Shown one piece after another: positions 1-64,000 of a DNA stretch of 64,000 bases. The notes under the pieces are model-generated. The model was not told the DNA's origin, made no database searches, and saw nothing but the letters and a program-made list of their open reading frames with translations. Source of the stretch: Anaerolineales bacterium. GTDB taxonomy: Bacteria; Chloroflexota; Anaerolineae; Anaerolineales; Villigracilaceae. The number at the start of each line of letters is the position of its first letter. Within the stretch, counting starts at the first letter, position 1. The stretch spans positions 124,001 through 188,000 of the forward strand of contig JACZJC010000064.1 of NCBI GenBank assembly GCA_014860745.1, written 5' to 3'. The translations under genes and the position numbers were made by a program.

Positions 1-981
1 ATTTTTCGAACGGCGCAGCACCCACAGAAAAAAGGGCGCACCCGCCAGGGCAGTGACAATACCCACCGGTAATTCCTGCGGCGCCAGCACAATGCGGGAT
101 AACACATCTGCAAACAAAAGCGCGGATGCGCCCCCAAGAATGCTGAGTGGAATGATACGGCGATAATCCACTCCCCACCACATGCGCACCACATGCGGAA
201 CGATGAGTCCCACAAAGCCGATGATGCCCGCGAACGAAACTGCCGCCGCCGTGACGAGTGAAGCCGCCGCAATGATGATGAATTTTGCGCGCCGCACATT
301 CAATCCCATTTGGGTGGCCTGGTCGTCGCCGAATTGCAGGAGGTTCAATGCATATCCGCTCAAGACCAGTGTAGCCAGGCCAATGAACAGGTACGGAATG
401 AGCGCCAGCGTGGCGTCCCAGCCCGCGAGGCTTACGCCTCCCAACAGCCAACCGATCGCGCGGCGAACTTCACCGGTTGAGCGGAGCACAAGAAAGGACG
501 TCAGCGATGTGGCAAACGAAGAGACCGCCACGCCAGCCAGAATCAAGTTTGTGGTCGGCACGGTTCCACCGACATGCGCAAAGTTGTAAACGAGATAAAC
601 CGTCAACAGGCTGGTGATGAAAGCCGCGAGCGGAATCGCCAACAGCCCAAGCGCAGTGTACGGCCAGTTGATGGACATGGCCATGATCGCCCCCAACCCC
701 GCGCCCGAAGCGACGCCGATCAAAAATGGATCCGCCAGCGGGTTGCGGAAGAGTCCCTGATAGGCCGCGCCGCTGCCTGCCAGCGCCGCTCCCACCAACG
801 CGATCAGCACCGTCCGCGGCAGACGGATGTCCCACAGAATGGTGCGGAAGGTTTCATTGTCTGTCGTTCCAATAATCGCATGCCAGACGTCCGCCGGCGA
901 AATGAAAACGGAACCGATCGCGAGGCTGAGCAGCAGGGCGGTCAGAAGAAAGAGAGAGGAGGAGAGATAGGGATGGCGCAT
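1..981 (-). CDS. btuC: FecCD/BtuC-type ABC importer permease (C-terminus off window)
   Basis: Membrane permease of a type II ABC importer for corrinoids or iron-siderophores. The first 327 codons are visible and the frame is still open at base 1. The protein starts MRHPYLSS, has many hydrophobic helices, and carries the FecCD-typical RLPRTVLIALVGAALAGSG and QGLFRNPLADPFLIG stretches; later comes GFVGLIVPHVVRMWWG, the region that contacts the ATPase. It lies 91 bases downstream of the btuF-like binding protein on the same strand, and that gene is preceded by a cobalamin riboswitch, so B12 or another corrinoid is the most likely cargo. The ATPase gene is expected just outside the window. The family is secure; the substrate is inferred from the riboswitch. 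Confidence 0.9.
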   Translation of the reverse strand, partial: MRHPYLSSSLFLLTALLLSLAIGSVFISPADVWHAIIGTTDNETFRTILWDIRLPRTVLIALVGAALAGSGAAYQGLFRNPLADPFLIGVASGAGLGAIMAMSINWPYTALGLLAIPLAAFITSLLTVYLVYNFAHVGGTVPTTNLILAGVAVSSFATSLTSFLVLRSTGEVRRAIGWLLGGVSLAGWDATLALIPYLFIGLATLVLSGYALNLLQFGDDQATQMGLNVRRAKFIIIAAASLVTAAAVSFAGIIGFVGLIVPHVVRMWWGVDYRRIIPLSILGGASALLFADVLSRIVLAPQELPVGIVTALAGAPFFLWVLRRSKN

Positions 982-1072
982 GGGGACAGTTGACAGTGAC
1001 CAGTAATCAGTGGTCAGGCATCAGGTTTTCTTGAATCTCCTTTTTTGACCATCCGACCACTCGAATATTCGA

Positions 1073-2005
1073 CTACTGAAACAAGTCCGGTCTCAGCAGT
1101 TTTGCCAACTCTTCGAGCGCATCCACCAGGCGCGGGCCGGGGCGGCTGACCAGATCGTCATTGAAAGGCACGACATTTCCGTTTTTTACCGCGCTCAGGT
1201 TTTCCCAACCGGGGCGCTGCGCGATGGTTTCAGCACTGACGCCATATCTTGCATCACCAAGAATGATGAAGGCCGGGTCCGCCGCCACCACTTGTTCAAG
1301 GCTCAGTTGGGGATAACCGTCAATATCGGAAGCGATGTTGTAGCCACCAGCGCGTTCGATCAACTGTGTGATGAAGGTGCCTTTACCGGCGGTGAAAGGC
1401 TTGGCGGGATCGGTGGCATCCAGTTCGTAAAAGACACTAAAGCGCGAGCTGATCGGCAGGAGTTTCTCATCCACTGCGGCCACACGTTCCTTCAGCGATT
1501 CGATCAAGGTGGCGGCTTCGGATTCTCGCCCGGTCAATTGGGCGACAATCTTAAGATTGTCGTACATTTCTTCAAGGGTGAGCGGGTTGCTCAAGTAATA
1601 AACCGTCAGTCCCAGGTCTTCAAGCTGTTTGACTTGTTCCGGCGTATTGATCTCCGCCGCCAAAATGAGATCGGGTTTCAAGGAAACGAGCAATTCCGTG
1701 TTCAAGGCTTCGAAGGCCGAGCCAATATCGGTGACGCCGGCCGCCTCGGCGGGATAATCCGAAAACTGGTCGCGTCCCACCAGCTGCGAACCTGCGCCGA
1801 TCGCGAAAAGGATTTCCGTATTCGATGGCGCAAGCGAGATCACGCGCTGGGCGGGGCCGTCCAGTTTGATCTCGCGGCCAAGGCCGTCGGTGAGATGAAT
1901 ATCCGTAGAAACAGGAGCAGGCGCTTCGGTCGGGGTCGAGGCGGGGGCGCATCCTGTGATGAAGAGCGCGAGCAGTAAAGTGAAAACTAAAAACTTGCGA
2001 AACAT
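1073..2005 (-). CDS. btuF: Corrinoid ABC transporter substrate-binding lipoprotein
   Basis: Periplasmic-binding-protein-like lipoprotein (310 aa) of the BtuF/FepB class III fold. The chosen start, MFRKFLVF, follows a good AGGAGA Shine-Dalgarno. Longer in-frame starts upstream would run into the riboswitch leader and lack a signal peptide. The signal peptide ends in the lipobox FITGC (Cys18), followed by a Thr/Pro/Ala linker. The body has RVISLAPSNTEILFAIGAG and KPDLILAAE, the usual first-lobe strands of this family. It delivers ligand to the adjacent FecCD permease. Corrinoid specificity is inferred from the cobalamin riboswitch in the leader; iron-siderophore binding is the alternative. Confidence 0.88.
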   Translation of the reverse strand: MFRKFLVFTLLLALFITGCAPASTPTEAPAPVSTDIHLTDGLGREIKLDGPAQRVISLAPSNTEILFAIGAGSQLVGRDQFSDYPAEAAGVTDIGSAFEALNTELLVSLKPDLILAAEINTPEQVKQLEDLGLTVYYLSNPLTLEEMYDNLKIVAQLTGRESEAATLIESLKERVAAVDEKLLPISSRFSVFYELDATDPAKPFTAGKGTFITQLIERAGGYNIASDIDGYPQLSLEQVVAADPAFIILGDARYGVSAETIAQRPGWENLSAVKNGNVVPFNDDLVSRPGPRLVDALEELAKLLRPDLFQ

Positions 2006-2028
2006 TTTTCTTCTCCTAAATTTTGTAA

Positions 2029-2101
2029 CGCGAAATTCATTTCGCGTATGGCAACATGAATGTTGCCGTACTGGAATCAAAATCCCCAGCATGGGCTGGG
2101 G
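2029..2101 (-). promoter_or_regulatory. Three short hairpins between cobalamin aptamer and btuF ribosome binding site
   Basis: Three perfect inverted repeats lie in a row (2084-2101, 2050-2067 and 2029-2046). Each has a 7-bp stem and a 4-nt loop. The first, read on the reverse strand, is CCCCAGC-loop-GCTGGGG followed by ATTTTG and could act as a weak terminator. The last sits directly upstream of the AGGAGA site. They are candidates for the expression platform of the riboswitch. Confidence 0.5.
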
Positions 2102-2104
2102 AGG

Positions 2105-2252
2105 CTGGAGAGGCAATTCGAGGTTCTGCCGTCATCCACCTCCTTTCCGCGAGAGTGTGGTGAACCGACCGGCAGCGGGCGACCTGACTTGTTAGCTAAC
2201 AGCTAACTCACAGTTGCGGGACAGTGTTGGGATTACACCAACTTCGCCGCTT
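2105..2252 (-). promoter_or_regulatory. Cobalamin riboswitch
   Basis: Read on the reverse strand, the leader contains TTGGTGTAATCCCAAC followed by ACTGTCCCGCAACTGTGA, the conserved core of the B12 aptamer, then a small variable hairpin (GTTAGC/GCTAAC), then AGTCAGGTCGCCCGC, which corresponds to the B12-box region. The order and spacing match the cobalamin riboswitch family. It lies about 100 bases upstream of the btuF start and should lower btuFC expression when adenosylcobalamin is plentiful. Boundaries are approximate. Confidence 0.88.
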
Positions 2253-2264
2253 GCTGATCGTTAT

Positions 2265-3521
2265 TTATTCGATTGTACCACTGATGGTTTTTATCAGCCT
2301 TGAAAATCTAAACAGATGAAATGGATACAAAAGATACCAATATAAAAAACCGCCCAGGCCGCGCGGTGCGAAGTATGCGGTTTGAGTCAACCTCCCGTTG
2401 TGTGCGCGCCATTCGAGCCAGGCTTCTCCAAATCTATATTTAGAATTCGAAAGAAGATGGCTGTCAACTTCACGGCGCGATCTTTTTATTGCGGCGATGA
2501 TGTTTTCCGGCGCGGCATTCACCTGCATTTCGCAGTGGTGAATGAAAAAGCCTTCATGCTTGAGGCTCCCTGCCTGCTTTTGACCGTCCTCCCAGACCCG
2601 TTCGATCTCGAGCGGATGCAAACGCTTCATTGCCTCACGGACGGCTGATTCAAAATCGACCAGCCTCACCTCCGGGAAGGTTTTTCCCGAATCTCCATGC
2701 AGCACCAGGCTGTCGCTTGACAATCCCCCCACCAGCGCAAACGCAATGGGATACGGGACTGGGGTCGTCAAGCCGATGCCAAAGGCCATGAACCAGACGG
2801 GAACATACGGCAGCAAAAGGAAACTTCGCTTGTGCCCGCGGACCCTGGCATAGGTTTGCATCATTTTCTGATAGGTGAATATCTCCGGCCCGCCGATCTC
2901 GAAGACCTGGCCGCGTCCGTTCGGGTTGGTCAACGCCGCGAGCAGATAATCCACGATATTTTGCACGGCAATCGGCTGGGATTTATGCTTCAACCAAACG
3001 GGACCGGGAATGACCGGGAGCAACTCGGTCATGAAACGGATCATCTCGAACGAAATGCTTCCTGCGCCAGCGATCACACCCGCCCGAAATTCAGTGACGG
3101 GAATTTTGCCCTGCCGCAGCGTTACCCCGGTTTCGATGCGCGAGCGCATGTGCGGGGCAATATGTTGTTCGGGGTCGGCCAGCCCGCCAAGATAGATGAT
3201 GTGTTCGATGCCCGCATGTTCGGCGGCATTGGCAAAATTGCGCGCGCCTTCGAGTTCAAGGGATGTGTATCCATGCCCGGATGACATGCTGTGAATTAAA
3301 TAATATGCGGTGTGGATACCATTCAAGGCGGGGATGAGAGTGTCGGGAATCATCACATCTCCCTGCACCATTTCAACCTGGGAAAACCATTTCCGCGCTT
3401 TCAGTCTTTCCGGGTGGCGCGCCAGGGCACGGACGCGGTATCCGCACTCTAGCAGGCGGGGAATCAATCGGCTGGCGATGTAACCTGTCGCGCCGGTGAC
3501 GAGGATGAGTTTTGATGTCAT
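2265..3521 (-). CDS. NAD(P)-binding SDR-like protein with C-terminal DUF2867-type domain
   Basis: 418 aa. The N-terminal half is an atypical/extended SDR Rossmann fold: LVTGATGYIASRLIPRLL gives the TGxxGxxG cofactor motif at residues 9-16, followed by RALARHPERL and GDV. This is the NmrA/complex-I-NDUFA9-like type, which often lacks a full catalytic triad. The C-terminal about 150 residues (from roughly WEDGQKQAGS) look like the DUF2867 lipid/START-like domain commonly fused to this SDR class. Substrate unknown. The start codon lies inside a TGTCATTGCGAG repeat and has no obvious Shine-Dalgarno, so the exact start is uncertain. Confidence 0.8.
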   Translation of the reverse strand: MTSKLILVTGATGYIASRLIPRLLECGYRVRALARHPERLKARKWFSQVEMVQGDVMIPDTLIPALNGIHTAYYLIHSMSSGHGYTSLELEGARNFANAAEHAGIEHIIYLGGLADPEQHIAPHMRSRIETGVTLRQGKIPVTEFRAGVIAGAGSISFEMIRFMTELLPVIPGPVWLKHKSQPIAVQNIVDYLLAALTNPNGRGQVFEIGGPEIFTYQKMMQTYARVRGHKRSFLLLPYVPVWFMAFGIGLTTPVPYPIAFALVGGLSSDSLVLHGDSGKTFPEVRLVDFESAVREAMKRLHPLEIERVWEDGQKQAGSLKHEGFFIHHCEMQVNAAPENIIAAIKRSRREVDSHLLSNSKYRFGEAWLEWRAHNGRLTQTAYFAPRGLGGFLYWYLLYPFHLFRFSRLIKTISGTIE

Positions 3522-3612
3522 TGCGAGAAGCGACCGACAGTGAGCGACGAAGCAATCTCCATGTTAATTGGGAGGTTGCTTCGTCGGGGAGGGCACCCTC
3601 CTCGCAACGACA
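3517..3612. repeat. Palindromic REP-like repeat, full-length copy A
   Basis: About 96 bp with terminal arms TGTCATTGCGAG (3517-3528) and CTCGCAACGACA (3601-3612), and inner arms around GAAGCAATCTCC / GGGAGGTTGCTTC. It sits between two reverse-strand genes and overlaps the start codon of the downstream SDR-like gene. The same family recurs at 29519, 42899, 44417 and 58634. Confidence 0.8.
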
Positions 3613-3615
3613 TCA

Positions 3616-5652
3616 TCATCGTTCCACCTTGAACGGCGTCATGTCCGGGTCAACCGCTTCGTCGAATTCACGGGCGGCGAGGTGGCCGGAGAAAACGGCT
3701 TGTGCAATGATGTTCGGCGCTTCGGCGTCGCCGATCAAACGCAGGGATTTGAGCCTGCCATCGGCGAGGGCGGGTTTGAGTTCGTGATACAACACATCGT
3801 TGGGGATGCGGTCTGTAACGAGGACGATGGCGTCGCAGGCGAGAGTGGTTTCAGCGGAGGTGATGACATGGGTCACAGTAGCAGATGTCGGGGAGTGAGA
3901 GGCGAGAACATGATGTGGGAGAAGGGTCACCTTCAAATCAAGAAGTCGTTTGTAGATGCGGTCCTGTTCGAGAGTAAATTCCGTCCAACAAGAGATGGCA
4001 GGGGCGGGCGTCATCAAGGTGACTTCGCATCCGTTTTGCGCGAGCAGTTCCGCAAGGACGCCGCCCATGTAGTAATGGTCGTCGTCGTAGATGAGGATTT
4101 TGCCCGAGGGCAGATTGCCGTTCATGAGATCATTGGGGGTGAACAGTTGTGCATTACCGGCAACGCGCCGCGATATATTTCGGCCAATTCCATCACGCCG
4201 CCAGGCTGCGCCTGTGGCAAGGATGACATGCGGCGCGCCTGCTTCGAGGATGTCTTTCATGGTCATTGGGCTGGACGGATAATAAAATATATTTTCGATT
4301 TTGTTGATCTGGGTAAGACGCCAATCGATGACGCGGCGCCATTCGATCAGATTCGGTAATTGGGATTCGAGCAGAACGCGCCCGCCCGCTTCACGATTTG
4401 CATCGGCCAGGATGACTCGATACCCGCGTTGGCCTAATGCTCGAGCCGCTTCCAACCCTGCCGGCCCCGCGCCGACAATTAGGATTTCATCGTTCGATCT
4501 TTTCGGCGCGATGATCTCAGGATGCCAGTTGCGCCTCCATTCTTCGCCCATCGTTGGGTTTTGTGTGCATCGAATGGGAACGAAGCGCGTATCGCCCGTG
4601 ACGCAAATGTTGCAGCCGATGCATTCGCGGATGTCTTCGTATTTTTCTTCTTTGATCTTGTTCGGCAGGAATGGATCGGCGATCGAAGGGCGCGCCGCGC
4701 CGATGAGGTCCATGATCCCGCGCTCGATGGCAGAGACCATCGAATCGGGCGAGGTGTATCTTCCCACGCCGACCACGGGCTTGGTTGTTAATTTTTTGAC
4801 GAAGGAAATATATTTTTCCTGGTGGCCTTCCCCGCCAAACCGCGAGGTAATTGAATCGTTTTTCCAGGCGCTGATGTTCACATCCCACAGGTCGGGGAGT
4901 TCCGCGAGCATGGAGACGATCTCCTGCGCTTCGCCCTCATGCTGCATGCCGTCCGCGCCGAGCAGTTCATCCACTGCAAAGCGGACGGCAACCGCGCAGG
5001 TATCGCCGACAGCATCTTTTGTATCCTCGATCAATTCGCGGAAGAAGCGCACGCGGTTTACGAGCGAACCGCCATATTCGTCGGTGCGGTCGTTGTCTTT
5101 GGAGAGGAGGTGGAAAGCAAGGGTCATGTTGTGCGCGGCGTAGCAGTAGATGATATCGAAGCCCGCTTTCTTCGCGCGGATGGCTGCATTGCGGTGCCAC
5201 TTGCGGACTTGTTTCAGATTATCCTTTGAGGCGGCGCGTGTCTGACCGGGTTCGTATCCGCCTCCGCCTGTGATGCCCATGGATCGAGGTCCAAAAGCGG
5301 AGGCGCGTGAATATAAATTCGCGGCGTCGTGACTGTTGTATGTCAATTCGATTCCCGCAAGTGCGCCATGTTTGTGAACGGCCGCGGTCATCAACTGCCA
5401 GGCGGGAATATCGTCGTCGCTCCAAATGCGCCCCTCGAAATATGGGGAAAGATCGCTGGTGTGGTGGATCTCCGTCTCTTCGGTGCAGACCACACCCCAA
5501 CCGCCTTCGGCTTTCATACCGCGCATGGCTGCCATGCCTTGCGGCATGCGCCAGCCAAATCCATTGCAATGCGGAACTTGATAAAAACGATTCGGCGCAG
5601 TGACGGGTCCGATCTTGACCGGTTGGAAGAGAATGTCGTAGCGGGAGGTCAT
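3616..5652 (-). CDS. Trimethylamine/dimethylamine-dehydrogenase-like iron-sulfur flavoprotein
   Basis: 678 aa, the full length of the TMADH / 2,4-dienoyl-CoA reductase class: OYE-type TIM barrel (about 1-345), 4Fe-4S site, then a dinucleotide-binding part (GAGPAG at 394-399). Landmarks match trimethylamine dehydrogenase closely: YQVPHC with Cys29 where TMADH attaches FMN covalently, Tyr171/His174/Asp266 matching its catalytic triad, Trp263, and cluster ligands Cys344, 347, 350 and 362. Two aromatic-bowl residues that bind trimethylamine differ: the Tyr60 equivalent is Glu59 and the Trp355 equivalent is missing. It is therefore probably a demethylase or amine/betaine oxidase with another substrate. 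Electron transfer via ETF is expected by analogy. No ETF gene is adjacent. Confidence 0.85.
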   Translation of the reverse strand: MTSRYDILFQPVKIGPVTAPNRFYQVPHCNGFGWRMPQGMAAMRGMKAEGGWGVVCTEETEIHHTSDLSPYFEGRIWSDDDIPAWQLMTAAVHKHGALAGIELTYNSHDAANLYSRASAFGPRSMGITGGGGYEPGQTRAASKDNLKQVRKWHRNAAIRAKKAGFDIIYCYAAHNMTLAFHLLSKDNDRTDEYGGSLVNRVRFFRELIEDTKDAVGDTCAVAVRFAVDELLGADGMQHEGEAQEIVSMLAELPDLWDVNISAWKNDSITSRFGGEGHQEKYISFVKKLTTKPVVGVGRYTSPDSMVSAIERGIMDLIGAARPSIADPFLPNKIKEEKYEDIRECIGCNICVTGDTRFVPIRCTQNPTMGEEWRRNWHPEIIAPKRSNDEILIVGAGPAGLEAARALGQRGYRVILADANREAGGRVLLESQLPNLIEWRRVIDWRLTQINKIENIFYYPSSPMTMKDILEAGAPHVILATGAAWRRDGIGRNISRRVAGNAQLFTPNDLMNGNLPSGKILIYDDDHYYMGGVLAELLAQNGCEVTLMTPAPAISCWTEFTLEQDRIYKRLLDLKVTLLPHHVLASHSPTSATVTHVITSAETTLACDAIVLVTDRIPNDVLYHELKPALADGRLKSLRLIGDAEAPNIIAQAVFSGHLAAREFDEAVDPDMTPFKVER

Positions 5653-5671
5653 GTTTGTTGTATCCTTATTA

Positions 5672-5704
5672 AGGTGACAGTCACTTTGAAAGTGACTGTC
5701 ACCT
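5672..5704. repeat. 33-bp perfect inverted repeat (GTGACAGTCAC type)
   Basis: Perfect 15-bp arms, AGGTGACAGTCACTT and its complement, around a TGA centre. It lies between the flavoprotein gene and the lipoprotein gene upstream of it on the reverse strand. There is no T-run, so it is not a standard terminator. Palindromes of this composition occur as dispersed elements in many genomes; no other copy was seen in this window. Confidence 0.8.
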
Positions 5705-5713
5705 GTTTGCTTA

Positions 5714-6313
5714 TTACGGACAACTCATTAAATCCGAAAAGAGATCCCTGGAATACTCGTCCATCAGCTCATCCGATTCGGCGGGAAAGACGATCATCAT
5801 GCCGATCATGCGCGTATCGGTATCGTTCTCCGCCCAATATTTGATGTCGTAATCAAACCCCTGCTCCACGGCAGTGAATTGATAAAGGCGCAGGCCGTCA
5901 TCGGTCCTGCATTCGGCAACCGGTGCGTAGCTTTCGTAGTTGGCAAAAATCACCTGCCAGTTCTCATCATTGAAAAAATTATTCAAGTCGGGCTCTTCGT
6001 AGGTGCAGGGAAAGATCAGTGCTTCCAAAAAAGCAACGGAAGCCAGCGAGTCGCTGAACCAGGTCACGGAAACACGCCCGTCTGCAACAGTATATGTCCG
6101 CTGCCAGTCTCCCCCGCTGAATAGATCCTCCGTGTAAGTCAACGCGCGCTCCACATCCTTATCGGTCGGTTCTGAAGAAATGCAAACCGGAGTCGCCAAC
6201 TCCATGGCGGGTTCGGTGGAGGCGGGCGGTTCATTCACAGGCGTTCCCGTATTTTTCGCCCCACAAGCGGAGATCAGAAAAAGAACGATAACTACAGGAA
6301 ATAATTTTTTCAT
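5714..6313 (-). CDS. Hypothetical lipoprotein
   Basis: 199 aa. The start at MKKLFPVV was chosen because it gives a clean signal peptide and lipobox LISAC (Cys17) and follows a GAGGG site; a longer in-frame reading adds a non-signal-like leader. After a Thr/Pro-rich linker the mature part is acidic, with several aromatic residues and two pairs of cysteines (CISSE, PCTYEE, AECRT, SCP) that could form disulfides. No family was recognised. It probably sits on the outer face of the cytoplasmic membrane. It may be cotranscribed with the flavoprotein gene downstream, although the 33-bp palindrome lies between them. Confidence 0.7.
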   Translation of the reverse strand: MKKLFPVVIVLFLISACGAKNTGTPVNEPPASTEPAMELATPVCISSEPTDKDVERALTYTEDLFSGGDWQRTYTVADGRVSVTWFSDSLASVAFLEALIFPCTYEEPDLNNFFNDENWQVIFANYESYAPVAECRTDDGLRLYQFTAVEQGFDYDIKYWAENDTDTRMIGMMIVFPAESDELMDEYSRDLFSDLMSCP

Positions 6314-6602
6314 GGCACAGCCCTCGATGGAAAGATGTCTTATTCTGCGAGTATAGCATGCCAGATTAAGATTGCCCGGCCTTCGCAATCAGACGGATTA
6401 TCGCTTCAGGCTCCGCTGCGGCCTGCCAGCTGTTCATGGAACTTATCCTCCGCTGCGAAAATTTTCATTCAACTGCCTTGTAATCTCTCCCTTATTTCAT
6501 AATGCTGCAAGCGTTCTTGTCTCTCCTTTTGAGCTCTGAAGTTGTCCATGGAGTATTGATAGCCCAACCCTTAAAAGAATTACTTCCAGATTTAAATCGA
6601 AT
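6314..6602. other. Intergenic stretch without a recognised gene
   Basis: Between the lipoprotein gene (start at 6313) and the end of the aminotransferase gene (6661). It must contain the promoter of the lipoprotein gene, but no convincing -35/-10 pair was picked out. Short open frames here have no ribosome binding site or recognisable content. The only clear structure is the terminator at 6603-6632. Confidence 0.5.
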
Positions 6603-6632
6603 CCGCCCTCGAATTATGAGTTTCGAGGGCGG
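6603..6632 (-). terminator. Terminator-like hairpin downstream of the aminotransferase gene
   Basis: 11-bp perfect stem CCGCCCTCGAA / TTCGAGGGCGG with an 8-nt loop, located 29 bases beyond the stop of the aminotransferase gene. The following reverse-strand sequence is T-rich (ATTCGATTTAAAT) but not a clean U-tract. Confidence 0.6.
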
Positions 6633-6660
6633 AAGTATTTTACGAATCACAAATTATGAA

Positions 6661-7896
6661 TTATTTGTGTCCGTTCTTCTTTAAAATCTCCTTCAAGGTT
6701 GTGCCAAGTCGCGTAATGCCCTCGCGGATGGTGTCCGGCGAAGAGAACGAGAAATTCAGGCGCATGGTATTGGCTCCGCCGCCGTTCGGGTGGAAGGCTG
6801 TGCCGGGTACGAACGCCACTTTGCGGTCGATGGCAACTTTCAATACTTCGGCGGCATCCACATTTTCGGGCAGCACTCCCCACAGGAACATGCCGCCCTG
6901 CGGTTTTGTCCAATGCACTTCGGAGGGGAACATCTCCTCCATCATTTCCAGCATCACATCACGGCGTTCCTTATACGTGGCGCGGATCACTTTGACGTGC
7001 TCATCTAAAAATCCGCCCTTTGCAACTTCATAGGCCACATGTTGATTAAAGGAAGAGGTATGCAGGTCGGCGGCCTGTTTGGTCATCACCAGCTTGCGGA
7101 TCACCTGCGGCGGTGCAACCACCCATGCCAAACGCAGGCCGGGTGCAAGCAACTTGGAGAAGGTGCTCAGGTAGATCACATTTCCGCTATATTCCGCCTC
7201 GCCGTCATGGCGATAGAAATTATCCAAATACACCACCGAAGGGAGGTGCTCGCCGTCATACCGTAATTGGCCGTACGGATCATCTTCCACAATCGGCACG
7301 CCGTACTGGTCGGCAAGCAGAACCAGTCTCTTGCGGCGCTCGAGACTGAGAGTCGAACCAGACGGGTTCTGGAAATTCGGGAGCACGTAAATGAACTTCG
7401 GTCCGATTCGAAGCGCTTCTTCCAGCTTATCCACGATCATGCCGTTTTCATCCGAAGGCACCGAAATATACTGCGCCCCGTACGCGTTCCAGGCTTGCAG
7501 TGCGCCCAGATACGTGGGAGATTCCACCACGATGTAGTCGCCGCGATTAATGAACAACCGCCCGATGAAGTCCAACGCCTGCTGTGACCCCGATGTGATC
7601 AAAATATTATCGGCCGTGATCGGCACACTGTACCGCGCCGTATGCCGCGCGATCATCTCGCGCAGGGGTTTGTATCCTTCTGTGGTGCTGTATTGCAAAG
7701 CCTGTGCGCCCTGGTCCGTCAGCACCTGGTTGCATGCCTTCTGAAATTCCGCCACCGGGAATACCTCCGGCGCGGGAAGCCCGCCTGCGAACGAGATAAT
7801 GTCGGGCTGTTCGGTGAACTTCAACAACTCACGGATGATCGAACTCCCCATTTTTTTCATGCGATGCGCATACCGATACTCCCACGGTGTCTGCAT
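6661..7896 (-). CDS. PLP-dependent aminotransferase, LysN/2-aminoadipate type (class I fold)
   Basis: 411 aa. Fold-type I aminotransferase of the MocR/LysN group. Visible features: ISFAGGLPAPEVFP near the N-terminus, ITSGSQQALD (phosphate/PLP-binding region), NFQNPSG at about 174-180 with the Asn that contacts the cofactor, EDDPYGQLRY with the PLP-pyridine Asp, and STFSKLLAPGLRLAW with the Schiff-base Lys248. There is no N-terminal GntR domain, so it is a stand-alone enzyme. Related enzymes act on 2-aminoadipate, branched-chain, aromatic or kynurenine substrates; the exact one cannot be told here. Its ATG follows AAGGAG and lies about 25 bases after a leader terminator, suggesting attenuation. 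Confidence 0.85.
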   Translation of the reverse strand: MQTPWEYRYAHRMKKMGSSIIRELLKFTEQPDIISFAGGLPAPEVFPVAEFQKACNQVLTDQGAQALQYSTTEGYKPLREMIARHTARYSVPITADNILITSGSQQALDFIGRLFINRGDYIVVESPTYLGALQAWNAYGAQYISVPSDENGMIVDKLEEALRIGPKFIYVLPNFQNPSGSTLSLERRKRLVLLADQYGVPIVEDDPYGQLRYDGEHLPSVVYLDNFYRHDGEAEYSGNVIYLSTFSKLLAPGLRLAWVVAPPQVIRKLVMTKQAADLHTSSFNQHVAYEVAKGGFLDEHVKVIRATYKERRDVMLEMMEEMFPSEVHWTKPQGGMFLWGVLPENVDAAEVLKVAIDRKVAFVPGTAFHPNGGGANTMRLNFSFSSPDTIREGITRLGTTLKEILKKNGHK

Positions 7897-7920
7897 TTTT
7901 ACTCCTTGGCATTAAGATGA

Positions 7921-7956
7921 AAAAAGCCTGACAGGTACGCTGGTACCCATCAGGCT
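7921..7956 (-). terminator. Leader terminator / attenuator upstream of the aminotransferase gene
   Basis: On the reverse strand: AGCCTGA, then an inner GGTAC/GTACC hairpin, then TCAGGCT followed by TTTTTT. This is a strong intrinsic terminator ending only about 25 bases before the aminotransferase ATG. There is no room for a promoter after it, so it either attenuates transcription into that gene or ends the upstream EamA transcript with read-through. The aptamer, if any, was not identified. Confidence 0.75.
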
Positions 7957-8163
7957 GGCTGATTGGATGGGCGAAAATCGCCAGAAAATACAAAGCCAAA
8001 ATCCATATCATGGCATTCATATCTTACCCGCTTTCACGGGAGGATTCAACCGCTAAAAGTAACCTGTAAACGAAATGAAAACCATGACAAATCTCCATAA
8101 TTAATTGGATGAAAAACCGCCTCTGACCACCCCGGGCCTGCCCCCGGATCCCGGCCAGATCCC

Positions 8164-9018
8164 TCACCCAAACACTGCGATGACCATCACCCCGGCAAAC
8201 ACAATCGCGGACCCAACCACCCTTATCCCGCCCATTTCCTCCTTTAAGAACCTCCAACCGAGGAAGGCCCCAATCACTGCGCTTACTTCACGTATCGCGC
8301 CCGAATAACTGAGCGGCGCGAAAGTATAAGCAAATAAGGCCAGCATATAGGCCACCAACCCCAGCACACCGCCCAGCAGCAAATACCCGCGCTTTTTATT
8401 CCACATATCCGCAAAGTGACCCCAGCCATACCTGCGGGTGAGATAGGGCGTCGTCACGAACGGGACCATCACAAACATGGACAATCCGTACGGCAGGGCG
8501 GGTCCGTTTTTGACGGCGGTCCCGTCAATGAAGGTGTAAATCGAGATGATCAATGCCACAGACAAAGCCGTGAGAATGCCCCTTAAGTGCGGCTTTTCGC
8601 TTTTGTTCTGCAAAAGAGTCGTCGCCCCCGTCACGATGATGCCGCCCGTAATCATGGCAAGTCCCAGATATCCGGCTGCCGTCAACTGCTCGCGTAAAAA
8701 TATCGCTGACCACAGCACCAACAGGGCGGGCGCTGCCCCGCGCGCAATGGGGTAGACCAGCGAAAAATCATGGTCGCTGTATGCGATGCAAAGCAGAATG
8801 AAGTAGATCGCTTCCAGGATCATGCTGATCACCGCGAACAGCCACATCTCTTTTGGGGGCAGCCCCGTGAAGAAAATAAATACCAGCGAGAAAATCCCAC
8901 TTAATATCACCTGCCAGCCCATGGCAATATATTTTTCATCCGCGCTTTTCAGCAGGAGATTCCACAGCGCGTGCATGGATGCGGACAGGAAAAGCAATAC
9001 AAGGGCAAGAATTGGCAT
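8164..9018 (-). CDS. EamA/DMT-superfamily transporter
   Basis: 284 aa with about ten hydrophobic helices arranged as two EamA repeats; each repeat has the family-like pattern of a helix start near MHALWNLLLKSA and, at the ends, FLREQLTAAGYLGLAMITGG and FLKEEMGGIRVVGSAIVFAG. The EamA family exports metabolites or amino acids, or imports small solutes, across the cytoplasmic membrane; the substrate cannot be read from sequence. The stop lies 267 bases upstream of the aminotransferase gene on the same strand, with a terminator between, so the two are probably separate or attenuated units. Confidence 0.85.
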   Translation of the reverse strand: MPILALVLLFLSASMHALWNLLLKSADEKYIAMGWQVILSGIFSLVFIFFTGLPPKEMWLFAVISMILEAIYFILLCIAYSDHDFSLVYPIARGAAPALLVLWSAIFLREQLTAAGYLGLAMITGGIIVTGATTLLQNKSEKPHLRGILTALSVALIISIYTFIDGTAVKNGPALPYGLSMFVMVPFVTTPYLTRRYGWGHFADMWNKKRGYLLLGGVLGLVAYMLALFAYTFAPLSYSGAIREVSAVIGAFLGWRFLKEEMGGIRVVGSAIVFAGVMVIAVFG

Positions 9019-9054
9019 GAATTTACCTATGAAAATTTAGTGCGACGCACTCTT

Positions 9055-9918
9055 TCAGCTAAAAAACTGGATCAATCGTTTATTCACTTCATCCGCTTCA
9101 TCGTGCTGGACCCAGTGGGTGGCCTTCTCGAAGATGACCGCCTCGCCCACCTCGCACAATTTCATGGACGGTTCCACCATTTCATGGCTGAGCGCCGCAT
9201 CCTGTTTGCCCCACAACATCAATACCGGGACCTTCACCCGCCGTGCAGGAAGCTTTCTTTGAAACACATATTTGAAACTGCGCCGCACGATGGCGCGGTA
9301 CCAGTTGAGCATCCCTGTCAACGCGCCGGGCTGAGCCCAGGCTTTTTTATATTCCGCAAAATCGACGGCGGAAAACGTGCTTTTTCGCCCTGAACCAGCC
9401 AGCATCCGCTTCATGTTGCGGAAATCATCCCTGGCCAAAATCCACTCCACGAACCAGGGGATCTGAAAGAAGAAAACATACCAGGATTTTTTTCGCTGTT
9501 CGCGGTTTCCGAGAATATACCGCGTTATCACGTCCGGGTGGGGCACATTCAATATCGCAAGTTTTTTCAACCGCTGCGGGTAATTCAATGCAATCGTCCA
9601 TGCAACCACCGCCCCCCAATCATGTCCCGCAAGCAGAGCCTTCTCGACTCCAAAATGATCGATTAGCCCCATGATATCTTTTGCAAGATTATCGACATCG
9701 TATGACGAAACCTGTCTCGGTTTATCGGAAAGGTTATACCCGCGCTGGTCCGGCACAATGACGTGGAATCCCGCCCCCACCAGGGCTGGGATTTGTTTCC
9801 GCCACCCGTAATGGAATTCCGGAAAACCATGCAACAAGATGACCGACGGTCCGTTTTTTGGTCCGTCGGTCAATACGTGCAACTTTATATGATTTGTTTC
9901 CACAAACTGTCTTTGCAT
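9055..9918 (-). CDS. Alpha/beta hydrolase, epoxide-hydrolase-like
   Basis: 287 aa. Alpha/beta-hydrolase of the epoxide hydrolase / haloalkane dehalogenase branch. HGFPEFHYGWR (residues 30-40) supplies the oxyanion-hole HGxP. AGHDWGAVVAW carries the nucleophile Asp100, and ATHWVQHDE carries the catalytic His268, with an Asp near 241 (GKQDAAL). An aspartate nucleophile rather than serine argues for epoxide or halide chemistry and against an ordinary esterase. Cytoplasmic; no signal peptide. It lies 36 bases before the EamA transporter on the same strand and may share its transcript. Confidence 0.85.
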   Translation of the reverse strand: MQRQFVETNHIKLHVLTDGPKNGPSVILLHGFPEFHYGWRKQIPALVGAGFHVIVPDQRGYNLSDKPRQVSSYDVDNLAKDIMGLIDHFGVEKALLAGHDWGAVVAWTIALNYPQRLKKLAILNVPHPDVITRYILGNREQRKKSWYVFFFQIPWFVEWILARDDFRNMKRMLAGSGRKSTFSAVDFAEYKKAWAQPGALTGMLNWYRAIVRRSFKYVFQRKLPARRVKVPVLMLWGKQDAALSHEMVEPSMKLCEVGEAVIFEKATHWVQHDEADEVNKRLIQFFS

Positions 9919-10005
9919 GCATGCGAGTATAACGGAAAAAACGTCATTGCGAAATTGAAAGGCCGAAAAAACGAAATTGAAAACCGCGGCAGCTCCGGTT
10001 CGTGC

Positions 10006-10011
10006 TACACT
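10006..10011 (+). promoter_or_regulatory. Possible extended -10 element for the riboswitch leader
   Basis: TGCTACACT gives an extended -10 (TG, one base, TACACT) about 15 bases before the first c-di-GMP aptamer. A well-placed -35 is not visible. The position fits a transcript that begins just before the aptamer. Confidence 0.35.
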
Positions 10012-10023
10012 AAAGTCGAAAAC

Positions 10024-10116
10024 AAATCCGATAAAGGCAAACCCGTCGAAAGACGGCGACGCAAAGCCACGGGTCTACCGTTGTGAAAACAACCAGGATC
10101 GCCAGGCCGCCGAAGA
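10024..10116 (+). promoter_or_regulatory. c-di-GMP-I (GEMM-I) riboswitch, first copy
   Basis: Contains the conserved series ATAAAGGCAAACC, a CGAAAG loop, CGACGCAAAGCCACGGGTCT, and the closing GCCAGGCCGCCGAA. These are the P2 loop, tetraloop receptor side and P3 elements of the GEMM-I aptamer. It is followed 25 bases later by an intrinsic terminator, so ligand binding probably controls termination. The second messenger c-di-GMP (or, for some variants, cGAMP) is the expected ligand. Confidence 0.9.
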
Positions 10117-10140
10117 CTCCATTCTGGATTCTCCCCTCCG

Positions 10141-10176
10141 CGGACCTGGTGCAATGCGCCGGGTCTGTTTTGTTTC
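10141..10176 (+). terminator. Intrinsic terminator after the first c-di-GMP riboswitch
   Basis: 12-bp stem (10141-10152 with 10156-10167, three G-U pairs) with a 3-nt loop, followed by TTTTGTTTC. It separates the two aptamers and makes the first one a likely transcriptional switch. Confidence 0.8.
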
Positions 10177-10195
10177 GAACATTAATAGTGGATCG

Positions 10196-10290
10196 TTCCG
10201 ATAAAGGCAAATCTGTCGAAAGGCAGGGACGCAAAACCTTGGGTCTAAAGCCGCACCCGCGCGGCCATGATTGCCAGGTCACCGAAGACG
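10196..10290 (+). promoter_or_regulatory. c-di-GMP-I (GEMM-I) riboswitch, second copy
   Basis: Same signature as the first copy: GATAAAGGCAAATCTG, CGAAAG, GGGACGCAAAACCTTGGGTCTAA and TTGCCAGGTCACCGAAG. It lies about 80 bases before the sortase-like gene and has no terminator after it, so it may act on translation or RNA stability. Its variable arm (GCCGC/GCGGC) is unlike the first copy, so the pair does not look like a very recent duplication. Confidence 0.9.
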
Positions 10291-10369
10291 AGCCTCCCTG
10301 ATTCCACCGCCCTTCCCAAAAATTAAGCGCAAAAGAATCTGGATGCTCTTCTGATGAAGGAATATTTTC

Positions 10370-11002
10370 ATGGCATCCAGAATTCGACTTGTACGACCGA
10401 AAACAAAATTATTTTCAATCACGCTGCTATTTGTCCTTGCCTACGCACTGACCCTGCCGGCACGAGCCTTTGCAATGGAGGCTTTAAGCCTGCCTTCATT
10501 TATTGAAAGTGTTCAGGATGGCGACCCCAATGCCTTGCGCGGTGTTTATGTGGAAGGCCGGATCGCGTTCCCAATCGTTCAGCAGCCGCATGAAAATCCC
10601 GGGTATGTATCCAGTGAAGATTCAGTCGTCACGCAGTTCAGCATGGCATCTGAAGTGGGAAACCTCGGTCTGCTGGCGCACAACCATCTGGCAGGCGCCA
10701 CATTTTCACAGTTACAACCCGGCGACACCATCATCCTTATTTATGGCGATGGCCGCACTCAGGGCTTTGTGGTGGAAAATCTCCTTCAATATAAAGCGAC
10801 CGATCCCCTCAGTCCCTACAGCTACTTCAAAGACCTTGCCACGGAAGAAACGCTCAGCGCCCTCGACCTCTTCAACAAAGTTTATCGCGGCGACTATCAC
10901 CTCACCCTGCAAACCTGCATCGAAAACGAAGGCAATCTCAGCTGGGGCAGGCTCTTCATTATCGCCAGACCGATCAGCAACAAGAACGCAAACAACCTCT
11001 GA
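10370..11002 (+). CDS. Secreted sortase-like cysteine transpeptidase under c-di-GMP control
   Basis: 210 aa. The N-terminus has an Arg/Lys-rich start and a hydrophobic segment (about 14-36) ending near ARAFA, so it is secreted or membrane-tethered. The body resembles a sortase beta-barrel: LLAHNHLAG supplies the catalytic His104, FSQLQPGDTIIL matches the strand after it, HLTLQTC gives the TLxTC box with Cys183, and WGRLFIIARP supplies Arg194. Sortases cleave an LPXTG-like signal and join the protein to the envelope. The ATG follows AAGGAA. Two c-di-GMP-I riboswitches in the leader tie it to the motile/sessile switch. No LPXTG substrate gene is next to it; the nearest candidate is the giant surface protein at 32 kb. 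The catalytic triad is read by eye, and the family assignment is fairly sure. Confidence 0.78.
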   Translation: MASRIRLVRPKTKLFSITLLFVLAYALTLPARAFAMEALSLPSFIESVQDGDPNALRGVYVEGRIAFPIVQQPHENPGYVSSEDSVVTQFSMASEVGNLGLLAHNHLAGATFSQLQPGDTIILIYGDGRTQGFVVENLLQYKATDPLSPYSYFKDLATEETLSALDLFNKVYRGDYHLTLQTCIENEGNLSWGRLFIIARPISNKNANNL

Positions 11003-11059
11003 TCATACAGACCCAAGGGTCTTTTCGGCACGAGAGATGTTTGGGGATAAAATAGACAC

Positions 11060-12298
11060 ATGTCCTCGCTTGCAGACAAACTGAAATCCCTCGGCGTAAA
11101 GACGGGGAGCTCGCTTCCCCCTACGGGGACGGTGCCGACTCCGACGAAAACTGTCAGCCACACCATTGACTCGGTCGTGGCTGGGACATTTGTCCACACC
11201 CCCCGCGGCGAGGCCTTCGTCACCGAGCAGGCCTTTGACAGGGATTATCTGCACGGAAACATTTCCCCCTATTCTGACTTTCCTCTTTCATTGATATCGC
11301 AATGGGCGAACGATACGCGCATCACCAGCCTGCCCATTTCCAAATTCGCCTTTCTGGATACCGAAACCTCCGGCGTTTCCGGCGGCACGGGAACCTATGC
11401 CTTTCTGGTTGGCGCAGCGCGGTTTGTTGATGATAAATTTGTTTTACAGCAATTCTTCCTGCGCGACCCATCCGAAGAACCCGCCATGCTCGAAGCGTTG
11501 ATCAATTTTCTTGCGCCCTGCGAGGGCCTGGTCACTTTCAACGGTAAAGCCTTCGATGCCCCATTACTTGTCACCCGTTATTCACTGCATCGCATTCCTG
11601 TCCCCTTCAAAGGATATGTTCATCTTGACCTCTTGCCTTTGGCAAGGCGCTTGTGGCGGGACAGGCTCCCCTCACGCGCCTTGAAATATCTCGAAGAGCA
11701 TGTGCTTGGTTTCACCCGCACATCCGAAGAAGTGCCCGGCTACGAAATTCCCTGGCTGTATTTCGATTATCTCCGCAGTGGGGATGCGCGTCCGCTGGGT
11801 GGTGTGTTCTACCACAACGCCATGGACGTGGTGGCGATGGCCGCCCTGCTGGGTCACGTCAGTGAATTGCTCGATGACCCATACAATGGACGGGTGGAGC
11901 ATGGCCTCGATTTTATTGCGCTCGGTAAATTATTCGAAGACCTTGGCCATTGGGATGAAGCCGCCCGTCTGTTCGAGCGTGGACTCGAGCTTGGGTTGGA
12001 AGAGGCAGATTTCGGTATGGCGGTGAAGCGGTTGTCCATTTTGCAAAAGAAACGCGGGGATATGGATCAGGCCATTCGGTTGTGGGAGGACGCCGCGGGC
12101 AAAGGTCATGTCTATGCCTACATTGAGCTTGCGAAATATTATGAGCATAAAGTGCGCGATACGGCGGCTTCCATCCAGTGGACAGAATTGGCGCGCAGTG
12201 TAGTGGAAAGAGCGGACCTGCCCGTCTATATCCGCAAACACTGGCTGGGTGAAATCGACCATCGCCTTGCGCGGTTGAAACGGAAAGCGGGTTTATAA
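11060..12298 (+). CDS. YprB-like 3'-5' exonuclease (RNase H fold) with C-terminal TPR-like region
   Basis: 412 aa. DEDD-type ribonuclease-H-like nuclease of the YprB family. FAFLDTETSG gives the first motif (Asp100, Glu102), VTFNGKAFDAPLL the second acidic motif, and VFYHNAMDVVAMAALL the third with the last Asp; these bind two metal ions. The C-terminal about 130 residues (AARLFERGLELGL, QAIRLWEDAAGKG) are helical and TPR-like, as in other YprB proteins. It acts in the cytoplasm, probably on DNA or structured nucleic acid. The STAS gene follows with the ribosome binding site only 20 bases after the stop, so it may head the STAS/ferric-reductase operon. Confidence 0.85.
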   Translation: MSSLADKLKSLGVKTGSSLPPTGTVPTPTKTVSHTIDSVVAGTFVHTPRGEAFVTEQAFDRDYLHGNISPYSDFPLSLISQWANDTRITSLPISKFAFLDTETSGVSGGTGTYAFLVGAARFVDDKFVLQQFFLRDPSEEPAMLEALINFLAPCEGLVTFNGKAFDAPLLVTRYSLHRIPVPFKGYVHLDLLPLARRLWRDRLPSRALKYLEEHVLGFTRTSEEVPGYEIPWLYFDYLRSGDARPLGGVFYHNAMDVVAMAALLGHVSELLDDPYNGRVEHGLDFIALGKLFEDLGHWDEAARLFERGLELGLEEADFGMAVKRLSILQKKRGDMDQAIRLWEDAAGKGHVYAYIELAKYYEHKVRDTAASIQWTELARSVVERADLPVYIRKHWLGEIDHRLARLKRKAGL

Positions 12299-12328
12299 TT
12301 GGGCATTACTCAACAGGAGGAGTACGCC

Positions 12329-12733
12329 ATGCAAATTGAGGTTTTACAGGAACAGGGGCATGTGACTACGTTGAAAATAACAGGTCAGTTGGATGGCCAG
12401 TCGTACCAGGACTTGATCATGAAGGCGCAGGAGGTGGTCGGCGGAGGCGTAAAGAATATTATTCTGGATATGGGCGAACTGACCTACATTTCCAGCGCGG
12501 GGCTGGTTTCGCTGCATGCCATTGCCATGTTGTTGAACGGTGAAAGTTCTCCCGACCCCGAGCAGGGCTGGTCGGCGCTTAAATCGATGGACCGCGGCCG
12601 TGAAGGCGGGCTGCAAAAGAATATCAAATTGCTAAACCCGCGCCCGGAGGTTGTGAGCGTGCTGGATATGGTCGGTTTTACCACCTTCTTCGAGATTTTC
12701 ACCGATAAGCAAAAAGCCATCGAATCTTTTTAG
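12329..12733 (+). CDS. STAS-domain protein (anti-sigma factor antagonist-like), first of a pair
   Basis: 134 aa. The start follows AGGAGGAG at the usual spacing. The STAS fold is shown by LKITGQLDGQSYQDLI, then IILDMGELTYISSAGLVSLH, the phospho-acceptor loop in its SSAG form (Ser55-Ser56). About 25 extra residues lie between the two later helices compared with SpoIIAA. Such proteins normally bind an anti-sigma kinase and are switched by serine phosphorylation. No kinase or phosphatase is adjacent; instead the next gene is a flavocytochrome-like reductase and a second STAS protein follows it. A link to redox or membrane-state signalling is inferred from this arrangement only. Confidence 0.83.
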   Translation: MQIEVLQEQGHVTTLKITGQLDGQSYQDLIMKAQEVVGGGVKNIILDMGELTYISSAGLVSLHAIAMLLNGESSPDPEQGWSALKSMDRGREGGLQKNIKLLNPRPEVVSVLDMVGFTTFFEIFTDKQKAIESF

Positions 12734-12750
12734 ACGCGAGTCCATCAAAG

Positions 12751-12773
12751 GCGATGCAGGTTGACTGCATCGC
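12751..12773 (+). other. Intergenic hairpin between STAS gene and reductase gene
   Basis: Perfect 9-bp stem GCGATGCAG / CTGCATCGC with a 5-nt loop and no T-run. It may be a processing or pausing site inside the operon rather than a terminator. Confidence 0.5.
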
Positions 12774-12808
12774 TATTGATTCCATTAATTGATGAAAGGT
12801 CCCTTGCA

Positions 12809-14086
12809 ATGAAAAGGAAAAACGCCGGCAATCTCGTTTTTATCCTGCTTGTTCTTCTCACTATTTTCATCTGGCTGATATTCCCGCCTGAGCGCGAGGG
12901 CGTTGAAAATTATGCCCGTTATCTTGCGGGCATGACGCTTGGTTCTCTGGTGCTCGTGCTGATGTCGTTCTCGTTGTTTCTTTCCACTCGTCCGCGCTGG
13001 GCAGAGCCTTATTTCGGCGGTCTGGATAAGATGTATCTGACTCACCGGCACACCTCCACTGCGGCATTTTTGATCCTGTTCGTGCATCTGCTCGTCGTGC
13101 CTTTGCATGTGTTCGATCTCGCGCTCGGTAATTACCTGGCGATCATTGCCTTTTCGGGCATCGTTTCCATCGTCCTGCCGACGCTTGCGCCGCGAATTCC
13201 CTTCCTGAACCGCATGACTGGCGAAACCTACGAAGGCTGGAAGAAACTGCATCGTTTCATCGGCATCTTTTTCATTCTTGGCTACCTGCACTCCATCACG
13301 GTCAATGCGCCCACCGCCAAAATTGCCATCAACTGGAACCAGGTCTTCGTATTCCTTGGAATCGGTTCCTATTTATACACGGAGCTACTTGGACGTTTCT
13401 TTAAAAAATACGTACCTTATACCGTGGAGGCTGTGAACCACCCGAACAGTTCCACCACCGAGGTTGTGCTGCGGCCGAAGAAGGATTCGATCACAAAGCA
13501 CCGCGCGGGACAGTTCCTGTTCGTGCGTTTCCTCGAAAAGGGATTGAATGAATCGCATCCTTTCACCATTTCCAGCGCGCCGAATGAGGATGGATTACGC
13601 CTGACCATTAAAGCCTGCGGTGATTTTACGCGCCGCTTATTTGCAAATCTGAAGGCGGGAACCGATGCAATCGTTGAAGGCGCGTATGGGATGTTCGATT
13701 ACAGAACAGGCGGGCCGAAGCAGATTTGGGTGGCGGGTGGCATCGGCATTACACCGTTCCTCTCGTTCATCCGCGACCTGAAAGACGACCTGAGCCATCA
13801 TGTGGATTTTTATTACACAGTGCGCCACAAGGATGAGGCTATATTTGTGGATGAGATCGAGAAAATTGTAACGAAATATCCCCGCCTCAAACCGTATATC
13901 CGTTTTTCCGCGGTGCACGGCTCGCTGACTGTGGACGACATCGTCAAGAACGCAGGCGGTGATATTCGGGGACATCATGTGTACATGTGCGGCCCGCTCC
14001 CGATGGTGCAGGCTTTTGAAAAGAAATTCGCGGAGGCCGGGGTTTCGCGGGAAAATATCCATTTCGAGGAATTCAATTTCAGGTAA
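12809..14086 (+). CDS. Ferric-reductase-like transmembrane flavocytochrome (NOX/FRE family)
   Basis: 425 aa. Six or so membrane helices form a ferric reductase domain with likely haem ligands spaced as in the family: His79 and His93 in one helix, His148 and His161 in the next (LHRFIGIFFILGYLH). After about residue 205 comes a ferredoxin-NADP reductase module: SHPFTISSAP binds FAD, WVAGGIGITPFLSF binds NAD(P)H, and YMCGPLPMV is the C-terminal nucleotide motif. It would move electrons from cytoplasmic NAD(P)H across the membrane to ferric iron, oxygen or another acceptor. The start at MKRKNAGN was chosen for its AAAGG site. It lies between two STAS genes, which is unusual. Confidence 0.88.
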   Translation: MKRKNAGNLVFILLVLLTIFIWLIFPPEREGVENYARYLAGMTLGSLVLVLMSFSLFLSTRPRWAEPYFGGLDKMYLTHRHTSTAAFLILFVHLLVVPLHVFDLALGNYLAIIAFSGIVSIVLPTLAPRIPFLNRMTGETYEGWKKLHRFIGIFFILGYLHSITVNAPTAKIAINWNQVFVFLGIGSYLYTELLGRFFKKYVPYTVEAVNHPNSSTTEVVLRPKKDSITKHRAGQFLFVRFLEKGLNESHPFTISSAPNEDGLRLTIKACGDFTRRLFANLKAGTDAIVEGAYGMFDYRTGGPKQIWVAGGIGITPFLSFIRDLKDDLSHHVDFYYTVRHKDEAIFVDEIEKIVTKYPRLKPYIRFSAVHGSLTVDDIVKNAGGDIRGHHVYMCGPLPMVQAFEKKFAEAGVSRENIHFEEFNFR

Positions 14087-14096
14087 GGAGAATATG

Positions 14097-14510
14097 ATGC
14101 AGATTTCCTTTTCCAAAGAACAAGGCAGCATCCCGGTGACTGTGATGCAATTGATGGGCGACATCGACTCATCCACCTACACCGATGTGATCGACAAGGC
14201 GCAGGAAGCCTACGATGAGGGGGCGCGGAACCTTCTGATCGATTTAAGCAGGGTTCCCTACGTAAGCAGCGCGGGGTTGATGTCTTTGCATGCGGTGGTG
14301 AAGATATTCTCCGGCCTTTCAGTGCAATCAAAGGATGGGGGCAGGCCTTCCTTCAAGGCCATCAACAGGGAGGAGGATGATGCTGCGCGCGCGCGCGTGA
14401 AACTGCTCAACCCTCAGCCTCCGGTTGAGCAGGTGTTGGAAATGGTCGGCCTTAAACTCTTCTTTGAAATCCATACCGACCAGGATACTGCGCTGAAGTC
14501 GTTCACGTAG
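14097..14510 (+). CDS. STAS-domain protein (anti-sigma factor antagonist-like), second of a pair
   Basis: 137 aa, clearly paralogous to the STAS protein at 12329 (same MQI start, same SSAG loop in LLIDLSRVPYVSSAGLMSLH, same VKLLNPQP and FFEI endings). ATGATG offers two starts; the second (14097) has the better spacing to AAGGAG. It starts 10 bases after the reductase stop, so the three genes almost certainly share a transcript. The two copies differ mostly in the central insert, which could give different partners. Partner kinase and sigma factor are not in the window. Confidence 0.83.
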   Translation: MQISFSKEQGSIPVTVMQLMGDIDSSTYTDVIDKAQEAYDEGARNLLIDLSRVPYVSSAGLMSLHAVVKIFSGLSVQSKDGGRPSFKAINREEDDAARARVKLLNPQPPVEQVLEMVGLKLFFEIHTDQDTALKSFT

Positions 14511-14592
14511 GTATGTTTTATTTGTGACATCTATGTAAGAATACTTCACACTTGTGCGTCTCTGAAACAGACCAAAATCACATGAGGAAAGA

Positions 14593-15063
14593 ATGTCTCG
14601 AAGAAAAAATACAAAAAGAAGCAGTCTCGGAACCCGCAGCGGATTTTCCACAATGTTGCGCCGCCCCGCGGTGCAGCTGGCAATGGTTTTGTTCGTTGCC
14701 TTTGTTGTCTATTTGATCGCATCGGCGGGCATTGGAGGCACCAGCAAACTAACCAGTCTAGTCAGTGTGGATGAAGCCTTTGAAATGTATCAAGGCGGAG
14801 CCTTTGTCCTTGATGTCCGCACCCAGGAAGAATGGGATGAGTACCATGCGCCGAATACAACCTTGATTCCTCTCGACCAATTGCCAGCGCGCATCAACGA
14901 AGTGCCGAAGGACAGGGAAATTCTCGTGGTCTGTCGTTCCGGGAACCGCAGCCAGGAAGGGCGCGATATTTTGCTGGCCGCAGGATATAACGCCACCAGT
15001 ATGACGGGCGGCTTGAAGGAATGGTATGGAAAAGGTTATCCCATCGAGGGGGCTCCCCAGTAA
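14593..15063 (+). CDS. Membrane-anchored rhodanese-domain protein
   Basis: 156 aa. A basic N-terminus (RRKNTKRSS) and one hydrophobic helix (about 29-47) anchor the protein. The rhodanese domain follows: FVLDVRTQEEWDEYHAPN, then ILVVCRSGNRSQEG with the active-site Cys in the CRSGNRS loop, then MTGGLKEWYGKGYPI. The domain probably lies outside the cytoplasm because positive charges precede the helix. It may carry persulfide or act in envelope redox chemistry. It follows the STAS operon by 82 bases and is closed by a strong terminator. Confidence 0.88.
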   Translation: MSRRKNTKRSSLGTRSGFSTMLRRPAVQLAMVLFVAFVVYLIASAGIGGTSKLTSLVSVDEAFEMYQGGAFVLDVRTQEEWDEYHAPNTTLIPLDQLPARINEVPKDREILVVCRSGNRSQEGRDILLAAGYNATSMTGGLKEWYGKGYPIEGAPQ

Positions 15064-15110
15064 AAACCGCAATAACGACTTCCGTCGTTGCAACCCATGC
15101 CTGTGTATCA

Positions 15111-15149
15111 AAAGACTCTAAAGATTTTTCTTTAGAGTCTTTCTTTTCA
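15111..15149 (+). terminator. Intrinsic terminator after the rhodanese gene
   Basis: 13-bp perfect stem AAAGACTCTAAAG / CTTTAGAGTCTTT with a T-rich 6-nt loop, followed by CTTTTC. It separates the STAS/rhodanese unit from the metal-transport operon. Confidence 0.85.
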
Positions 15150-15184
15150 GGCGGGCTTAATTCATTCATGGTTATAATCACTCC

Positions 15185-16201
15185 GTGGAAACTGCAACAA
15201 CGGCCAGCCGCCTGTCACGCAAATTGATTTTGCTCATCGCCCTGGGCATTCTGGCGATCGTTGCCGCCAGCATGATTCCTGCGGGATTCTTTGCCTGGCT
15301 GTGGGGCCGCTTAAACGTATTTGCCACGGTCTTTCTCGGAATCTTTGTGGAGGCGGTTCCGTATCTTTTACTCGGGACGCTTGCTTCCGGTCTGGTGGAA
15401 GTGTTCCTTGATCGCGACCAGATGAGCCGCTGGATCTCCGGCCGCCCGGTTGCAGCGGCAGTGAGTGGAGCATTCATGGGCATGATATTTCCCGTTTGTG
15501 AGTGCGGGGTGGTGCCATTGACTCGCAGGCTCTTTCATAAGGGACTTCCGCTTTCGGCGGGGATTTCCTTTTTGCTGGCTGCGCCGGTTCTGAATCCGAT
15601 TGTCATCTTGAGCACGGCGGCGGCGTTTGGCTGGGGACAGATGCTTTTTTGGCGGATGAGTCTCAGCTTGTTGATTGCCATCGTAACAGGACTCATTTTC
15701 TCGGTCGAAAAAGAGGCGGCGAATGTACTGCGTCCCGCTTTGACGCATTCCCATGAGCACGATCATGGCCATGTTGAAATCAATGATTCCTTCGTCGAAA
15801 AAATCCGCAAAGCCTTTTTGATCACCGCCGATGAATTCTTCGAAATGGGGCGTTACCTCGTCATGGGGTCGGTATTGGCGGCGGCTTTACAGACCTTCAT
15901 CCCGCAATCGGTTCTGCTGACTGTTGGCAGTGGACCTGTGCTCTCAGTGCTGGTAATGCTTGGCTTGGCGATTCTGCTTTCGATCTGTTCCACAGTGGAT
16001 GCGTTCGTTGCGTTGGGGTTTGTGGGCACGTTCAGTTTCGGCTCGGTGCTTTCCTTCCTTGTCTTTGGGCCGATGGTGGATATTAAAAGTGTGCTGATGT
16101 ATTTACAGGTTTTCAAACGGCGTTCTGTGTTTTATATCGTCGCCATTCCGTTTATGATGAGCCTGCTTTCCGGGTTGATCTTCAATTATTTGATGCCGTA
16201 G
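15185..16201 (+). CDS. DUF318 (COG0701) permease
   Basis: 338 aa from a GTG start. Multi-pass permease of the DUF318/ArsP-like family: FPVCECGVVPLTRRLFHKG is the hallmark CxCG motif in a membrane helix, repeated in part near SICSTVDAFVALGF. The central cytoplasmic loop is His-rich (HSHEHDHGHVE), consistent with a metal-linked role. In other bacteria this family sits next to a TIGR03943 protein, as it does here with only 7 bases between. Substrate unknown; relatives export organoarsenicals or are zinc-repressed. First gene of a four-gene operon. Confidence 0.87.
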   Translation: METATTASRLSRKLILLIALGILAIVAASMIPAGFFAWLWGRLNVFATVFLGIFVEAVPYLLLGTLASGLVEVFLDRDQMSRWISGRPVAAAVSGAFMGMIFPVCECGVVPLTRRLFHKGLPLSAGISFLLAAPVLNPIVILSTAAAFGWGQMLFWRMSLSLLIAIVTGLIFSVEKEAANVLRPALTHSHEHDHGHVEINDSFVEKIRKAFLITADEFFEMGRYLVMGSVLAAALQTFIPQSVLLTVGSGPVLSVLVMLGLAILLSICSTVDAFVALGFVGTFSFGSVLSFLVFGPMVDIKSVLMYLQVFKRRSVFYIVAIPFMMSLLSGLIFNYLMP

Positions 16202-16208
16202 GGATTTT

Positions 16209-16961
16209 GTGCAAACAAGAATGTATCGCTCTTTCCAGGGGTTGCTGCTGTTGGGGTTGTGCGTTTTCCTCGCCTCCAAAGCCGCAAACGGCCAGTTGAC
16301 CTGGTATATCAACAGCCGCTTCATTCCACTAACGTTCTTTGGGATCGTCTTTCTCGCGGTGCTGGCTCAGGTCATCTTCGCGGAGATCAAACGTTCGCGT
16401 CAGCATGACAATGAAGAAGAACACGACCATGACCATGAACACGACCATGCGCCCGCTCCGATTAATTTATGGTTCATGCTCGTGCCGTTGTTGATCGGCG
16501 TACTCATCCCCGCGCGGCCGTTGGATTCTTCCGCGTTTGCCACGAAGGGATTCAATACCAACTCGCCGCTTGTCAGTGCGGATTCGTCGGCGCAGATCTT
16601 TGAAACGGACTCGGAGGAGCGCAACGTTTTGGATTGGCTCAAGCTTTTCAATTACGAGGATGACACCTCCCAGTTTGTGGGGCAGGAGGCGTCTGTGATC
16701 GGTTTTGTTTATTTCGATGAGACGCTGAGCGAGAATCAATTCTTTGTCAGCCGTTTTGTGGTTTCGTGCTGTTCGGCGGACGGGTTTGCAGTTGCCATGC
16801 CCGCCGAATGGACAGGCGCCGCGACGCTCGAACAGGATTCATGGGTGTTGGTAAAAGGCAGCATCAAATCCGTTACGCTTAATGGCAGGGATGTGCCGAT
16901 GGTCGTGGCTGAATCGGTTCAAGCAGTGCCCGTTCCCAACCAGCCCTATCTTTACCCATGA
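16209..16961 (+). CDS. TIGR03943-family partner of the DUF318 permease
   Basis: 250 aa from a GTG start. Two N-terminal membrane helices flank a cytoplasmic or extracytoplasmic loop rich in His and acidic residues (EEEHDHDHEHDHAPAP). The C-terminal domain contains the family pattern GFVYFDETLSENQFFVSRFVVSCCSADG with a CC pair. The last codons overlap the next gene by 4 bases (ATGA). It forms a pair with the upstream permease, and both have His-rich loops that could buffer Zn, Ni or Co. Confidence 0.83.
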   Translation: MQTRMYRSFQGLLLLGLCVFLASKAANGQLTWYINSRFIPLTFFGIVFLAVLAQVIFAEIKRSRQHDNEEEHDHDHEHDHAPAPINLWFMLVPLLIGVLIPARPLDSSAFATKGFNTNSPLVSADSSAQIFETDSEERNVLDWLKLFNYEDDTSQFVGQEASVIGFVYFDETLSENQFFVSRFVVSCCSADGFAVAMPAEWTGAATLEQDSWVLVKGSIKSVTLNGRDVPMVVAESVQAVPVPNQPYLYP

Positions 16962-18319
16962 AATTCAGATGGAATCTGGATACTGCTGCGGGGAGTATCC
17001 TTGGCTTTCTGGCAGTTCTTGTCAGCCTGGTCGTTCTGTTTGGAGCTTACGCAGGTGTTCGCGTTTCAACCAACCTGCCGGGTGATGGAGTGATCGCCCC
17101 CTTCCAAACCATCAAACTAACCTTCTCTGAAGCGGTCGATTTCGAGATGGCCTCATCCCTTATTTCGGTTGACCCTGTGTTGGATGGATATCTCGAATGG
17201 ATCGACGCACGCACTGTTCAATTCGTTCCCATCCGACCGTTCGAACTGGATACCGTTTACAAAATGACTCTCAACCCGGACGTTGTCACTGCCGCAGGCC
17301 GTGAATTGAAAAAAGGATACGTCCGGGAATTCACGGTCCGCGACCCGCTGGTGGTTTATCTGGTGACCGATGCTGAACAAAGCAGCCTCTGGGTAATGGA
17401 TTTGAAAAAGAATCCCCCGCGGCGACTCACCGATGAAAGTACCAAGGTCATTTCCTTCGATGCGGCGCGGACCGGTGAATTCATCATCTTTACCGCGGCG
17501 AATACGCAAGGTGGCGTTGACTTGTGGCGGGTGAGCCGCGCCGGGAACGATGCATCCCTTCTGCTGGATTGCGGACGCGACCGCTGCACCACACCGGTCA
17601 TTTCACCCGACACCCTTCGGATTGCCTACTCCCGTGAAGCCTCAGGTCCCACCCCCGACCTTCCCTTTGGTTCTCCGCGCATCTGGCTTTTGGACCTGCA
17701 GGGTGGAAGGAACGACCCCCTTTATGAAGACCAGCAAATTTTAGGATACAACCCCGCCTGGTCGCCGGATTCGAATCGACTCGCCTCCTTCGACGGCCTC
17801 ACAGACCGTATCAATATGATCGATTTGAAGCAGAAAAAACAATACGTGTTTGAATCCAACACGGGCGGACCCATTGCCTGGTCGCCTGACTCAAACCAAA
17901 TGTTGTTCACCAACGTGGAGCAAACCGAAAATGGATTGCGGACGCAGGTCCGTTTTGTGGATATTGCCTTGAACGAATCACAAACCCTGCTTGGCGCGAA
18001 CGACGATAGCGATTATTCGTATTATTCCCTGGCCTGGTCGCCGCTGGAACAGAAGGCGCTTTTGGGTTTTCGCGCAGGCAAAGACGAACCCTCGCAGATT
18101 CTCTGGTTGTTTAACCCCGCCATGCTCGAAGGCATTGTCATCGCGAACCAAAAGGATTACACCTACAACTCGCCGCAGTGGGATCCGTGGGGCAATGCTA
18201 TTCTCTTTCAGCAATTCAAATTACGCGGTGTTTTCAACCCCGAAATCGGTTTATGGCAACCGGGTTTCAGCGAGCCCCTTCTCCTTAACCAGGGCCTCAT
18301 GCCGCAGTGGCTTCCATGA
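16958..18319 (+). CDS. Membrane-anchored TolB-like beta-propeller with N-terminal Ig-like domain
   Basis: 453 aa. One N-terminal membrane anchor (about 13-37), an Ig/Big_5-like domain (about 40-130; VIAPFQTIKLTFSEAVD, ATRTVQFVP-like strand pattern), then a WD40-like propeller with repeating SPDSNRLASFDG, AWSPDSNQMLFTN and AWSPLEQKALLGF blades. The propeller should lie outside the cytoplasmic membrane and bind proteins or carbohydrates. It is translationally coupled at both ends (4-base overlaps). The same type of propeller is fused to the NicO transporter encoded next, so the two probably work together. Its function in metal transport is unknown. Confidence 0.8.
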   Translation: MKFRWNLDTAAGSILGFLAVLVSLVVLFGAYAGVRVSTNLPGDGVIAPFQTIKLTFSEAVDFEMASSLISVDPVLDGYLEWIDARTVQFVPIRPFELDTVYKMTLNPDVVTAAGRELKKGYVREFTVRDPLVVYLVTDAEQSSLWVMDLKKNPPRRLTDESTKVISFDAARTGEFIIFTAANTQGGVDLWRVSRAGNDASLLLDCGRDRCTTPVISPDTLRIAYSREASGPTPDLPFGSPRIWLLDLQGGRNDPLYEDQQILGYNPAWSPDSNRLASFDGLTDRINMIDLKQKKQYVFESNTGGPIAWSPDSNQMLFTNVEQTENGLRTQVRFVDIALNESQTLLGANDDSDYSYYSLAWSPLEQKALLGFRAGKDEPSQILWLFNPAMLEGIVIANQKDYTYNSPQWDPWGNAILFQQFKLRGVFNPEIGLWQPGFSEPLLLNQGLMPQWLP

Positions 18320-20835
18320 GATTTCAAAAAAAATTTTTCATCCCCCTGCTCGTTTTCATTTTAACCACTACCACGTTCACAAAGGCAAAAGCGCACCCTG
18401 CTGATATTTATGCGCACACTATTAACGTCACGATCTCTCAAGCTGGATTGAACATCGAATGGGTTATGAAACCCGGCCCACTGTTGACGAATTATTTGTG
18501 GAATGAAATGGATTCGAATCAGGATGGCGCTCTCAGCCAGGTGGAAGCGGAAACGTGGGGAAGCGCTCGCGCCGCGCTGATAACTTCCACGCTCGACGAT
18601 AAGCCTTTACCCCTGCTGATGGATTCCATCCAGCTTCCCACGGACTTGAGAAATTTCCAGGCGGGCGAGGAATTCATCACTTTGAACTTGTCCGCTGTGT
18701 GGCCGCAGGACGCGAACAACGCCCGTGGATTGATCCTTGAAAATGGGATGGAGAAAACGAAATCCATCAACTGGTTTTACCTCACGGCAACGGAGGATAC
18801 GGCGTTTCTCTTCCCAACCCAGAAGAGCAATATCCTTGAGATTGACATCATCCAGAACCGAAATCTCATTTCCGACCCCACCACCCTGCTGACGGCCTGG
18901 GACAGCGGCACGCCCGCCCTGCCATTCGGACAGGAGAAGGATGTTGTCACCGAAGCCGCTGAACAGGTTGTCCCTGAACTGGCGCAGCAGACTCCGCAGG
19001 AAATTCTGCTTGACCTCGTCCGCCAAAAGGAATTTTCCATTTCGTTCTATCTGTTTGCGCTCGTGATCGCGCTGGCGCTCGGCGCTCTCCACGCATTAAC
19101 GCCGGGGCACGGCAAAACGGTCGTTGCAGCGTATCTCGTCGGCTCGCGCGGCACAACATGGCATGCGATTGCCCTTGGTTCGGTTGTGACATTGACCCAT
19201 ACCGGGTCTGTGTTTTTGCTTGGCATCATCACCCTTGCGGCTTCCCAGTACATCCTCCCCACCACGATCATTCCCTTCCTTGAAATCCTTTCCGGTTTGC
19301 TCATCCTGGGCCTGGGATTTTATCTGCTGTGGCAGCGGTTTTTGTTTTGGCGCAAATCGCTCAAGCCTGCGCAAGGCGGCGAAAGGAATAGGAGAAAATA
19401 TTCACTGGCTCCTTCTCCGGCGAAAAAAGCGTCCGGCGGGGTCAAAGTGGAAAAGCCTTCCGCAGATTTGCATCATCATGGCGATGGAAAGATGCACTCG
19501 CATAATGTGCCGGAAGCGATCACATGGCGCTCGCTCATTGCCCTCGGCATCAGCGGCGGACTCGTTCCATGCCCGGATGCGATTGCGATCCTGCTGGTTG
19601 CCATTGCCATCAACCGCATTCTGCTTGGGCTGGCGTTGATCGTTTCTTTCAGCCTGGGGCTGGCAGTTGTGTTGATTGTCATTGGCCTGTTGATGGTGAA
19701 CAGCCGCCGACTGTTTGACCGCATTGGCTTTTTGGATCGACTCGCGCCTGTCATGCCGCTCGTCAGTGCGGTGATCGTGCTGCTGCTTGGCTTTGGGCTG
19801 ACGTGGGGCGCAACGGTACGGGCGAAGGAAAATTTCGATTTAGCGGCACCAGTTCAAGGGTCCATAAATGAGGCGCAGGTTTTGTATCTCGCCGAAAATG
19901 AAAAACGAGTCAAACAATTGTTCATCACGGACTATGAAAAGAAACAGTCGCGAGCGATGACGCAGCCAACAGCCAGTGTGGTCGATTATTCCGTCTCGCC
20001 CGATCAAACCCGCGTGGTGTATGTCGTCCAAACCGATGAACTTGAAAATGAGATCCGCCTGATCGATATTGCCAGCATGGATGATAAAAAGTTAACGGAA
20101 TGCCCGGACGCCATTTGTTCAGGTTTGGTCTGGTCGCCGGATGGCAGCCGCGTGGCGTATGAGCATATGAGCCTTGATAATAATGCAAGCGGCTTTTCCA
20201 CTTTGTGGTGGATCGATATCGATACGGGGGAAGACCTGCCTGTATTCCAGGAATCGCAGCTGCCTGGGGCAAATCCGCGCTGGTCGCCGAACGGCGAGTG
20301 GTTGAGCTATGCCACACCGCAGGGTATCCGGTTGTATCATTTTGAAGATGGTGAAAGCCGCGTGATCGAAAATATTCTGGGCGCTGCTGTAATGTGGTCG
20401 CCGAACGGTAAATCCATTTTGATGCGGGACGTGGTGATCAAGAATGAGCAGTTTGTTACGCAGCTGTTTTTGTACGATCTTGAATCGGAAAAGTTGACAA
20501 ATCTAAACCCAAGCGACGGTGTGGAAAATATTTTGGCGGCCTGGTCGCCAACCGGTGAGATGATCGCCGTTGTGCGGCGTGACCTTTCCGTTCCACGCGG
20601 CGACCAAATCTGGTTGATTCGCCCCGATGGCAGTGACGCGCGGGTGATCACCGACGTACCAGATATTTTGCACGCAAGTTTGAACTGGTCGCCGGATGGC
20701 AGATATTTGCTTTACGACATGTATCTTTTGGAATCCTTCCCGATTGAGTCCCGCCTGCAGGTGATCGAGATCGAGACTGGTGAAGTTATAGATCTCGATA
20801 TAAAAGGCTTTAATCCACAGTGGGTTTGGAAGTAG
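18316..20835 (+). CDS. NicO/RcnA-type Ni/Co transporter fused to a C-terminal beta-propeller
   Basis: 839 aa. Order: signal peptide (1-26), an extracytoplasmic region with an EF-hand-like loop (Asp66 to Glu77, DSNQDGALSQVE), the NicO membrane domain with ALGALHALTPGHGKT (His259, His265) and ISGGLVPCPDAIAILL, a His-rich loop between (HHHGDGKMHSH, from about 386), then from about 540 a WD40/TolB-like propeller with blades such as VWSPDGSRVAYEH and NWSPDGRYLLYD. NicO proteins move Ni or Co, usually outward. A propeller tail is not a usual part of the family. The ATG overlaps the upstream stop (ATGA). The 3' end overlaps a convergent gene by 26 bases. Confidence 0.85.
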   Translation: MRFQKKFFIPLLVFILTTTTFTKAKAHPADIYAHTINVTISQAGLNIEWVMKPGPLLTNYLWNEMDSNQDGALSQVEAETWGSARAALITSTLDDKPLPLLMDSIQLPTDLRNFQAGEEFITLNLSAVWPQDANNARGLILENGMEKTKSINWFYLTATEDTAFLFPTQKSNILEIDIIQNRNLISDPTTLLTAWDSGTPALPFGQEKDVVTEAAEQVVPELAQQTPQEILLDLVRQKEFSISFYLFALVIALALGALHALTPGHGKTVVAAYLVGSRGTTWHAIALGSVVTLTHTGSVFLLGIITLAASQYILPTTIIPFLEILSGLLILGLGFYLLWQRFLFWRKSLKPAQGGERNRRKYSLAPSPAKKASGGVKVEKPSADLHHHGDGKMHSHNVPEAITWRSLIALGISGGLVPCPDAIAILLVAIAINRILLGLALIVSFSLGLAVVLIVIGLLMVNSRRLFDRIGFLDRLAPVMPLVSAVIVLLLGFGLTWGATVRAKENFDLAAPVQGSINEAQVLYLAENEKRVKQLFITDYEKKQSRAMTQPTASVVDYSVSPDQTRVVYVVQTDELENEIRLIDIASMDDKKLTECPDAICSGLVWSPDGSRVAYEHMSLDNNASGFSTLWWIDIDTGEDLPVFQESQLPGANPRWSPNGEWLSYATPQGIRLYHFEDGESRVIENILGAAVMWSPNGKSILMRDVVIKNEQFVTQLFLYDLESEKLTNLNPSDGVENILAAWSPTGEMIAVVRRDLSVPRGDQIWLIRPDGSDARVITDVPDILHASLNWSPDGRYLLYDMYLLESFPIESRLQVIEIETGEVIDLDIKGFNPQWVWK

Positions 20836-22207
20836 CGGCACTAGGTTGCTGTTTGAGCGGAAAAAGGTTTTGCTTGCGCACCAGGCTGAACACGGCGAAT
20901 GCAAGCAGCGGGGCTATGTGTACGAAGACCCTCGGCATGGATGAGTTGAGGTGCCAGAGAAGGTCAAGCGGGGTGATCAAATACACGGCGAAATAGGCGG
21001 CGTATTGCAGCAGGAAAATGAGGGCAATGAAAAGGGCATTCTCATTCCTGAAGTCAACCCCTCCGACGAGCAGGATCGCAAGGAGAATCAGAGTGTAGGC
21101 ATAGGCGGGGCTTCCAAACAGATAGGTTTGTTTCAAGAAAAACACCAACACAGTTTGAATCCGGTCCGCGTCCAGCAGCCGGGGCAGCATGTCTCCCGCA
21201 CTCGTCACAATGTTGCCGGGGGCTGCCAGAAATTCCCGATAGGTTAATACAACTGCCAAAGGCAGTGCCAGTCCGATGACGAATCTGATGATACCGGTGG
21301 CGTCCCTTTTTCTCAGGGACATAACCAGCATCATCAATGAAGTTATTAATACAAAGGGAGTACCGTCGTTTTTTACCCAGCCCGAAAAACCTGCAAGCAG
21401 CCCCGCAAGAGTCGCTAGTCCGGGCTCTTCATCGCGATGATATAAGCTGATCAGCACACCTGCGCCCAGATAATAAGCGGCCATGGGGACATCAGACATC
21501 AAGAATGATCCCTGTTGTGACAGCCAGGGCCCCATGACGAGGATCGCGGCGATCGAAGCGACTCGTATTCCCCTGGTTTTGAACAGGCCAAAAAATAAAA
21601 TCGCGGGGATCGAAAAGGTGAACAAGCCTGCCAGGATAATGGGGATGCGTGTGGTGGCGGTGTTCACGAAAATCCATCCGCTGGCAACATCCAGGCCGAT
21701 CATGAAGGGGTAGCCCGGGAAAGAGCTGGCCTCAATATAGCCAAGGGCGTTGGAAAGGTCATCGGAATGATAAATAAAACGTGCAATCAGGTTCCAGTTG
21801 CTCCAGGCATCCTCCCTTCCATGGGGATACAGGATTACGGTGGTGAAAAATCCGATCAATGAAATAATGATCGCCAAAACTAAAATTGCAAGCATGCCGC
21901 GGTTTTGTTTCATGAGGGCGGCGTCCATATCGAATGTGATCTTTCCAAACGGATTTCCACGTTTAAGAAGCATGAGAGTCGCTGCTGCGGCAACAACTGC
22001 CAGTTCGATGACGATGCAGGTTGGATGATCCAGCGCCGCCCATTTTGAAAAGAATAGAAGAAAGGATGCGATTCCCATCCCAAGGGGAATGCCGATGAAA
22101 AATTTCAACAACAGGGAGGAAATTCTACCGTCCACCCAGATTAAGTGTGCAATCGAAAAACCAAGGACCAGTTTCGGGAGAAAGGCCAGCACGGCCAGGA
22201 AAAACAT
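20810..22207 (-). CDS. GT-C-fold glycosyltransferase-like membrane protein
   Basis: 465 aa with about twelve hydrophobic helices. GREDAWSNWNLIARF (with an acidic residue in the first outer loop) and the general layout resemble ArnT/PMT family 39 or 83 transferases that use polyprenyl-phosphate sugars. The catalytic assignment is by layout only; a flippase or polymerase is possible. The start overlaps the stop of the small gene upstream by one base, so the pair is coupled. The 3' end overlaps the NicO gene by 26 bases in convergent orientation. Confidence 0.65.
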   Translation of the reverse strand: MFFLAVLAFLPKLVLGFSIAHLIWVDGRISSLLLKFFIGIPLGMGIASFLLFFSKWAALDHPTCIVIELAVVAAAATLMLLKRGNPFGKITFDMDAALMKQNRGMLAILVLAIIISLIGFFTTVILYPHGREDAWSNWNLIARFIYHSDDLSNALGYIEASSFPGYPFMIGLDVASGWIFVNTATTRIPIILAGLFTFSIPAILFFGLFKTRGIRVASIAAILVMGPWLSQQGSFLMSDVPMAAYYLGAGVLISLYHRDEEPGLATLAGLLAGFSGWVKNDGTPFVLITSLMMLVMSLRKRDATGIIRFVIGLALPLAVVLTYREFLAAPGNIVTSAGDMLPRLLDADRIQTVLVFFLKQTYLFGSPAYAYTLILLAILLVGGVDFRNENALFIALIFLLQYAAYFAVYLITPLDLLWHLNSSMPRVFVHIAPLLAFAVFSLVRKQNLFPLKQQPSAATSKPTVD

Positions 22208-22635
22208 TATTGATCCCCTTTGTGGATCAAATAAATTCCGCTTCCAAAGTCCCGGACGGTGAACGGGTCGGTTATTTGGTTCGTGACCCGGCCCAGAAAT
22301 TCAGAAGAGGTCGAATTGACGATGATCCATTCATGGTTCAGGCTTCTTTCCAGGAAAAGAGGAGCGAGCGTGTATTGGGTCAAAATGAACTCAATATATG
22401 AATCTTTGTCAAAGCCCGTGAGATCCCAATCGGAAGCATATCCAACCCGTTTTTCACCGGCGGGAATTGCTTTCTTTAAATCGACCATTCGGCTTTCCCA
22501 CTGGGAAACGTAATCCAGCCTGCCGCTGGAATAATTTTTATAAACGCCCCAGGAATAATACAGCCCGGCAACCATGCTGTAGATTACCGCCAGGAAAATT
22601 AATCCTCTTAGAACGAAACTGCGAATACTTGACAT
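22207..22635 (-). CDS. Small single-pass membrane protein, partner of the GT-C-like protein
   Basis: 142 aa. One N-terminal helix (about 8-28) and a soluble domain of about 110 residues that contains YASDWDLTGFDKDSYIEFIL and SEFLGRVTNQ. It is not recognised as a known family. Its position, with the stop overlapping the start of the membrane transferase, suggests a dedicated accessory subunit. The topology suggests that the soluble domain is outside. Confidence 0.6.
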   Translation of the reverse strand: MSSIRSFVLRGLIFLAVIYSMVAGLYYSWGVYKNYSSGRLDYVSQWESRMVDLKKAIPAGEKRVGYASDWDLTGFDKDSYIEFILTQYTLAPLFLERSLNHEWIIVNSTSSEFLGRVTNQITDPFTVRDFGSGIYLIHKGDQ

Positions 22636-22731
22636 GGGATGGCCATTCGATGATTTTATAGGATCCTGCCGGGCGATTCTACCGCAAGTTCATTTACAAA
22701 CTGCGATTCGAAAGGGGAGGTGAAAATCCGC

Positions 22732-22783
22732 TTGACAAGCCCTCCTTTGTCGTTTATAGTTATTGATAATGATTTTCATTACC
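22732..22783 (+). promoter_or_regulatory. zur-znu promoter with Fur/Zur box
   Basis: TTGACA (22732-22737), a 17-base spacer and TATAGT (22755-22760) make a near-consensus sigma-70 promoter. GATAATGATTTTCATTAC (22765-22782) follows at once and closely matches the Fur/Zur box consensus. It lies 14 bases before the regulator ATG, so the regulator probably represses itself and the znu genes. Confidence 0.82.
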
Positions 22784-22796
22784 GAAAAGAGCGTCT

Positions 22797-23213
22797 ATGT
22801 CCGCTGAGACCTGGCTTGCCCAGCTGCACGAAAATGGATACCGCATCACCGCCGCGCGCCGCGCCGTTGTGGAGATGGTGGCGAAATCCACACATGCCCT
22901 CACCCCTCTCGAAGTGTACGACCTTGGGCGGAAAAAATATCGTGCGTTGGGGCTGGTCACGGTCTACCGCACGCTGGAAAAACTTGAAGAACTGCATCTC
23001 ATTCAACGCGTGCACCAGCCGATGGGATGCCAGGCTTTTATCTCAATGGGCCAGGGACACCAGCATCTTTTGCTTTGCCAGAATTGCGGGCAGGCGGAAT
23101 ACTTCGAAGGTGACGATCTTGAAGCATTGACGAAATCCATTTCAAAGAAAACGGGCTACCAGATCAACGAACATTGGCTTCAGCTTTTCGGCCTGTGTGC
23201 AAATTGCCGCTAA
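22797..23213 (+). CDS. zur: Fur-family regulator, probably Zur
   Basis: 138 aa. N-terminal winged helix (GYRITAARRAVVEMVAKSTH, then VTVYRTLEKLEELHLI recognition helix) and a dimerisation domain with GHQH (His88, His90) and two structural CxxC zinc pairs (Cys94/97, Cys134/137). Fur-family members cannot be told apart reliably by sequence, but znuA-znuC-znuB follow directly, so zinc sensing is the best reading. A Fur/Zur box overlaps its own promoter, consistent with autoregulation. Confidence 0.87.
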   Translation: MSAETWLAQLHENGYRITAARRAVVEMVAKSTHALTPLEVYDLGRKKYRALGLVTVYRTLEKLEELHLIQRVHQPMGCQAFISMGQGHQHLLLCQNCGQAEYFEGDDLEALTKSISKKTGYQINEHWLQLFGLCANCR

Positions 23214-23262
23214 TAAAATAAACCACCCCATGCCCTCTATGGTATGAAAAAAAGGCTGATTA

Positions 23263-24201
23263 ATGAATAAGGTTTTCAAATCCGTATTAATGATATTAAC
23301 CCTCGCGGCTCTTTTCTTAACCGGCTGCGGGTCGGTCCCTCAAAGCAGTGACGATGCTGTGAGAGTTCTTGCCTCCACTTCCTTCCTTGCGGACATTGCC
23401 CAAAATGTGGCAGGCGACCGCCTAACCGTGGATTCCCTGCTCCCCATCGGCGCAGACCCGCACGCCTATCAAGCCGCTCCATCGGATGTGGCGAAAATTT
23501 CTGAAAGTGACGTATTGATTTTGAACGGCGTGGAATACGAACACTTCATCGAACCTTTGCTCGAAAACGCAGGCGGTGAGCATCTGGTGATCGAAGCGGC
23601 GGCGGGACTCGAACCTCATCCGGCGGGGGAACATGTCAACGAGACTGGTGCAGGTGCGGGGTCAGAGCATGAGGCGGGTGATCCGCACATGTGGCTGGAC
23701 CCAAATCTCGTCATCACCTATGTCGGAAACATCCGCAATGGACTCGTTGAAGCTGACCCCGAAGGCGCGGAAGTTTATCGGGCCAATGCAGAAGCCTATA
23801 TTGCCCAGCTTAAAGATTTGGATATGTGGATCGTGGAGCGGGTCAACACCATCCCCGCCGAGCGGCGCTTGCTGGTGACCAACCATGAAGCGCTGGGATA
23901 TTTTGCCGAGCGGTATGGTTTTGAAATTGTGGATACGATCCTGCCGAGTTTCAGTTCTGAGGCGGGGGCATCGGCGCAGGAAATTGTAGCTGCTGTTAAA
24001 GCGATCCAGTCATCAGGCGCGCCGGCTATTTTTCTTGGCGAGGTGGAGAACGCAGACCTGGCGAATCAAATTGCATCCGAGACCGGCGCGAAGGTTGTGG
24101 ATGATTTATATCTTGAGTCGCTCACCGATGGTGCGCCGGCCGCGACTTATATGGACATGATGAAACATAATGTGTCGCGCATAGTGGATGGATTGAAGTA
24201 A
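23263..24201 (+). CDS. znuA: Zinc ABC transporter substrate-binding lipoprotein
   Basis: 312 aa cluster A-I metal-binding protein. Signal peptide with lipobox FLTGC (Cys22). Family landmarks: STSFLADIAQNVAGD, PIGADPHAYQ (first His ligand), a His/acidic loop (HPAGEHVNET to SEHEAGDPH) typical of zinc rather than manganese binders, GDPHMWLDP, TNHEALGYFAERYG, and EVENADLANQIASETGA. It captures zinc outside the membrane and passes it to ZnuBC. The gene follows zur by 49 bases. Confidence 0.92.
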   Translation: MNKVFKSVLMILTLAALFLTGCGSVPQSSDDAVRVLASTSFLADIAQNVAGDRLTVDSLLPIGADPHAYQAAPSDVAKISESDVLILNGVEYEHFIEPLLENAGGEHLVIEAAAGLEPHPAGEHVNETGAGAGSEHEAGDPHMWLDPNLVITYVGNIRNGLVEADPEGAEVYRANAEAYIAQLKDLDMWIVERVNTIPAERRLLVTNHEALGYFAERYGFEIVDTILPSFSSEAGASAQEIVAAVKAIQSSGAPAIFLGEVENADLANQIASETGAKVVDDLYLESLTDGAPAATYMDMMKHNVSRIVDGLK

Positions 24202-24213
24202 GATAGAAGAATA

Positions 24214-25014
24214 ATGACACACAATCCTCATCGGCTCGAAATTGTAAACGTCAGCATCGGCTATGGCGAAAAAATCGTCATGCGTGATTTAAGTTTTCAA
24301 GTACCGCATGGCGCGCGCGTGGCCGTGGTCGGACCAAACGGCGCGGGAAAATCGACCTTGTTCAAAGCGCTGGTTGGCATTCTGCCCCTGCAAAGCGGAC
24401 GAATTTTGATTCATGGCGAACTACTTGGCGCGCACAAGGATTGCGTGGCATACATCCCCCAGCGCGAGGATGTAGACTGGCGGTTCCCGGTCACAGTCAA
24501 CGATGTGGTGATGATGGGTCGCTATAGCCAGATGGGTTGGCTGAGCCGTCCTTCAAAGGCGGATAAGCAAATTGTCCGAAAAAGTATCGAACAGATGGGA
24601 ATCACGGACCTGGCCACCCGCTCCATCGGCCAGCTTTCCGGCGGGCAGCAGCAGCGCGCTTTCCTCGCCCGCGCCATCGCGCAGGAACCGCATATTTTAT
24701 TGATGGATGAACCCTTCACTGGTGTGGATGTCACCACCCGCGAGGCCACTCTCAATCTGCTCGACCATCTCCGCGACCAGCAAGTGACGACGATCATCTC
24801 CACACATGATCTGAATCTGGCTGCTTCACGCTTCGACCTTGTCCTGTTGTTGAATCATAAATTGATTGCCTTTGGCAAACCGCAGGAGGTTTTTGTTAAA
24901 GAAAACCTTACAGCGGCCTTTGGAAATTCGCTCCTCGTGATGGAAAATGGAATGATGCTGGTGGATGAATGCTGTCCGCCGGAAGTGGAACATCAACATT
25001 CGGAGGTGAAATGA
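24214..25014 (+). CDS. znuC: Zinc ABC transporter ATP-binding protein
   Basis: 266 aa ABC ATPase. Walker A GPNGAGKST, Q-loop IPQREDVDW, signature LSGGQQQRAFLARAIAQEP, Walker B ILLMDEPFTG and the H-loop STHDLN are all intact. The VDW after the Q-loop is characteristic of zinc/manganese importers. The C-terminal tail includes a Cys-Cys and His (DECCPPEVEHQH). It overlaps znuB by 4 bases (ATGA) and starts 12 bases after znuA. Confidence 0.93.
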   Translation: MTHNPHRLEIVNVSIGYGEKIVMRDLSFQVPHGARVAVVGPNGAGKSTLFKALVGILPLQSGRILIHGELLGAHKDCVAYIPQREDVDWRFPVTVNDVVMMGRYSQMGWLSRPSKADKQIVRKSIEQMGITDLATRSIGQLSGGQQQRAFLARAIAQEPHILLMDEPFTGVDVTTREATLNLLDHLRDQQVTTIISTHDLNLAASRFDLVLLLNHKLIAFGKPQEVFVKENLTAAFGNSLLVMENGMMLVDECCPPEVEHQHSEVK

Positions 25015-25826
25015 GCTGGTTGTTGGCGCCTCTCGCCTATCAATTCATGCAGCGTGGACTGCTTGCCTCCGTCATCGTTGGAATCCTGTGCGCGGTGATG
25101 GGCACATATGTGGTCCTGCGCGGCATGGCATTCCTCGGCGATGCGATGGCGCACGCCATTCTGCCCGGGGTTGCCATTGCATATATTTTTCATAGTGACC
25201 TGCTTATCGGCGCGGGAGTTGCCGCCGTGGTGGTGGCGCTCAGCATCGGCTTTTTCTCGCGCGAAGGGACGGTCAAGGAGGACACCGCCATCGGCATCCT
25301 GTTTGCGGCGGCGCTTTCGCTTGGCGTGGCGTTGATCAGTTCCATGCAAACGTATGCGGTGGATCTATCGCACATTTTGTTCGGCAACGTGCTGGGTGTC
25401 AGCCCGTCCGATCTTTGGTTGATAGGCGGATTGAGCTTTGCGATCCTGTTGACGGTTGGACTGCTCTTCAAGCCGTTCATGGTCATCTCCTTCGACCCGG
25501 TTCTTGCCGCGACCCTGCGCCTGCCGGCCGAGCTATTGAGAAATCTCATGCTGGTGCTTTTGGCGCTGACGGTGGTGGTCTCTTTGCAGACCGTGGGAGT
25601 CAGCCTCGCGGCGGCCATGCTGGTCACACCGGCAGCGACGGCGTATCTGCTCACCCGCCGACTCTGGCCGATGATGCTCGTCTCCGCGTTGATCGGGGCG
25701 TTGTCATCCATCATCGGCTTGTACTTGAGCTATTACTTTAATATCGTTTCGGGTTCGGCCATAGTACTAACGGCTACCCTTTTTTTCCTGCTTGGGTTCT
25801 TGTGGAAGCGGACGAAGTTAATATAA
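25011..25826 (+). CDS. znuB: Zinc ABC transporter permease
   Basis: 271 aa, ABC-3 family. The start was set at the ATG overlapping the znuC stop, behind GGAGG; a longer frame reads into znuC. About eight helices; GTYVVLRGMAFLGDAMAHAILPG is the conserved region that contacts the ATPase, and later AAAMLVTPAATAYLLTRRL is also typical. It forms the membrane channel of the Znu importer and closes the operon. Confidence 0.92.
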   Translation: MSWLLAPLAYQFMQRGLLASVIVGILCAVMGTYVVLRGMAFLGDAMAHAILPGVAIAYIFHSDLLIGAGVAAVVVALSIGFFSREGTVKEDTAIGILFAAALSLGVALISSMQTYAVDLSHILFGNVLGVSPSDLWLIGGLSFAILLTVGLLFKPFMVISFDPVLAATLRLPAELLRNLMLVLLALTVVVSLQTVGVSLAAAMLVTPAATAYLLTRRLWPMMLVSALIGALSSIIGLYLSYYFNIVSGSAIVLTATLFFLLGFLWKRTKLI

Positions 25827-25866
25827 TAAAAGCGTCGTTTATAAATTACCAAAGGAGAAATCAAAA

Positions 25867-26307
25867 ATGGCGCTTATCGAAACTTCCATCAAGATCAATG
25901 CTTCCCCTGAGAAAATCTTTTCCCATGTTTCCAGCCTTGACAGTTTAAAGAGCGAGTATGTGGTCGGTGTGGAGGCAGACGGGCCGGTCAAGCTTGGCAC
26001 GAAGATCAAGACAAAAATCAAATCCACCATGGGTGTGGAGAACGTTATCACCTCCGAGGTGATCGCCTACGAAAAAGACAAAATATTCGGCACAAAGACC
26101 TTTGCGGCCCCGCCCGCATCCGATGTGATCAGCACCTACATTCTCGAACCCGATGGCAGCGGCACAAAAGTCACCATGCAGACTGAGGCTGTGTTGATGC
26201 CCGCGGGAATGCCCTCCATGCCAGGCATGGAAGACATGATGAAGAAGCAGATGATCGCCGGGTACGACGCCGCGCTTGCAGCCTTGAAAAAGAAATTGGA
26301 AGGGTAA
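25867..26307 (+). CDS. SRPBCC/START-like protein
   Basis: 146 aa, single SRPBCC (polyketide cyclase/dehydrase-like) domain. The N-terminal IETSIKINASPEKIFSHVSSL and the internal EVIAYEKDKIFG, ISTYILEPDGSGTKVTMQ follow the helix-grip pattern; the C-terminal helix is AGYDAALAALKKKLEG. It would bind a hydrophobic ligand in the cytoplasm. A Met/Pro-rich loop (PAGMPSMPGMEDMMKKQM) precedes the last helix. AAAGGAG precedes the ATG. No functional link to neighbours is evident. Confidence 0.8.
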   Translation: MALIETSIKINASPEKIFSHVSSLDSLKSEYVVGVEADGPVKLGTKIKTKIKSTMGVENVITSEVIAYEKDKIFGTKTFAAPPASDVISTYILEPDGSGTKVTMQTEAVLMPAGMPSMPGMEDMMKKQMIAGYDAALAALKKKLEG

Positions 26308-26349
26308 ACAGGCCGGGGCGCGGAATGAAGCGTTTCTTCCTGAAATTTC

Positions 26350-26382
26350 ATCCTCCTGTTGATTTCGGCAGGAGGATTTCTG
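26350..26382 (+). terminator. Weak terminator-like hairpin
   Basis: 9-bp stem ATCCTCCTG / CAGGAGGAT with a 10-nt loop, followed by TTCTGTTA. It lies between the SRPBCC gene and the first metallopeptidase gene. The T-run is poor. Confidence 0.4.
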
Positions 26383-26415
26383 TTACAGAGGCTGGGTAAG
26401 GGTAGAATTGTCACC

Positions 26416-27900
26416 ATGCGAGTCAAAAACAAAACATCTCTTTTTCTTTTGCTGATCCTTCTTTTCGTTTCGGCTTGTTCCCCTGCCCGGCCCGCGGAGA
26501 CCCCCGCACCGACGAATACCATCCCACCCGTCACCGATACACCGGCTTTGCCAATGGATACGCCGGGGCCAACCCATACTCCTGTCCCTGCGATGGAGCG
26601 CGCGCAATACAAGTTGAATACCACCATTGATTACGACGCACATACCGTCACTGTGGATGAAACGATCCTTTACCCAAACCTCACCGGCAATCAATTGAAT
26701 ACATTGGTTATTGCGATTGTCCCCAATCTTTGGCAGGACAGTTTCAGCCTGACGAGCCTCTCGATTGATGGGACACCGACGACAACTTATTCCCTTTCAG
26801 GTCAGAGACTCGATGTGGCTTTATCGTCTTTTCTGCCCGCGGGGAGTGTCATCAAAATCGATATTCAATACGCGCTCTCGCTTCCCTTTGCGGAGCAGGA
26901 AGACCCCAGCATCTCACGGCCGCGGATTTACGGGTATACCTCGCGCCAGATGAACCTCACTAACTGGTATCCGTTCGTGGTGCCGAACATCAACGGCGAA
27001 TGGATTTTGCATGACCCCTGGTTTTACGGCGAACATCTTGTCTACGATGCCGCGGATTATGAAGTGAATTTAAAATTTACAGATCCCGCTTCGGTTCCCA
27101 TCGTCGCTGCCAGTGGAGTGCCCGAGCCGCAAACCGACTCCACCCGCTACACCATCACCTCCGCGCGGACCTTTGCACTCGCCGCCAGCCGCGAGTTTCA
27201 GGTTTCGAGCACACTGGTCGGCGATATCAATATTTCCAGTTATTACTTCCCCTTCAACGAAGCAGGCGGACAGGCAGCACTGCAAGCAGCGGCAGAATCT
27301 GTGCAGGTGTTTGGCCAGCGTTTTGGGCCGTATCCGCATAAGACTCTTGCCATTGTCATGGGCGATTTCAACGATGGCATGGAATATTCAGCCTTCTTCT
27401 ATCTCAGCAAGGATTTTTACAGTTTGTACGACGGCACGCCCGCAAACTATCTCACCTTTGTCGCCGCGCATGAAACGGCGCATCAATGGTGGTTCGAGCA
27501 GGTGGCTAGCGACCAGGCCATGCAGCCCTGGGTGGATGAATCTCTCGCCGCGTATTCCGAGCTCATCTATTATGAAAGCGTTCACCCCGACCTTGTCAGT
27601 TGGTGGTGGATCTACCGCATCGATTTTTACGAACCCCAGGGTTTTGTGGATATACCCATTTACGAAGGCCAGGGATTTCGAACCTATACCAATGCGACTT
27701 ATTTCCAGGGCGCGCACTTCCTCGAAAAACTTCGCGAGCGAATCGGCGATGAAGCCTTCTTTGCTTTCCTACAGGATTATCTCGCGCAGGGACGCGGCAG
27801 GATCGTGACTGCCAACGATTTTTTCCGTATCCTCAGCCAGCACACGAGTACAGATTACTCCGACCTCGTGCGCCAATACTTTCAGAACATTTACCAATGA
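26416..27900 (+). CDS. M1-family metallopeptidase lipoprotein, first of a pair
   Basis: 494 aa. The start at MRVKNKTS gives a signal peptide with lipobox FVSAC (Cys21) and a Pro/Thr linker. The mature protein has an N-terminal beta domain (AQYKLNTTIDYDAHTVTVDETI) and a gluzincin domain with HETAHQWW (His352, Glu353, His356) and the third zinc ligand Glu375 in WVDESLAAYSE, exactly the M1 HExxH-x18-E spacing. The GxMEN exopeptidase motif is replaced by GDFNDGMEYSA. It should act as an anchored peptidase on the outer face of the membrane. Its stop overlaps the start of a paralogous gene by 4 bases. Confidence 0.88.
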   Translation: MRVKNKTSLFLLLILLFVSACSPARPAETPAPTNTIPPVTDTPALPMDTPGPTHTPVPAMERAQYKLNTTIDYDAHTVTVDETILYPNLTGNQLNTLVIAIVPNLWQDSFSLTSLSIDGTPTTTYSLSGQRLDVALSSFLPAGSVIKIDIQYALSLPFAEQEDPSISRPRIYGYTSRQMNLTNWYPFVVPNINGEWILHDPWFYGEHLVYDAADYEVNLKFTDPASVPIVAASGVPEPQTDSTRYTITSARTFALAASREFQVSSTLVGDINISSYYFPFNEAGGQAALQAAAESVQVFGQRFGPYPHKTLAIVMGDFNDGMEYSAFFYLSKDFYSLYDGTPANYLTFVAAHETAHQWWFEQVASDQAMQPWVDESLAAYSELIYYESVHPDLVSWWWIYRIDFYEPQGFVDIPIYEGQGFRTYTNATYFQGAHFLEKLRERIGDEAFFAFLQDYLAQGRGRIVTANDFFRILSQHTSTDYSDLVRQYFQNIYQ

Positions 27901-29507
27901 TGAAAACAGCTTTCAGCGTTCGGCGTTCAGCAGCACGTTTTGCGTTTCACTTTTTACTTCTCGCGCTTCTTTCCTCCTGCGCGTCTCCATCCCCAACTGC
28001 CGCAGCACCGGCCTTCCCGACCTTCATCCTCATCACACAAGACCCGAATGCATCGCCCACCCCCACGCCATTCCAACCCTCGGGTCAGGTCAGTACCCCC
28101 TTGCCGACGTTTACCCAGTCGCTGCCAGCCACTGTGACAGCGACCATCACACAGACACCTCTCCCCACGAACACAGCGCCTCCTCCCCCGCCGGCAACTG
28201 GTTCGGTTCCCCCAACATCTCCTCCGCCCGCAACAGCCTCGCGCGCAAATTACATCCTCTATTCAACCCTCGACTTTGCAGGCAAAACAATCACCACTGA
28301 CCAGACCATCCGCTATTACAACAGCACTGGCGTGGCGCTTTCGGAGCTCGTCTTCTCGGTTCAACCAAATCGCTATGGGAATACCTTCCTCCTAAATTCA
28401 ATCTTACAGGATGGGACACCTTTAACTTCATACACTCTCGATGGCCAGCGCATGACCGTGAGCCTGCCCCAGGCTTTGCAGCCGAATACCGCCACCACAA
28501 TCGCCATCAATTTCAAGCTCAATATTCCGAAAAAAACAGCCGATGGAGTCTTTGGCTATGACTTCAACCAGATCAACCTAGTGGATTGGTATCCCTTCAT
28601 CGTGCCGTATAAGGGTGGCTGGGTATTGCACGATTCGATGCCCTGGGGCGAACATCTTGTTTATGATGCAACTGATGTTGAGTTGAACATCAAAACCGAT
28701 TCGGATGTCGTCATTGCGGCAGGCGCAACCCCGGACCAAAACGGCGACTGGGATCGTTATCGCTTATACGGCGCACGCACCTTTGCCTTTTCCGCCAGCG
28801 ACGAATTCCTCGTCTCCGAATCAACCACGGGGAATGTCGCTGTGCGTTCGTATTACTTCGACGGCTACCAGACCGGTGGGGAGGGCATTCTTCTTTTGGG
28901 AACGAAGGCCATCGAAACCTTTTCAGCGCAATATGCCCCCTATCCGCACCAGGCTATCGCCATCGTCCAATCCGACATGCACGACGGCCTGGAGTATGAC
29001 GGGCTGGTATTCCTTGCTTCCGATTTTTACAGCCAATATAGCGGCGGGTCGCGTGGAAATCTTGCCACCATCGGCGTGCATGAGATCGCCCATCAGTGGT
29101 GGTTTGGGCTGGTGGGAAACGACCAGGCGCTCGAACCCTGGCTGGATGAAGCCCTGTCAATTTACAGTGAGCGCATTTTTTACGAGAATAATTATCCCGC
29201 CAACATCAGCTGGTGGTGGCAGTTCCGCGTGGACTATTTCAAGCCGAGCGGCTACGTGGATACCAACATCTACAACGGCGGTTCATTCCGGACGTACACG
29301 AACGCAGTCTATCTCAATGGTGCACACTTTATGGATGATCTCCGCGAGCGGATGGGTTATGGAAATTTCTCCAAATTCCTGAAAGAATATGCCAGGCGCT
29401 ATTCCCACGGTCATGCCACCTCCGCCGATTTCTTCGCGTTGATGCGGGAAACCGTTAACGTGAATATCGACGATCTTCTGGATAAGTATTTTTATGGTTC
29501 GTATTAA
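27897..29507 (+). CDS. M1-family metallopeptidase lipoprotein, second of a pair
   Basis: 536 aa, paralogue of the preceding gene. Signal peptide and lipobox LLSSC, a longer Pro/Thr linker (about 30-115), the same beta domain (ANYILYSTLDFAGKTITTDQTI), and HEIAHQWW (His395, Glu396, His399) with Glu418 in WLDEALSIYSE. In place of GxMEN it has SDMHDGLEYDG. The ATGATG start overlaps the upstream stop. The two peptidases form a coupled tandem pair, so both are likely made in similar amounts. The linker is the most divergent part. Confidence 0.88.
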   Translation: MMKTAFSVRRSAARFAFHFLLLALLSSCASPSPTAAAPAFPTFILITQDPNASPTPTPFQPSGQVSTPLPTFTQSLPATVTATITQTPLPTNTAPPPPPATGSVPPTSPPPATASRANYILYSTLDFAGKTITTDQTIRYYNSTGVALSELVFSVQPNRYGNTFLLNSILQDGTPLTSYTLDGQRMTVSLPQALQPNTATTIAINFKLNIPKKTADGVFGYDFNQINLVDWYPFIVPYKGGWVLHDSMPWGEHLVYDATDVELNIKTDSDVVIAAGATPDQNGDWDRYRLYGARTFAFSASDEFLVSESTTGNVAVRSYYFDGYQTGGEGILLLGTKAIETFSAQYAPYPHQAIAIVQSDMHDGLEYDGLVFLASDFYSQYSGGSRGNLATIGVHEIAHQWWFGLVGNDQALEPWLDEALSIYSERIFYENNYPANISWWWQFRVDYFKPSGYVDTNIYNGGSFRTYTNAVYLNGAHFMDDLRERMGYGNFSKFLKEYARRYSHGHATSADFFALMRETVNVNIDDLLDKYFYGSY

Positions 29508-29518
29508 GATTATTTACA

Positions 29519-29551
29519 TGTCGTTGCAAGGCGCACCCTCTCGAAACGACA
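29519..29551. repeat. Palindromic REP-like repeat, short copy E
   Basis: 33 bp with arms TGTCGTT / AACGACA and the internal GCGCACCCTCTCG. It lies 13 bases before the start of the riboflavin reductase gene, and the sequence just after the repeat forms its ribosome binding site (GAGGAAAA). Confidence 0.65.
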
Positions 29552-29564
29552 TGAGGAAAATTTC

Positions 29565-30251
29565 ATGAACCGACCCTACACCTTCATCAATGTTGCCATG
29601 ACGGCGGATGGAAAGATCGATACCTTTGAACGCAAAGGCGCTGCCATTTCATCCAAGCGTGACAAGGAGCGTGTGGATCAACTGCGCGCCGCGACGGATG
29701 GAATCCTCGTCGGGGGGAAGACGCTGCTTGAAGAGCAACCCAGGCTCACGGTTAAGTCCGAGGCGCTGCGAGAGGCGAGAATCCAGCGCGGGCTTTCGCC
29801 GAATCCCGTTAAAGTGGGCGTGGCTACGAGCGTAGCGAATGCAGACATCCTGTTTCACTCAGACTTTATTAAGCATGGACCGGCACGGGTCGTAATATTT
29901 ACAACATCCCAGACATCTAAACCGCAGCTCGAGAAATTGCGCGCGCTGGGCGTTGAGCTGTTTGTGGACGATTCTCTGCGTGTGGATTTGAAAAAGATGA
30001 TGGCAACGCTGAAAAAGATCGGTGTGGACCATTTGATGGTGGAAGGCGGCGGGACAATGAATTTTGAGCTGATGCGACTTGGGCTTGTGGACGAACTGAC
30101 CATGTATGTTGCGCCCATGATCTTCGGCGGCGCAACTGCCCCCACACTTGCGGATGGAATTGGCATCCCGCGCGATGCGGTAATTGGGATGAAGTTGATC
30201 GATGCTGAAAAATGGGAAGACGGAGGGGTCTTCCTGCGCTATAAGATTTAG
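29565..30251 (+). CDS. RibD C-terminal-type reductase (2,5-diamino-6-ribosylamino-pyrimidinone 5'-phosphate reductase)
   Basis: 228 aa, a stand-alone RibD_C reductase without a deaminase domain. Family features: TFINVAMTADGKID at the N-terminus, DGILVGGKTLLEEQPRLTV, then HLMVEGGGTMNFELMRLGLVDELTMYVAPMIFGG, the dihydrofolate-reductase-like nucleotide and substrate regions. Stand-alone forms are typical of archaeal and fungal riboflavin synthesis, where reduction precedes deamination, and also occur in some bacteria. A GTP cyclohydrolase II gene follows 36 bases later, so a riboflavin role is likely. NADPH is the expected donor. Confidence 0.83.
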   Translation: MNRPYTFINVAMTADGKIDTFERKGAAISSKRDKERVDQLRAATDGILVGGKTLLEEQPRLTVKSEALREARIQRGLSPNPVKVGVATSVANADILFHSDFIKHGPARVVIFTTSQTSKPQLEKLRALGVELFVDDSLRVDLKKMMATLKKIGVDHLMVEGGGTMNFELMRLGLVDELTMYVAPMIFGGATAPTLADGIGIPRDAVIGMKLIDAEKWEDGGVFLRYKI

Positions 30252-30287
30252 TGGGCCGCGCTTTGGGCACAGCCCGCGGAGGAAACC

Positions 30288-31049
30288 ATGTCTGGATTTA
30301 CGCACGAACAAATCGAGCTATTGCTGGAAGAGGATTGCTGCCACGAATGCGAAGGCTACGGTGAAGATAAAATCTGCGTTCATATCGAAGCAATCGCGGA
30401 ATTACCCACACGCTTTGGCGATTTTCACATTGTTGCTTTTTCGAACAATAAGGACGGCAAGGAACATGTTGCCATCCTCAAAGGCGAAGTGCTCGGCGCG
30501 GAGGATGTCCCCGTGCGGTTGCATTCCGAATGTCTCACGGGCGATGTGGTCGGTTCGCTGCGCTGCGACTGCCGCGACCAGCTCGAATCCGCATTGAAGA
30601 AGATCGGCGAAATGGATAAAGGCGTTGTGCTTTATCTTCGCCAGGAGGGGCGCGGCATCGGCCTCACCAACAAGATCCGCGCCTATAGTTTGCAGGATGC
30701 CGGCCTCGATACGGTGGAGGCCAACCTTGCGCTTGGTTTCCGCGACGATGAACGAGATTATGCCGTCGCCGCGCACATGCTGCACTCGCTGAAGATCCGA
30801 TCCATTCGGTTGATGACCAACAACCCAAAGAAGATCGACCAGCTTACCCAGCATGGAGTGAAGGTCAGCGAGCGCATTCCGCATATTTTACCGAGCAACG
30901 AACACAACCGCTTTTACCTTGAGACCAAAGTCGCCAAGTCCGGTCACATGATCGACTTTCGCGGCAAGCCGCACCTCGTGGAACAGAGCGACATCCCCAT
31001 TGTTCAGGGTATGACCGAAACGCAGATCAAGGCGTTATATGATCAATAG
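30288..31049 (+). CDS. ribA: GTP cyclohydrolase II
   Basis: 253 aa. GTP cyclohydrolase II makes the first riboflavin intermediate from GTP. HSECLTGDVVGSLRCDC holds the three zinc-binding cysteines, YLRQEGRGIGL is the GTP-binding and catalytic stretch, and LMTNNPKKIDQL the conserved C-terminal motif. It is monofunctional, with no DHBP synthase domain. An N-terminal extension of about 35 residues contains a cysteine cluster (CCHECEGYGEDKIC) not usual in RibA. The tail after LETKVAKSGHMI is also slightly longer. It follows the RibD_C reductase and probably shares its transcript. Confidence 0.9.
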   Translation: MSGFTHEQIELLLEEDCCHECEGYGEDKICVHIEAIAELPTRFGDFHIVAFSNNKDGKEHVAILKGEVLGAEDVPVRLHSECLTGDVVGSLRCDCRDQLESALKKIGEMDKGVVLYLRQEGRGIGLTNKIRAYSLQDAGLDTVEANLALGFRDDERDYAVAAHMLHSLKIRSIRLMTNNPKKIDQLTQHGVKVSERIPHILPSNEHNRFYLETKVAKSGHMIDFRGKPHLVEQSDIPIVQGMTETQIKALYDQ

Positions 31050-31055
31050 ACTGGA

Positions 31056-31741
31056 ATGAAGAAAACAATTGTCATCACCGGCGCAACGGGTGTGCTTGGA
31101 AGCCTTGCTGCAAAAACATTTGCAGAGCGCGGCGACAACCTTGTCCTGCTCGACCGCAACCAAGCAAGATTGGATTCCCTGTCTGCGGAATTGAACCTGC
31201 CCTCAAACAGACTCCACACCCAGGTCATTGACCTGCTCGATGCGCAGGCGCTTCAGGACTCCGCCGAAGCGGTTCATTCCAAATTTGGCAGTGTTCACGG
31301 CTTGATCCATCTCATCGGCGGGTGGGTGGGCGGCAAAACGATCCCCGAATCGTCCAAAGAAGATTTTGATTTCATGCTCAACCAGCACGTGTGGACAACG
31401 TTTAATCTCTTCCGATCCTATGCGCCGCATATCGCGCCAGCGGCTGGGGACGGGTCATCCTTGTCTCACAACCTGTCACAGTAACGCCAGCGGCGAAGTC
31501 TGCGATTTATGCTGCTGCCAAGTCGGCTCAGGAAAGCCTGGCATTGACCCTGGCGGAAGAGTTCAAAGACAGCGGGTTGACCGCGAACATCATCCACGTG
31601 AAGTCAATCGATATCAAAGGCGACGGCAAAGGTACATCTCCAGCGGAGATCGTCTCTGCCATGTCGTACTTATTTTCGGAAGAGGCAAATAAGGTCAATG
31701 GGATGAGGATTCCGTTGTACAAGAAGGGCAACTGGCAGTAA
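31056..31741 (+). pseudogene. Frameshifted short-chain dehydrogenase gene
   Basis: The first frame reads VITGATGVLGSLAAKTFAERG (TGxxGxLG cofactor motif), then LIHLIGGW and FNLFRSYAPHI, and stops at 31484. The continuation is in another frame: GWGRVILVSQPVT, PAAKSAIYAAAKSAQESLALTLAEEF (YxxxK catalytic pair), ending at KKGNWQ and 31741. The switch lies near 31430-31445 and fits one lost base. Joined, the product would be about 228 aa, the usual SDR length. It may be a real pseudogene, a sequencing error, or, less likely, programmed frameshifting; no slippery heptamer was seen. Confidence 0.82.
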
Positions 31742-31762
31742 ACTCCACAAGTTGTATAGTCA

Positions 31763-31802
31763 ACCCCGCCTCAGAGATATTCGTCTCTGGGCGGGGTTTT
31801 TC
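31763..31802 (+). terminator. Intrinsic terminator
   Basis: ACCCCGCC / GGCGGGGT outer stem continuing through CAGAGA / TCTCTG with one bulge, followed by TTTTTC. It ends the riboflavin/SDR unit before the surface-protein locus. Confidence 0.85.
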
Positions 31803-32067
31803 ACTTGCTGAGGTGGAATTCACCTGCTCTTTCCTCTTGTAGTGGCGGTTCAATGGCAGAATTAGGGGATTTGTATATTGACTCTGGCTGAAAATAAATT
31901 AAAATAAAATGAACACCTTACAAATTTGAAAGTTGACAGAAGGCGTTTTTTTTATCAATTTTCATAAACATATTTTGAAATCGATAACGTATTTTGATTC
32001 ATGTTTTCGTTGAAACCAATTTCGACAATATTCTTCGAAAACCAAACCAAGCAAAAAGGAAAGCAAG
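31803..32067 (+). promoter_or_regulatory. AT-rich leader region upstream of the surface-protein locus
   Basis: About 265 bases, visibly richer in A/T than its surroundings and without a gene. A perfect TTGACA lies at 31933-31938, but no good -10 at 16-18 bases was found; several T-runs (ten T's around 31946) follow. This is where the promoter of the HTH gene and giant surface protein should lie. No riboswitch signature was recognised. Confidence 0.4.
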
Positions 32068-32292
32068 ATGAAAAGCAGAGTTCAGGAACTGGCTGAAAAG
32101 ATCAATATGACCTTCGATGATTTCATCGGCGAGATGCGCAAAAAAGGCTGCAGCGAACCGACGGCCATCAAGATCTGGAACGGGGACTATGAGAATTTTG
32201 AGGATTATGGAGATAACAACATTCAATTGAGCAATCTGCGCAAGGCGGCTGCTGTGTTGACCGTTGGGACGGGGACACTCATCCCGAAATAA
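32068..32292 (+). CDS. Small helix-turn-helix (Cro/XRE-like) protein
   Basis: 74 aa with a good AAGGAAAG site. VQELAEKINMTFDDFIGEMRKKG, SEPTAIKIWNGDYENF and LSNLRKAAAVLTVGTGTLIPK follow the helix pattern of small XRE-type DNA-binding domains (LAEKxG, recognition helix with TAxxIWxG, last helix LxxLxxAxxVL). It is 49 bases upstream of the giant surface protein on the same strand with no terminator between, and is therefore a candidate autoregulator of that operon. The assignment is by pattern only. Confidence 0.6.
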   Translation: MKSRVQELAEKINMTFDDFIGEMRKKGCSEPTAIKIWNGDYENFEDYGDNNIQLSNLRKAAAVLTVGTGTLIPK

Positions 32293-32341
32293 TTATTCGA
32301 AATCTTTCCAAAAAATGATCATGTAAGGCGAGGAAAAAATC

Positions 32342-35300
32342 ATGAAAACTCAATGGACTTCCCGTATTTTTTCAGCATTTCTGATCGCAACACTGGCTGT
32401 GGTGGCGTTGCCGGTTACGCCAGCCTATGCAGCAACCATTGTAGTAAATACTGCCACAGATGAAGATACATCTGTTGGTACTCTTTGCTCTTTGCGCGAG
32501 GCTATCATTGCCGCGAATAACGATGCATCCTACAATGACTGCATTGCCGGCACAGGCAGCGATACCATTACGTTTAATATCTCCAGTGCCTCTCCCACTA
32601 TTACATTCCTTTCAGTGCCGCCTTCAGTCCAGGACGGGGACGGGCTGACGATCGACGGCACAAACCTGAATGCCGCCGGCGGCGAAGTAACTGTGAGCGG
32701 AAACAACGCAGTGCGAATCTTCAATATTACAACTGGCGCAACAACCATTCGAGATATTACACTTTTGAATGGAGTCGTGAATGGAAACGGCGGTGCAATT
32801 TTAAATAATGGCGGCACAAGCTTGACCATCAACAATGTTAAATTTACGACCAATCGAACAGTAACAGGCGGCGGAAACGACGGCGGAGCGATTTACCATA
32901 CCTCAGGTACCTTAAGTATTTCGAACAGCACATTTACCAGTAACTATACCCAGGATAACGGCGGTGCGGTTTATATCGCAAATGGCACTTGTACGATCAG
33001 TGGAAGCACGTTTAATACGCAGAACAACGGTGCCATTGACGACGGCGCGGCAATTTACCTAAATAACGGCACGTTGACAATCAACAGCACAACCTTTACC
33101 AGCAACGCCACTTCGAATGGAGACGGCGGTGCTATCTTCCAAAATGGTGGCACATTAACCATCGGCAATACAGCGGCCGTTACATTTACAGGAAATACTG
33201 CCTCTGGCGATGGCGGGGCGATCTATGTGGCTGGTGGTACGCTTACGGTGAACAATACCTCATTCACAAATTCAACGGCCGCAAATAGCGCAGATAGTGG
33301 CGGGGCGATCTACCACAATAGCAACACTTTGTTGCAGGTTACAAATTCGACTTTTACCGGCAATACTTCAACCAATGGAGACGGCGGCGCAATCATGCTG
33401 GACGCCAACAACTCGAGCGCCACCATTAGTGGAAGCACCTTTACTTCGAATTCTGCAGAGGACGATGGTGGCGCGATCTATATTGATGGCGAACCCTTTA
33501 TGGTATCCGCGAGTACCTTCTCTCTCAATAGGGCTGGAACAGGCGCGGGCGGTGGAGCAGATGGTGGGGCGATCCGTATTTCTACTAATTCAACTAGCGC
33601 AACTTCCAGGATTTCATTAAGCACCTTTACAAATAATTCGATCACCATGGCGGCCAATAATGATCTAACTGGTGGTGCAATTTCCAATAGTGGAACGATC
33701 ATAATCGCAAATGTGACCTTCTCCGGAAATTCCCTCACAAAATCAACCGGTGGCGGCGGGGATGCTTATGGCGGTGCGATCTACGCGGCTGGTACGACCA
33801 CTGTTAATAATGTAACGATGTCCGAGAACACAGTATCCGAAAGCGGCACGGGAACAGGGAGCGGCGGTTCCATCTACAGCGCTGCAGGGGCAATGACAAT
33901 CGCCAACAGCATCGTCGCCAACGGAACCGAGAACGGCGCGGCTGGCAATTGCGGCGGAACCATTACCGTTGGTGTAAGTAATATAGATTTCAATGGCGGA
34001 GATTGCGGATTTGCCATCACCACCAACCCAAACCTTGGGTCGTTGACCGGCTCCCCGCAATATTTCCCGCTCAATAGCGGCAGTTCGGCGATTGACACTG
34101 GTAGTAATGCGATTTGCGCCACTGCGACGACGACCAATAATCAATCTCAAAATGGTTTGACACGCCCGTTGGACGGAAACGGTGACACAACTCTCACTTG
34201 TGATATAGGATCATATGAAGCCCCGACACTGACTGCAACTTCATTGACTGTTACTCCCGCTTCGGGAACCTATGCAGGAACGGCAGTCCTTACAGCCACC
34301 CTTTCTCCTGCGGTCAGTGGAAAAACGATCAACTTTACACTTAATGGTGTCAGCGCCGGCTCTGCGGTGACAAATGGCAGCGGCATAGCATCCATACCCG
34401 CGGCAAGCCTTGCTGGCATAAATGCGGGCACATATCCTGGCGGAGTTGGCAGTGTTGGCAGTGGTGTAGGAGCCAGCTTTGCGGGTGATTCGGGTTATGG
34501 AGCCAGCAGCGGAACTGCAATGTTAACCGTCAATCAGGCAGCTTCGACAGTGACAGTGACCTGTACTGTCGGCGCTCCCTACACTTATACCGGCTTGGCC
34601 CAGACGCCCTGCACGGCGGAAGCGACCGGCGTGGGCATGACCCCAGTGGATGTGACCGCATCCCTGATCTATTCGAACAATACGAACGCTGGTGCAGCAA
34701 CAGCGAATGCAAGCTGGGCTGGTGATACAAACCATACTGGCAATACCGGGTCGGGCGGCTTCACAATTGGACAGGCGCCCTCAGCAGTAACGGTGACTTG
34801 TACCGTTGGCGGGCCCTACACTTATACCGGCTTGGCCCAGACACCCTGCACGGCGGAGGCAACCGGCGTGGGCATGACCCCAGTGGATGTGACCGCATCC
34901 CTGATCTATTCGAACAATACGAACGCTGGTGCAGCAACAGCGAATGCAAGCTGGGCTGGCGATACAAACCATACCGGCAATACCGGGTCGGGCGGCTTCA
35001 CAATTGGACAGGCAGCTTCGACAGTGACGGTGACTTGTACCGTTGGCGCGCCCTACACTTATACCGGCTTGACCCAGACACCCTGCACGGCGGAAGCGAC
35101 CGGCGTAGGCATGACCCCAGTGGATGTGACCGCATCCCTAATCTATTCGAATAACACCAATGCGGGTGCGGCCACGGCGGATGCAAGCTGGGCTGGCGAT
35201 AGCAACCATACAGGCAATAGCGGCTCAGGCGGCTTCACGATTGGACAGACGACTTCGACAGTGACAGTCACCTGTCCGCTGGCTTTGCAACCGTTCACCG

Positions 35301-38275
35301 GCTCAGCTCAGATCCCCTGCACGGCTCAAGCGACCGGCGTGGGCATGACCCCAGTGGATGTGACTGCATCCCTGATCTATTCGAATAATGTCAACGCAGG
35401 TGCGGCCACGGCGAATGCAAGTTGGACTGGTGATACCAACCACAGCGGCAACACCGGATCTGGTGGCTTCACGATTGGACAGGCGACTTCCACAGTGACA
35501 GTAACCTGTCCGCTGGCTTTGCAACCGTTCACCGGCTCGGCGCTGACCCTTTGTACAGCAGAAGCGACCGGTGTGGGCATGACCCCAGTGGATGTGACCG
35601 CATCCCTGATCTACTCGAACAACACCAATGCGGGTGCAGCAACAGCGAATGCAAGTTGGGCAGGCGATATAAACCACAGCGGCAATAGCGGCTCGGGCGG
35701 CTTTACGATTGGCCAGGTAACTTCCACAGTGACAGTGACCTGTACTGCCAGCGCACCACCTTACACTTATACCGGCTCAGCCCAGACCCCTTGTACGGCA
35801 GAGGCAACCGGCGTAGGAATGACACCAGTGGATGTGACTGCCTCGCTGGTTTACTCGAATAACACCAACGCGGGCGCAGCAACAGCGAATGCAAGCTGGG
35901 CTGGCGATACAAACCATACTGGCAATACCGGTTCGGGCGGATTCACAATTGGACAGGCGACTTCGACAGTGACAGTAACCTGTCCGCTGGCTGTGCAACC
36001 GTTCACCGGCTCAGCTCAAACCCCCTGCACGGCTCAAGCAACCGGCGTAGGCATGACACCGGTGGATGTGACTGCTTCACTCGTTTATTCGAATAACACC
36101 AATGCGGGTGCGGCCACGGCGAATGCAAGCTGGGCTGGCGATACAAACCATACCGGCAATACCGGCTCAAGCGGTTTCACGATTGGCCAAGTAACCTCCA
36201 CAGTGACGGTGACCTGTCCGCTGGCCGTGCAACCTTTCACCGGCTCGGCACAGACCCCCTGCACGGCAGAGGCAACCGGCGTGGGCATGACCCCAGTGGA
36301 TCTGACCGCCTCACTAGTCTATTCGAACAACATCAATCTGGGTGCTGCTACAGCAGATGTAAGCTGGGCTGGTGATACAAACCATACCGGCAATACCGGC
36401 TCAGGCGGCTTCACGATTGGACAGGCAACTTCCACAGTGACAGTCACCTGTCCGGTAAGTGTGCCTTACACCGGCTCACCTCTCACCCCTTGTACCGCGC
36501 AAGCGACAGGCGCGGGAATGACACCCGTGGATGTGACCGCATCCCTGATCTACTCGAATAACACCAATGCAGGCGCGGCTACAGCAGATGCAAGTTGGGC
36601 GGGTGATACAAACCACACCGGCAATACCGGTTCAGGCGGCTTCACGATTGCCGCCGCCGGCCAGACCATCACAGTTGTGACGAGCGCGCCTCCCACCGCA
36701 TCGAACAACTCCACTTTTGATGTGGAAGCGACTGCCTCTTCCGGCTTGCCTGTTACCATCACCACTTCAGGTGTCTGTACTGGCGGCGATACGGATGGCA
36801 CTGCGACTATTACCATGACCAGTGGAACCGGCACATGCAGTGTCTTTTACGATCAGGCTGGTGATGCGAATTACGCCGCTGCTCCGCAGGTTCAGGAAGA
36901 TGTGACTGCCACGGAAGGCCCATCCTTTACCACCGCGGATAACACGACCTTTGATTTCGGCTTCGCCGGTACCTTTACGGTAACGGCCATCGGCAACCCG
37001 TCCGCCATGACGATCACCCTGGGAGGCACGATCCCGGCAGGCGTCTCCCTAACCAATACCGGCACTGGTACCGAAACACTCAGCAGCACAGCCGCAACAC
37101 CGGTCGGCGTATATAACCTAATCCTGACCGCTAATAACGGAGTGGCTCCCAACGCCGTTCAAAACTTTACCCTCACCGTCAGAAATGGACCGATCATCGG
37201 TGCGAACGGAGTAAATTCGAACCCCGATACCGGTGATGGAACGGTCAGCGAGAATGAATCCATCATCGATACGCTTGGCATTACCCAGCTCACCGTTGAG
37301 TTCAGCCAGGATGTGAATGATCCGGCTGGCGATACCGATCCGGATGATGTAACCAACCCGGCGAACTATAAACTTGTGCGCAGTCCGGACGGCATATATG
37401 CAACCGTCAGTTGCGCAAGAGGCGTGGTCTCCCCAGACATTTCCATCTCGGTCGACTCCGTGACCTATGATAATGGCGGCGGCTCTGGTCCTTTCATTGC
37501 CACCCTGTCGATCAACGGCGGCTTCCCGCTCAATGTGGTCGGTTTCTACCGCCTGTATGTTTGCGGAACCACATCCATTGTAGACACCATAAATACAGCC
37601 CTGATATTGGCCGGCGATGGGCTCACTCCCGGAACAGACTTCCAGCGTAACTTCCGCATTTCCACCGTGGTAACAACTGGCGGCGGCGGAGGCGGCGGCG
37701 GACGAGGCGGAAATACGGCAACCTCGCAGACTCAGGTCACCAGCGGATTCCTCATCCCAGTGACCGGCTTCGCCCCGCATCAGACCACGACCCTGCCTGC
37801 CCAGCCTGCGGACAAAGCTTACAAGCCGATGGGTGAGATGACCATCGAGATTCCCACGCTTGGAATTAATTTCCCGATTGTCGGCGCATCGATCACCAAT
37901 AAGACCTGGGATCTCACCTGGCTTCAAAACAGCGTGGCCTATCTCGAAGGCTCCGCCTACCCGACCCTGGCCGGCAACACGGTGCTCACCGCGCATGTAC
38001 TGGATGCCGCCAACAACATTGGCCCGTTCTCGGATATCAAGGGCATGCAGGTCGGGCAGATGGTCTACATTCATGCCAACGGACAGACCTACGTGTATCA
38101 GGTGCAGGAGAGCCAGAAGATCCTGCCCACCAGCATCGCAAAGATCTTCAAGCATGAGGAAGACTCCTGGGTGACGCTCGTGACCTGCGAGGATTACAAC
38201 GCGAAGACCGGCCTGTACACCACGCGACGCATGGTGCGCGCGGTATTGATCAGTGTGATCCCTGATAAAAAGTAA
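32342..38275 (+). CDS. Giant repeat surface protein with internal IPVTG motif and C-terminal sortase domain
   Basis: 1977 aa. Signal peptide (1-30, cut near AYAA), CSLREAIIAAN motif as in choice-of-anchor Q/Pmp-like proteins, then a right-handed beta-helix region (about 80-620) with recurring GGAIY turns. One Ig-like domain (Big_3 type) leads into nine 77-79-residue repeats (about 732-1436), each with TVTC, TGVGMTPVDVTASL, YSNN and GGFTIGQ. Next come an Ig/He_PIG-like domain, a Big_5-like domain (LTVEFSQDVND), and a Gly-rich hinge. IPVTG lies at 1805-1809. The C-terminal about 150 residues are a sortase: EIPTLGINFPIVG, VLTAHVLD (His1885), WVTLVTCEDYN (Cys1949), TTRRMVRAVL (Arg1962/1963). There is no C-terminal membrane helix. 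It is probably an adhesin or matrix protein that attaches itself or others. Confidence 0.9.
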   Translation: MKTQWTSRIFSAFLIATLAVVALPVTPAYAATIVVNTATDEDTSVGTLCSLREAIIAANNDASYNDCIAGTGSDTITFNISSASPTITFLSVPPSVQDGDGLTIDGTNLNAAGGEVTVSGNNAVRIFNITTGATTIRDITLLNGVVNGNGGAILNNGGTSLTINNVKFTTNRTVTGGGNDGGAIYHTSGTLSISNSTFTSNYTQDNGGAVYIANGTCTISGSTFNTQNNGAIDDGAAIYLNNGTLTINSTTFTSNATSNGDGGAIFQNGGTLTIGNTAAVTFTGNTASGDGGAIYVAGGTLTVNNTSFTNSTAANSADSGGAIYHNSNTLLQVTNSTFTGNTSTNGDGGAIMLDANNSSATISGSTFTSNSAEDDGGAIYIDGEPFMVSASTFSLNRAGTGAGGGADGGAIRISTNSTSATSRISLSTFTNNSITMAANNDLTGGAISNSGTIIIANVTFSGNSLTKSTGGGGDAYGGAIYAAGTTTVNNVTMSENTVSESGTGTGSGGSIYSAAGAMTIANSIVANGTENGAAGNCGGTITVGVSNIDFNGGDCGFAITTNPNLGSLTGSPQYFPLNSGSSAIDTGSNAICATATTTNNQSQNGLTRPLDGNGDTTLTCDIGSYEAPTLTATSLTVTPASGTYAGTAVLTATLSPAVSGKTINFTLNGVSAGSAVTNGSGIASIPAASLAGINAGTYPGGVGSVGSGVGASFAGDSGYGASSGTAMLTVNQAASTVTVTCTVGAPYTYTGLAQTPCTAEATGVGMTPVDVTASLIYSNNTNAGAATANASWAGDTNHTGNTGSGGFTIGQAPSAVTVTCTVGGPYTYTGLAQTPCTAEATGVGMTPVDVTASLIYSNNTNAGAATANASWAGDTNHTGNTGSGGFTIGQAASTVTVTCTVGAPYTYTGLTQTPCTAEATGVGMTPVDVTASLIYSNNTNAGAATADASWAGDSNHTGNSGSGGFTIGQTTSTVTVTCPLALQPFTGSAQIPCTAQATGVGMTPVDVTASLIYSNNVNAGAATANASWTGDTNHSGNTGSGGFTIGQATSTVTVTCPLALQPFTGSALTLCTAEATGVGMTPVDVTASLIYSNNTNAGAATANASWAGDINHSGNSGSGGFTIGQVTSTVTVTCTASAPPYTYTGSAQTPCTAEATGVGMTPVDVTASLVYSNNTNAGAATANASWAGDTNHTGNTGSGGFTIGQATSTVTVTCPLAVQPFTGSAQTPCTAQATGVGMTPVDVTASLVYSNNTNAGAATANASWAGDTNHTGNTGSSGFTIGQVTSTVTVTCPLAVQPFTGSAQTPCTAEATGVGMTPVDLTASLVYSNNINLGAATADVSWAGDTNHTGNTGSGGFTIGQATSTVTVTCPVSVPYTGSPLTPCTAQATGAGMTPVDVTASLIYSNNTNAGAATADASWAGDTNHTGNTGSGGFTIAAAGQTITVVTSAPPTASNNSTFDVEATASSGLPVTITTSGVCTGGDTDGTATITMTSGTGTCSVFYDQAGDANYAAAPQVQEDVTATEGPSFTTADNTTFDFGFAGTFTVTAIGNPSAMTITLGGTIPAGVSLTNTGTGTETLSSTAATPVGVYNLILTANNGVAPNAVQNFTLTVRNGPIIGANGVNSNPDTGDGTVSENESIIDTLGITQLTVEFSQDVNDPAGDTDPDDVTNPANYKLVRSPDGIYATVSCARGVVSPDISISVDSVTYDNGGGSGPFIATLSINGGFPLNVVGFYRLYVCGTTSIVDTINTALILAGDGLTPGTDFQRNFRISTVVTTGGGGGGGGRGGNTATSQTQVTSGFLIPVTGFAPHQTTTLPAQPADKAYKPMGEMTIEIPTLGINFPIVGASITNKTWDLTWLQNSVAYLEGSAYPTLAGNTVLTAHVLDAANNIGPFSDIKGMQVGQMVYIHANGQTYVYQVQESQKILPTSIAKIFKHEEDSWVTLVTCEDYNAKTGLYTTRRMVRAVLISVIPDKK
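34535..36650 (+). repeat. Nine tandem ~235-bp repeats inside the surface protein gene
   Basis: Each unit encodes one 77-79-residue Ig-like repeat. The core GGCATGACCCCAGTGGATGT is nearly identical in most units at DNA level, including third codon positions, while the segment after TVTC alternates between two forms (YTYTG and LALQPFTG/LAVQPFTG). This indicates recent expansion and shuffling by recombination. Confidence 0.9.
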
Positions 38276-38290
38276 GCTGAATTAATGGAT

Positions 38291-38329
38291 AACTGGGCGG
38301 GCGCATGCGCACCCGCCCAGTTTTTTCTT
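38291..38329 (+). terminator. Intrinsic terminator after the surface protein gene
   Basis: AACTGGGCGGG / CCCGCCCAGTT stem with an inner GCGCATGCGC, followed by TTTTCTTT. Strong rho-independent terminator 16 bases after the stop codon. Confidence 0.9.
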
Positions 38330-38371
38330 TTCATGCTACACTTGCGCGAATTCCCCGGCGGGAATGCTGGT

Positions 38372-39799
38372 ATGAAAAAAAAACTTCCCATTTGGTTAAA
38401 ACTTTTATACGGTTCCGGTGATTGGGGAATTGCCAGCATCGGGATGATGCGCTCGATTTTTTACGCACTCTACCTTACGGATGTGGTCGGCATCGAGCCG
38501 CGCCTGGCTTCGCTTGGCGCGTTGGTGGGGATCATTTGGGACGCCGTCAACGACCCTATTATCGGCACATTAAGTGACCGGGTGAAATCGAAGCTCGGAC
38601 GCCGCCGCCCCTTTCTGCTGTGGTTTGCCTTTCCATTCGGCCTGAGTTTCGTCATGCTTTGGTCCGCTCCCAATTGGGACAGCCAGATCGGGTTATTGAT
38701 TTATGTAACTCTCGCCTTCATGATCTCCGATACCTTGACCACGCTGGTGGCGGTTCCGTATCTTTCCCTCACCCCCGAATTGACCCAGGATTACGATGAA
38801 CGCACCTCGCTTTCGAGCTTCCGCACAGTTTTTCAACTGCTTTCCGCCATGACGGTTGTGATCACTGCCCCGATGATCGTGGATGTGGTCATCGAAGGAG
38901 GCGGATCGCAGCAGCAGGGATTTATTTCGGCAGGCGCGCTCTTTGGCGCCATAGGTTCCCTTCCACTATTTTTTATCGGATTGTTCGTGCGCGAACGATT
39001 TGCCTCGGAAGAACAGCAGCAGGCGGTAATTCCGTTCCGCGAGACGTTACGCCTCGCCTGGGAAAATATCCCTTTCCGTTATGCGGCGGGAATTTACATG
39101 TTCAACTGGTCGGCGGTGGATATGGTCGCCATCACCTTTCCTTTTTTCCTTTTGTATTGGGTGGCGCGGGGGGATTTGCTAGCGAAGATCACCATCCTCG
39201 GGGTTGACCTTGCGCTGGAATCCGCTTTCTTCGGCGTGCTGATGCTGTCTTGTGTTTTATTTGTGCCGTTTTGGTTATGGCTCGCAAAACGATACAACAA
39301 AATTCAAGCCTATATCGCCGGCATGTCCGTGTGGATCATTGTGCAGGCGATGATCTTCACCATCCAACCCGGTGGCACTCTCTATTTGCTGGTCATCGCA
39401 GCGCTGGCGGGCATCGGTGTTTCAGCCGCCTATATTTTGCCCGACTCCATTCTGCCAGACGTGATCGAATGGGACGAACTCCGTACGCGCCGCCGGCAGG
39501 AGGGAATCTATTACGGCATCCGCACGCTCATCCGCAAGTTGACGGGCGCGGGGGTCATTTTTATCACCTTGCAAATTCTGGGCTGGTCGGGCTATCAATC
39601 TCCGCCCGAGAATGTGACTCAATTTACCCAGCCCGATTCCGCCCTGCTTGCAATCCGCCTGATGGTTTCGTTCATTGGCGTGGCGATTTTGTTGGGCACG
39701 ATCATCCTTGCCTGGTCGTATCCCCTCTCGCGCGAAAAATATACACGGATTCAAAAACTGCTGACGATCCGCAGAAATAAAAACGTGGAAACGGACTGA
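38372..39799 (+). CDS. GPH-family (MelB-like) sugar:cation symporter
   Basis: 475 aa, twelve-helix MFS protein of the glycoside-pentoside-hexuronide group. Diagnostic stretches: KLLYGSGDWGIA at the N-terminus, WDAVNDPIIGTLSDRVKSKLGRRRPFLLW (the family loop 2-3 with its acidic pair and RRRP), and PDVIEWDELRTRRRQEGIYYG in the second half. ATG 38372 was chosen as the first start after the terminator that gives the normal family N-terminus; longer starts overlap the terminator. Imports a sugar with H+ or Na+; substrate unknown. The neighbouring convergent gene is unrelated. Confidence 0.88.
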   Translation: MKKKLPIWLKLLYGSGDWGIASIGMMRSIFYALYLTDVVGIEPRLASLGALVGIIWDAVNDPIIGTLSDRVKSKLGRRRPFLLWFAFPFGLSFVMLWSAPNWDSQIGLLIYVTLAFMISDTLTTLVAVPYLSLTPELTQDYDERTSLSSFRTVFQLLSAMTVVITAPMIVDVVIEGGGSQQQGFISAGALFGAIGSLPLFFIGLFVRERFASEEQQQAVIPFRETLRLAWENIPFRYAAGIYMFNWSAVDMVAITFPFFLLYWVARGDLLAKITILGVDLALESAFFGVLMLSCVLFVPFWLWLAKRYNKIQAYIAGMSVWIIVQAMIFTIQPGGTLYLLVIAALAGIGVSAAYILPDSILPDVIEWDELRTRRRQEGIYYGIRTLIRKLTGAGVIFITLQILGWSGYQSPPENVTQFTQPDSALLAIRLMVSFIGVAILLGTIILAWSYPLSREKYTRIQKLLTIRRNKNVETD

Positions 39800-39838
39800 C
39801 CGCCTCCACGTCTAAGCGTGTACCTTGTAACTTTAATT

Positions 39839-41518
<1,680 letters not shown>

Positions 41519-41590
41519 GGCAGCTCCTTTGGCGAAGATGTTTGCATTATACTTTACTGGTATACTCGCCGCAACAAAGGTAAATAATTT

Positions 41591-42118
41591 ATGCCCCGCT
41601 TCGAAATTGATGTAGATCCATGCGACCATCTTACAGCAGACGCCATCGGCAAACCCGGCCAGCGCGTCTTTTATTTGCAGGCATATCAAGACACCCGCAC
41701 CATCACCATTATCATCGAAAAGGCGCAATTGCTTTCGCTTGCCATCGGCATCGAACAATTCCTCGCCCAGCTCGGCCAGCAAAACCCGGAGCTTGAAGAG
41801 GCGTCCGGCGATTATGTAGAAGATGTGATGCGCATCAACCCGCCCGTCGACCCGCTCTTCCGCGCCGGTGAGATCGGTCTCGGTTACGACAAGGAACGCG
41901 ACCGCGTCGTCATCTTCACCAAGGAATTGCTCACCGAAGAAGCCGACCCCGAAACCGCCGCGCAAGTCCGCTTTTGGGCAACACGCACCCAGCTTCGCCA
42001 GCTTGCCCGCTGGGGACAGGATGTGGCTTCACGCGGACGACCCGTTTGCCCGCAGTGCGGCCAGCCGATGGAACCCGAAGGACACTTCTGCCCAAAGAAG
42101 AACGGGCATATGCATTAA
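41591..42118 (+). CDS. DUF3090-family protein
   Basis: 175 aa, DUF3090 (TIGR03847). Typical stretches are [17 protein letters not shown] near the N-terminus, [22 protein letters not shown], and a C-terminal [21 protein letters not shown] zinc-ribbon-like site. Function is unknown. The next gene encodes the SCO1664-family protein that accompanies DUF3090 in Actinobacteria and Chloroflexi, and together they probably form a phosphotransfer-related pair. Divergent from the mutase gene with 72 bases between the two starts. Confidence 0.88.
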
Positions 42119-42187
42119 GTTGAAAGTTTACATGCTGCAAGCTGCAGGTTTGAACTTTCAATCTTTGACCTTTAACCTGCGACCTTT

Positions 42188-42898
42188 ATGATCCCACCCA
42201 ATACGGAAATAATCCAAACCGCGCTTACTCACGGCGAATACGAACTCAAAGGCCAGTTCATGCTTGGCTCCAATTACACCTTCCTCGTGGATGTGCATTA
42301 CCAGGGCGGAACCTGGCAGGCCGTTTATAAACCATGCAAGGGTGAACAGCCGCTTTGGGATTTTCCAGATAACACGCTTGCCCTGCGCGAATGTGCCGCA
42401 TATCTGCTTAGCGAAGCGCTTGGCTTTCACATCGTTCCCATTACCATCTATCGCGAAGATGGTCCCCACGGTCCCGGCTCCTTACAGCAATACATCGATT
42501 ATGACGTGGAATATCATTACTTCAACTTTACGCCCGGAGACAGGGAGAAACTTCGCTCCGTTGTTCTCTTCGATGTTCTCGCCAACAATGCCGACCGCAA
42601 GGGCAGTCACGTTTTCTTCGAGGATGAGACCCGTCATCTTTACGCCATCGATCACGGGATATGTTTTCACGAACAGGATAAACTTCGCACCGTGATCTGG
42701 GACTTCGCCGGCCAGCAGATTCCAAACGACCTCCTCGCGCCTCTTTCCCAAACCGACAATTGGTCTTCCGTCTTTGAGCAGTATCTCAGCCCGGGGGAAA
42801 TCTCCGCACTATTGACCCGCGCCAGGGCGCTTGGCAAAACGAAAACATTTCCCCGCCCGCTGCAAGGCCGCAGGGCGTACCCATATCCCCCAGTCTAA
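42188..42898 (+). CDS. SCO1664-family protein (PI3/4-kinase-like fold)
   Basis: 236 aa, TIGR03843/SCO1664 family. FMLGSNYTFLVDV and WQAVYKPCKGEQPLWDFP resemble the nucleotide-binding lobe of PI3/4-kinase-like enzymes, with Lys in VYKPC; VLFDVLANNADRKGSHVFFED and LYAIDHGICFHEQDKLRTVIWDF carry the HRD-like D-x(3)-N and the acidic metal-binding Asp. The family is found with DUF3090 and often a histidine phosphatase. The target is unknown. It is 69 bases downstream of the DUF3090 gene and probably cotranscribed. Confidence 0.85.
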   Translation: MIPPNTEIIQTALTHGEYELKGQFMLGSNYTFLVDVHYQGGTWQAVYKPCKGEQPLWDFPDNTLALRECAAYLLSEALGFHIVPITIYREDGPHGPGSLQQYIDYDVEYHYFNFTPGDREKLRSVVLFDVLANNADRKGSHVFFEDETRHLYAIDHGICFHEQDKLRTVIWDFAGQQIPNDLLAPLSQTDNWSSVFEQYLSPGEISALLTRARALGKTKTFPRPLQGRRAYPYPPV

Positions 42899-42940
42899 TG
42901 TCATTGCGAGGGTGATGTTCTTCCGCCCGAAGCAATGACA
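42899..42940. repeat. Palindromic REP-like repeat, short copy C
   Basis: 42 bp with arms TGTCATTG / CAATGACA. It begins directly after the SCO1664-family stop codon and ends 13 bases before the homoserine dehydrogenase ATG; the ribosome binding site AAGGAG lies between. Confidence 0.7.
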
Positions 42941-42953
42941 TGAAGGAGAATTT

Positions 42954-43997
42954 ATGCAGTACAAACTCGCTCTCATCGGTTTCGGAAACGTTGCACGTGC
43001 TCTTGCAAAACTTCTTGTCCGCAAGCAGGATGTGCTCAAATCCAAATATGACATCACATTTTCATTCACCGGTATATCCACCGGCAGCCATGGATGTGCC
43101 GTCAACCCGAATGGACTTGATATTCAAAAAGCCCTCGATCTCGTCGAAAGCGGGCAATCCATCCACCCAATCTCCAGTTCTCCAGTCTCTAATTCTCTTT
43201 CTGTCATTCAACACTCCCAGGCCGACGTGATGTTCGAGAATTCCCCCGTCGATTACGAGACCGGCCAGCCTGCCATTGACCACGTCCGCGCAGCATTGAA
43301 TGCGGGGATGCACGTCAGCACAGCCAATAAAGGCACGGTTGTCCATGCCTATCAGGAGTTGATTTCGCTCGCCGCATCGAAACATAAAAAATTCATGTTC
43401 GAATCGACGGTGCTGGGCGGCACGCCGATCTTTTCCACATTTCGAGAAGCCATGCCCGCTGCGGAATTAACCTCCTTTAAAGGCATCATCAACGCCACCA
43501 CCAATATCATCCTCTCCCGCATGGAGGATGGAGAATCGTTCGACGAAGCCGTGAAATATTGTCAACGCATGGGAGTTGCCGAGACGGATCCCTCCGGCGA
43601 TGTGGATGGATGGGATGCGTCCATCAAGGTGGCCGCGCTTGCCACTGTTTTGATGGATACCCCGCTCAAACCCCAGCAGGTGGAACGCAGCGGCATTCGT
43701 GGAATCACCCCTGAAATGATCGCAAAGGCAAAGTCGGAAGGCAAACGTTACAAGCTGGTGGCTTCCGCCGAGCGGAAGGGAACGGCGATCAAGGCACGTG
43801 TAGCGCCTGAGCTTGTTGAGGCGTCCTCGCCGCTGTTTGGAATGATGGGTTCTTCCACCGGCTTAACCTTCCGCACGGATGTATTGCCCGACTACTCCAT
43901 CACCGTCACCGAGCGGGAAGGGATGAAAGGCGGACCCGTCGAAACAGCCTATGGTTTGTTCGCGGATTTTGTGAGCATAGCGAGTATTGTGAAATAG
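42954..43997 (+). CDS. Homoserine dehydrogenase
   Basis: 347 aa, the short form without the ACT regulatory domain. The N-terminus LALIGFGNVARALAKLL is the Rossmann loop. VSTANKGTVVHAYQEL and FESTVLGGTPIFSTFREA match the catalytic domain, as do INATTNIILSRMEDGESFDEAV and AETDPSGDVDGWDASIKVAALA, which holds the substrate-binding acidic residues. It makes homoserine for threonine, methionine and isoleucine. No aspartokinase or threonine gene is adjacent. Without ACT it is probably not feedback-inhibited in the usual manner. Confidence 0.9.
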   Translation: MQYKLALIGFGNVARALAKLLVRKQDVLKSKYDITFSFTGISTGSHGCAVNPNGLDIQKALDLVESGQSIHPISSSPVSNSLSVIQHSQADVMFENSPVDYETGQPAIDHVRAALNAGMHVSTANKGTVVHAYQELISLAASKHKKFMFESTVLGGTPIFSTFREAMPAAELTSFKGIINATTNIILSRMEDGESFDEAVKYCQRMGVAETDPSGDVDGWDASIKVAALATVLMDTPLKPQQVERSGIRGITPEMIAKAKSEGKRYKLVASAERKGTAIKARVAPELVEASSPLFGMMGSSTGLTFRTDVLPDYSITVTEREGMKGGPVETAYGLFADFVSIASIVK

Positions 43998-44032
43998 AGT
44001 AGGGGCGGGGTCACCCCACCCCTACATCATTT

Positions 44033-44380
44033 TTAAAACACCAATAACACCACCAACGCCAAAATGGCGGGGACGGCCTGAATATAAAATATCCGTTTGC
44101 TGACTGTGAACGCGCCGAAGATACCCGCGATGATGACACAGCTCAAGAAGAAGATTTTCACCGAGTCGCCTGCAAAAATTCCCCAGATCAAACCCGCAGC
44201 AAGGAAGCCGTTGTACAGTCCCTGATTCATGGCGAGGGTCTTCGACTGTTTGGCTTGCTCTTCCGTCATGCGGAAGGACTTCATCCCGCGCGGCTTGTCC
44301 CATTGGAACATTTCGAGGTAGAGAAAGTACAAGTGCAAGAGGGCGACGACACCGGTAAGAATATTCGCGATCAGTTCCAT
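44033..44380 (-). CDS. DUF1304 membrane protein
   Basis: 115 aa, four helices. The pattern LHLYFLYLEMFQWDKPRGMKSF (in sections) and NQGLYNGFLAAGLIWG is typical of DUF1304. Function unknown. A GGAGAAA site precedes the ATG. A degenerate TGTCAT repeat lies 36 bases upstream. It stands alone between homoserine dehydrogenase and radA. Confidence 0.85.
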   Translation of the reverse strand: MELIANILTGVVALLHLYFLYLEMFQWDKPRGMKSFRMTEEQAKQSKTLAMNQGLYNGFLAAGLIWGIFAGDSVKIFFLSCVIIAGIFGAFTVSKRIFYIQAVPAILALVVLLVF

Positions 44381-44416
44381 AATTTATTTTCTCCATATAA
44401 ATAATAAAGCAGGGGA

Positions 44417-44453
44417 GTACTTCGTCGGGAAAAGCGCCCGCCTCGCTATGACA
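44417..44453. repeat. Palindromic REP-like repeat, degenerate copy D
   Basis: About 37 bp, ACTTCGTCGGG to CCTCGCTATGACA, similar to the right half of copy A (3517-3612). Upstream of the DUF1304 gene on the reverse strand. Confidence 0.55.
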
Positions 44454-44478
44454 TGGCCGAAGTATAGCACGCTCGCAA

Positions 44479-44503
44479 AACAGAACAAAAATTCTGTTAT
44501 ACT
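44479..44503 (+). promoter_or_regulatory. Possible radA promoter with operator-like palindrome
   Basis: AACAGAA-6 nt-TTCTGTT (44479-44498) overlaps TATACT (44498-44503), a good -10. A matching -35 is poor. The GAAC-like palindrome could be a repressor site, for instance SOS-linked because radA follows; this is speculative. Confidence 0.35.
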
Positions 44504-44511
44504 GCCATTGA

Positions 44512-44565
44512 CCTCACCCAACCTCACCCCCGGCCCCTCTCCTTTTGCAGGAGAGGGGAGAGAAG
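44512..44565. repeat. Palindromic CCCCTCTCC/GGAGAGGGG element before radA
   Basis: CCTCACCCCCGGCCCCTCTCC followed by a short loop and GGAGAGGGGAG. Elements of this composition are scattered in related genomes. Here its right arm supplies the ribosome binding site of radA, so the hairpin could hide it. Confidence 0.6.
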
Positions 44566-46041
44566 ATGAACATGGCAAAAACAAAAACTCATACCCGATT
44601 TGTCTGTCAGCAATGCGGACGTGTCTCCGCTTCCTACATGGGCAAATGCCCGCAATGCAGCGCTTTCGACAGCATGGTGGAAGAAGTTGTCCACGATGAG
44701 CCTGTTGCGAAGGGCCCGGCAAATGTCCGGGGGTTGACTGGCCGTTCGATTCCGCATCCCATTTCTGAGATTGGGGGCGAAGCGGAAGATCGCATCCACC
44801 TGCCGATCGGCGAGTTTGCGCGAGTCCTTGGCGGCGGTATCGTGCCGGGTTCCATCATCCTCGTGGGCGGCGACCCGGGCATCGGTAAATCCACACTCCT
44901 GCTGCAAATGGCAATGGAGATGGCGGATAAAAAGCGCGTGCTGTATGTTTCGGGAGAGGAATCGGAACGGCAGATCAAGATGCGCGCGGTGCGTTTGGTG
45001 AACGGCGTAGGGGCACAGCGAGACGAACAAGCATCAAAGTCTTTAGATGGTTCCGCTGTGTCCCTAAATTTACCGAATAATCTTTTATTGGTGACGGAAA
45101 CGAATCTCGAAGTGATTCTGAACCATGTCCGCGATTCAAAGCCTGACCTGTTGATTGTTGACTCGATCCAGACAGTTTATTTGTCTGAATTGGATTCGTC
45201 GGCAGGCTCGGTCTCGCAGGTGCGCGAGTGTTCATCTCATCTGCGTGAGTTGGCGAAGTCGTCCGGGATTTCCGTGTTTATGATCGGGCATGTAACGAAG
45301 GACGGCGCGATCGCTGGTCCGCGTGTGCTCGAACATATTGTGGATACGGTCTTGTATTTGGAAGGTGACCGTTTTCAGGCATATCGTTTGCTGCGTTCGG
45401 TAAAGAATCGTTTCGGTGCGACTGCTGAAGTAGGCGTCTTTGAAATGCGCGAAGGTGGCCTTGTGGAAGTGACGAATCCATCTGAGGCGTTTCTTGCCGA
45501 GAGACTTGTGAACGCTGCCGGCTCTGCCATTGCAGTGACCATGGAAGGGACGCGTCCCATTCTTGTCGAAATTCAGGGGCTGACTTCCCCCACGCAATTT
45601 GGAAATGCGCGCCGCACTCCCAACGGTGTGGACTTCAATCGTCTGCTATTAATTACTGCGGTGCTCACCCGCCGCGTGGGTTTGAAACTCGCGGAGCATG
45701 ATGTCTTTGTCAATGTGGTCGGCGGTATTCAAATTGACGAGCCCGCCGCAGACCTTGCCATAGCCGCCGCCATCGCCTCTTCATGGAAGGATGTGCCTGT
45801 CCGTGCGGAAGCTGTGCTGATCGGTGAAATCGGTCTGGCTGGTGAATTGCGTATGCCGGGTCAAATGGTGGCGCGGCTGCGTGAAGCGCAAAAACTTGGC
45901 TTCAAAACAGCCATCGTCCCCAGGGCGATTCGCAGCCCCCATTCTGGGGGCATGGGCTCGGAATATCCCAAAGGGATCGAGATCATCGAAGTCCGCTCGC
46001 TGGATCAGGCTCTGGATGCGGCGTTGAAGAAGAGTAAATAG
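44566..46041 (+). CDS. radA: DNA repair protein RadA
   Basis: 491 aa. RadA/Sms helps branch migration in recombination repair. N-terminal zinc finger CQQCG-x10-CPQC (residues 14-31), RecA-type ATPase with Walker A GGDPGIGKST (Lys108), the RadA-specific KNRFG, and a C-terminal Lon-protease-like domain (VNVVGGIQIDEPAADLAIAAA). A second ATG lies two codons after the chosen start. The ribosome binding site is formed by the palindromic element upstream. Cytoplasmic. Confidence 0.93.
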   Translation: MNMAKTKTHTRFVCQQCGRVSASYMGKCPQCSAFDSMVEEVVHDEPVAKGPANVRGLTGRSIPHPISEIGGEAEDRIHLPIGEFARVLGGGIVPGSIILVGGDPGIGKSTLLLQMAMEMADKKRVLYVSGEESERQIKMRAVRLVNGVGAQRDEQASKSLDGSAVSLNLPNNLLLVTETNLEVILNHVRDSKPDLLIVDSIQTVYLSELDSSAGSVSQVRECSSHLRELAKSSGISVFMIGHVTKDGAIAGPRVLEHIVDTVLYLEGDRFQAYRLLRSVKNRFGATAEVGVFEMREGGLVEVTNPSEAFLAERLVNAAGSAIAVTMEGTRPILVEIQGLTSPTQFGNARRTPNGVDFNRLLLITAVLTRRVGLKLAEHDVFVNVVGGIQIDEPAADLAIAAAIASSWKDVPVRAEAVLIGEIGLAGELRMPGQMVARLREAQKLGFKTAIVPRAIRSPHSGGMGSEYPKGIEIIEVRSLDQALDAALKKSK

Positions 46042-46092
46042 TAATTGGTAATGGCGGTCGAGTACCGAGACCGCAAAATTTTGGAGGTAGTC

Positions 46093-46302
46093 ATGTGCCG
46101 AAGTATTAAGCCTTTGCGAAATATGGATCACCCCGTCACCGAGCAGGAGCTTCAGGAGGCGGCTTTGCAATATGTGCGGAAGGTCAGCGGATATCGAAAG
46201 CCTTCAAAAGCAAATGAGGAAGCCTTTCAACGCGCAGTGGATGAAGTGGCCCAGTCCACGCGCAGGATGTTGGGGGTTCTGGCAGGAAAATCAGGAAAGT
46301 AA
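46093..46302 (+). CDS. DUF2277-family protein
   Basis: 69 aa. MCRSIKPLRNMDHPVTEQEL and QYVRKVSGYRKPSKAN are the conserved DUF2277 pattern; the protein ends TRRMLGVLAG. The start was placed at MCRSIKPL because the family begins there and GGAGG precedes it. Function unknown. It lies 51 bases after radA. Confidence 0.85.
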   Translation: MCRSIKPLRNMDHPVTEQELQEAALQYVRKVSGYRKPSKANEEAFQRAVDEVAQSTRRMLGVLAGKSGK

Positions 46303-46356
46303 ATGCTATACTTGGTGTATATTATTGAGTAGTAGTATAAAACTAGGGAGAAGGTC

Positions 46357-47271
46357 ATGACAATACCTGATTACCAATCCTTGATGTTGCCGTTATTGAG
46401 ATTGACAAGTAATAGTAAAGAGCATTCCCTCAAAGACGCAACTAGTGAGTTAGCAAAGGATTTTGGCTTATCGGAAGTTGAATTAGCTGAAATGCTTCCC
46501 AGTGCTCGGAAAACGAGGTTTTATGACCGAGTCGGATGGGCAGGAACCTATTTACGTAAAGCTGGTCTACTGTCTGCTCCTCGACGTGGATGGTTCCAAA
46601 TAACTCAACGGGGATTGGACGTGCTTGAAAATCCACCCAATCGGATTACAGTTAGTTTCCTTGAACAATATGATGAATTTGTACAATTCCGGGAGCGGCG
46701 CGAGAAAACCTCCGACAACAGAAACAATATCCCACTTTCGGATATTGAACCGCAAACGCCGGAAGAAGCGATTGAGTCTGCTTATTTAAACATTAGACAA
46801 AGTCTTACTGATGAGATTTTACAAACTGTGAAGAATTGTTCCCCGGCATTTTTTGAGCAATTGGTCGTGGATGTTCTTGTGAAAATGGGATATGGCGGTA
46901 CTCGCAAAGATGCAGGAAAAGCGATTGGAAGAAGCGGTGACGATGGAATTGATGGGATTATTAATGAAGATAGACTTGGTTTGGATGTAATTTATATTCA
47001 AGCCAAAAGATGGGAAAATCCAGTCGGCCGACCTGAGATTCAAAAGTTTGCAGGCGCACTTCAAGGCCAACGCGCGAAAAAAGGGATTTTTATAACCACA
47101 TCTATATTTACGAAAGATGCCCAGGAATTTGCATCTCGAATAGACAGCAAAATCACTCTTGTTGATGGAGAAACTTTGAGCCAGCTGATGATTGATTACA
47201 ATGTGGGTGTGAATTTGGTTGCCTCCTACGAGTTAAAACGTATCGACTCGGATTATTTTGTTGAAGAATAA
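46357..47271 (+). CDS. mrr: Mrr-type restriction endonuclease
   Basis: 304 aa. N-terminal winged-helix domain (LLRLTSNSKEHSLKDAT to GWFQITQRGLDVL), a linker, and a C-terminal Mrr_cat PD-(D/E)xK nuclease: FFEQLVVDVLVKMGYGG, GRSGDDGIDGIINED (catalytic Asp) and VIYIQAKRWENPVGRPEIQKF (QxK). The full length and motifs look intact. Mrr cuts methylated or otherwise modified DNA. No methyltransferase or specificity gene is present, which fits a type IV enzyme. The gene is richer in A/T than its neighbours, consistent with acquisition by transfer. Confidence 0.88.
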   Translation: MTIPDYQSLMLPLLRLTSNSKEHSLKDATSELAKDFGLSEVELAEMLPSARKTRFYDRVGWAGTYLRKAGLLSAPRRGWFQITQRGLDVLENPPNRITVSFLEQYDEFVQFRERREKTSDNRNNIPLSDIEPQTPEEAIESAYLNIRQSLTDEILQTVKNCSPAFFEQLVVDVLVKMGYGGTRKDAGKAIGRSGDDGIDGIINEDRLGLDVIYIQAKRWENPVGRPEIQKFAGALQGQRAKKGIFITTSIFTKDAQEFASRIDSKITLVDGETLSQLMIDYNVGVNLVASYELKRIDSDYFVEE

Positions 47272-47345
47272 TTTCCGTACTTTTGCAACCACCTTCCACT
47301 TTCCATCGTATACCTTCTCAGACATTACCTGAGGAGGTTTTTCTT

Positions 47346-48194
47346 ATGGTACGAAAACTAATCATATTTATCGCGATACTCGCGTTGACCACCCTGGCCT
47401 GCGGCTTCAATATTGACCTGCCCCAGCGGCAGCAGCCCGGCCCCGAAGTTGTGGACGATATCAATGTGCCCTATCCCAGTGCGGACGAAGTCAACCTGAA
47501 GCTTTCCTTTGGCGCAGGGGAAATGACCCTCTCCCCCGGCGGGAGCGCACTGGTGGACGGCACAGCTGCCTACAATTACACCGAATTCAAGCCCGAGATC
47601 GTCAAGGATGGCGGCGATGTCCAGGTCAGAATGGGGGACGGGGATGTGAACTTCCTCCCATCCATGGATGACCTCAAGAACGAATGGGATTTCAAATTGG
47701 GTGAAAAACCAATGAATCTGACAGTTGAGTCCGGTGCGTACGATGGGAGCTTCGAATTTGGCGGACTCGCACTCACCAGCCTCACCATCAAAGACGGCGC
47801 GGCCAATGTGAACCTGGCATTCTCCGAACCCAACCAGGCCGAAATGGATGTCTTCACCTATTCCACAGGCGCATCCGATGTCAAAATGGAAGGCCTTGCC
47901 AACGCCAACTTCAGCATCTTCGACTTTTCGTCCGGCGCGGGCAACTATACCCTCGATTTCTCCGGTGAACTTCAGCGCGACGCCTCGATCAAAATCGAAA
48001 CCGGGTTCAGCAACCTGATCATTATCGTCCCCGAAGGAGTAAACGCAGTGGCCACAGTGGAGAGCGGTGTATCGAATGTTAACGCAGGCTCAGGCTGGGG
48101 TCAGAGCGGAGGAACCTACAAACAAAAAGGGGAAGGCTACACTCTTACCTTTGTCATCGAAATGGGGGCGGGCAACCTCACCCTTACCAAATAA
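47346..48194 (+). CDS. Lipoprotein with toast-rack/DUF4097-like beta domain
   Basis: 282 aa. The start MVRKLIIF follows GAGGAGG. Signal peptide with lipobox LTTLAC (Cys19). The mature region has EVNLKLSFGAGEMTLSPGG and a long run of short beta strands, ending GYTLTFVIEMGAGNLTLTK, similar to the toast-rack/DUF2154 domains of LiaF-like envelope proteins. It probably senses or stabilises the envelope on the outer face. There is no adjacent sensor kinase. A strong terminator follows. Confidence 0.75.
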   Translation: MVRKLIIFIAILALTTLACGFNIDLPQRQQPGPEVVDDINVPYPSADEVNLKLSFGAGEMTLSPGGSALVDGTAAYNYTEFKPEIVKDGGDVQVRMGDGDVNFLPSMDDLKNEWDFKLGEKPMNLTVESGAYDGSFEFGGLALTSLTIKDGAANVNLAFSEPNQAEMDVFTYSTGASDVKMEGLANANFSIFDFSSGAGNYTLDFSGELQRDASIKIETGFSNLIIIVPEGVNAVATVESGVSNVNAGSGWGQSGGTYKQKGEGYTLTFVIEMGAGNLTLTK

Positions 48195-48220
48195 CCCAAC
48201 ACTGCACCATCACGCTTTAT

Positions 48221-48267
48221 AAACCATGCATCCCGTAATTTGTAATAAGGGATGCATGGTTTTTTTC
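48221..48267 (+). terminator. Intrinsic terminator after the toast-rack lipoprotein gene
   Basis: 14-bp perfect stem AAACCATGCATCCC / GGGATGCATGGTTT with a 14-nt loop, followed by five further T's. Confidence 0.88.
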
Positions 48268-48373
48268 AACTACCAGCAAAATCGCCCTTATAATTCAGAG
48301 TAAAAGGTCATAATTCATCTATGACCTCTATCACTTGCCTTGAAGTAGATTGCGCAATAAAATCGTGATTGTC

Positions 48374-48386
48374 GGTAAAGTTTACC
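48374..48386 (+). promoter_or_regulatory. Operator-like palindrome upstream of the Rrf2 gene
   Basis: Perfect GGTAAA-G-TTTACC, 19 bases before the regulator ATG, followed by TATTTT as a possible -10. It is a candidate autoregulatory site. Confidence 0.5.
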
Positions 48387-48405
48387 TATTTTAAGTGAGG
48401 TTCGA

Positions 48406-48819
48406 ATGCAGATCACCCGTCAGGCAGATTACGCCGTCCGTGCCGTGCTCCATCTTGCGCGCACAGGCGATCAACGCACCGCAACAAGCGCAATTGCAGA
48501 GGAACAGCGCATTCCTCCGTCCTTCCTTGCGAAGATCGTTTCGCAGTTATCCATTGCAGGGCTCCTGCATACATCGCGGGGGGCCCGCGGCGGTGTCACC
48601 CTTGCCCGCGTTCCAAAAGAGATCACCCTGTTGGAGGTCATCGAAGCCATCGACGGCCCCATCCAGCTCAATGAATGTGTCAGCGATTCCAGCGCCTGCG
48701 CCTTCGATTCCGATTGCCCCCTCCGCCCCGTCTGGTGTGAAGCGCAGGAGGAATTGGTCAACCGGCTGAAAGGCACCAACTTTGCCGATATGATCGCAAA
48801 GGGACAGGTTCCCGTTTAG
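48406..48819 (+). CDS. Rrf2-family transcriptional regulator with cysteine cluster
   Basis: 137 aa. N-terminal winged helix (MQITRQADYAVRAVLHLA, then FLAKIVSQLSIAGLLHTSRGARGGV, the family recognition and wing). C-terminal cysteines 91, 98, 104 and 111 lie in the region that binds a 2Fe-2S or other cluster in IscR (Cys92, 98, 104). It may sense iron-sulfur status, NO or redox. No isc or suf gene is nearby, so it may act only on itself or on distant genes. A GGTAAA palindrome precedes it. Confidence 0.87.
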   Translation: MQITRQADYAVRAVLHLARTGDQRTATSAIAEEQRIPPSFLAKIVSQLSIAGLLHTSRGARGGVTLARVPKEITLLEVIEAIDGPIQLNECVSDSSACAFDSDCPLRPVWCEAQEELVNRLKGTNFADMIAKGQVPV

Positions 48820-48846
48820 GGGTTCATAAAAAACACGAATTCAGGA

Positions 48847-48882
48847 AAGCCTCTCGGCTATAATTGCCGCGAGGCTTTTTTT
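48847..48882 (+). terminator. Intrinsic terminator after the Rrf2 gene
   Basis: AAGCCTC / GAGGCTT outer stem with inner CGGC / GCCG, followed by TTTTT. Confidence 0.85.
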
Positions 48883-48907
48883 CATATCAATCCGAAGGAT
48901 GGAAACC

Positions 48908-49756
48908 ATGAACATTCGACGAGCAATGCTTGCCGCGCTGACCGTGTTGACGGCGGCCCTGGCATGTGTCGTGCCTGGACTTCCCAGCGCTTCACAGCCC
49001 GCGCCGACAGTGGATACCCGGCTCGAAATTATGGTGGCTGAAACAGTTTCCGCCGCCCTTGCACAGACTCAACAATCCGTGCCTACGCCAACCCTCCCTC
49101 CCACGTCCACATCCACGCCTACGGCCACGGTCAGCCCCACTCCCGAAACGAATTCCTCCGCAAGCTCTCTCACCAAGTTGGATGATGGCTCCACCTATTT
49201 TGCAGACTCCCTTGTGGAATTCGAGATTACCATTCCAGCAGGCTGGCTGGCAGTCCGCATCAACCAGCAGGAATATCTGGATGCATGGCTTCTACCTGAA
49301 CTGGCGAACCCGGCCTTGCAGCGTTCGCTGGGCAGCATCGAAAACCTGGACCCAACTGAATTGCGTCTCTTTGTCCTCGATATTCAGGAAGGGCATACCG
49401 AGATCGACTTTGTGACCAATATCAATTTCTATTGGGATAAATCAAGCGACTTGTCGCTGGAAAACGACGAAGACTTGAAAGCCGAAGCCGCCACTCTGCC
49501 GCAAGCCCTGCCCGGCCTGGAAGTAACCGCAACGGAAATTTCGGCAACCTCGCTTGGGATTCCCGTGGGAAGTATCACCTCCAAAACCCCGGTTACAACG
49601 TTGGGTGGAGTCAACCTTGAGATTTTCCAAAAACAGGTCTTTGTAAAAGTTGGGGAAGGTGTCTTGATTATTACGCTTTCCACCACCGAGGAATTGAAAC
49701 AGGCCACCCTTTCCCAGTTTGACGCAGCAATCGATACCATGGCGGTTGGAAAATAG
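48908..49756 (+). CDS. Hypothetical lipoprotein with PsbP-like or lipid-binding beta domain
   Basis: 282 aa. Start MNIRRAML with a better-spaced site than the ATG nine bases upstream. Signal peptide with lipobox TAALAC (Cys20), a Pro/Thr/Ser linker (about 60-90), then a beta-rich domain beginning STYFADSLVEFEITIPAGW. This opening is common in PsbP/MOG1-like stress-related lipoproteins, but no family can be named with confidence. It is followed closely by urocanase, which is unrelated in type. Confidence 0.65.
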   Translation: MNIRRAMLAALTVLTAALACVVPGLPSASQPAPTVDTRLEIMVAETVSAALAQTQQSVPTPTLPPTSTSTPTATVSPTPETNSSASSLTKLDDGSTYFADSLVEFEITIPAGWLAVRINQQEYLDAWLLPELANPALQRSLGSIENLDPTELRLFVLDIQEGHTEIDFVTNINFYWDKSSDLSLENDEDLKAEAATLPQALPGLEVTATEISATSLGIPVGSITSKTPVTTLGGVNLEIFQKQVFVKVGEGVLIITLSTTEELKQATLSQFDAAIDTMAVGK

Positions 49757-49786
49757 CGAATAAAATCTCAAGAGGAGTAATCTTCC

Positions 49787-51448
49787 ATGTCCATCCCTCG
49801 CATCATCCGTGCCCCGCGCGGCACCCAACTCACGTGCAGGAACTGGCTCAGTGAAGCCGCCTACCGCATGATCCAAAACAACCTCGACCCCGAAGTGGCC
49901 GAGAAGCCCGAAGACCTCGTTGTATACGGCGGGCGCGGCAAAGCCGCCCGCAACTGGGAATCCTTCGAGGCCATTCTCGAATCGCTCAAGAATCTCGAAG
50001 AAGATGAAACCCTGCTGGTGCAATCGGGCAAACCGGTTGTGATCTTCAAAAGCCACAAGGATGCGCCCAGGGTTTTAATTGCGAATTCGAACATCGTTCC
50101 GCATTGGGCCACCTGGGAAAAATTTGACGAACTGGATAAAAAGGGACTTATCATGTACGGACAGATGACCGCCGGTTCGTGGATCTACATTGGCACGCAG
50201 GGAATTTTGCAAGGCACATACGAAACCTTCGGCGCGCTTGCCAAACTCAAGGGCTGGGGCTCTTTGAAAGGCAAATTCGTGCTCACGGCTGGTTTGGGCG
50301 GAATGGGCGGCGCACAGCCTTTATCCATTACGATGAATGAAGGCGTGGGATTGATCGTTGAAGTGGACCCCGAACGCGCCGAACGCCGCCGCGCCATCGG
50401 CTATGTAGATATGGTGGTGGATAATCTCGAAGAAGCGATGACCCTTGTGGAGGAGAACGTCAAAAATAAAACGCCGCGCTCCATCGGCCTCATCGGCAAT
50501 GCGGCAGATGTGTATGACGAACTTGCGAAACGCGGAGTCATTCCCGATGTGGTCACAGACCAGACCTCGGCGCATGAAGCCTTGTTCTATGTGCCGTCCG
50601 GTTTGTCCGTCACCGCGGCGAATGAAATGCGAAGAACGGATCCCGATAAATATAAGAAAATGGCAATGGACTCCATGTCCACGCATGTGAAAGCGATGCT
50701 CGCATTCCAGCGCGCGGGCGCGGAAGTATTCGATTACGGTAACAATATCCGTCAGCAGGCGTACAATAACGGGGTGAGTGACGCCTTTGAATTTCCCGGT
50801 TTCGTGCCCGCTTATATCCGGCCTTTATTTTGCGAAGGCAAGGGACCGTTTCGCTGGGTGGCGCTTTCCGGGGACGAGGAAGATATTTACACCACTGACC
50901 GCGCCATCATGGAACTCTTCCCTGAAGATGCGCATCTCCATCGCTGGCTGAAAATGGCCAGGGAAAAGGTCCCGTTTCAGGGCTTGCCCTCGCGCATTTG
51001 CTGGCTTGGATATGGCGAGCGCGCCAAGGCCGGCTTGATGTTCAACGAACTCGTTGCCAGCGGAAAAGTGAAAGCGCCCATCGTTATTGGCCGCGACCAT
51101 TTGGATTCAGGTTCCGTCGCTTCGCCGAACCGTGAGACCGAAGCCATGAAGGACGGCTCGGATGCCATCTCCGATTGGGCGATATTGAATGCGATGATCA
51201 ACGCAGTTGGCGGCGCAACCTGGGTATCGTTCCATCACGGCGGCGGAGTGGGCATGGGCTACAGCCAGCATGCAGGCCAGGTCATTGTTGCGGATGGGAC
51301 TCCGGAAGCCGCCGTCAGATTGGAGAGAGTCCTTACCACAGACCCAGGCATGGGCGTGGTCCGACACGCTGATGCGGGGTATGAAATTGCCATTGAAGCG
51401 GCGAAACGTCACGGGTTGAAAATGCCAATGCTGGAGAGATCATCCTGA
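49787..51448 (+). CDS. hutU: Urocanate hydratase
   Basis: 553 aa, the normal length. Adds water to urocanate in histidine breakdown using tightly bound NAD+. Conserved stretches: [45 protein letters not shown] (NAD+ loop), DQTSAHE, and [14 protein letters not shown] with the catalytic Cys405. [14 protein letters not shown] near the end is also typical. No other hut gene (hutH, hutI, hutG) is in the window. The following lipoprotein gene starts inside its stop codon. Confidence 0.93.
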
Positions 51449-52527
51449 ACCGCTTTTTATTTTGCTTGACGGTTTTCTTTTTGGCTGGCACCCTCCTGCT
51501 GGGAGGATGTGCGCCCGCCCCGGATATTTGGGGTAATTCACTGCCGCCCGCGCCGCAGGTGACCTCCATTTATTATCGGACGGAGACGCCCGCGGCCACG
51601 TTTACTCTCCTGCCGACGACGACCCTGCTTCCAACGAAAACGTTCACCCCTACCCGAACACCCATCCCAACCACTACGATCACCCCGACGCCTTCGTTCA
51701 AGAGTATCAAACGCGTATTGATCGTCAGTTTTGACGGCCTGCGTCCCGACGCGATTGCCGCCGCGCCGATGGAGAACCTGCAGAAACTGGCGGATGGCGG
51801 CGCGTACTCGTTTACCTCGGACCGAACCATAGCCTACCCTGCCACATCACCCAGCCATGCCTCGATGCTTTCCGGCCTGTGCATGGAAGATCATGGTGTC
51901 ATCTACAACAAATATTTCATGTACATGGGTTATTCCAAGGGTGTGGATATTTTCGACCTGGCCCACGAAGCCGGCCTGCGCACGGTGATGATCGTCAGCA
52001 AGGATAAACTGCGGCAGATGGCGGAGCCCGAAACCACGGATGTGTTTGAAATCGCATACGGCGAACCTGCCATTGTGCGCGCGGTCCTGCCGCAGATCGA
52101 TGAAGGCTTTGGCTTGATGTTCATCCACTTTGCCGGCGCGGATAATCGCGGGCACAAATATGGATGGATGTCCGGCGAATACCTCAAGATTTTGCGCGAT
52201 GGCGACGAGGCGTTTGGCGAAATCCTGAAGTCGCTTGAGGAAAATAAATTGCTCGATTCCACGCTGATCATTATCACTGCCGATCATGGCGGGCACGATA
52301 AGAATCACATCGGCCTCATCATCGAAGATTATCGCATCCCGTTTATCGCTTATGGCCCGGGCGTGGTGCAAAAGGAATTGACCCTGCCCATGTATACAAT
52401 GGATACCGCCGCAACTGCGGCCTACGCACTGGGCCTGCCTCTTCAACCGGATTGGGATGGCATCCCTGTGTATGAAGCCTTCGGTTTCCCGCAGATTGCC
52501 ACCCATGAAAAAGACCCCTGCAAATAA
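51445..52527 (+). CDS. Type I phosphodiesterase/nucleotide pyrophosphatase-like lipoprotein, first of a pair
   Basis: 360 aa if translation begins at CTG 51445, which overlaps the urocanase stop and lies six bases after GGAGAG; that gives a signal peptide with an Arg ([12 protein letters not shown]) and lipobox LLGGC. TTG 51466 is the alternative but lacks a positive charge. After a Thr/Pro linker comes an alkaline-phosphatase-superfamily domain: [16 protein letters not shown] (metal Asp), [17 protein letters not shown] (nucleophile Thr/Ser region), and [13 protein letters not shown] (metal Asp-His). It hydrolyses phosphodiesters or phosphomonoesters outside the cell. Paralogue follows directly. 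Confidence 0.83.
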
Positions 52528-53555
52528 TGAAACGAATGATGATTAAACGTATCTGGATATTGACTCTTTTTGCGACCCTGCTCTCGAGCTGTGGATCGTT
52601 CGCCCCGGTTCCACCGCCGGTCATTGCCCTGCCGGCGACGGCGACTCTCATCCCAAGCATTACCCCATCACCATCTGCCAGCGAAACGCCCGCCCCGACG
52701 ATCACCCCGACGCCATTGCCCGCCATCGACCGTGTGTTGATTGTCAGCTTTGACGGCCTGCGTCCGGATGCGATTGCCGCGGCGAACATGGCCAATGTGA
52801 TGTCCTTGATGCAAAGCGGGGCATATACCCTTGGCGCCCAAACCATCATGCCAAGTCTGACCCTTCCCGCCCACGCTTCGATGCTGGTGGGGACCTGCCC
52901 CGCAAAGCATATTGTGCGTTGGAATGAATATGTGCCGCAAAATGGATTTGCGCTCGGCACCGATATTTTCGACCTCGCACAGGCGTCAGGCATGCAGACG
53001 GCGATGGTGGTCGGCAAGGAGAAATTGCGCCAGATCACCGAGCCCACCAGCACGGATTATTTTGAATTTGTGGATAAGACCGATAAAATCAAGGACACAT
53101 CCACGGTGGAGAGGCTGGCCATCAACCAGATACAGCAGGGATTTAATCTATTATTCGTGCATTTCCCGGAAGGCGACCTGGCCGGGCATGAGTATGGCTG
53201 GATGTCGCGCGAGCAATTGTCAACCTATGGCAGGGACGATACTCTGTTCGGCCTGCTTCTTCAGGCGCTGAAGAATAACGGCTTGTACGAAAGTACATTG
53301 ATCATTGTCACCTCCGACCATGGAGGGCATGATTCCACCCACGGTACCGACTCCCCCGAAGATATGACCATCCCGTGGATCATCAGCGGTCCGCGTATCG
53401 TTCCGGGAGAACTATCAACCCAGGTTTATACGATGGATACGGCTGCGACCATCGCTTTTGTACTCGGGCTGCCTCTTCCTCCGGAATGGGACGGTGCTCC
53501 GGTTTTTGAAGCATTTGGCATGCCCGTCGATGAGTTTCGGGAAGGCGGCTGTTAG
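52527..53555 (+). CDS. Type I phosphodiesterase/nucleotide pyrophosphatase-like lipoprotein, second of a pair
   Basis: 342 aa. Its ATG overlaps the previous stop by one base (TAATG). Signal peptide with lipobox LLSSC, Pro/Thr linker, then the same domain: [35 protein letters not shown] and TSDHGGHDSTHGTD. The order of metal ligands is the same as in the first copy. The two proteins are about as similar as old duplicates. Likely substrates are nucleotides, sugar phosphates or teichoic-acid-like polymers; none can be chosen here. Confidence 0.85.
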   Translation: MKRMMIKRIWILTLFATLLSSCGSFAPVPPPVIALPATATLIPSITPSPSASETPAPTITPTPLPAIDRVLIVSFDGLRPDAIAAANMANVMSLMQSGAYTLGAQTIMPSLTLPAHASMLVGTCPAKHIVRWNEYVPQNGFALGTDIFDLAQASGMQTAMVVGKEKLRQITEPTSTDYFEFVDKTDKIKDTSTVERLAINQIQQGFNLLFVHFPEGDLAGHEYGWMSREQLSTYGRDDTLFGLLLQALKNNGLYESTLIIVTSDHGGHDSTHGTDSPEDMTIPWIISGPRIVPGELSTQVYTMDTAATIAFVLGLPLPPEWDGAPVFEAFGMPVDEFREGGC

Positions 53556-53742
53556 CAATATCTCTGCGAAGCGATAAAGGAGACGGGGAGCAGGAAAACC
53601 ATCCTGGAGTATCTTTGTTTCATGAGTATTTTATGGTAAAAAACTGTCTGCCTTTTTGAAGGCGGTGGAATACACGGTTATCCGTGGCGCCCTTCAGGAA
53701 TTTCAGCCGGCTGCGCACGGACATTTACCAATGGAGAATGAT

Positions 53743-54543
53743 ATGAGCGATCGAAAACGCCGCACCTATGGGCTCGTCATCGGCCTGGCCTTTGGCATCC
53801 CCTATTCGATAATTTCTCAGTTCATCAATGTGTGGACGCTGCCGGGCGTTCCCCTATATGATCTGCCGATTGGGCGGACCGCGACAGTGATTCTGACATC
53901 CCTGTTTATGGGTCTGATGGGGTTGATCGTGGCTTGGGATGAAGAATCATTTTGGGGTTTGTTCGGAGGCGCGATCCTTGCGGTGGGTGCGGGCTCGCTG
54001 CTGGCCTTCATAAATTCAGGTGAGAGTCAGGTTGCCACATCATTTTTCCTCTCTTTGTTCACCTTTTTGCCGCGCTTGATCTTTTACCTGCCGCTCGGAA
54101 TCTTCTTCCGATGGCTGGTGGGGATTTTCGATACCTCCGGGCGTGCGCCTTCCAGCGGACTGATGCGTTTGTTGAAAGTGACCTTTTCAATATTGATCGT
54201 GGTTGTGATCGGCGGTAGATTTTCACAGATGTCTCCCGAGGCGCGCAAGGCTTTGCAGGATATGAATTCCCTGACCTTGGAAGGCATGGCGGCCGTTGCA
54301 AAGGGTGAGGAAGTGCCCTCGCCGCTCATTCCCGTGGACGGATTTACCACCTATGCAAATGGTGCTTATACCCTCGAATGGAGCAGTGATGTGGACAGCC
54401 TGCCCGTCACGAGGCCGATTGTGGGCTATGGCATCACTGAATCTCTCGTTATCGTCCGTTTTGAGAACGATTATCAATTCGGTTGTGCGTTCACCCCTCC
54501 CAGCCCGGCACCGAAGTGCATCAATATCACCCGCGTAAGATAG
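53743..54543 (+). CDS. Hypothetical multi-pass membrane protein
   Basis: 266 aa. The start MSDRKRRTYG follows GGAG at good spacing; an upstream in-frame ATG at 53731 is also possible. About five hydrophobic helices fill residues 8-180, then a soluble C-terminal domain with SQMSPEARKALQDMNSL and a beta-rich part ending CINITRVR. No family recognised. It lies 187 bases after the phosphodiesterase pair, with nothing recognised in that gap. Function unknown. Confidence 0.65.
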   Translation: MSDRKRRTYGLVIGLAFGIPYSIISQFINVWTLPGVPLYDLPIGRTATVILTSLFMGLMGLIVAWDEESFWGLFGGAILAVGAGSLLAFINSGESQVATSFFLSLFTFLPRLIFYLPLGIFFRWLVGIFDTSGRAPSSGLMRLLKVTFSILIVVVIGGRFSQMSPEARKALQDMNSLTLEGMAAVAKGEEVPSPLIPVDGFTTYANGAYTLEWSSDVDSLPVTRPIVGYGITESLVIVRFENDYQFGCAFTPPSPAPKCINITRVR

Positions 54544-54612
54544 GGAATTGGTACTTTTGTACGTTGAAGATCGAGCATCTTTTCTGTATCATTGGGGTAG
54601 TTAATATCAAAT

Positions 54613-54638
54613 ACAACCTGCCCTCCGGGCAGTTGTAG
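54613..54638. other. Intergenic hairpin
   Basis: ATACAAC-CTGCCC and GGGCAG-TTGTA with one bulged base and a 3-nt loop, 70 bases after the membrane protein gene. No T-run on either strand; nearby genes converge here. Confidence 0.4.
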
Positions 54639-54672
54639 ATTTACAGGTGACTTTATCGGTAGGAGAGAGTTG

Positions 54673-54704
54673 GGCGGGTTCCACATGAAAATGTGGAACC
54701 CGCC
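54673..54704. terminator. Strong bidirectional-type hairpin between convergent genes
   Basis: Perfect 14-bp stem GGCGGGTTCCACAT / ATGTGGAACCCGCC closed by a GAAA loop. It lies between the convergent membrane-protein and TIR genes. T-runs are imperfect (TACGTTTTCC on the forward side), but placement and stability fit a shared terminator. Confidence 0.65.
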
Positions 54705-54777
54705 TACGTTTTCCGGATTATGGAATGGACTATTTCGTCAGGGTAATTGAAATATGTATAGTGTGTGAAGACTCTTG

Positions 54778-55878
54778 TCAAGGAACAGTTGTAGCAGTTG
54801 GCTCTGGTGTATCTGATGCTGTTTCAGTGGGTGACGGGGTTTCCGTTGGTGTCCTTGTAGGAGAAGGTGTAATGGTGGGCGTGGTCGATGGGGTCGGAGT
54901 ATCGGAAGGTGTGGGAGTGGGGGTCAGAGTAACTTCGGGCAGGTCAATCGTACCGCTTAAGCCCAGCCCAAGCAATTCGCGGAAGATCCATCCGCCTTCG
55001 TATTGACGATTCGCCTGGTCTTCCTGGTTGGGGGCGATGAGAAGCCAGGTCTCATCCCGGTTAACCCCACGGAATTCAAGGCATCTTCTTAGCGGCAGCG
55101 GCTCTCCAAGCACAGCGTAATTCGTGCCGGGGCCAGAACGCACGTTAATCGTATTTGCATACAGCGAATTGACACAATAGGTCAGTGTTTCAAAGGGCTG
55201 CTTTGTGACGGAAGGAGTCATTGAGGGTGGTATTGTGGCAGTCACAGACTCTATAGTTGTTGGGGTCGGCGAGAGCGTGAACGTTATTGGGAGGGCTGGC
55301 GTAAATGTGGAATCCTTCGCCGGGGTAAAGGAAGAGGGCGTTGACGTTATGTCTGATGGATTGCCCGGCTTGAGAGCAAAAATGAGGGAAAATAGGATAA
55401 GGATGACGATTCCTACGATGCCGGGAATCGTATATTTTTGAAAGGCGGGAGGCAGGATGGCTTTTGCCCGTTCAAAAGGAGTTACAACGGGCGGTTTTCC
55501 TGTATATCCCAATGCAGATAGAAGGTTTTTGAAATTGGCAACATATTCCCCGCTTAAAAAATTTATATAATTGATCGTGTTCAAAGCGAAAGGCACATCG
55601 CAGGCCTCGAACATGAGCGGAACGATCTTCTTGTGCAGGGATAATGCCTGGGTATATTCCTTTCGCACCCATTCCGACTCGATGGAGTTTGGGGTCAGGA
55701 TGATTATGAAGGATTCGCTCGCCTGGATGGCGGCGGGAAGCGTTCGCACCCAGTCATCGCCGCCGCGCAGGTCGGTGATATCCCACCAGACGTCATAGTC
55801 CGCTTTTTCCAAATCCCCCGCCAGTTTGCGGGCGAACTCAATATCCTTGCGTGAATAGCTGATGAAGATCTTTTGCAT
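54778..55878 (-). CDS. Membrane-anchored TIR-domain protein with extracellular SH3b domain and Pro/Thr tail
   Basis: 366 aa. The TIR domain comes first (1-130): IFISYSRKDIEFARKLAGDL, WWDITDLRGGDDW, and SEWVRKEYTQAL. Glu74 in WVRKE matches the NAD-cleaving glutamate of SARM1 (WVHKE). A single helix (about 155-177) follows, then a Thr/Pro linker, an SH3b domain (SLYANTINVRSGPGTNYAVLG, about 245-315), and a 50-residue Thr/Pro tail. The TIR end should be inside and SH3b outside. It could couple envelope sensing to NAD+ loss or signalling. The start was set at MQKIFISY, where TIR domains begin; an upstream start adds residues of no clear value. Confidence 0.85.
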   Translation of the reverse strand: MQKIFISYSRKDIEFARKLAGDLEKADYDVWWDITDLRGGDDWVRTLPAAIQASESFIIILTPNSIESEWVRKEYTQALSLHKKIVPLMFEACDVPFALNTINYINFLSGEYVANFKNLLSALGYTGKPPVVTPFERAKAILPPAFQKYTIPGIVGIVILILFSLIFALKPGNPSDITSTPSSFTPAKDSTFTPALPITFTLSPTPTTIESVTATIPPSMTPSVTKQPFETLTYCVNSLYANTINVRSGPGTNYAVLGEPLPLRRCLEFRGVNRDETWLLIAPNQEDQANRQYEGGWIFRELLGLGLSGTIDLPEVTLTPTPTPSDTPTPSTTPTITPSPTRTPTETPSPTETASDTPEPTATTVP

Positions 55879-56056
55879 GATATCCCGTTGTTTGAACGCT
55901 GCTTCTGCTCCGAAATTGATTAACCCTGCCGGTTTTGTGAATCGATTGATTGTATTATAGTACCATCCAAGCATGGATTTTGTGAAACCGCACCTTTAAT
56001 CCATCCCCGATTTCATTCCCGCACGATCTCTAACGATCTTCCAATACATTCCCCCC

Positions 56057-56117
56057 TTGACGAAAACTTAACTAAGGCATAAAGTTAAGCCCGCTTAACT
56101 AAAAAGAAGGCTTAACT
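56057..56117 (+). promoter_or_regulatory. MarR-gene promoter and operator
   Basis: TTGACG (56057-56062), 17 bases, TAAAGT (56080-56085). An inverted repeat CTTAACT-8 nt-AAGTTAAG covers the -10, and two more CTTAACT copies follow at 56094 and 56111, the last touching the ATG. Repeated half-sites of this type fit autoregulation by the MarR protein. Confidence 0.75.
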
Positions 56118-56567
56118 ATGACCAAACCCGCCCAAATCACCCAATCCCTGCGCACGTGGATGGATGTGTTCATGCACCGTTCCATGCGCGGGTGGAGTCA
56201 GTTCGCCAAATCCACGGGGCTTTCAATGCCGCAGTTCAGCATCCTCATGCAGTTGCATCATAAAGGCCCATGCGGACTTTCCGAGATCAGTGAGCGCTTC
56301 GATATTTCCAGCGCGGCTGCGAGTCAACTGGTGGATAAACTCGTGCAAAGCAATTATCTCGAACGCGCGGAAGACCCCAGTGACCGCCGTGCCAAGTTAC
56401 TGCGCCTTTCTGAGAACGGAGCCAAACTTGTGGACGATGGCATTCACGAGCGTTATCGTTGGATGGATGAACTGGCATCCAAATTGGATGCAGGTGAACG
56501 CGTCAAAGTGGTGGAAGCCCTGGAGATACTGACAAAGGCCGCGCAAAACCTGGAAGACAAAAAATGA
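56118..56567 (+). CDS. MarR-family transcriptional regulator
   Basis: 149 aa. MarR fold: dimerisation helices, then LSEISERFDISSAAASQLVDKLVQSNYLER (recognition helix) and the wing EDPSDRRAKLLRLSENG with the family DxRxxxxxLT-like pattern. It probably represses itself and the ABC exporter that follows 115 bases later, releasing DNA on binding a drug-like compound. The gene starts within the last CTTAACT half-site. Confidence 0.9.
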   Translation: MTKPAQITQSLRTWMDVFMHRSMRGWSQFAKSTGLSMPQFSILMQLHHKGPCGLSEISERFDISSAAASQLVDKLVQSNYLERAEDPSDRRAKLLRLSENGAKLVDDGIHERYRWMDELASKLDAGERVKVVEALEILTKAAQNLEDKK

Positions 56568-56681
56568 TCCAGAATATCTGTCCTTCTTCTGCAAGTTTTC
56601 TCCACAATGATTTGATATGCTTGAATCACCCTGAATCTCCAATTCACTAACTGCCATACTTCACTTACCAAAAGGAACTTT

Positions 56682-58625
56682 ATGCAAGCAACCGCAACTC
56701 ATTCCATGACCCGCCGCGAGCGGAACAAGTCCAAGGGCGGCATGGGACGCGCGATCAAGTATTTGACGAATTACAAACGTCAAGCCGCGCTCCCCTATTT
56801 ATTTCTCATCGTTGCCACGCTTTCCCAGCTGGCAGTCCCAAGCATGATCCGCCGCGTGATCGACGCAGTGACAAACGGCTACATCGCCGACCAGGTGTTG
56901 CAGGCATTGGAAAAAATTCCAGCGCAGTTTGTCGGTGCGGCTCTGCCGAAGGTACTCGAAGCCACGGGTAGGCCAGAGTCAATGACGATTGACCAGCTCA
57001 AGGTCCAATTGGAGGCGGATTTAAATAACGCGCCGCGATTGCTCGTCGGCGCCTTGATCGCCATCCTTGTCTTCGCCATCCTGCGCGGCGTCTTCGCATT
57101 TTTGCAGGCCTATTGGGCCGAGAAGAATTCGCAGGCCGTTGCGTACGATCTGCGCAACGATCTCTATTCAAAAATTCAGACGCTTTCGTTTTCGTACCAC
57201 GATAAGAATCAAACGGGACAGTTGATGATCCGCGCCACGGACGATGTGGAGAAAGTGCGCCTCTTTATCGGCCAGGGCCTGCTTCAACTCATCGGGGCAT
57301 TCATCCTGCTGACGGGGACGATCATCATCCTGTTCTCGACGAATGCTTCGCTCGCCTGGGCGATGATGCCGATCCTGCCAATTGCGCTGGTTTTGTTTGT
57401 GATCTTCGCGGGCGCAAGCAGGCCGATGTTTGCATTGGTTCAACAAAAACTTTCCGCGTTGAACACCGTGCTGCAGGAAAACCTCGCGGGCATCAAGGTC
57501 ATCAAGGCGTTCACGCGTGAGAGACAGCAGCAGGAGAAATTCAAAGTCCGCGCAGATGACACGATGGACCAGGCTATTAAACTTTCGCGCCTGTTCACAT
57601 TCATGTTCCCGCTGGTGTTCATGATTGCGAATCTTGGCCAGGCCGCAATTTTGTATGTCGGCGGCCAGGCCATCATTGCCGGCACGTTGAGCCTCGGCGA
57701 GTGGCAGGAATTTTCGATGTACCTGATGTATCTCTTTATGCCGATCATGATGATGGGCATGATCATCACGCAGTTCGGGCAGGCCTCAGCGTCAGCCGAC
57801 CGCATCTTTGAAATTCTCGATGCCAAGAACGACATCACCGATAAACCGGACGCCGGTAAACTCCCCGCTGTGACAGGCAACGTGAAATTTGAAAACGTCA
57901 CCTTCCGCTATTTTGGCGGCGGTGAACCCGTGCTTTCCAATGTCACTTTTGAAGCGCAGGCCGGTGAAACCATTGCACTGCTCGGCGCGACAGGCTCGGG
58001 CAAAACATCCATCATCAACTTGTTGCCACGCTTCTACGATCCCACCGATGGAAAGATAACGATTGATGGCCACGATTTGCGCGATGTGACCCTTGAATCC
58101 CTGCGCTCGCAGATCGGCATTGTGCTTCAAGAAACGACCCTGTTCAGCGGAAGCATCCGCGACAACATTGCGTTTGGCAAACCTGATGCGACGGAGCAGG
58201 AAATCGAAGCCGCGGCACAAGCTGCCCAGGCGCATGAATTCATCATGTCCTTTCCCGAAGGCTACAACACACACGTCGGCGAACGCGGCACCACTCTCTC
58301 CGGCGGACAAAAACAACGCGTCGCCATTGCCCGCGCACTTCTGCTTAATCCTCGAATCCTCATTCTTGACGATTCGACATCGAGCGTGGACCTCAACACT
58401 GAAGCCGCCATCCAATCCGCGCTGGATGTGTTGATGAAAGGCCGCACGTCCTTCGTCATAGCGCAGCGCATCAGCACTGTGATGACTGCCGATAAAATCA
58501 TCGTCCTCGAAAAGGGCAGGGTGGCTGCCATCGGCAAACACGCCGACTTGTTGGAGAACGATCCCATCTACGCGGAAATTTATACTTCGCAGATTTTGAG
58601 TCATGAACATGAACATACAAACTAA
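56682..58625 (+). CDS. Heterodimeric ABC exporter subunit with degenerate ATP site
   Basis: 647 aa ABC exporter half (six helices, then NBD). Extra helix-loop material of about 60 residues sits between the first two helices (GYIADQVLQALEKIP to EADLNNAPR). The NBD has Walker A GATGSGKT (435-442) and LSGGQ, but the catalytic Glu after Walker B is Asp564 (ILILDDSTSS) and the H-loop His is Gln595 (VIAQRIST). This is the degenerate half of a heterodimer such as TM287/288 or BmrCD. It pairs with the canonical subunit encoded next. Likely exports drugs or lipids under MarR control. Confidence 0.92.
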   Translation: MQATATHSMTRRERNKSKGGMGRAIKYLTNYKRQAALPYLFLIVATLSQLAVPSMIRRVIDAVTNGYIADQVLQALEKIPAQFVGAALPKVLEATGRPESMTIDQLKVQLEADLNNAPRLLVGALIAILVFAILRGVFAFLQAYWAEKNSQAVAYDLRNDLYSKIQTLSFSYHDKNQTGQLMIRATDDVEKVRLFIGQGLLQLIGAFILLTGTIIILFSTNASLAWAMMPILPIALVLFVIFAGASRPMFALVQQKLSALNTVLQENLAGIKVIKAFTRERQQQEKFKVRADDTMDQAIKLSRLFTFMFPLVFMIANLGQAAILYVGGQAIIAGTLSLGEWQEFSMYLMYLFMPIMMMGMIITQFGQASASADRIFEILDAKNDITDKPDAGKLPAVTGNVKFENVTFRYFGGGEPVLSNVTFEAQAGETIALLGATGSGKTSIINLLPRFYDPTDGKITIDGHDLRDVTLESLRSQIGIVLQETTLFSGSIRDNIAFGKPDATEQEIEAAAQAAQAHEFIMSFPEGYNTHVGERGTTLSGGQKQRVAIARALLLNPRILILDDSTSSVDLNTEAAIQSALDVLMKGRTSFVIAQRISTVMTADKIIVLEKGRVAAIGKHADLLENDPIYAEIYTSQILSHEHEHTN

Positions 58626-58633
58626 AAACAACA

Positions 58634-58717
58634 TGTCATTGCGAGGAGCCGCGAAGCGGCGAGGAAGCAATCTCCTCGCAACTGAAGGCTGCTTCGCAAC
58701 ATACGCTCGCAGCGACA
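58634..58717. repeat. Palindromic REP-like repeat, full-length copy B
   Basis: 84 bp with arms TGTCATTGCGAG (58634-58645) and CTCGCAGCGACA (58706-58717), inner GAGCCGCGAAGCGGCG and GAAGCAATCTCC. It lies between the two ABC exporter genes, ending 16 bases before the second ATG, so the two are separated by an RNA hairpin. Confidence 0.8.
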
Positions 58718-58733
58718 TGAAAGGAAATACCCT

Positions 58734-60740
58734 ATGATGCACCCCGGCCGCGCAGGCGAATTCCTCAACCGCGACACCATTAAACCGCTCAATGTCGGTG
58801 AAACCCTTTCGCGCCTCGGCGGTTATTTTGGCCGCTTCTGGTTCATGCTGACTCTCGCCATCCTTTTTGTCATCACAGCCACGTGGACTCAGGTGACCAA
58901 CCCGGAATTGATCGGACAGGCGACGGACTGTTTCCTTGTCCCAAGCGGAGTCAACCCCTTCGCCTCTTTCTCACCGACGGCTGCTCCTGAACCCCAGAAA
59001 GAATCTTCCTGTTGGCTTGCCGCAGACCCATCCACGCTTTCGGGCAGGAAATTACTGCTGAATAAAATCTATACCGTCGGCGGATACACCGTCACCGACC
59101 CGGCCGCCGCCACAAACGACCAGCGCATCGAAGGCCTCGTGCGTATGATCGTCTTCATTATTGCCCTCTTTGTGGCTGGCTCCCTGCTCAACGGCATGAC
59201 CTTTTTCGTGATGGCATGGACCGGTCAGCATGTGCTTCGTCAAATGCGCGTGGAAGTCTTCGAGCAATTACACCGCCTCTCGCTCAGTTACTATGCCGAG
59301 CATGAAGCAGGCGACCTGATGAGCCGCATCACCAACGACACCACCGCCATCGAACAAGCCTTTTCGTTTGCGTTGGTCAATGTGTTCAGCGGAATCCTTT
59401 TGATCGTGTGGGTCGCATACAACATGGTCACGGCCAACCTCCCATTTGCGTTGCTTTCGCTGGCGGTTGCGCCGCTCATGTTCATCGCCACCATCTATTT
59501 CTCCGAACAGGCCCGCAAGGCGTTCAGAAAATCGCGCGAAGAGATCGGCAACGTCAATGCCGAATTGCAGGAGTCTATTTCGGCAGTGCGTGAGGCGCAG
59601 GCCTTCAACCGCGCCGATGAAAACATCGAGCAGTTCAAGGAAGTCAACGCCGCCAACCGCGATGCCAACGTCCGCGCGGTTGCATACACCTCGGCGCTTG
59701 GGCCGACATTGGAAGCATTGTCCTATGTCTCGCTTGCCATTGTCACAGGCGTGGGGGGATGGTATCTGCTCAAAGGCGGAACGTTCCTCGGCTCTGCCGT
59801 GACTCTGGGACTGGTCGTCACCTTCCTGGCTTATGTCCAACGCTTCAACCAGCCCATTCAACAAATTGCCGTGCTGTGGACGAACATTCAGAACGCCATC
59901 GCAGGCGCGGAACGCATCTTCAATATCCTCGATGAAAAACCCGCCGTGACGGATAAACCAGATGCGAAAGAAATGAAGGAAATCAAAGGCCTCGTTGAGT
60001 TCGATAACGTTTCACATGAATACGAAGACGGCGTGCCTGTTTTGAAGGGCGTTTCCTTTACAGCCCAGCCCGGCCAGACGTTTGCCATTGTCGGTCCGAC
60101 GGGTGCGGGCAAGACCACCATCATCAATCTGCTCCCACGCTTTTATGATGTAACCGAAGGCTCGGTGAAAATTGACGGCGTGGACGTGCGCGATGTGAAG
60201 GCGGAATCCATCCGCAGGCAGGTCGGTATCGTATTACAAGATACCTTCCTATTCTCTGCCTCTGTCATGGACAATGTCCGCTTTGGCAGGCCGGATGCCA
60301 CGGATGAAGAAGTGATGGCCGCCATCAAACTCGCCAACGCTGATTCGTTCATTGAAAGATTGCCCGAAAAATTTGAGACTGTCCTCGGTGAACGCGGCTC
60401 AGGCTTGAGCCAGGGACAGCGCCAGTTATTGTCCATTGCGCGGGCTGCTCTCGCAGACCCGAGAATCCTCATTTTGGACGAAGCAACTTCCAGCGTAGAC
60501 ACGCGAACCGAGCGCCTCATCCAAAAGGCGTTCGACAAACTTCTGCATGGCCGCACTTCCTTTGTCATCGCGCATCGTCTGTCCACCATCCGTAATGCGG
60601 ATATGATTTTGGTGCTGAAAGACGGCAAGATCATCGAACGCGGCAGGCACGATGGATTGCTGGAGAAACGCGGCTTCTACTATGACCTGTATATGAGTCA
60701 GTTCAAGAAACAGGAAGAGATGGAAGCGCTGCCTGCATAG
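58734..60740 (+). CDS. Heterodimeric ABC exporter subunit with canonical ATP site
   Basis: 668 aa partner of the preceding gene. Six-helix domain with an outer loop insert after the first helix (about 55-120, including Ser/Pro stretch and two cysteines, CFLVPS and SCWLA). NBD: Walker A GPTGAGKT (454-461), signature LSQGQ, Walker B ILILDEATSS with catalytic Glu583, H-loop His614 (VIAHRLST). The one canonical site sits here, as in other asymmetric exporters. Q for G in the signature (LSQGQ) is common in this group. Confidence 0.93.
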   Translation: MMHPGRAGEFLNRDTIKPLNVGETLSRLGGYFGRFWFMLTLAILFVITATWTQVTNPELIGQATDCFLVPSGVNPFASFSPTAAPEPQKESSCWLAADPSTLSGRKLLLNKIYTVGGYTVTDPAAATNDQRIEGLVRMIVFIIALFVAGSLLNGMTFFVMAWTGQHVLRQMRVEVFEQLHRLSLSYYAEHEAGDLMSRITNDTTAIEQAFSFALVNVFSGILLIVWVAYNMVTANLPFALLSLAVAPLMFIATIYFSEQARKAFRKSREEIGNVNAELQESISAVREAQAFNRADENIEQFKEVNAANRDANVRAVAYTSALGPTLEALSYVSLAIVTGVGGWYLLKGGTFLGSAVTLGLVVTFLAYVQRFNQPIQQIAVLWTNIQNAIAGAERIFNILDEKPAVTDKPDAKEMKEIKGLVEFDNVSHEYEDGVPVLKGVSFTAQPGQTFAIVGPTGAGKTTIINLLPRFYDVTEGSVKIDGVDVRDVKAESIRRQVGIVLQDTFLFSASVMDNVRFGRPDATDEEVMAAIKLANADSFIERLPEKFETVLGERGSGLSQGQRQLLSIARAALADPRILILDEATSSVDTRTERLIQKAFDKLLHGRTSFVIAHRLSTIRNADMILVLKDGKIIERGRHDGLLEKRGFYYDLYMSQFKKQEEMEALPA

Positions 60741-60756
60741 TAATCAATGATGGATG

Positions 60757-60793
60757 AACAGACCTCCAGGATTGTATGGAGGTCTGTTTTATT
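60757..60793 (+). terminator. Intrinsic terminator after the ABC exporter genes
   Basis: 12-bp perfect stem AACAGACCTCCA / TGGAGGTCTGTT with an 8-nt loop, followed by TTATT. Confidence 0.85.
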
Positions 60794-60811
60794 AAGCATT
60801 AAAATCGAGCA

Positions 60812-61330
60812 ATGAATATTCTCGCTGAAATCCACCGAGCCGAGGGAATTAATATCCACGGCAAAACCATCCACCGCAGCGCTGTGCGGGCGGTTATATG
60901 TCGTGGACGGGAATTGCTGATGGTTTATTCGGCAAATGTAGGCGATTACAAATTCCCCGGCGGAGGCGTAGATTCCGGCGAGTCACATGCGCAGGCGCTG
61001 GCTCGCGAAGTCCTCGAAGAGTGCGGCGCGGCCCTTGCGCGTATGGGTGAGGAGATCGGCGTGGTAATTGAATATAACCTTCCCATGGAGGCCGATTTTG
61101 ACGTTTTCAAGATGACGTCACATTATTATTTTTGTGAGGTTGTCGATGGTTTTGGATTACAGAAATTAGCTGATTACGAAAAAAACCTGGGCTTCAAGCC
61201 TCAATGGGTGGATGTTGGGGAAGCGATACGGATCAATAAAGTACTGATGAATTCGAATAACAGGCCTGAGTGGTTGAGACGGGAAATATTTGTCCTTGAA
61301 CACCTTGAAAGAATGTTGACGGACAAATAA
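60812..61330 (+). CDS. Nudix hydrolase
   Basis: 172 aa. The Nudix box GGVDSGESHAQALAREVLEECGA is complete (Gx5Ex7REVxEExG). The N-terminus has HRSAVRAVICRGRELLMVYSANVGDYKFPGG. Hydrolyses a nucleoside diphosphate linked to another group; the substrate cannot be told. It converges with the HAD hydrolase gene, with 7 bases between the two stops. Confidence 0.92.
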   Translation: MNILAEIHRAEGINIHGKTIHRSAVRAVICRGRELLMVYSANVGDYKFPGGGVDSGESHAQALAREVLEECGAALARMGEEIGVVIEYNLPMEADFDVFKMTSHYYFCEVVDGFGLQKLADYEKNLGFKPQWVDVGEAIRINKVLMNSNNRPEWLRREIFVLEHLERMLTDK

Positions 61331-61337
61331 ACTGAAA

Positions 61338-62000
61338 TTACTTCAATAGCCCCAATATCTTCGTCGTATCATCCAAAATTAAATCCGCTCCCATTTTCCT
61401 TAATTCTGGTTCTTCGCCAAAGCCGCACAAGACCCCCACGGTTTGCGCCCCCGCGGATTTGCCTGCGCGCATGTCAACGGTGGTATCGCCGATCATCAGG
61501 CAGTTTTCAGGGAGGACATTCATTTTTTGAGCAGCCAGCAGGATGGGATCGGGATAGGGCTTTGTGTGTGGGGCAGACAGGCCGGTTATAACGACATCGA
61601 AATATTTTACAAGATCATATTGCGCAAGGAAAGCCATCGTTCCATGTTCGTCGCGTGCGCTGACCACGGCCATGGGGTAGCGGCCATGCAGCTGTTTGAG
61701 CATTTCGTCCACGCCGGGTACAAGCAGAAATTTTTTCGAGGAGAGTTTTCGGTGTCGGGAAAGCCAATTGATAACGGCAATCATCTCATCGTCGAGATGA
61801 AGCGTATCAGCAAGGCCAAGCAGGGCGTTACCGGGGGCTTCGATCCACATGATGAAGCGGCGCGCGGCGTGCTGCGGATCCTTGAATAGGGATCGAGGAA
61901 AAAAACGAGTGACCTTTCGAACATACAGGTCGTCTGTGTCGCTTAATGTGCCGTCCACATCGAAACAAAGCGCTTTAATTTTTTGAAATTCAAGGGGCAT
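61338..62000 (-). CDS. HAD-superfamily hydrolase, phosphoglycolate-phosphatase-like
   Basis: 220 aa. Motif I CFDVDGTLSDTDD with the nucleophile Asp, motif II AVVSARDE, a Lys in HTKPYPDP, and motif IV MIGDTTVDMRAGKSAG. The cap domain is helical (subfamily IA). The start at MPLEFQKI sits just before motif I as in relatives. Hydrolyses a phosphomonoester such as phosphoglycolate or a sugar phosphate. Divergent from the histidine kinase gene with 47 bases between starts. Confidence 0.9.
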   Translation of the reverse strand: MPLEFQKIKALCFDVDGTLSDTDDLYVRKVTRFFPRSLFKDPQHAARRFIMWIEAPGNALLGLADTLHLDDEMIAVINWLSRHRKLSSKKFLLVPGVDEMLKQLHGRYPMAVVSARDEHGTMAFLAQYDLVKYFDVVITGLSAPHTKPYPDPILLAAQKMNVLPENCLMIGDTTVDMRAGKSAGAQTVGVLCGFGEEPELRKMGADLILDDTTKILGLLK

Positions 62001-62047
62001 AGGTGGATTAATTGTACCAAAAGGACTATACTTAAACGCGACTAAAC

Positions 62048-64000
62048 ATGCCAGAAGACCGCACACGTTCCCTGCTTGAACTATTGATCAATGTGAGCCG
62101 TGAAGTTGCCACTGCATTGGACCTTCGCACGGTCTTGCAGCGATTGCTCTTTGCAGCCATCCAATATGTTGGCGGAGAACGCGGAAGTATTGTTGTGTTG
62201 GATGACATGGGGAAACCCGTCGACGCGACCATTGTGTATGGAAAGCAATTCCACGACCACACCACACAACAGCTGCGAGAAACGATGGAGCGTGGCCTGG
62301 CAGGATGGGTGGTTCAGCACCGCAAGTCTGCCCTAGTGCCTGATACCAGCAAGGATGACCGCTGGCTGCGCCGCGCAGACGATTCCGTGGAGAAGAGCGG
62401 AGCTAAATCCGCTATTTGCGTTCCGTTGGTTGCGCGCGAAAGGCTGGTGGGAGTTCTTACTCTTGTTCATTCCGTTCCCAATGCATTTAATGAAGAACAT
62501 TTGGATCTGATGCAGACGATTGCCGACCAGGCCAGTGTGGCGGTTTTGAACGCCCGCCTGTACACCGAAAGCCAGCGGACGGCCCGCGTCATGTCTGCGC
62601 TGGCAGAGGGCGCGGCGGCGATCAACACGTCTCTCGAGATGCCGGACGTTTGGCGGCGCATTCTCAACCAGACGATGCAAGCATTGCAGGTGGAAACTGT
62701 TGCCCTTGCGTTGCTCAACACGGGCGGCAATGATCTGGTCTTCCATGCTGCGGCGGGACATAATTCTGGCAACATTCCCGGAAGGCATATCCCTGCCGGG
62801 CAAGGGTTGGCAGGGATGGTTATTCGGCAAGGGCACGGCCTTGTAGTGCCGGCTGTCAAAGCCGAATCCCATTTTGGTGAAGAAGACAAGTTCGTGGGCA
62901 TCGACATGCGCGCGCTTGCCATAGCCCCGATCCAATCTCAGGGAAAAGTCATCGGTGTGCTGGAGGCGTTCAATCCCATCTCAGGCGCCTTCGACCCTGA
63001 TGCCATGGTAGTGATGACCGGCCTGGGCAGCCTGGCTGGGACGACCATCCAGAATGCCGAGCTTTTCGAGCGGTTGCAAAAGGCGCACAAGCATTACCAC
63101 GAATTGTTCGAAGACAGCGTTGATACCATCCTCATTACAGACTGGGAAGGCAGGGTGTTGGAGGCCAACCGTCAGGCTGTTAAGTTGAGCGGCTACAGCG
63201 TTGAACAGCTTCATTCCATGAGCATCGACCAGCTTCATGAAGTGAACTGGAACAAGACCGGGTTGAACTTCGAGGCGCTCAAACGCGACCAGGAATGTGA
63301 TTATGAAACCAGCATTCACCGTCAGGACGGCGGCTCCACTCCTATCGAGGTATATGCGCGCCGCGTGGAATTTGAAGAGACCGACTCGATCCAGTGGATT
63401 CTGAGGGATATTTCCGAACGCAAGGAACTGGATTCCCTGCGCGACGATATGACCTCCATGATCTATCACGACCTGCGCTCGCCGCTTGGAAACATTGTCT
63501 CAAGCCTGGAAATGATGAGCGGTTTGATCCCTGCGGATGAAACCTTGACTACGATGTTCAATATTGCACGGAACTCCACCGCCCGCATCCAGCGATTGGT
63601 GAATTCCCTGCTGGATATCAACCGCCTTGAAGCAGGCCACCAGATCGTAGACCAGAATTCCGTGGACCCGGTGGCTCTTGTGCGTGAAGCGATCCGTGAT
63701 GTTGAGCCGGGCGTGAACGGACGACAGCAAACCTTGATCAACAAGGCGACAAATGTGCTTCCGTTGATTTGGGTGGATGTGGACATGGTTCACCGCGTCT
63801 TCATCAATCTCTTGGAAAACGCGATCAAGTTCACGCCAGTAGAGGGGCGCATCGAGATCGGCGCGCAAACCACAGACGGCGTTTTTGTAAAATTCTGGGT
63901 TCGAGATAACGGCCCTGGCATTTCAACTTCCGACCAGGAACGCATCTTCGACAAATTCACCCGACTACGTGGCAGGGATCGGCCCGGCGGGCTGGGCGTC
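62048..64000 (+). CDS. Sensor histidine kinase, GAF-GAF-PAS-HisKA (C-terminus off window)
   Basis: 651 codons, open at the window end. Order: first GAF domain (about 8-170; LLELLINVSREVATALDLRTVLQ), second GAF (about 180-345), a PAS domain (ELFEDSVDTILITDWEGRVLEANRQA, about 355-460), the HisKA helix with phospho-acceptor His474 (MIYHDLRSPLG), and the start of the HATPase domain with the N-box FINLLENAIKFTP and G1 DNGPGIS. It has no membrane helix in the visible part, so it is a cytoplasmic sensor. No response regulator is seen; it may lie just beyond the window. Confidence 0.9.
   Translation, partial: MPEDRTRSLLELLINVSREVATALDLRTVLQRLLFAAIQYVGGERGSIVVLDDMGKPVDATIVYGKQFHDHTTQQLRETMERGLAGWVVQHRKSALVPDTSKDDRWLRRADDSVEKSGAKSAICVPLVARERLVGVLTLVHSVPNAFNEEHLDLMQTIADQASVAVLNARLYTESQRTARVMSALAEGAAAINTSLEMPDVWRRILNQTMQALQVETVALALLNTGGNDLVFHAAAGHNSGNIPGRHIPAGQGLAGMVIRQGHGLVVPAVKAESHFGEEDKFVGIDMRALAIAPIQSQGKVIGVLEAFNPISGAFDPDAMVVMTGLGSLAGTTIQNAELFERLQKAHKHYHELFEDSVDTILITDWEGRVLEANRQAVKLSGYSVEQLHSMSIDQLHEVNWNKTGLNFEALKRDQECDYETSIHRQDGGSTPIEVYARRVEFEETDSIQWILRDISERKELDSLRDDMTSMIYHDLRSPLGNIVSSLEMMSGLIPADETLTTMFNIARNSTARIQRLVNSLLDINRLEAGHQIVDQNSVDPVALVREAIRDVEPGVNGRQQTLINKATNVLPLIWVDVDMVHRVFINLLENAIKFTPVEGRIEIGAQTTDGVFVKFWVRDNGPGISTSDQERIFDKFTRLRGRDRPGGLGV

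Follow-up and report, generated by a model that had tools for sequence, protein, structure and literature searches.

Sortases are, to our knowledge, separate enzymes that act on other proteins. As a rule they are transpeptidases, and a free position between a fixed proline and a Thr-Gly pair is the mark of a site that they recognise. Surface proteins that carry the canonical LPXTG signal (models PF00746 and TIGR01167) are secreted and have, towards the C-terminus, a flexible linker, the motif, a hydrophobic helix and a positively charged tail, in this order. In an engineered system, sortase-tag expressed protein ligation (STEPL), the protein, an LPETG or LPxTG motif and the sortase are found in one chain, reportedly in the order protein-LPETG-sortase. 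One source describes how the protein is cut off this chain and joined to a Gly-bearing molecule (PMC11561820). With regard to the class C (pilus) sortases, a further source reports that the DPY or DPF motif of their lid overlaps the LPAT substrate on S. aureus SrtA, and that these lids are termed pseudo-substrates (PMC3493515). A sorting motif has also been engineered into such a lid, in the GBS SrtC1 mutant 3rbj, where KDPYS was changed to IPNTG in a protein with a dead catalytic cysteine; the motif is reported to be disordered in the crystal (PMC3166054). A natural chain holding both an LPXTG motif and a sortase was not found in the literature searched, which included lids and engineered fusions and for the most part did not extend to subscription journals.

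The window analysed here is a stretch of 64,000 nucleotides from an Anaerolineales bacterium. Its gene at 32342..38275, on the + strand like all of its parts described below, encodes a secreted surface protein of 1977 aa that ends in an LPxTG-sortase module and is translated without internal stops, with Pfam and NCBIfam matches along its length. The initial annotation, made from the sequence alone, had named in it an IPVTG motif at residues 1805-1809 together with His1885, Cys1949 and Arg1962/1963, all of which are present in the translation and in a residue check. The signal peptide that it had proposed corresponds to the only stretch flagged by a hydropathy scan of the protein and is placed at about residues 1-30 (32342..32431, cleavage site by eye), and the scan also agrees that there is no C-terminal membrane helix. 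A beta-helix had been suggested as well; CSLREA (residues 33-59), PMP repeats and choice-of-anchor Q (residues 562-627) were indeed matched at 32438..34222, and the passenger is thereby probably of the beta-helix type, the fold being deduced from these domains. 'Choice-of-anchor' is the NCBI name for domains that co-occur with varied C-terminal anchors. The nine tandem repeats at 34535..36650 (78 aa or 234 bp each, 83% matches) were recovered too, but the label 'Ig-like' that had been given to them was not, since a Pfam scan matched no Ig-like domain there. The repeats have no Pfam match at all, and most of them contain two cysteines, which could form one disulfide per repeat.

The C-terminal module begins with a Gly/Thr/Ser-rich linker (residues 1778-1803, 37673..37750), apparent in the sequence and in the family profile. 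It is followed by the sorting motif L-IPVTG-F (1804-1810, 37751..37771), recognised from the sequence, the relatives and the profile, with a proposed cut between Thr1808 and Gly1809. A conserved linker or lid (1811-1834, 37772..37843, consensus APxxxTxLPxQPAxKAY), which is ordered in the predicted model, then leads to the Sortase domain PF04203 (1835-1969, 37844..38248), identified by Pfam and by structure comparison. The catalytic residues His1885 (37994..37996), Cys1949 (38186..38188) and Arg1962 (38225..38227) were each conserved in 80/80 sequences of the A2 alignment. IPVTG stands 26 residues ahead of the Pfam domain and 76 ahead of the histidine, so that the distance of about 75 residues once assigned to the domain is in fact that to the histidine. 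With 173 residues between it and the C-terminus, the motif would be missed by an LPXTG survey limited to the last 50 residues, such as one that has been published (PMC12617251).

The protein belongs to the sortase superfamily by family and by fold, with 70.4 bits for PF04203 over residues 1835-1969 (cut-off 26.6) and 58.6 bits for TIGR01076 (cut-off 39.35), and it reaches none of the listed NCBIfam sortase class cut-offs. Class C is the best-scoring named class, at 55.5 bits for NF033745 against a cut-off of 160, and this model is also below cut-off in nine relatives scanned. The class D, E and GN models are far under cut-off in the window protein, those of classes D, E, F and GN are under cut-off wherever they are listed in the nine relatives, and there was no listed match to the class A and B models. 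With class C the window family shares the sortase fold, a lid stretch before strand beta-1 and the position of the lid, where the proline of DPX falls on the substrate proline. However, its lid reads LPxTGF and not DP(W/F/Y), and its sortase is fused to a passenger and lacks the C-terminal membrane helix that class C enzymes have (PMC3493515). Like the canonical signal, it has an LPxTG motif that is preceded by a flexible linker and located towards the C-terminus of a secreted surface protein, whereas the place of the hydrophobic helix and positive tail is taken by a sortase domain. The 3rbj mutant likewise has a sorting motif in the lid, but it is engineered, and with its dead cysteine and disordered motif it neither supports nor refutes self-sorting. 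STEPL has the same three elements in one chain; it differs in being engineered and in the addition of calcium, while the lid linker of the natural module is conserved. By analogy, the module is best read as a natural counterpart of the STEPL fusion.

Five sortase matches were found in the window's own genome. Three of them belong to giant chains, each of which carries [LI]P[AV]TGFAP at 172-178 residues from the end; the other two are a stand-alone sortase with a membrane helix and a weak, small, secreted match. In the phylum, where 400 genomes were searched, 53 matches reached 133 bits or more, every one of them in the window's class; PxTGF is present in 51 and missing from L033 and L058 (ILDTGF). 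A named genome collection yielded 274 relatives from Chloroflexi/Chloroflexota, Anaerolineales and kin, including Longilinea arvoryzae KOME-1. The best 80 of these 274 loci gave 84 ORFs, 79 with PxTGF, four with PxSGF and one cut by a contig end; these 80 are the top loci by similarity, with 194 left out, and the query used for both this set and that of the phylum included the motif. No membrane helix was detected downstream of the motif by hydropathy scan in any of the 84 related ORFs, and no relative was found in viral contigs. In nearly all close relatives P-x-[TS]-G-F is located 19-49 residues ahead of the sortase core. The sortase domain is kept without the motif in L033/L066 (G276:C75), a 203-aa sortase-domain ORF that has no passenger and retains His and Cys, while its motif region reads as a degenerate LPASA.

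The passengers of the nine relatives scanned are diverse, with cadherin/Ig domains, choice-of-anchor D or Q with CSLREA, ice-binding-like domains, DUF11 or none recognised. Judged by these sequences, the module behaves as a portable anchor for widely differing passengers. Several genomes (L078, L122; G028:C50; G337:C1) hold two fused genes separated by about 3 to 10 kb, in the manner of tandem duplicates, and one locus (L067, in G112) holds a decayed remnant of a fused sortase gene, the next downstream ORF of which looks TIR-domain-like by eye.

An alignment of 81 sequences on the motif, the rows of which were chosen by P.[TS]GF and of which every intact row matched that pattern, gave information contents of 2.83 bits for L/I, 4.32 for P, 1.29 for x, 4.04 for T, 4.32 for G and 4.32 for F. 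In the 39 positions upstream of the motif (-40 to -2) the values are 1.1 bits or less, the motif threonine is replaced by serine only, and the lid stretch after the motif is likewise strongly conserved. At the level of sequence, this pattern of conservation is that of a sorting signal. Ile1805 also covaries with I1935 and F1936 (z 3.6 and 3.3), a signal in which kinship is uncontrolled and which was not used as evidence.

When 121 genomes of the order were searched with a query without the motif, 150 matches had an E-value of 1e-12 or lower. Of these, 137 were assessed; eight weak matches were left unread, and another five offered no readable stretch, as two were partial, two were truncated at contig ends and one was a decayed fragment. 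The motif was found in 121 of the 137, in 104 through a match of the motif+linker profile by coordinates (54 of these were also read) and in 17 by reading, with F, Y or L after T/S-G. One weak match with IPDTGY (L364, in G176) is counted among the bearers. The 16 motif-less matches comprise L336 and 15 weaker ones. Ranked by E-value, the motif is present in 120 of the 121 assessed matches down to 8.5e-19 and in one of the 16 below it, a line that was set after the result was seen. Among the motif bearers that were read, His and Cys are each kept in 64/64 and Arg in 63/64, and the motif is also kept in L368 and L369, where it stands 44-49 residues ahead of the core. In one locus (L357, G453:C29) motif and linker are tandemly doubled, LPSTGFRHGEVTQLPKQPAA, ahead of a single sortase domain. 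In the reverse direction, each of the 105 matches of the motif+linker profile in the 121 genomes has a sortase core no more than 220 bases downstream, and no profile match without a fused sortase domain was found there. At genus level, 27 of 29 strong profile matches were checked and every one precedes a sortase; the other two were without a locus. As far as can be told from sequence comparison, motif and sortase domain are one unit family-wide. The suggestion of the initial annotation that the two sort their own chain is upheld in so far as P-x-[TS]-G-F and the sortase are kept together in close homologues (83/83 intact ORFs of the named collection, 51/53 in the phylum and 121/137 in the motif-free search), whereas the cutting and attachment of the chain by its own domain we infer.

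AlphaFold2 models of the window module and of the Longilinea module have mean pLDDT values of 92.7 and 91.6, respectively, and in both the segment before the first strand is predicted to be mostly ordered, with little secondary structure. In the window model P-V-T-G-F onward is placed in a block of mean pLDDT 92 and L-I in the end block (mean 58, first six residues under 50), and in the Longilinea model, where the motif is L7-P8-D9-T10-G11-F12, G-F onward is placed in a block of mean 88 and L-P-x-T in the end block (mean 64, first three residues under 50). Foldseek/VIA matched the window model to sortases (best Z 17.4, rmsd 3.3, 148 aligned). In VIA the alignments of most class C chains start within the first few residues, while those of class A and E chains mostly start only at residue 20-35; early aligners outside class C were B. 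anthracis SrtA (2kw8) and C. diphtheriae SrtA (5k9a), and S. suis SrtC1 (3re9) aligns early in the window model only, starting from residue 26 in the Longilinea model.

With the Longilinea residue given first, the first aligned pairs are 4-46, 4-46 and 2-44 for GBS SrtC1 (DPY 49-51), 5-56 and 3-54 for S. pneumoniae SrtC1 (DPW 58-60), 4-81 for GBS SrtC2 (D84-F86) and 1-84 for GBS SrtC1 in another numbering (D90-Y92). Longilinea P8 would thus fall on the lid proline in seven chains of three class C sortases, if the alignments are ungapped, a register that presumes no gap because the VIA ranges give only the first and last aligned residues, and from which class C chains lacking a source for the lid numbering were excluded. 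The register is off by one for the lid mutant 3rbj in the Longilinea model, and in the window model, where the ranges begin in the disordered tail, reading without gaps in the same way gives an offset of one to three residues. The motif segment is accordingly modelled as ordered and in the lid position, not remote from the active site, which is in line with the initial proposal; AlphaFold2 may also have modelled the segment on class C lids met in training. On these models, the lid seems to have turned into a real substrate, and a self-sorting C-terminal module is the best reading.

The same position would be occupied by a pseudo-substrate lid that is never cleaved and blocks the sortase until another substrate arrives, the passenger merely positioning the enzyme. 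The term pseudo-substrate is applied to class C lids (PMC3493515), and the entire lid stretch is conserved beyond LPxTG, a conservation of the post-motif linker that is compatible with an uncleaved lid too. Nonetheless, class C lids hold DP(W/F/Y) and not a cleavable LPxTG (PMC3166054), and the combination of a variable x with invariant P, T/S, G and F resembles real substrates. Moreover, the other substrate was sought in the own genome, where LPXTG anchor models gave seven distinct weak places, two of them above the TIGR01167 cut-off, and none of the seven has an LPxTG-type motif ahead of the helix. An uncleaved lid is therefore considered unlikely.

Stand-alone sortases present a different picture, with a membrane helix in 21/21 and the motif in 0/21. 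A helix lies within about 130 residues upstream in 10 of the 16 motif-less matches versus none of the 64 motif-bearing ones that were read; in sequence terms, the motif goes with the membrane-free sortase type. In giant sortase fusions of another kind (L336, L343, L344, L346, L347, L350 and L351), the C-terminal sortase is preceded by a membrane helix and the motif is absent from the vicinity of the domain, and two similar large frames (L349 and L353) show IPLTG right behind a hydrophobic stretch, about 100 residues ahead of the sortase. Three frames of the own genome (L161, L164 and L166) end with a membrane helix and an Arg/Lys-rich tail without LPxTG. The window itself encodes, at 10370-11002 (+), a small secreted sortase-like protein of 210 aa without an LPxTG motif, which scores 219.6 bits for NCBIfam sortase_YLP (cut-off 125) and slightly under cut-off for PF04203. 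Near the giant gene, a short-chain dehydrogenase of 142 aa (31056-31484) looks truncated, as its counterparts in L074-L076 have about 226-231 aa.

The passenger might instead be anchored by the stand-alone membrane sortase encoded on contig C64 of the own genome, with the fused domain doing another job or serving as a tail. A strong match of the stand-alone type is present in 59 of 60 family genomes, which leaves some probability to dependence on a separate sortase. Against this, G311 and G433, both 97% complete, each contain a single sortase match, which is fused and bears the motif; this argues against the need for a separate sortase, with incompleteness leaving some room. The fused domain also keeps its catalytic residues, and motif plus linker never occurs without it among the profile matches in 121 genomes. 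Anchoring by the stand-alone enzyme is thus regarded as improbable. To see whether the motif also occurs in proteins of the own genome that have no sortase, a PxTGFxxP DNA pattern was searched; it matched seven times (a control pattern 11 times). Three of these matches are the fused sortases, and the other four sit in frames of 18-60 aa and were taken as chance. Similarly, a dedicated partner gene was not supported by the 25 largest neighbour clusters, which consist of the fused proteins and of ordinary neighbours shared among close relatives; of the latter, the largest cluster covers nine of 81 loci (the 80 loci and window 22001-50000; many flanks are short).

We estimate a probability of roughly 0.6 that the last ~175 residues form a self-sorting module by which the passenger is cut and anchored by its own domain, on the combined grounds of sequence, models and the likeness to STEPL. 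The order of parts would be any secreted passenger, a flexible linker, [L/I]P-x-T-G-F, the conserved lid and a lid-type sortase without a membrane anchor. The active-site groove of the own domain would take up the motif where the class C lid sits, Cys1949 would attack Thr1808 and the Thr-Gly bond would be broken, leaving the passenger held as a thioester. An envelope amine, either of a peptidoglycan precursor or of a lysine in a neighbouring protein, would then accept the passenger, and the used sortase domain would be released with the new start Gly-Phe-Ala-Pro. Four strong PBP transpeptidase matches in the own genome make peptidoglycan a possible acceptor.

The cut might alternatively end in hydrolysis and act as a release switch that sheds the passenger to the surroundings. 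This would fit with the lack of a membrane anchor after the motif in 84/84 related ORFs, but sortases being transpeptidases as a rule, and the PBP transpeptidases making a peptidoglycan acceptor plausible, shedding is held to be distinctly improbable. Finally, a chance match in the linker is ruled out by conservation. The motif is short, and the 95,917 passenger residues examined in related frames contain its looser form [LIVM]Px[TS]G 19 times, but they do not contain the F-bearing [LIVM]Px[TS]GF even once, and the motif is near-universal at one place.

With enzyme and signal fused in each protein, each self-sorting chain would bring its own single-use transpeptidase. We give about even odds to the wider reading of a natural, single-use, self-immolating sortase, a portable module that would serve hundreds of Anaerolineales surface proteins, replace the helix-tail signal of LPXTG proteins and require no separate sortase. 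If self-sorting is true, the role of the sortase lid becomes testable, as a real substrate would stand where other sortases hold a pseudo-substrate, and the family may be a source of ready-made self-ligating tags for biotechnology. Enzyme and signal as an inseparable unit would represent a new logic for protein anchoring, and it would account for the display of giant proteins by these Chloroflexota in the absence of the usual LPXTG tails.
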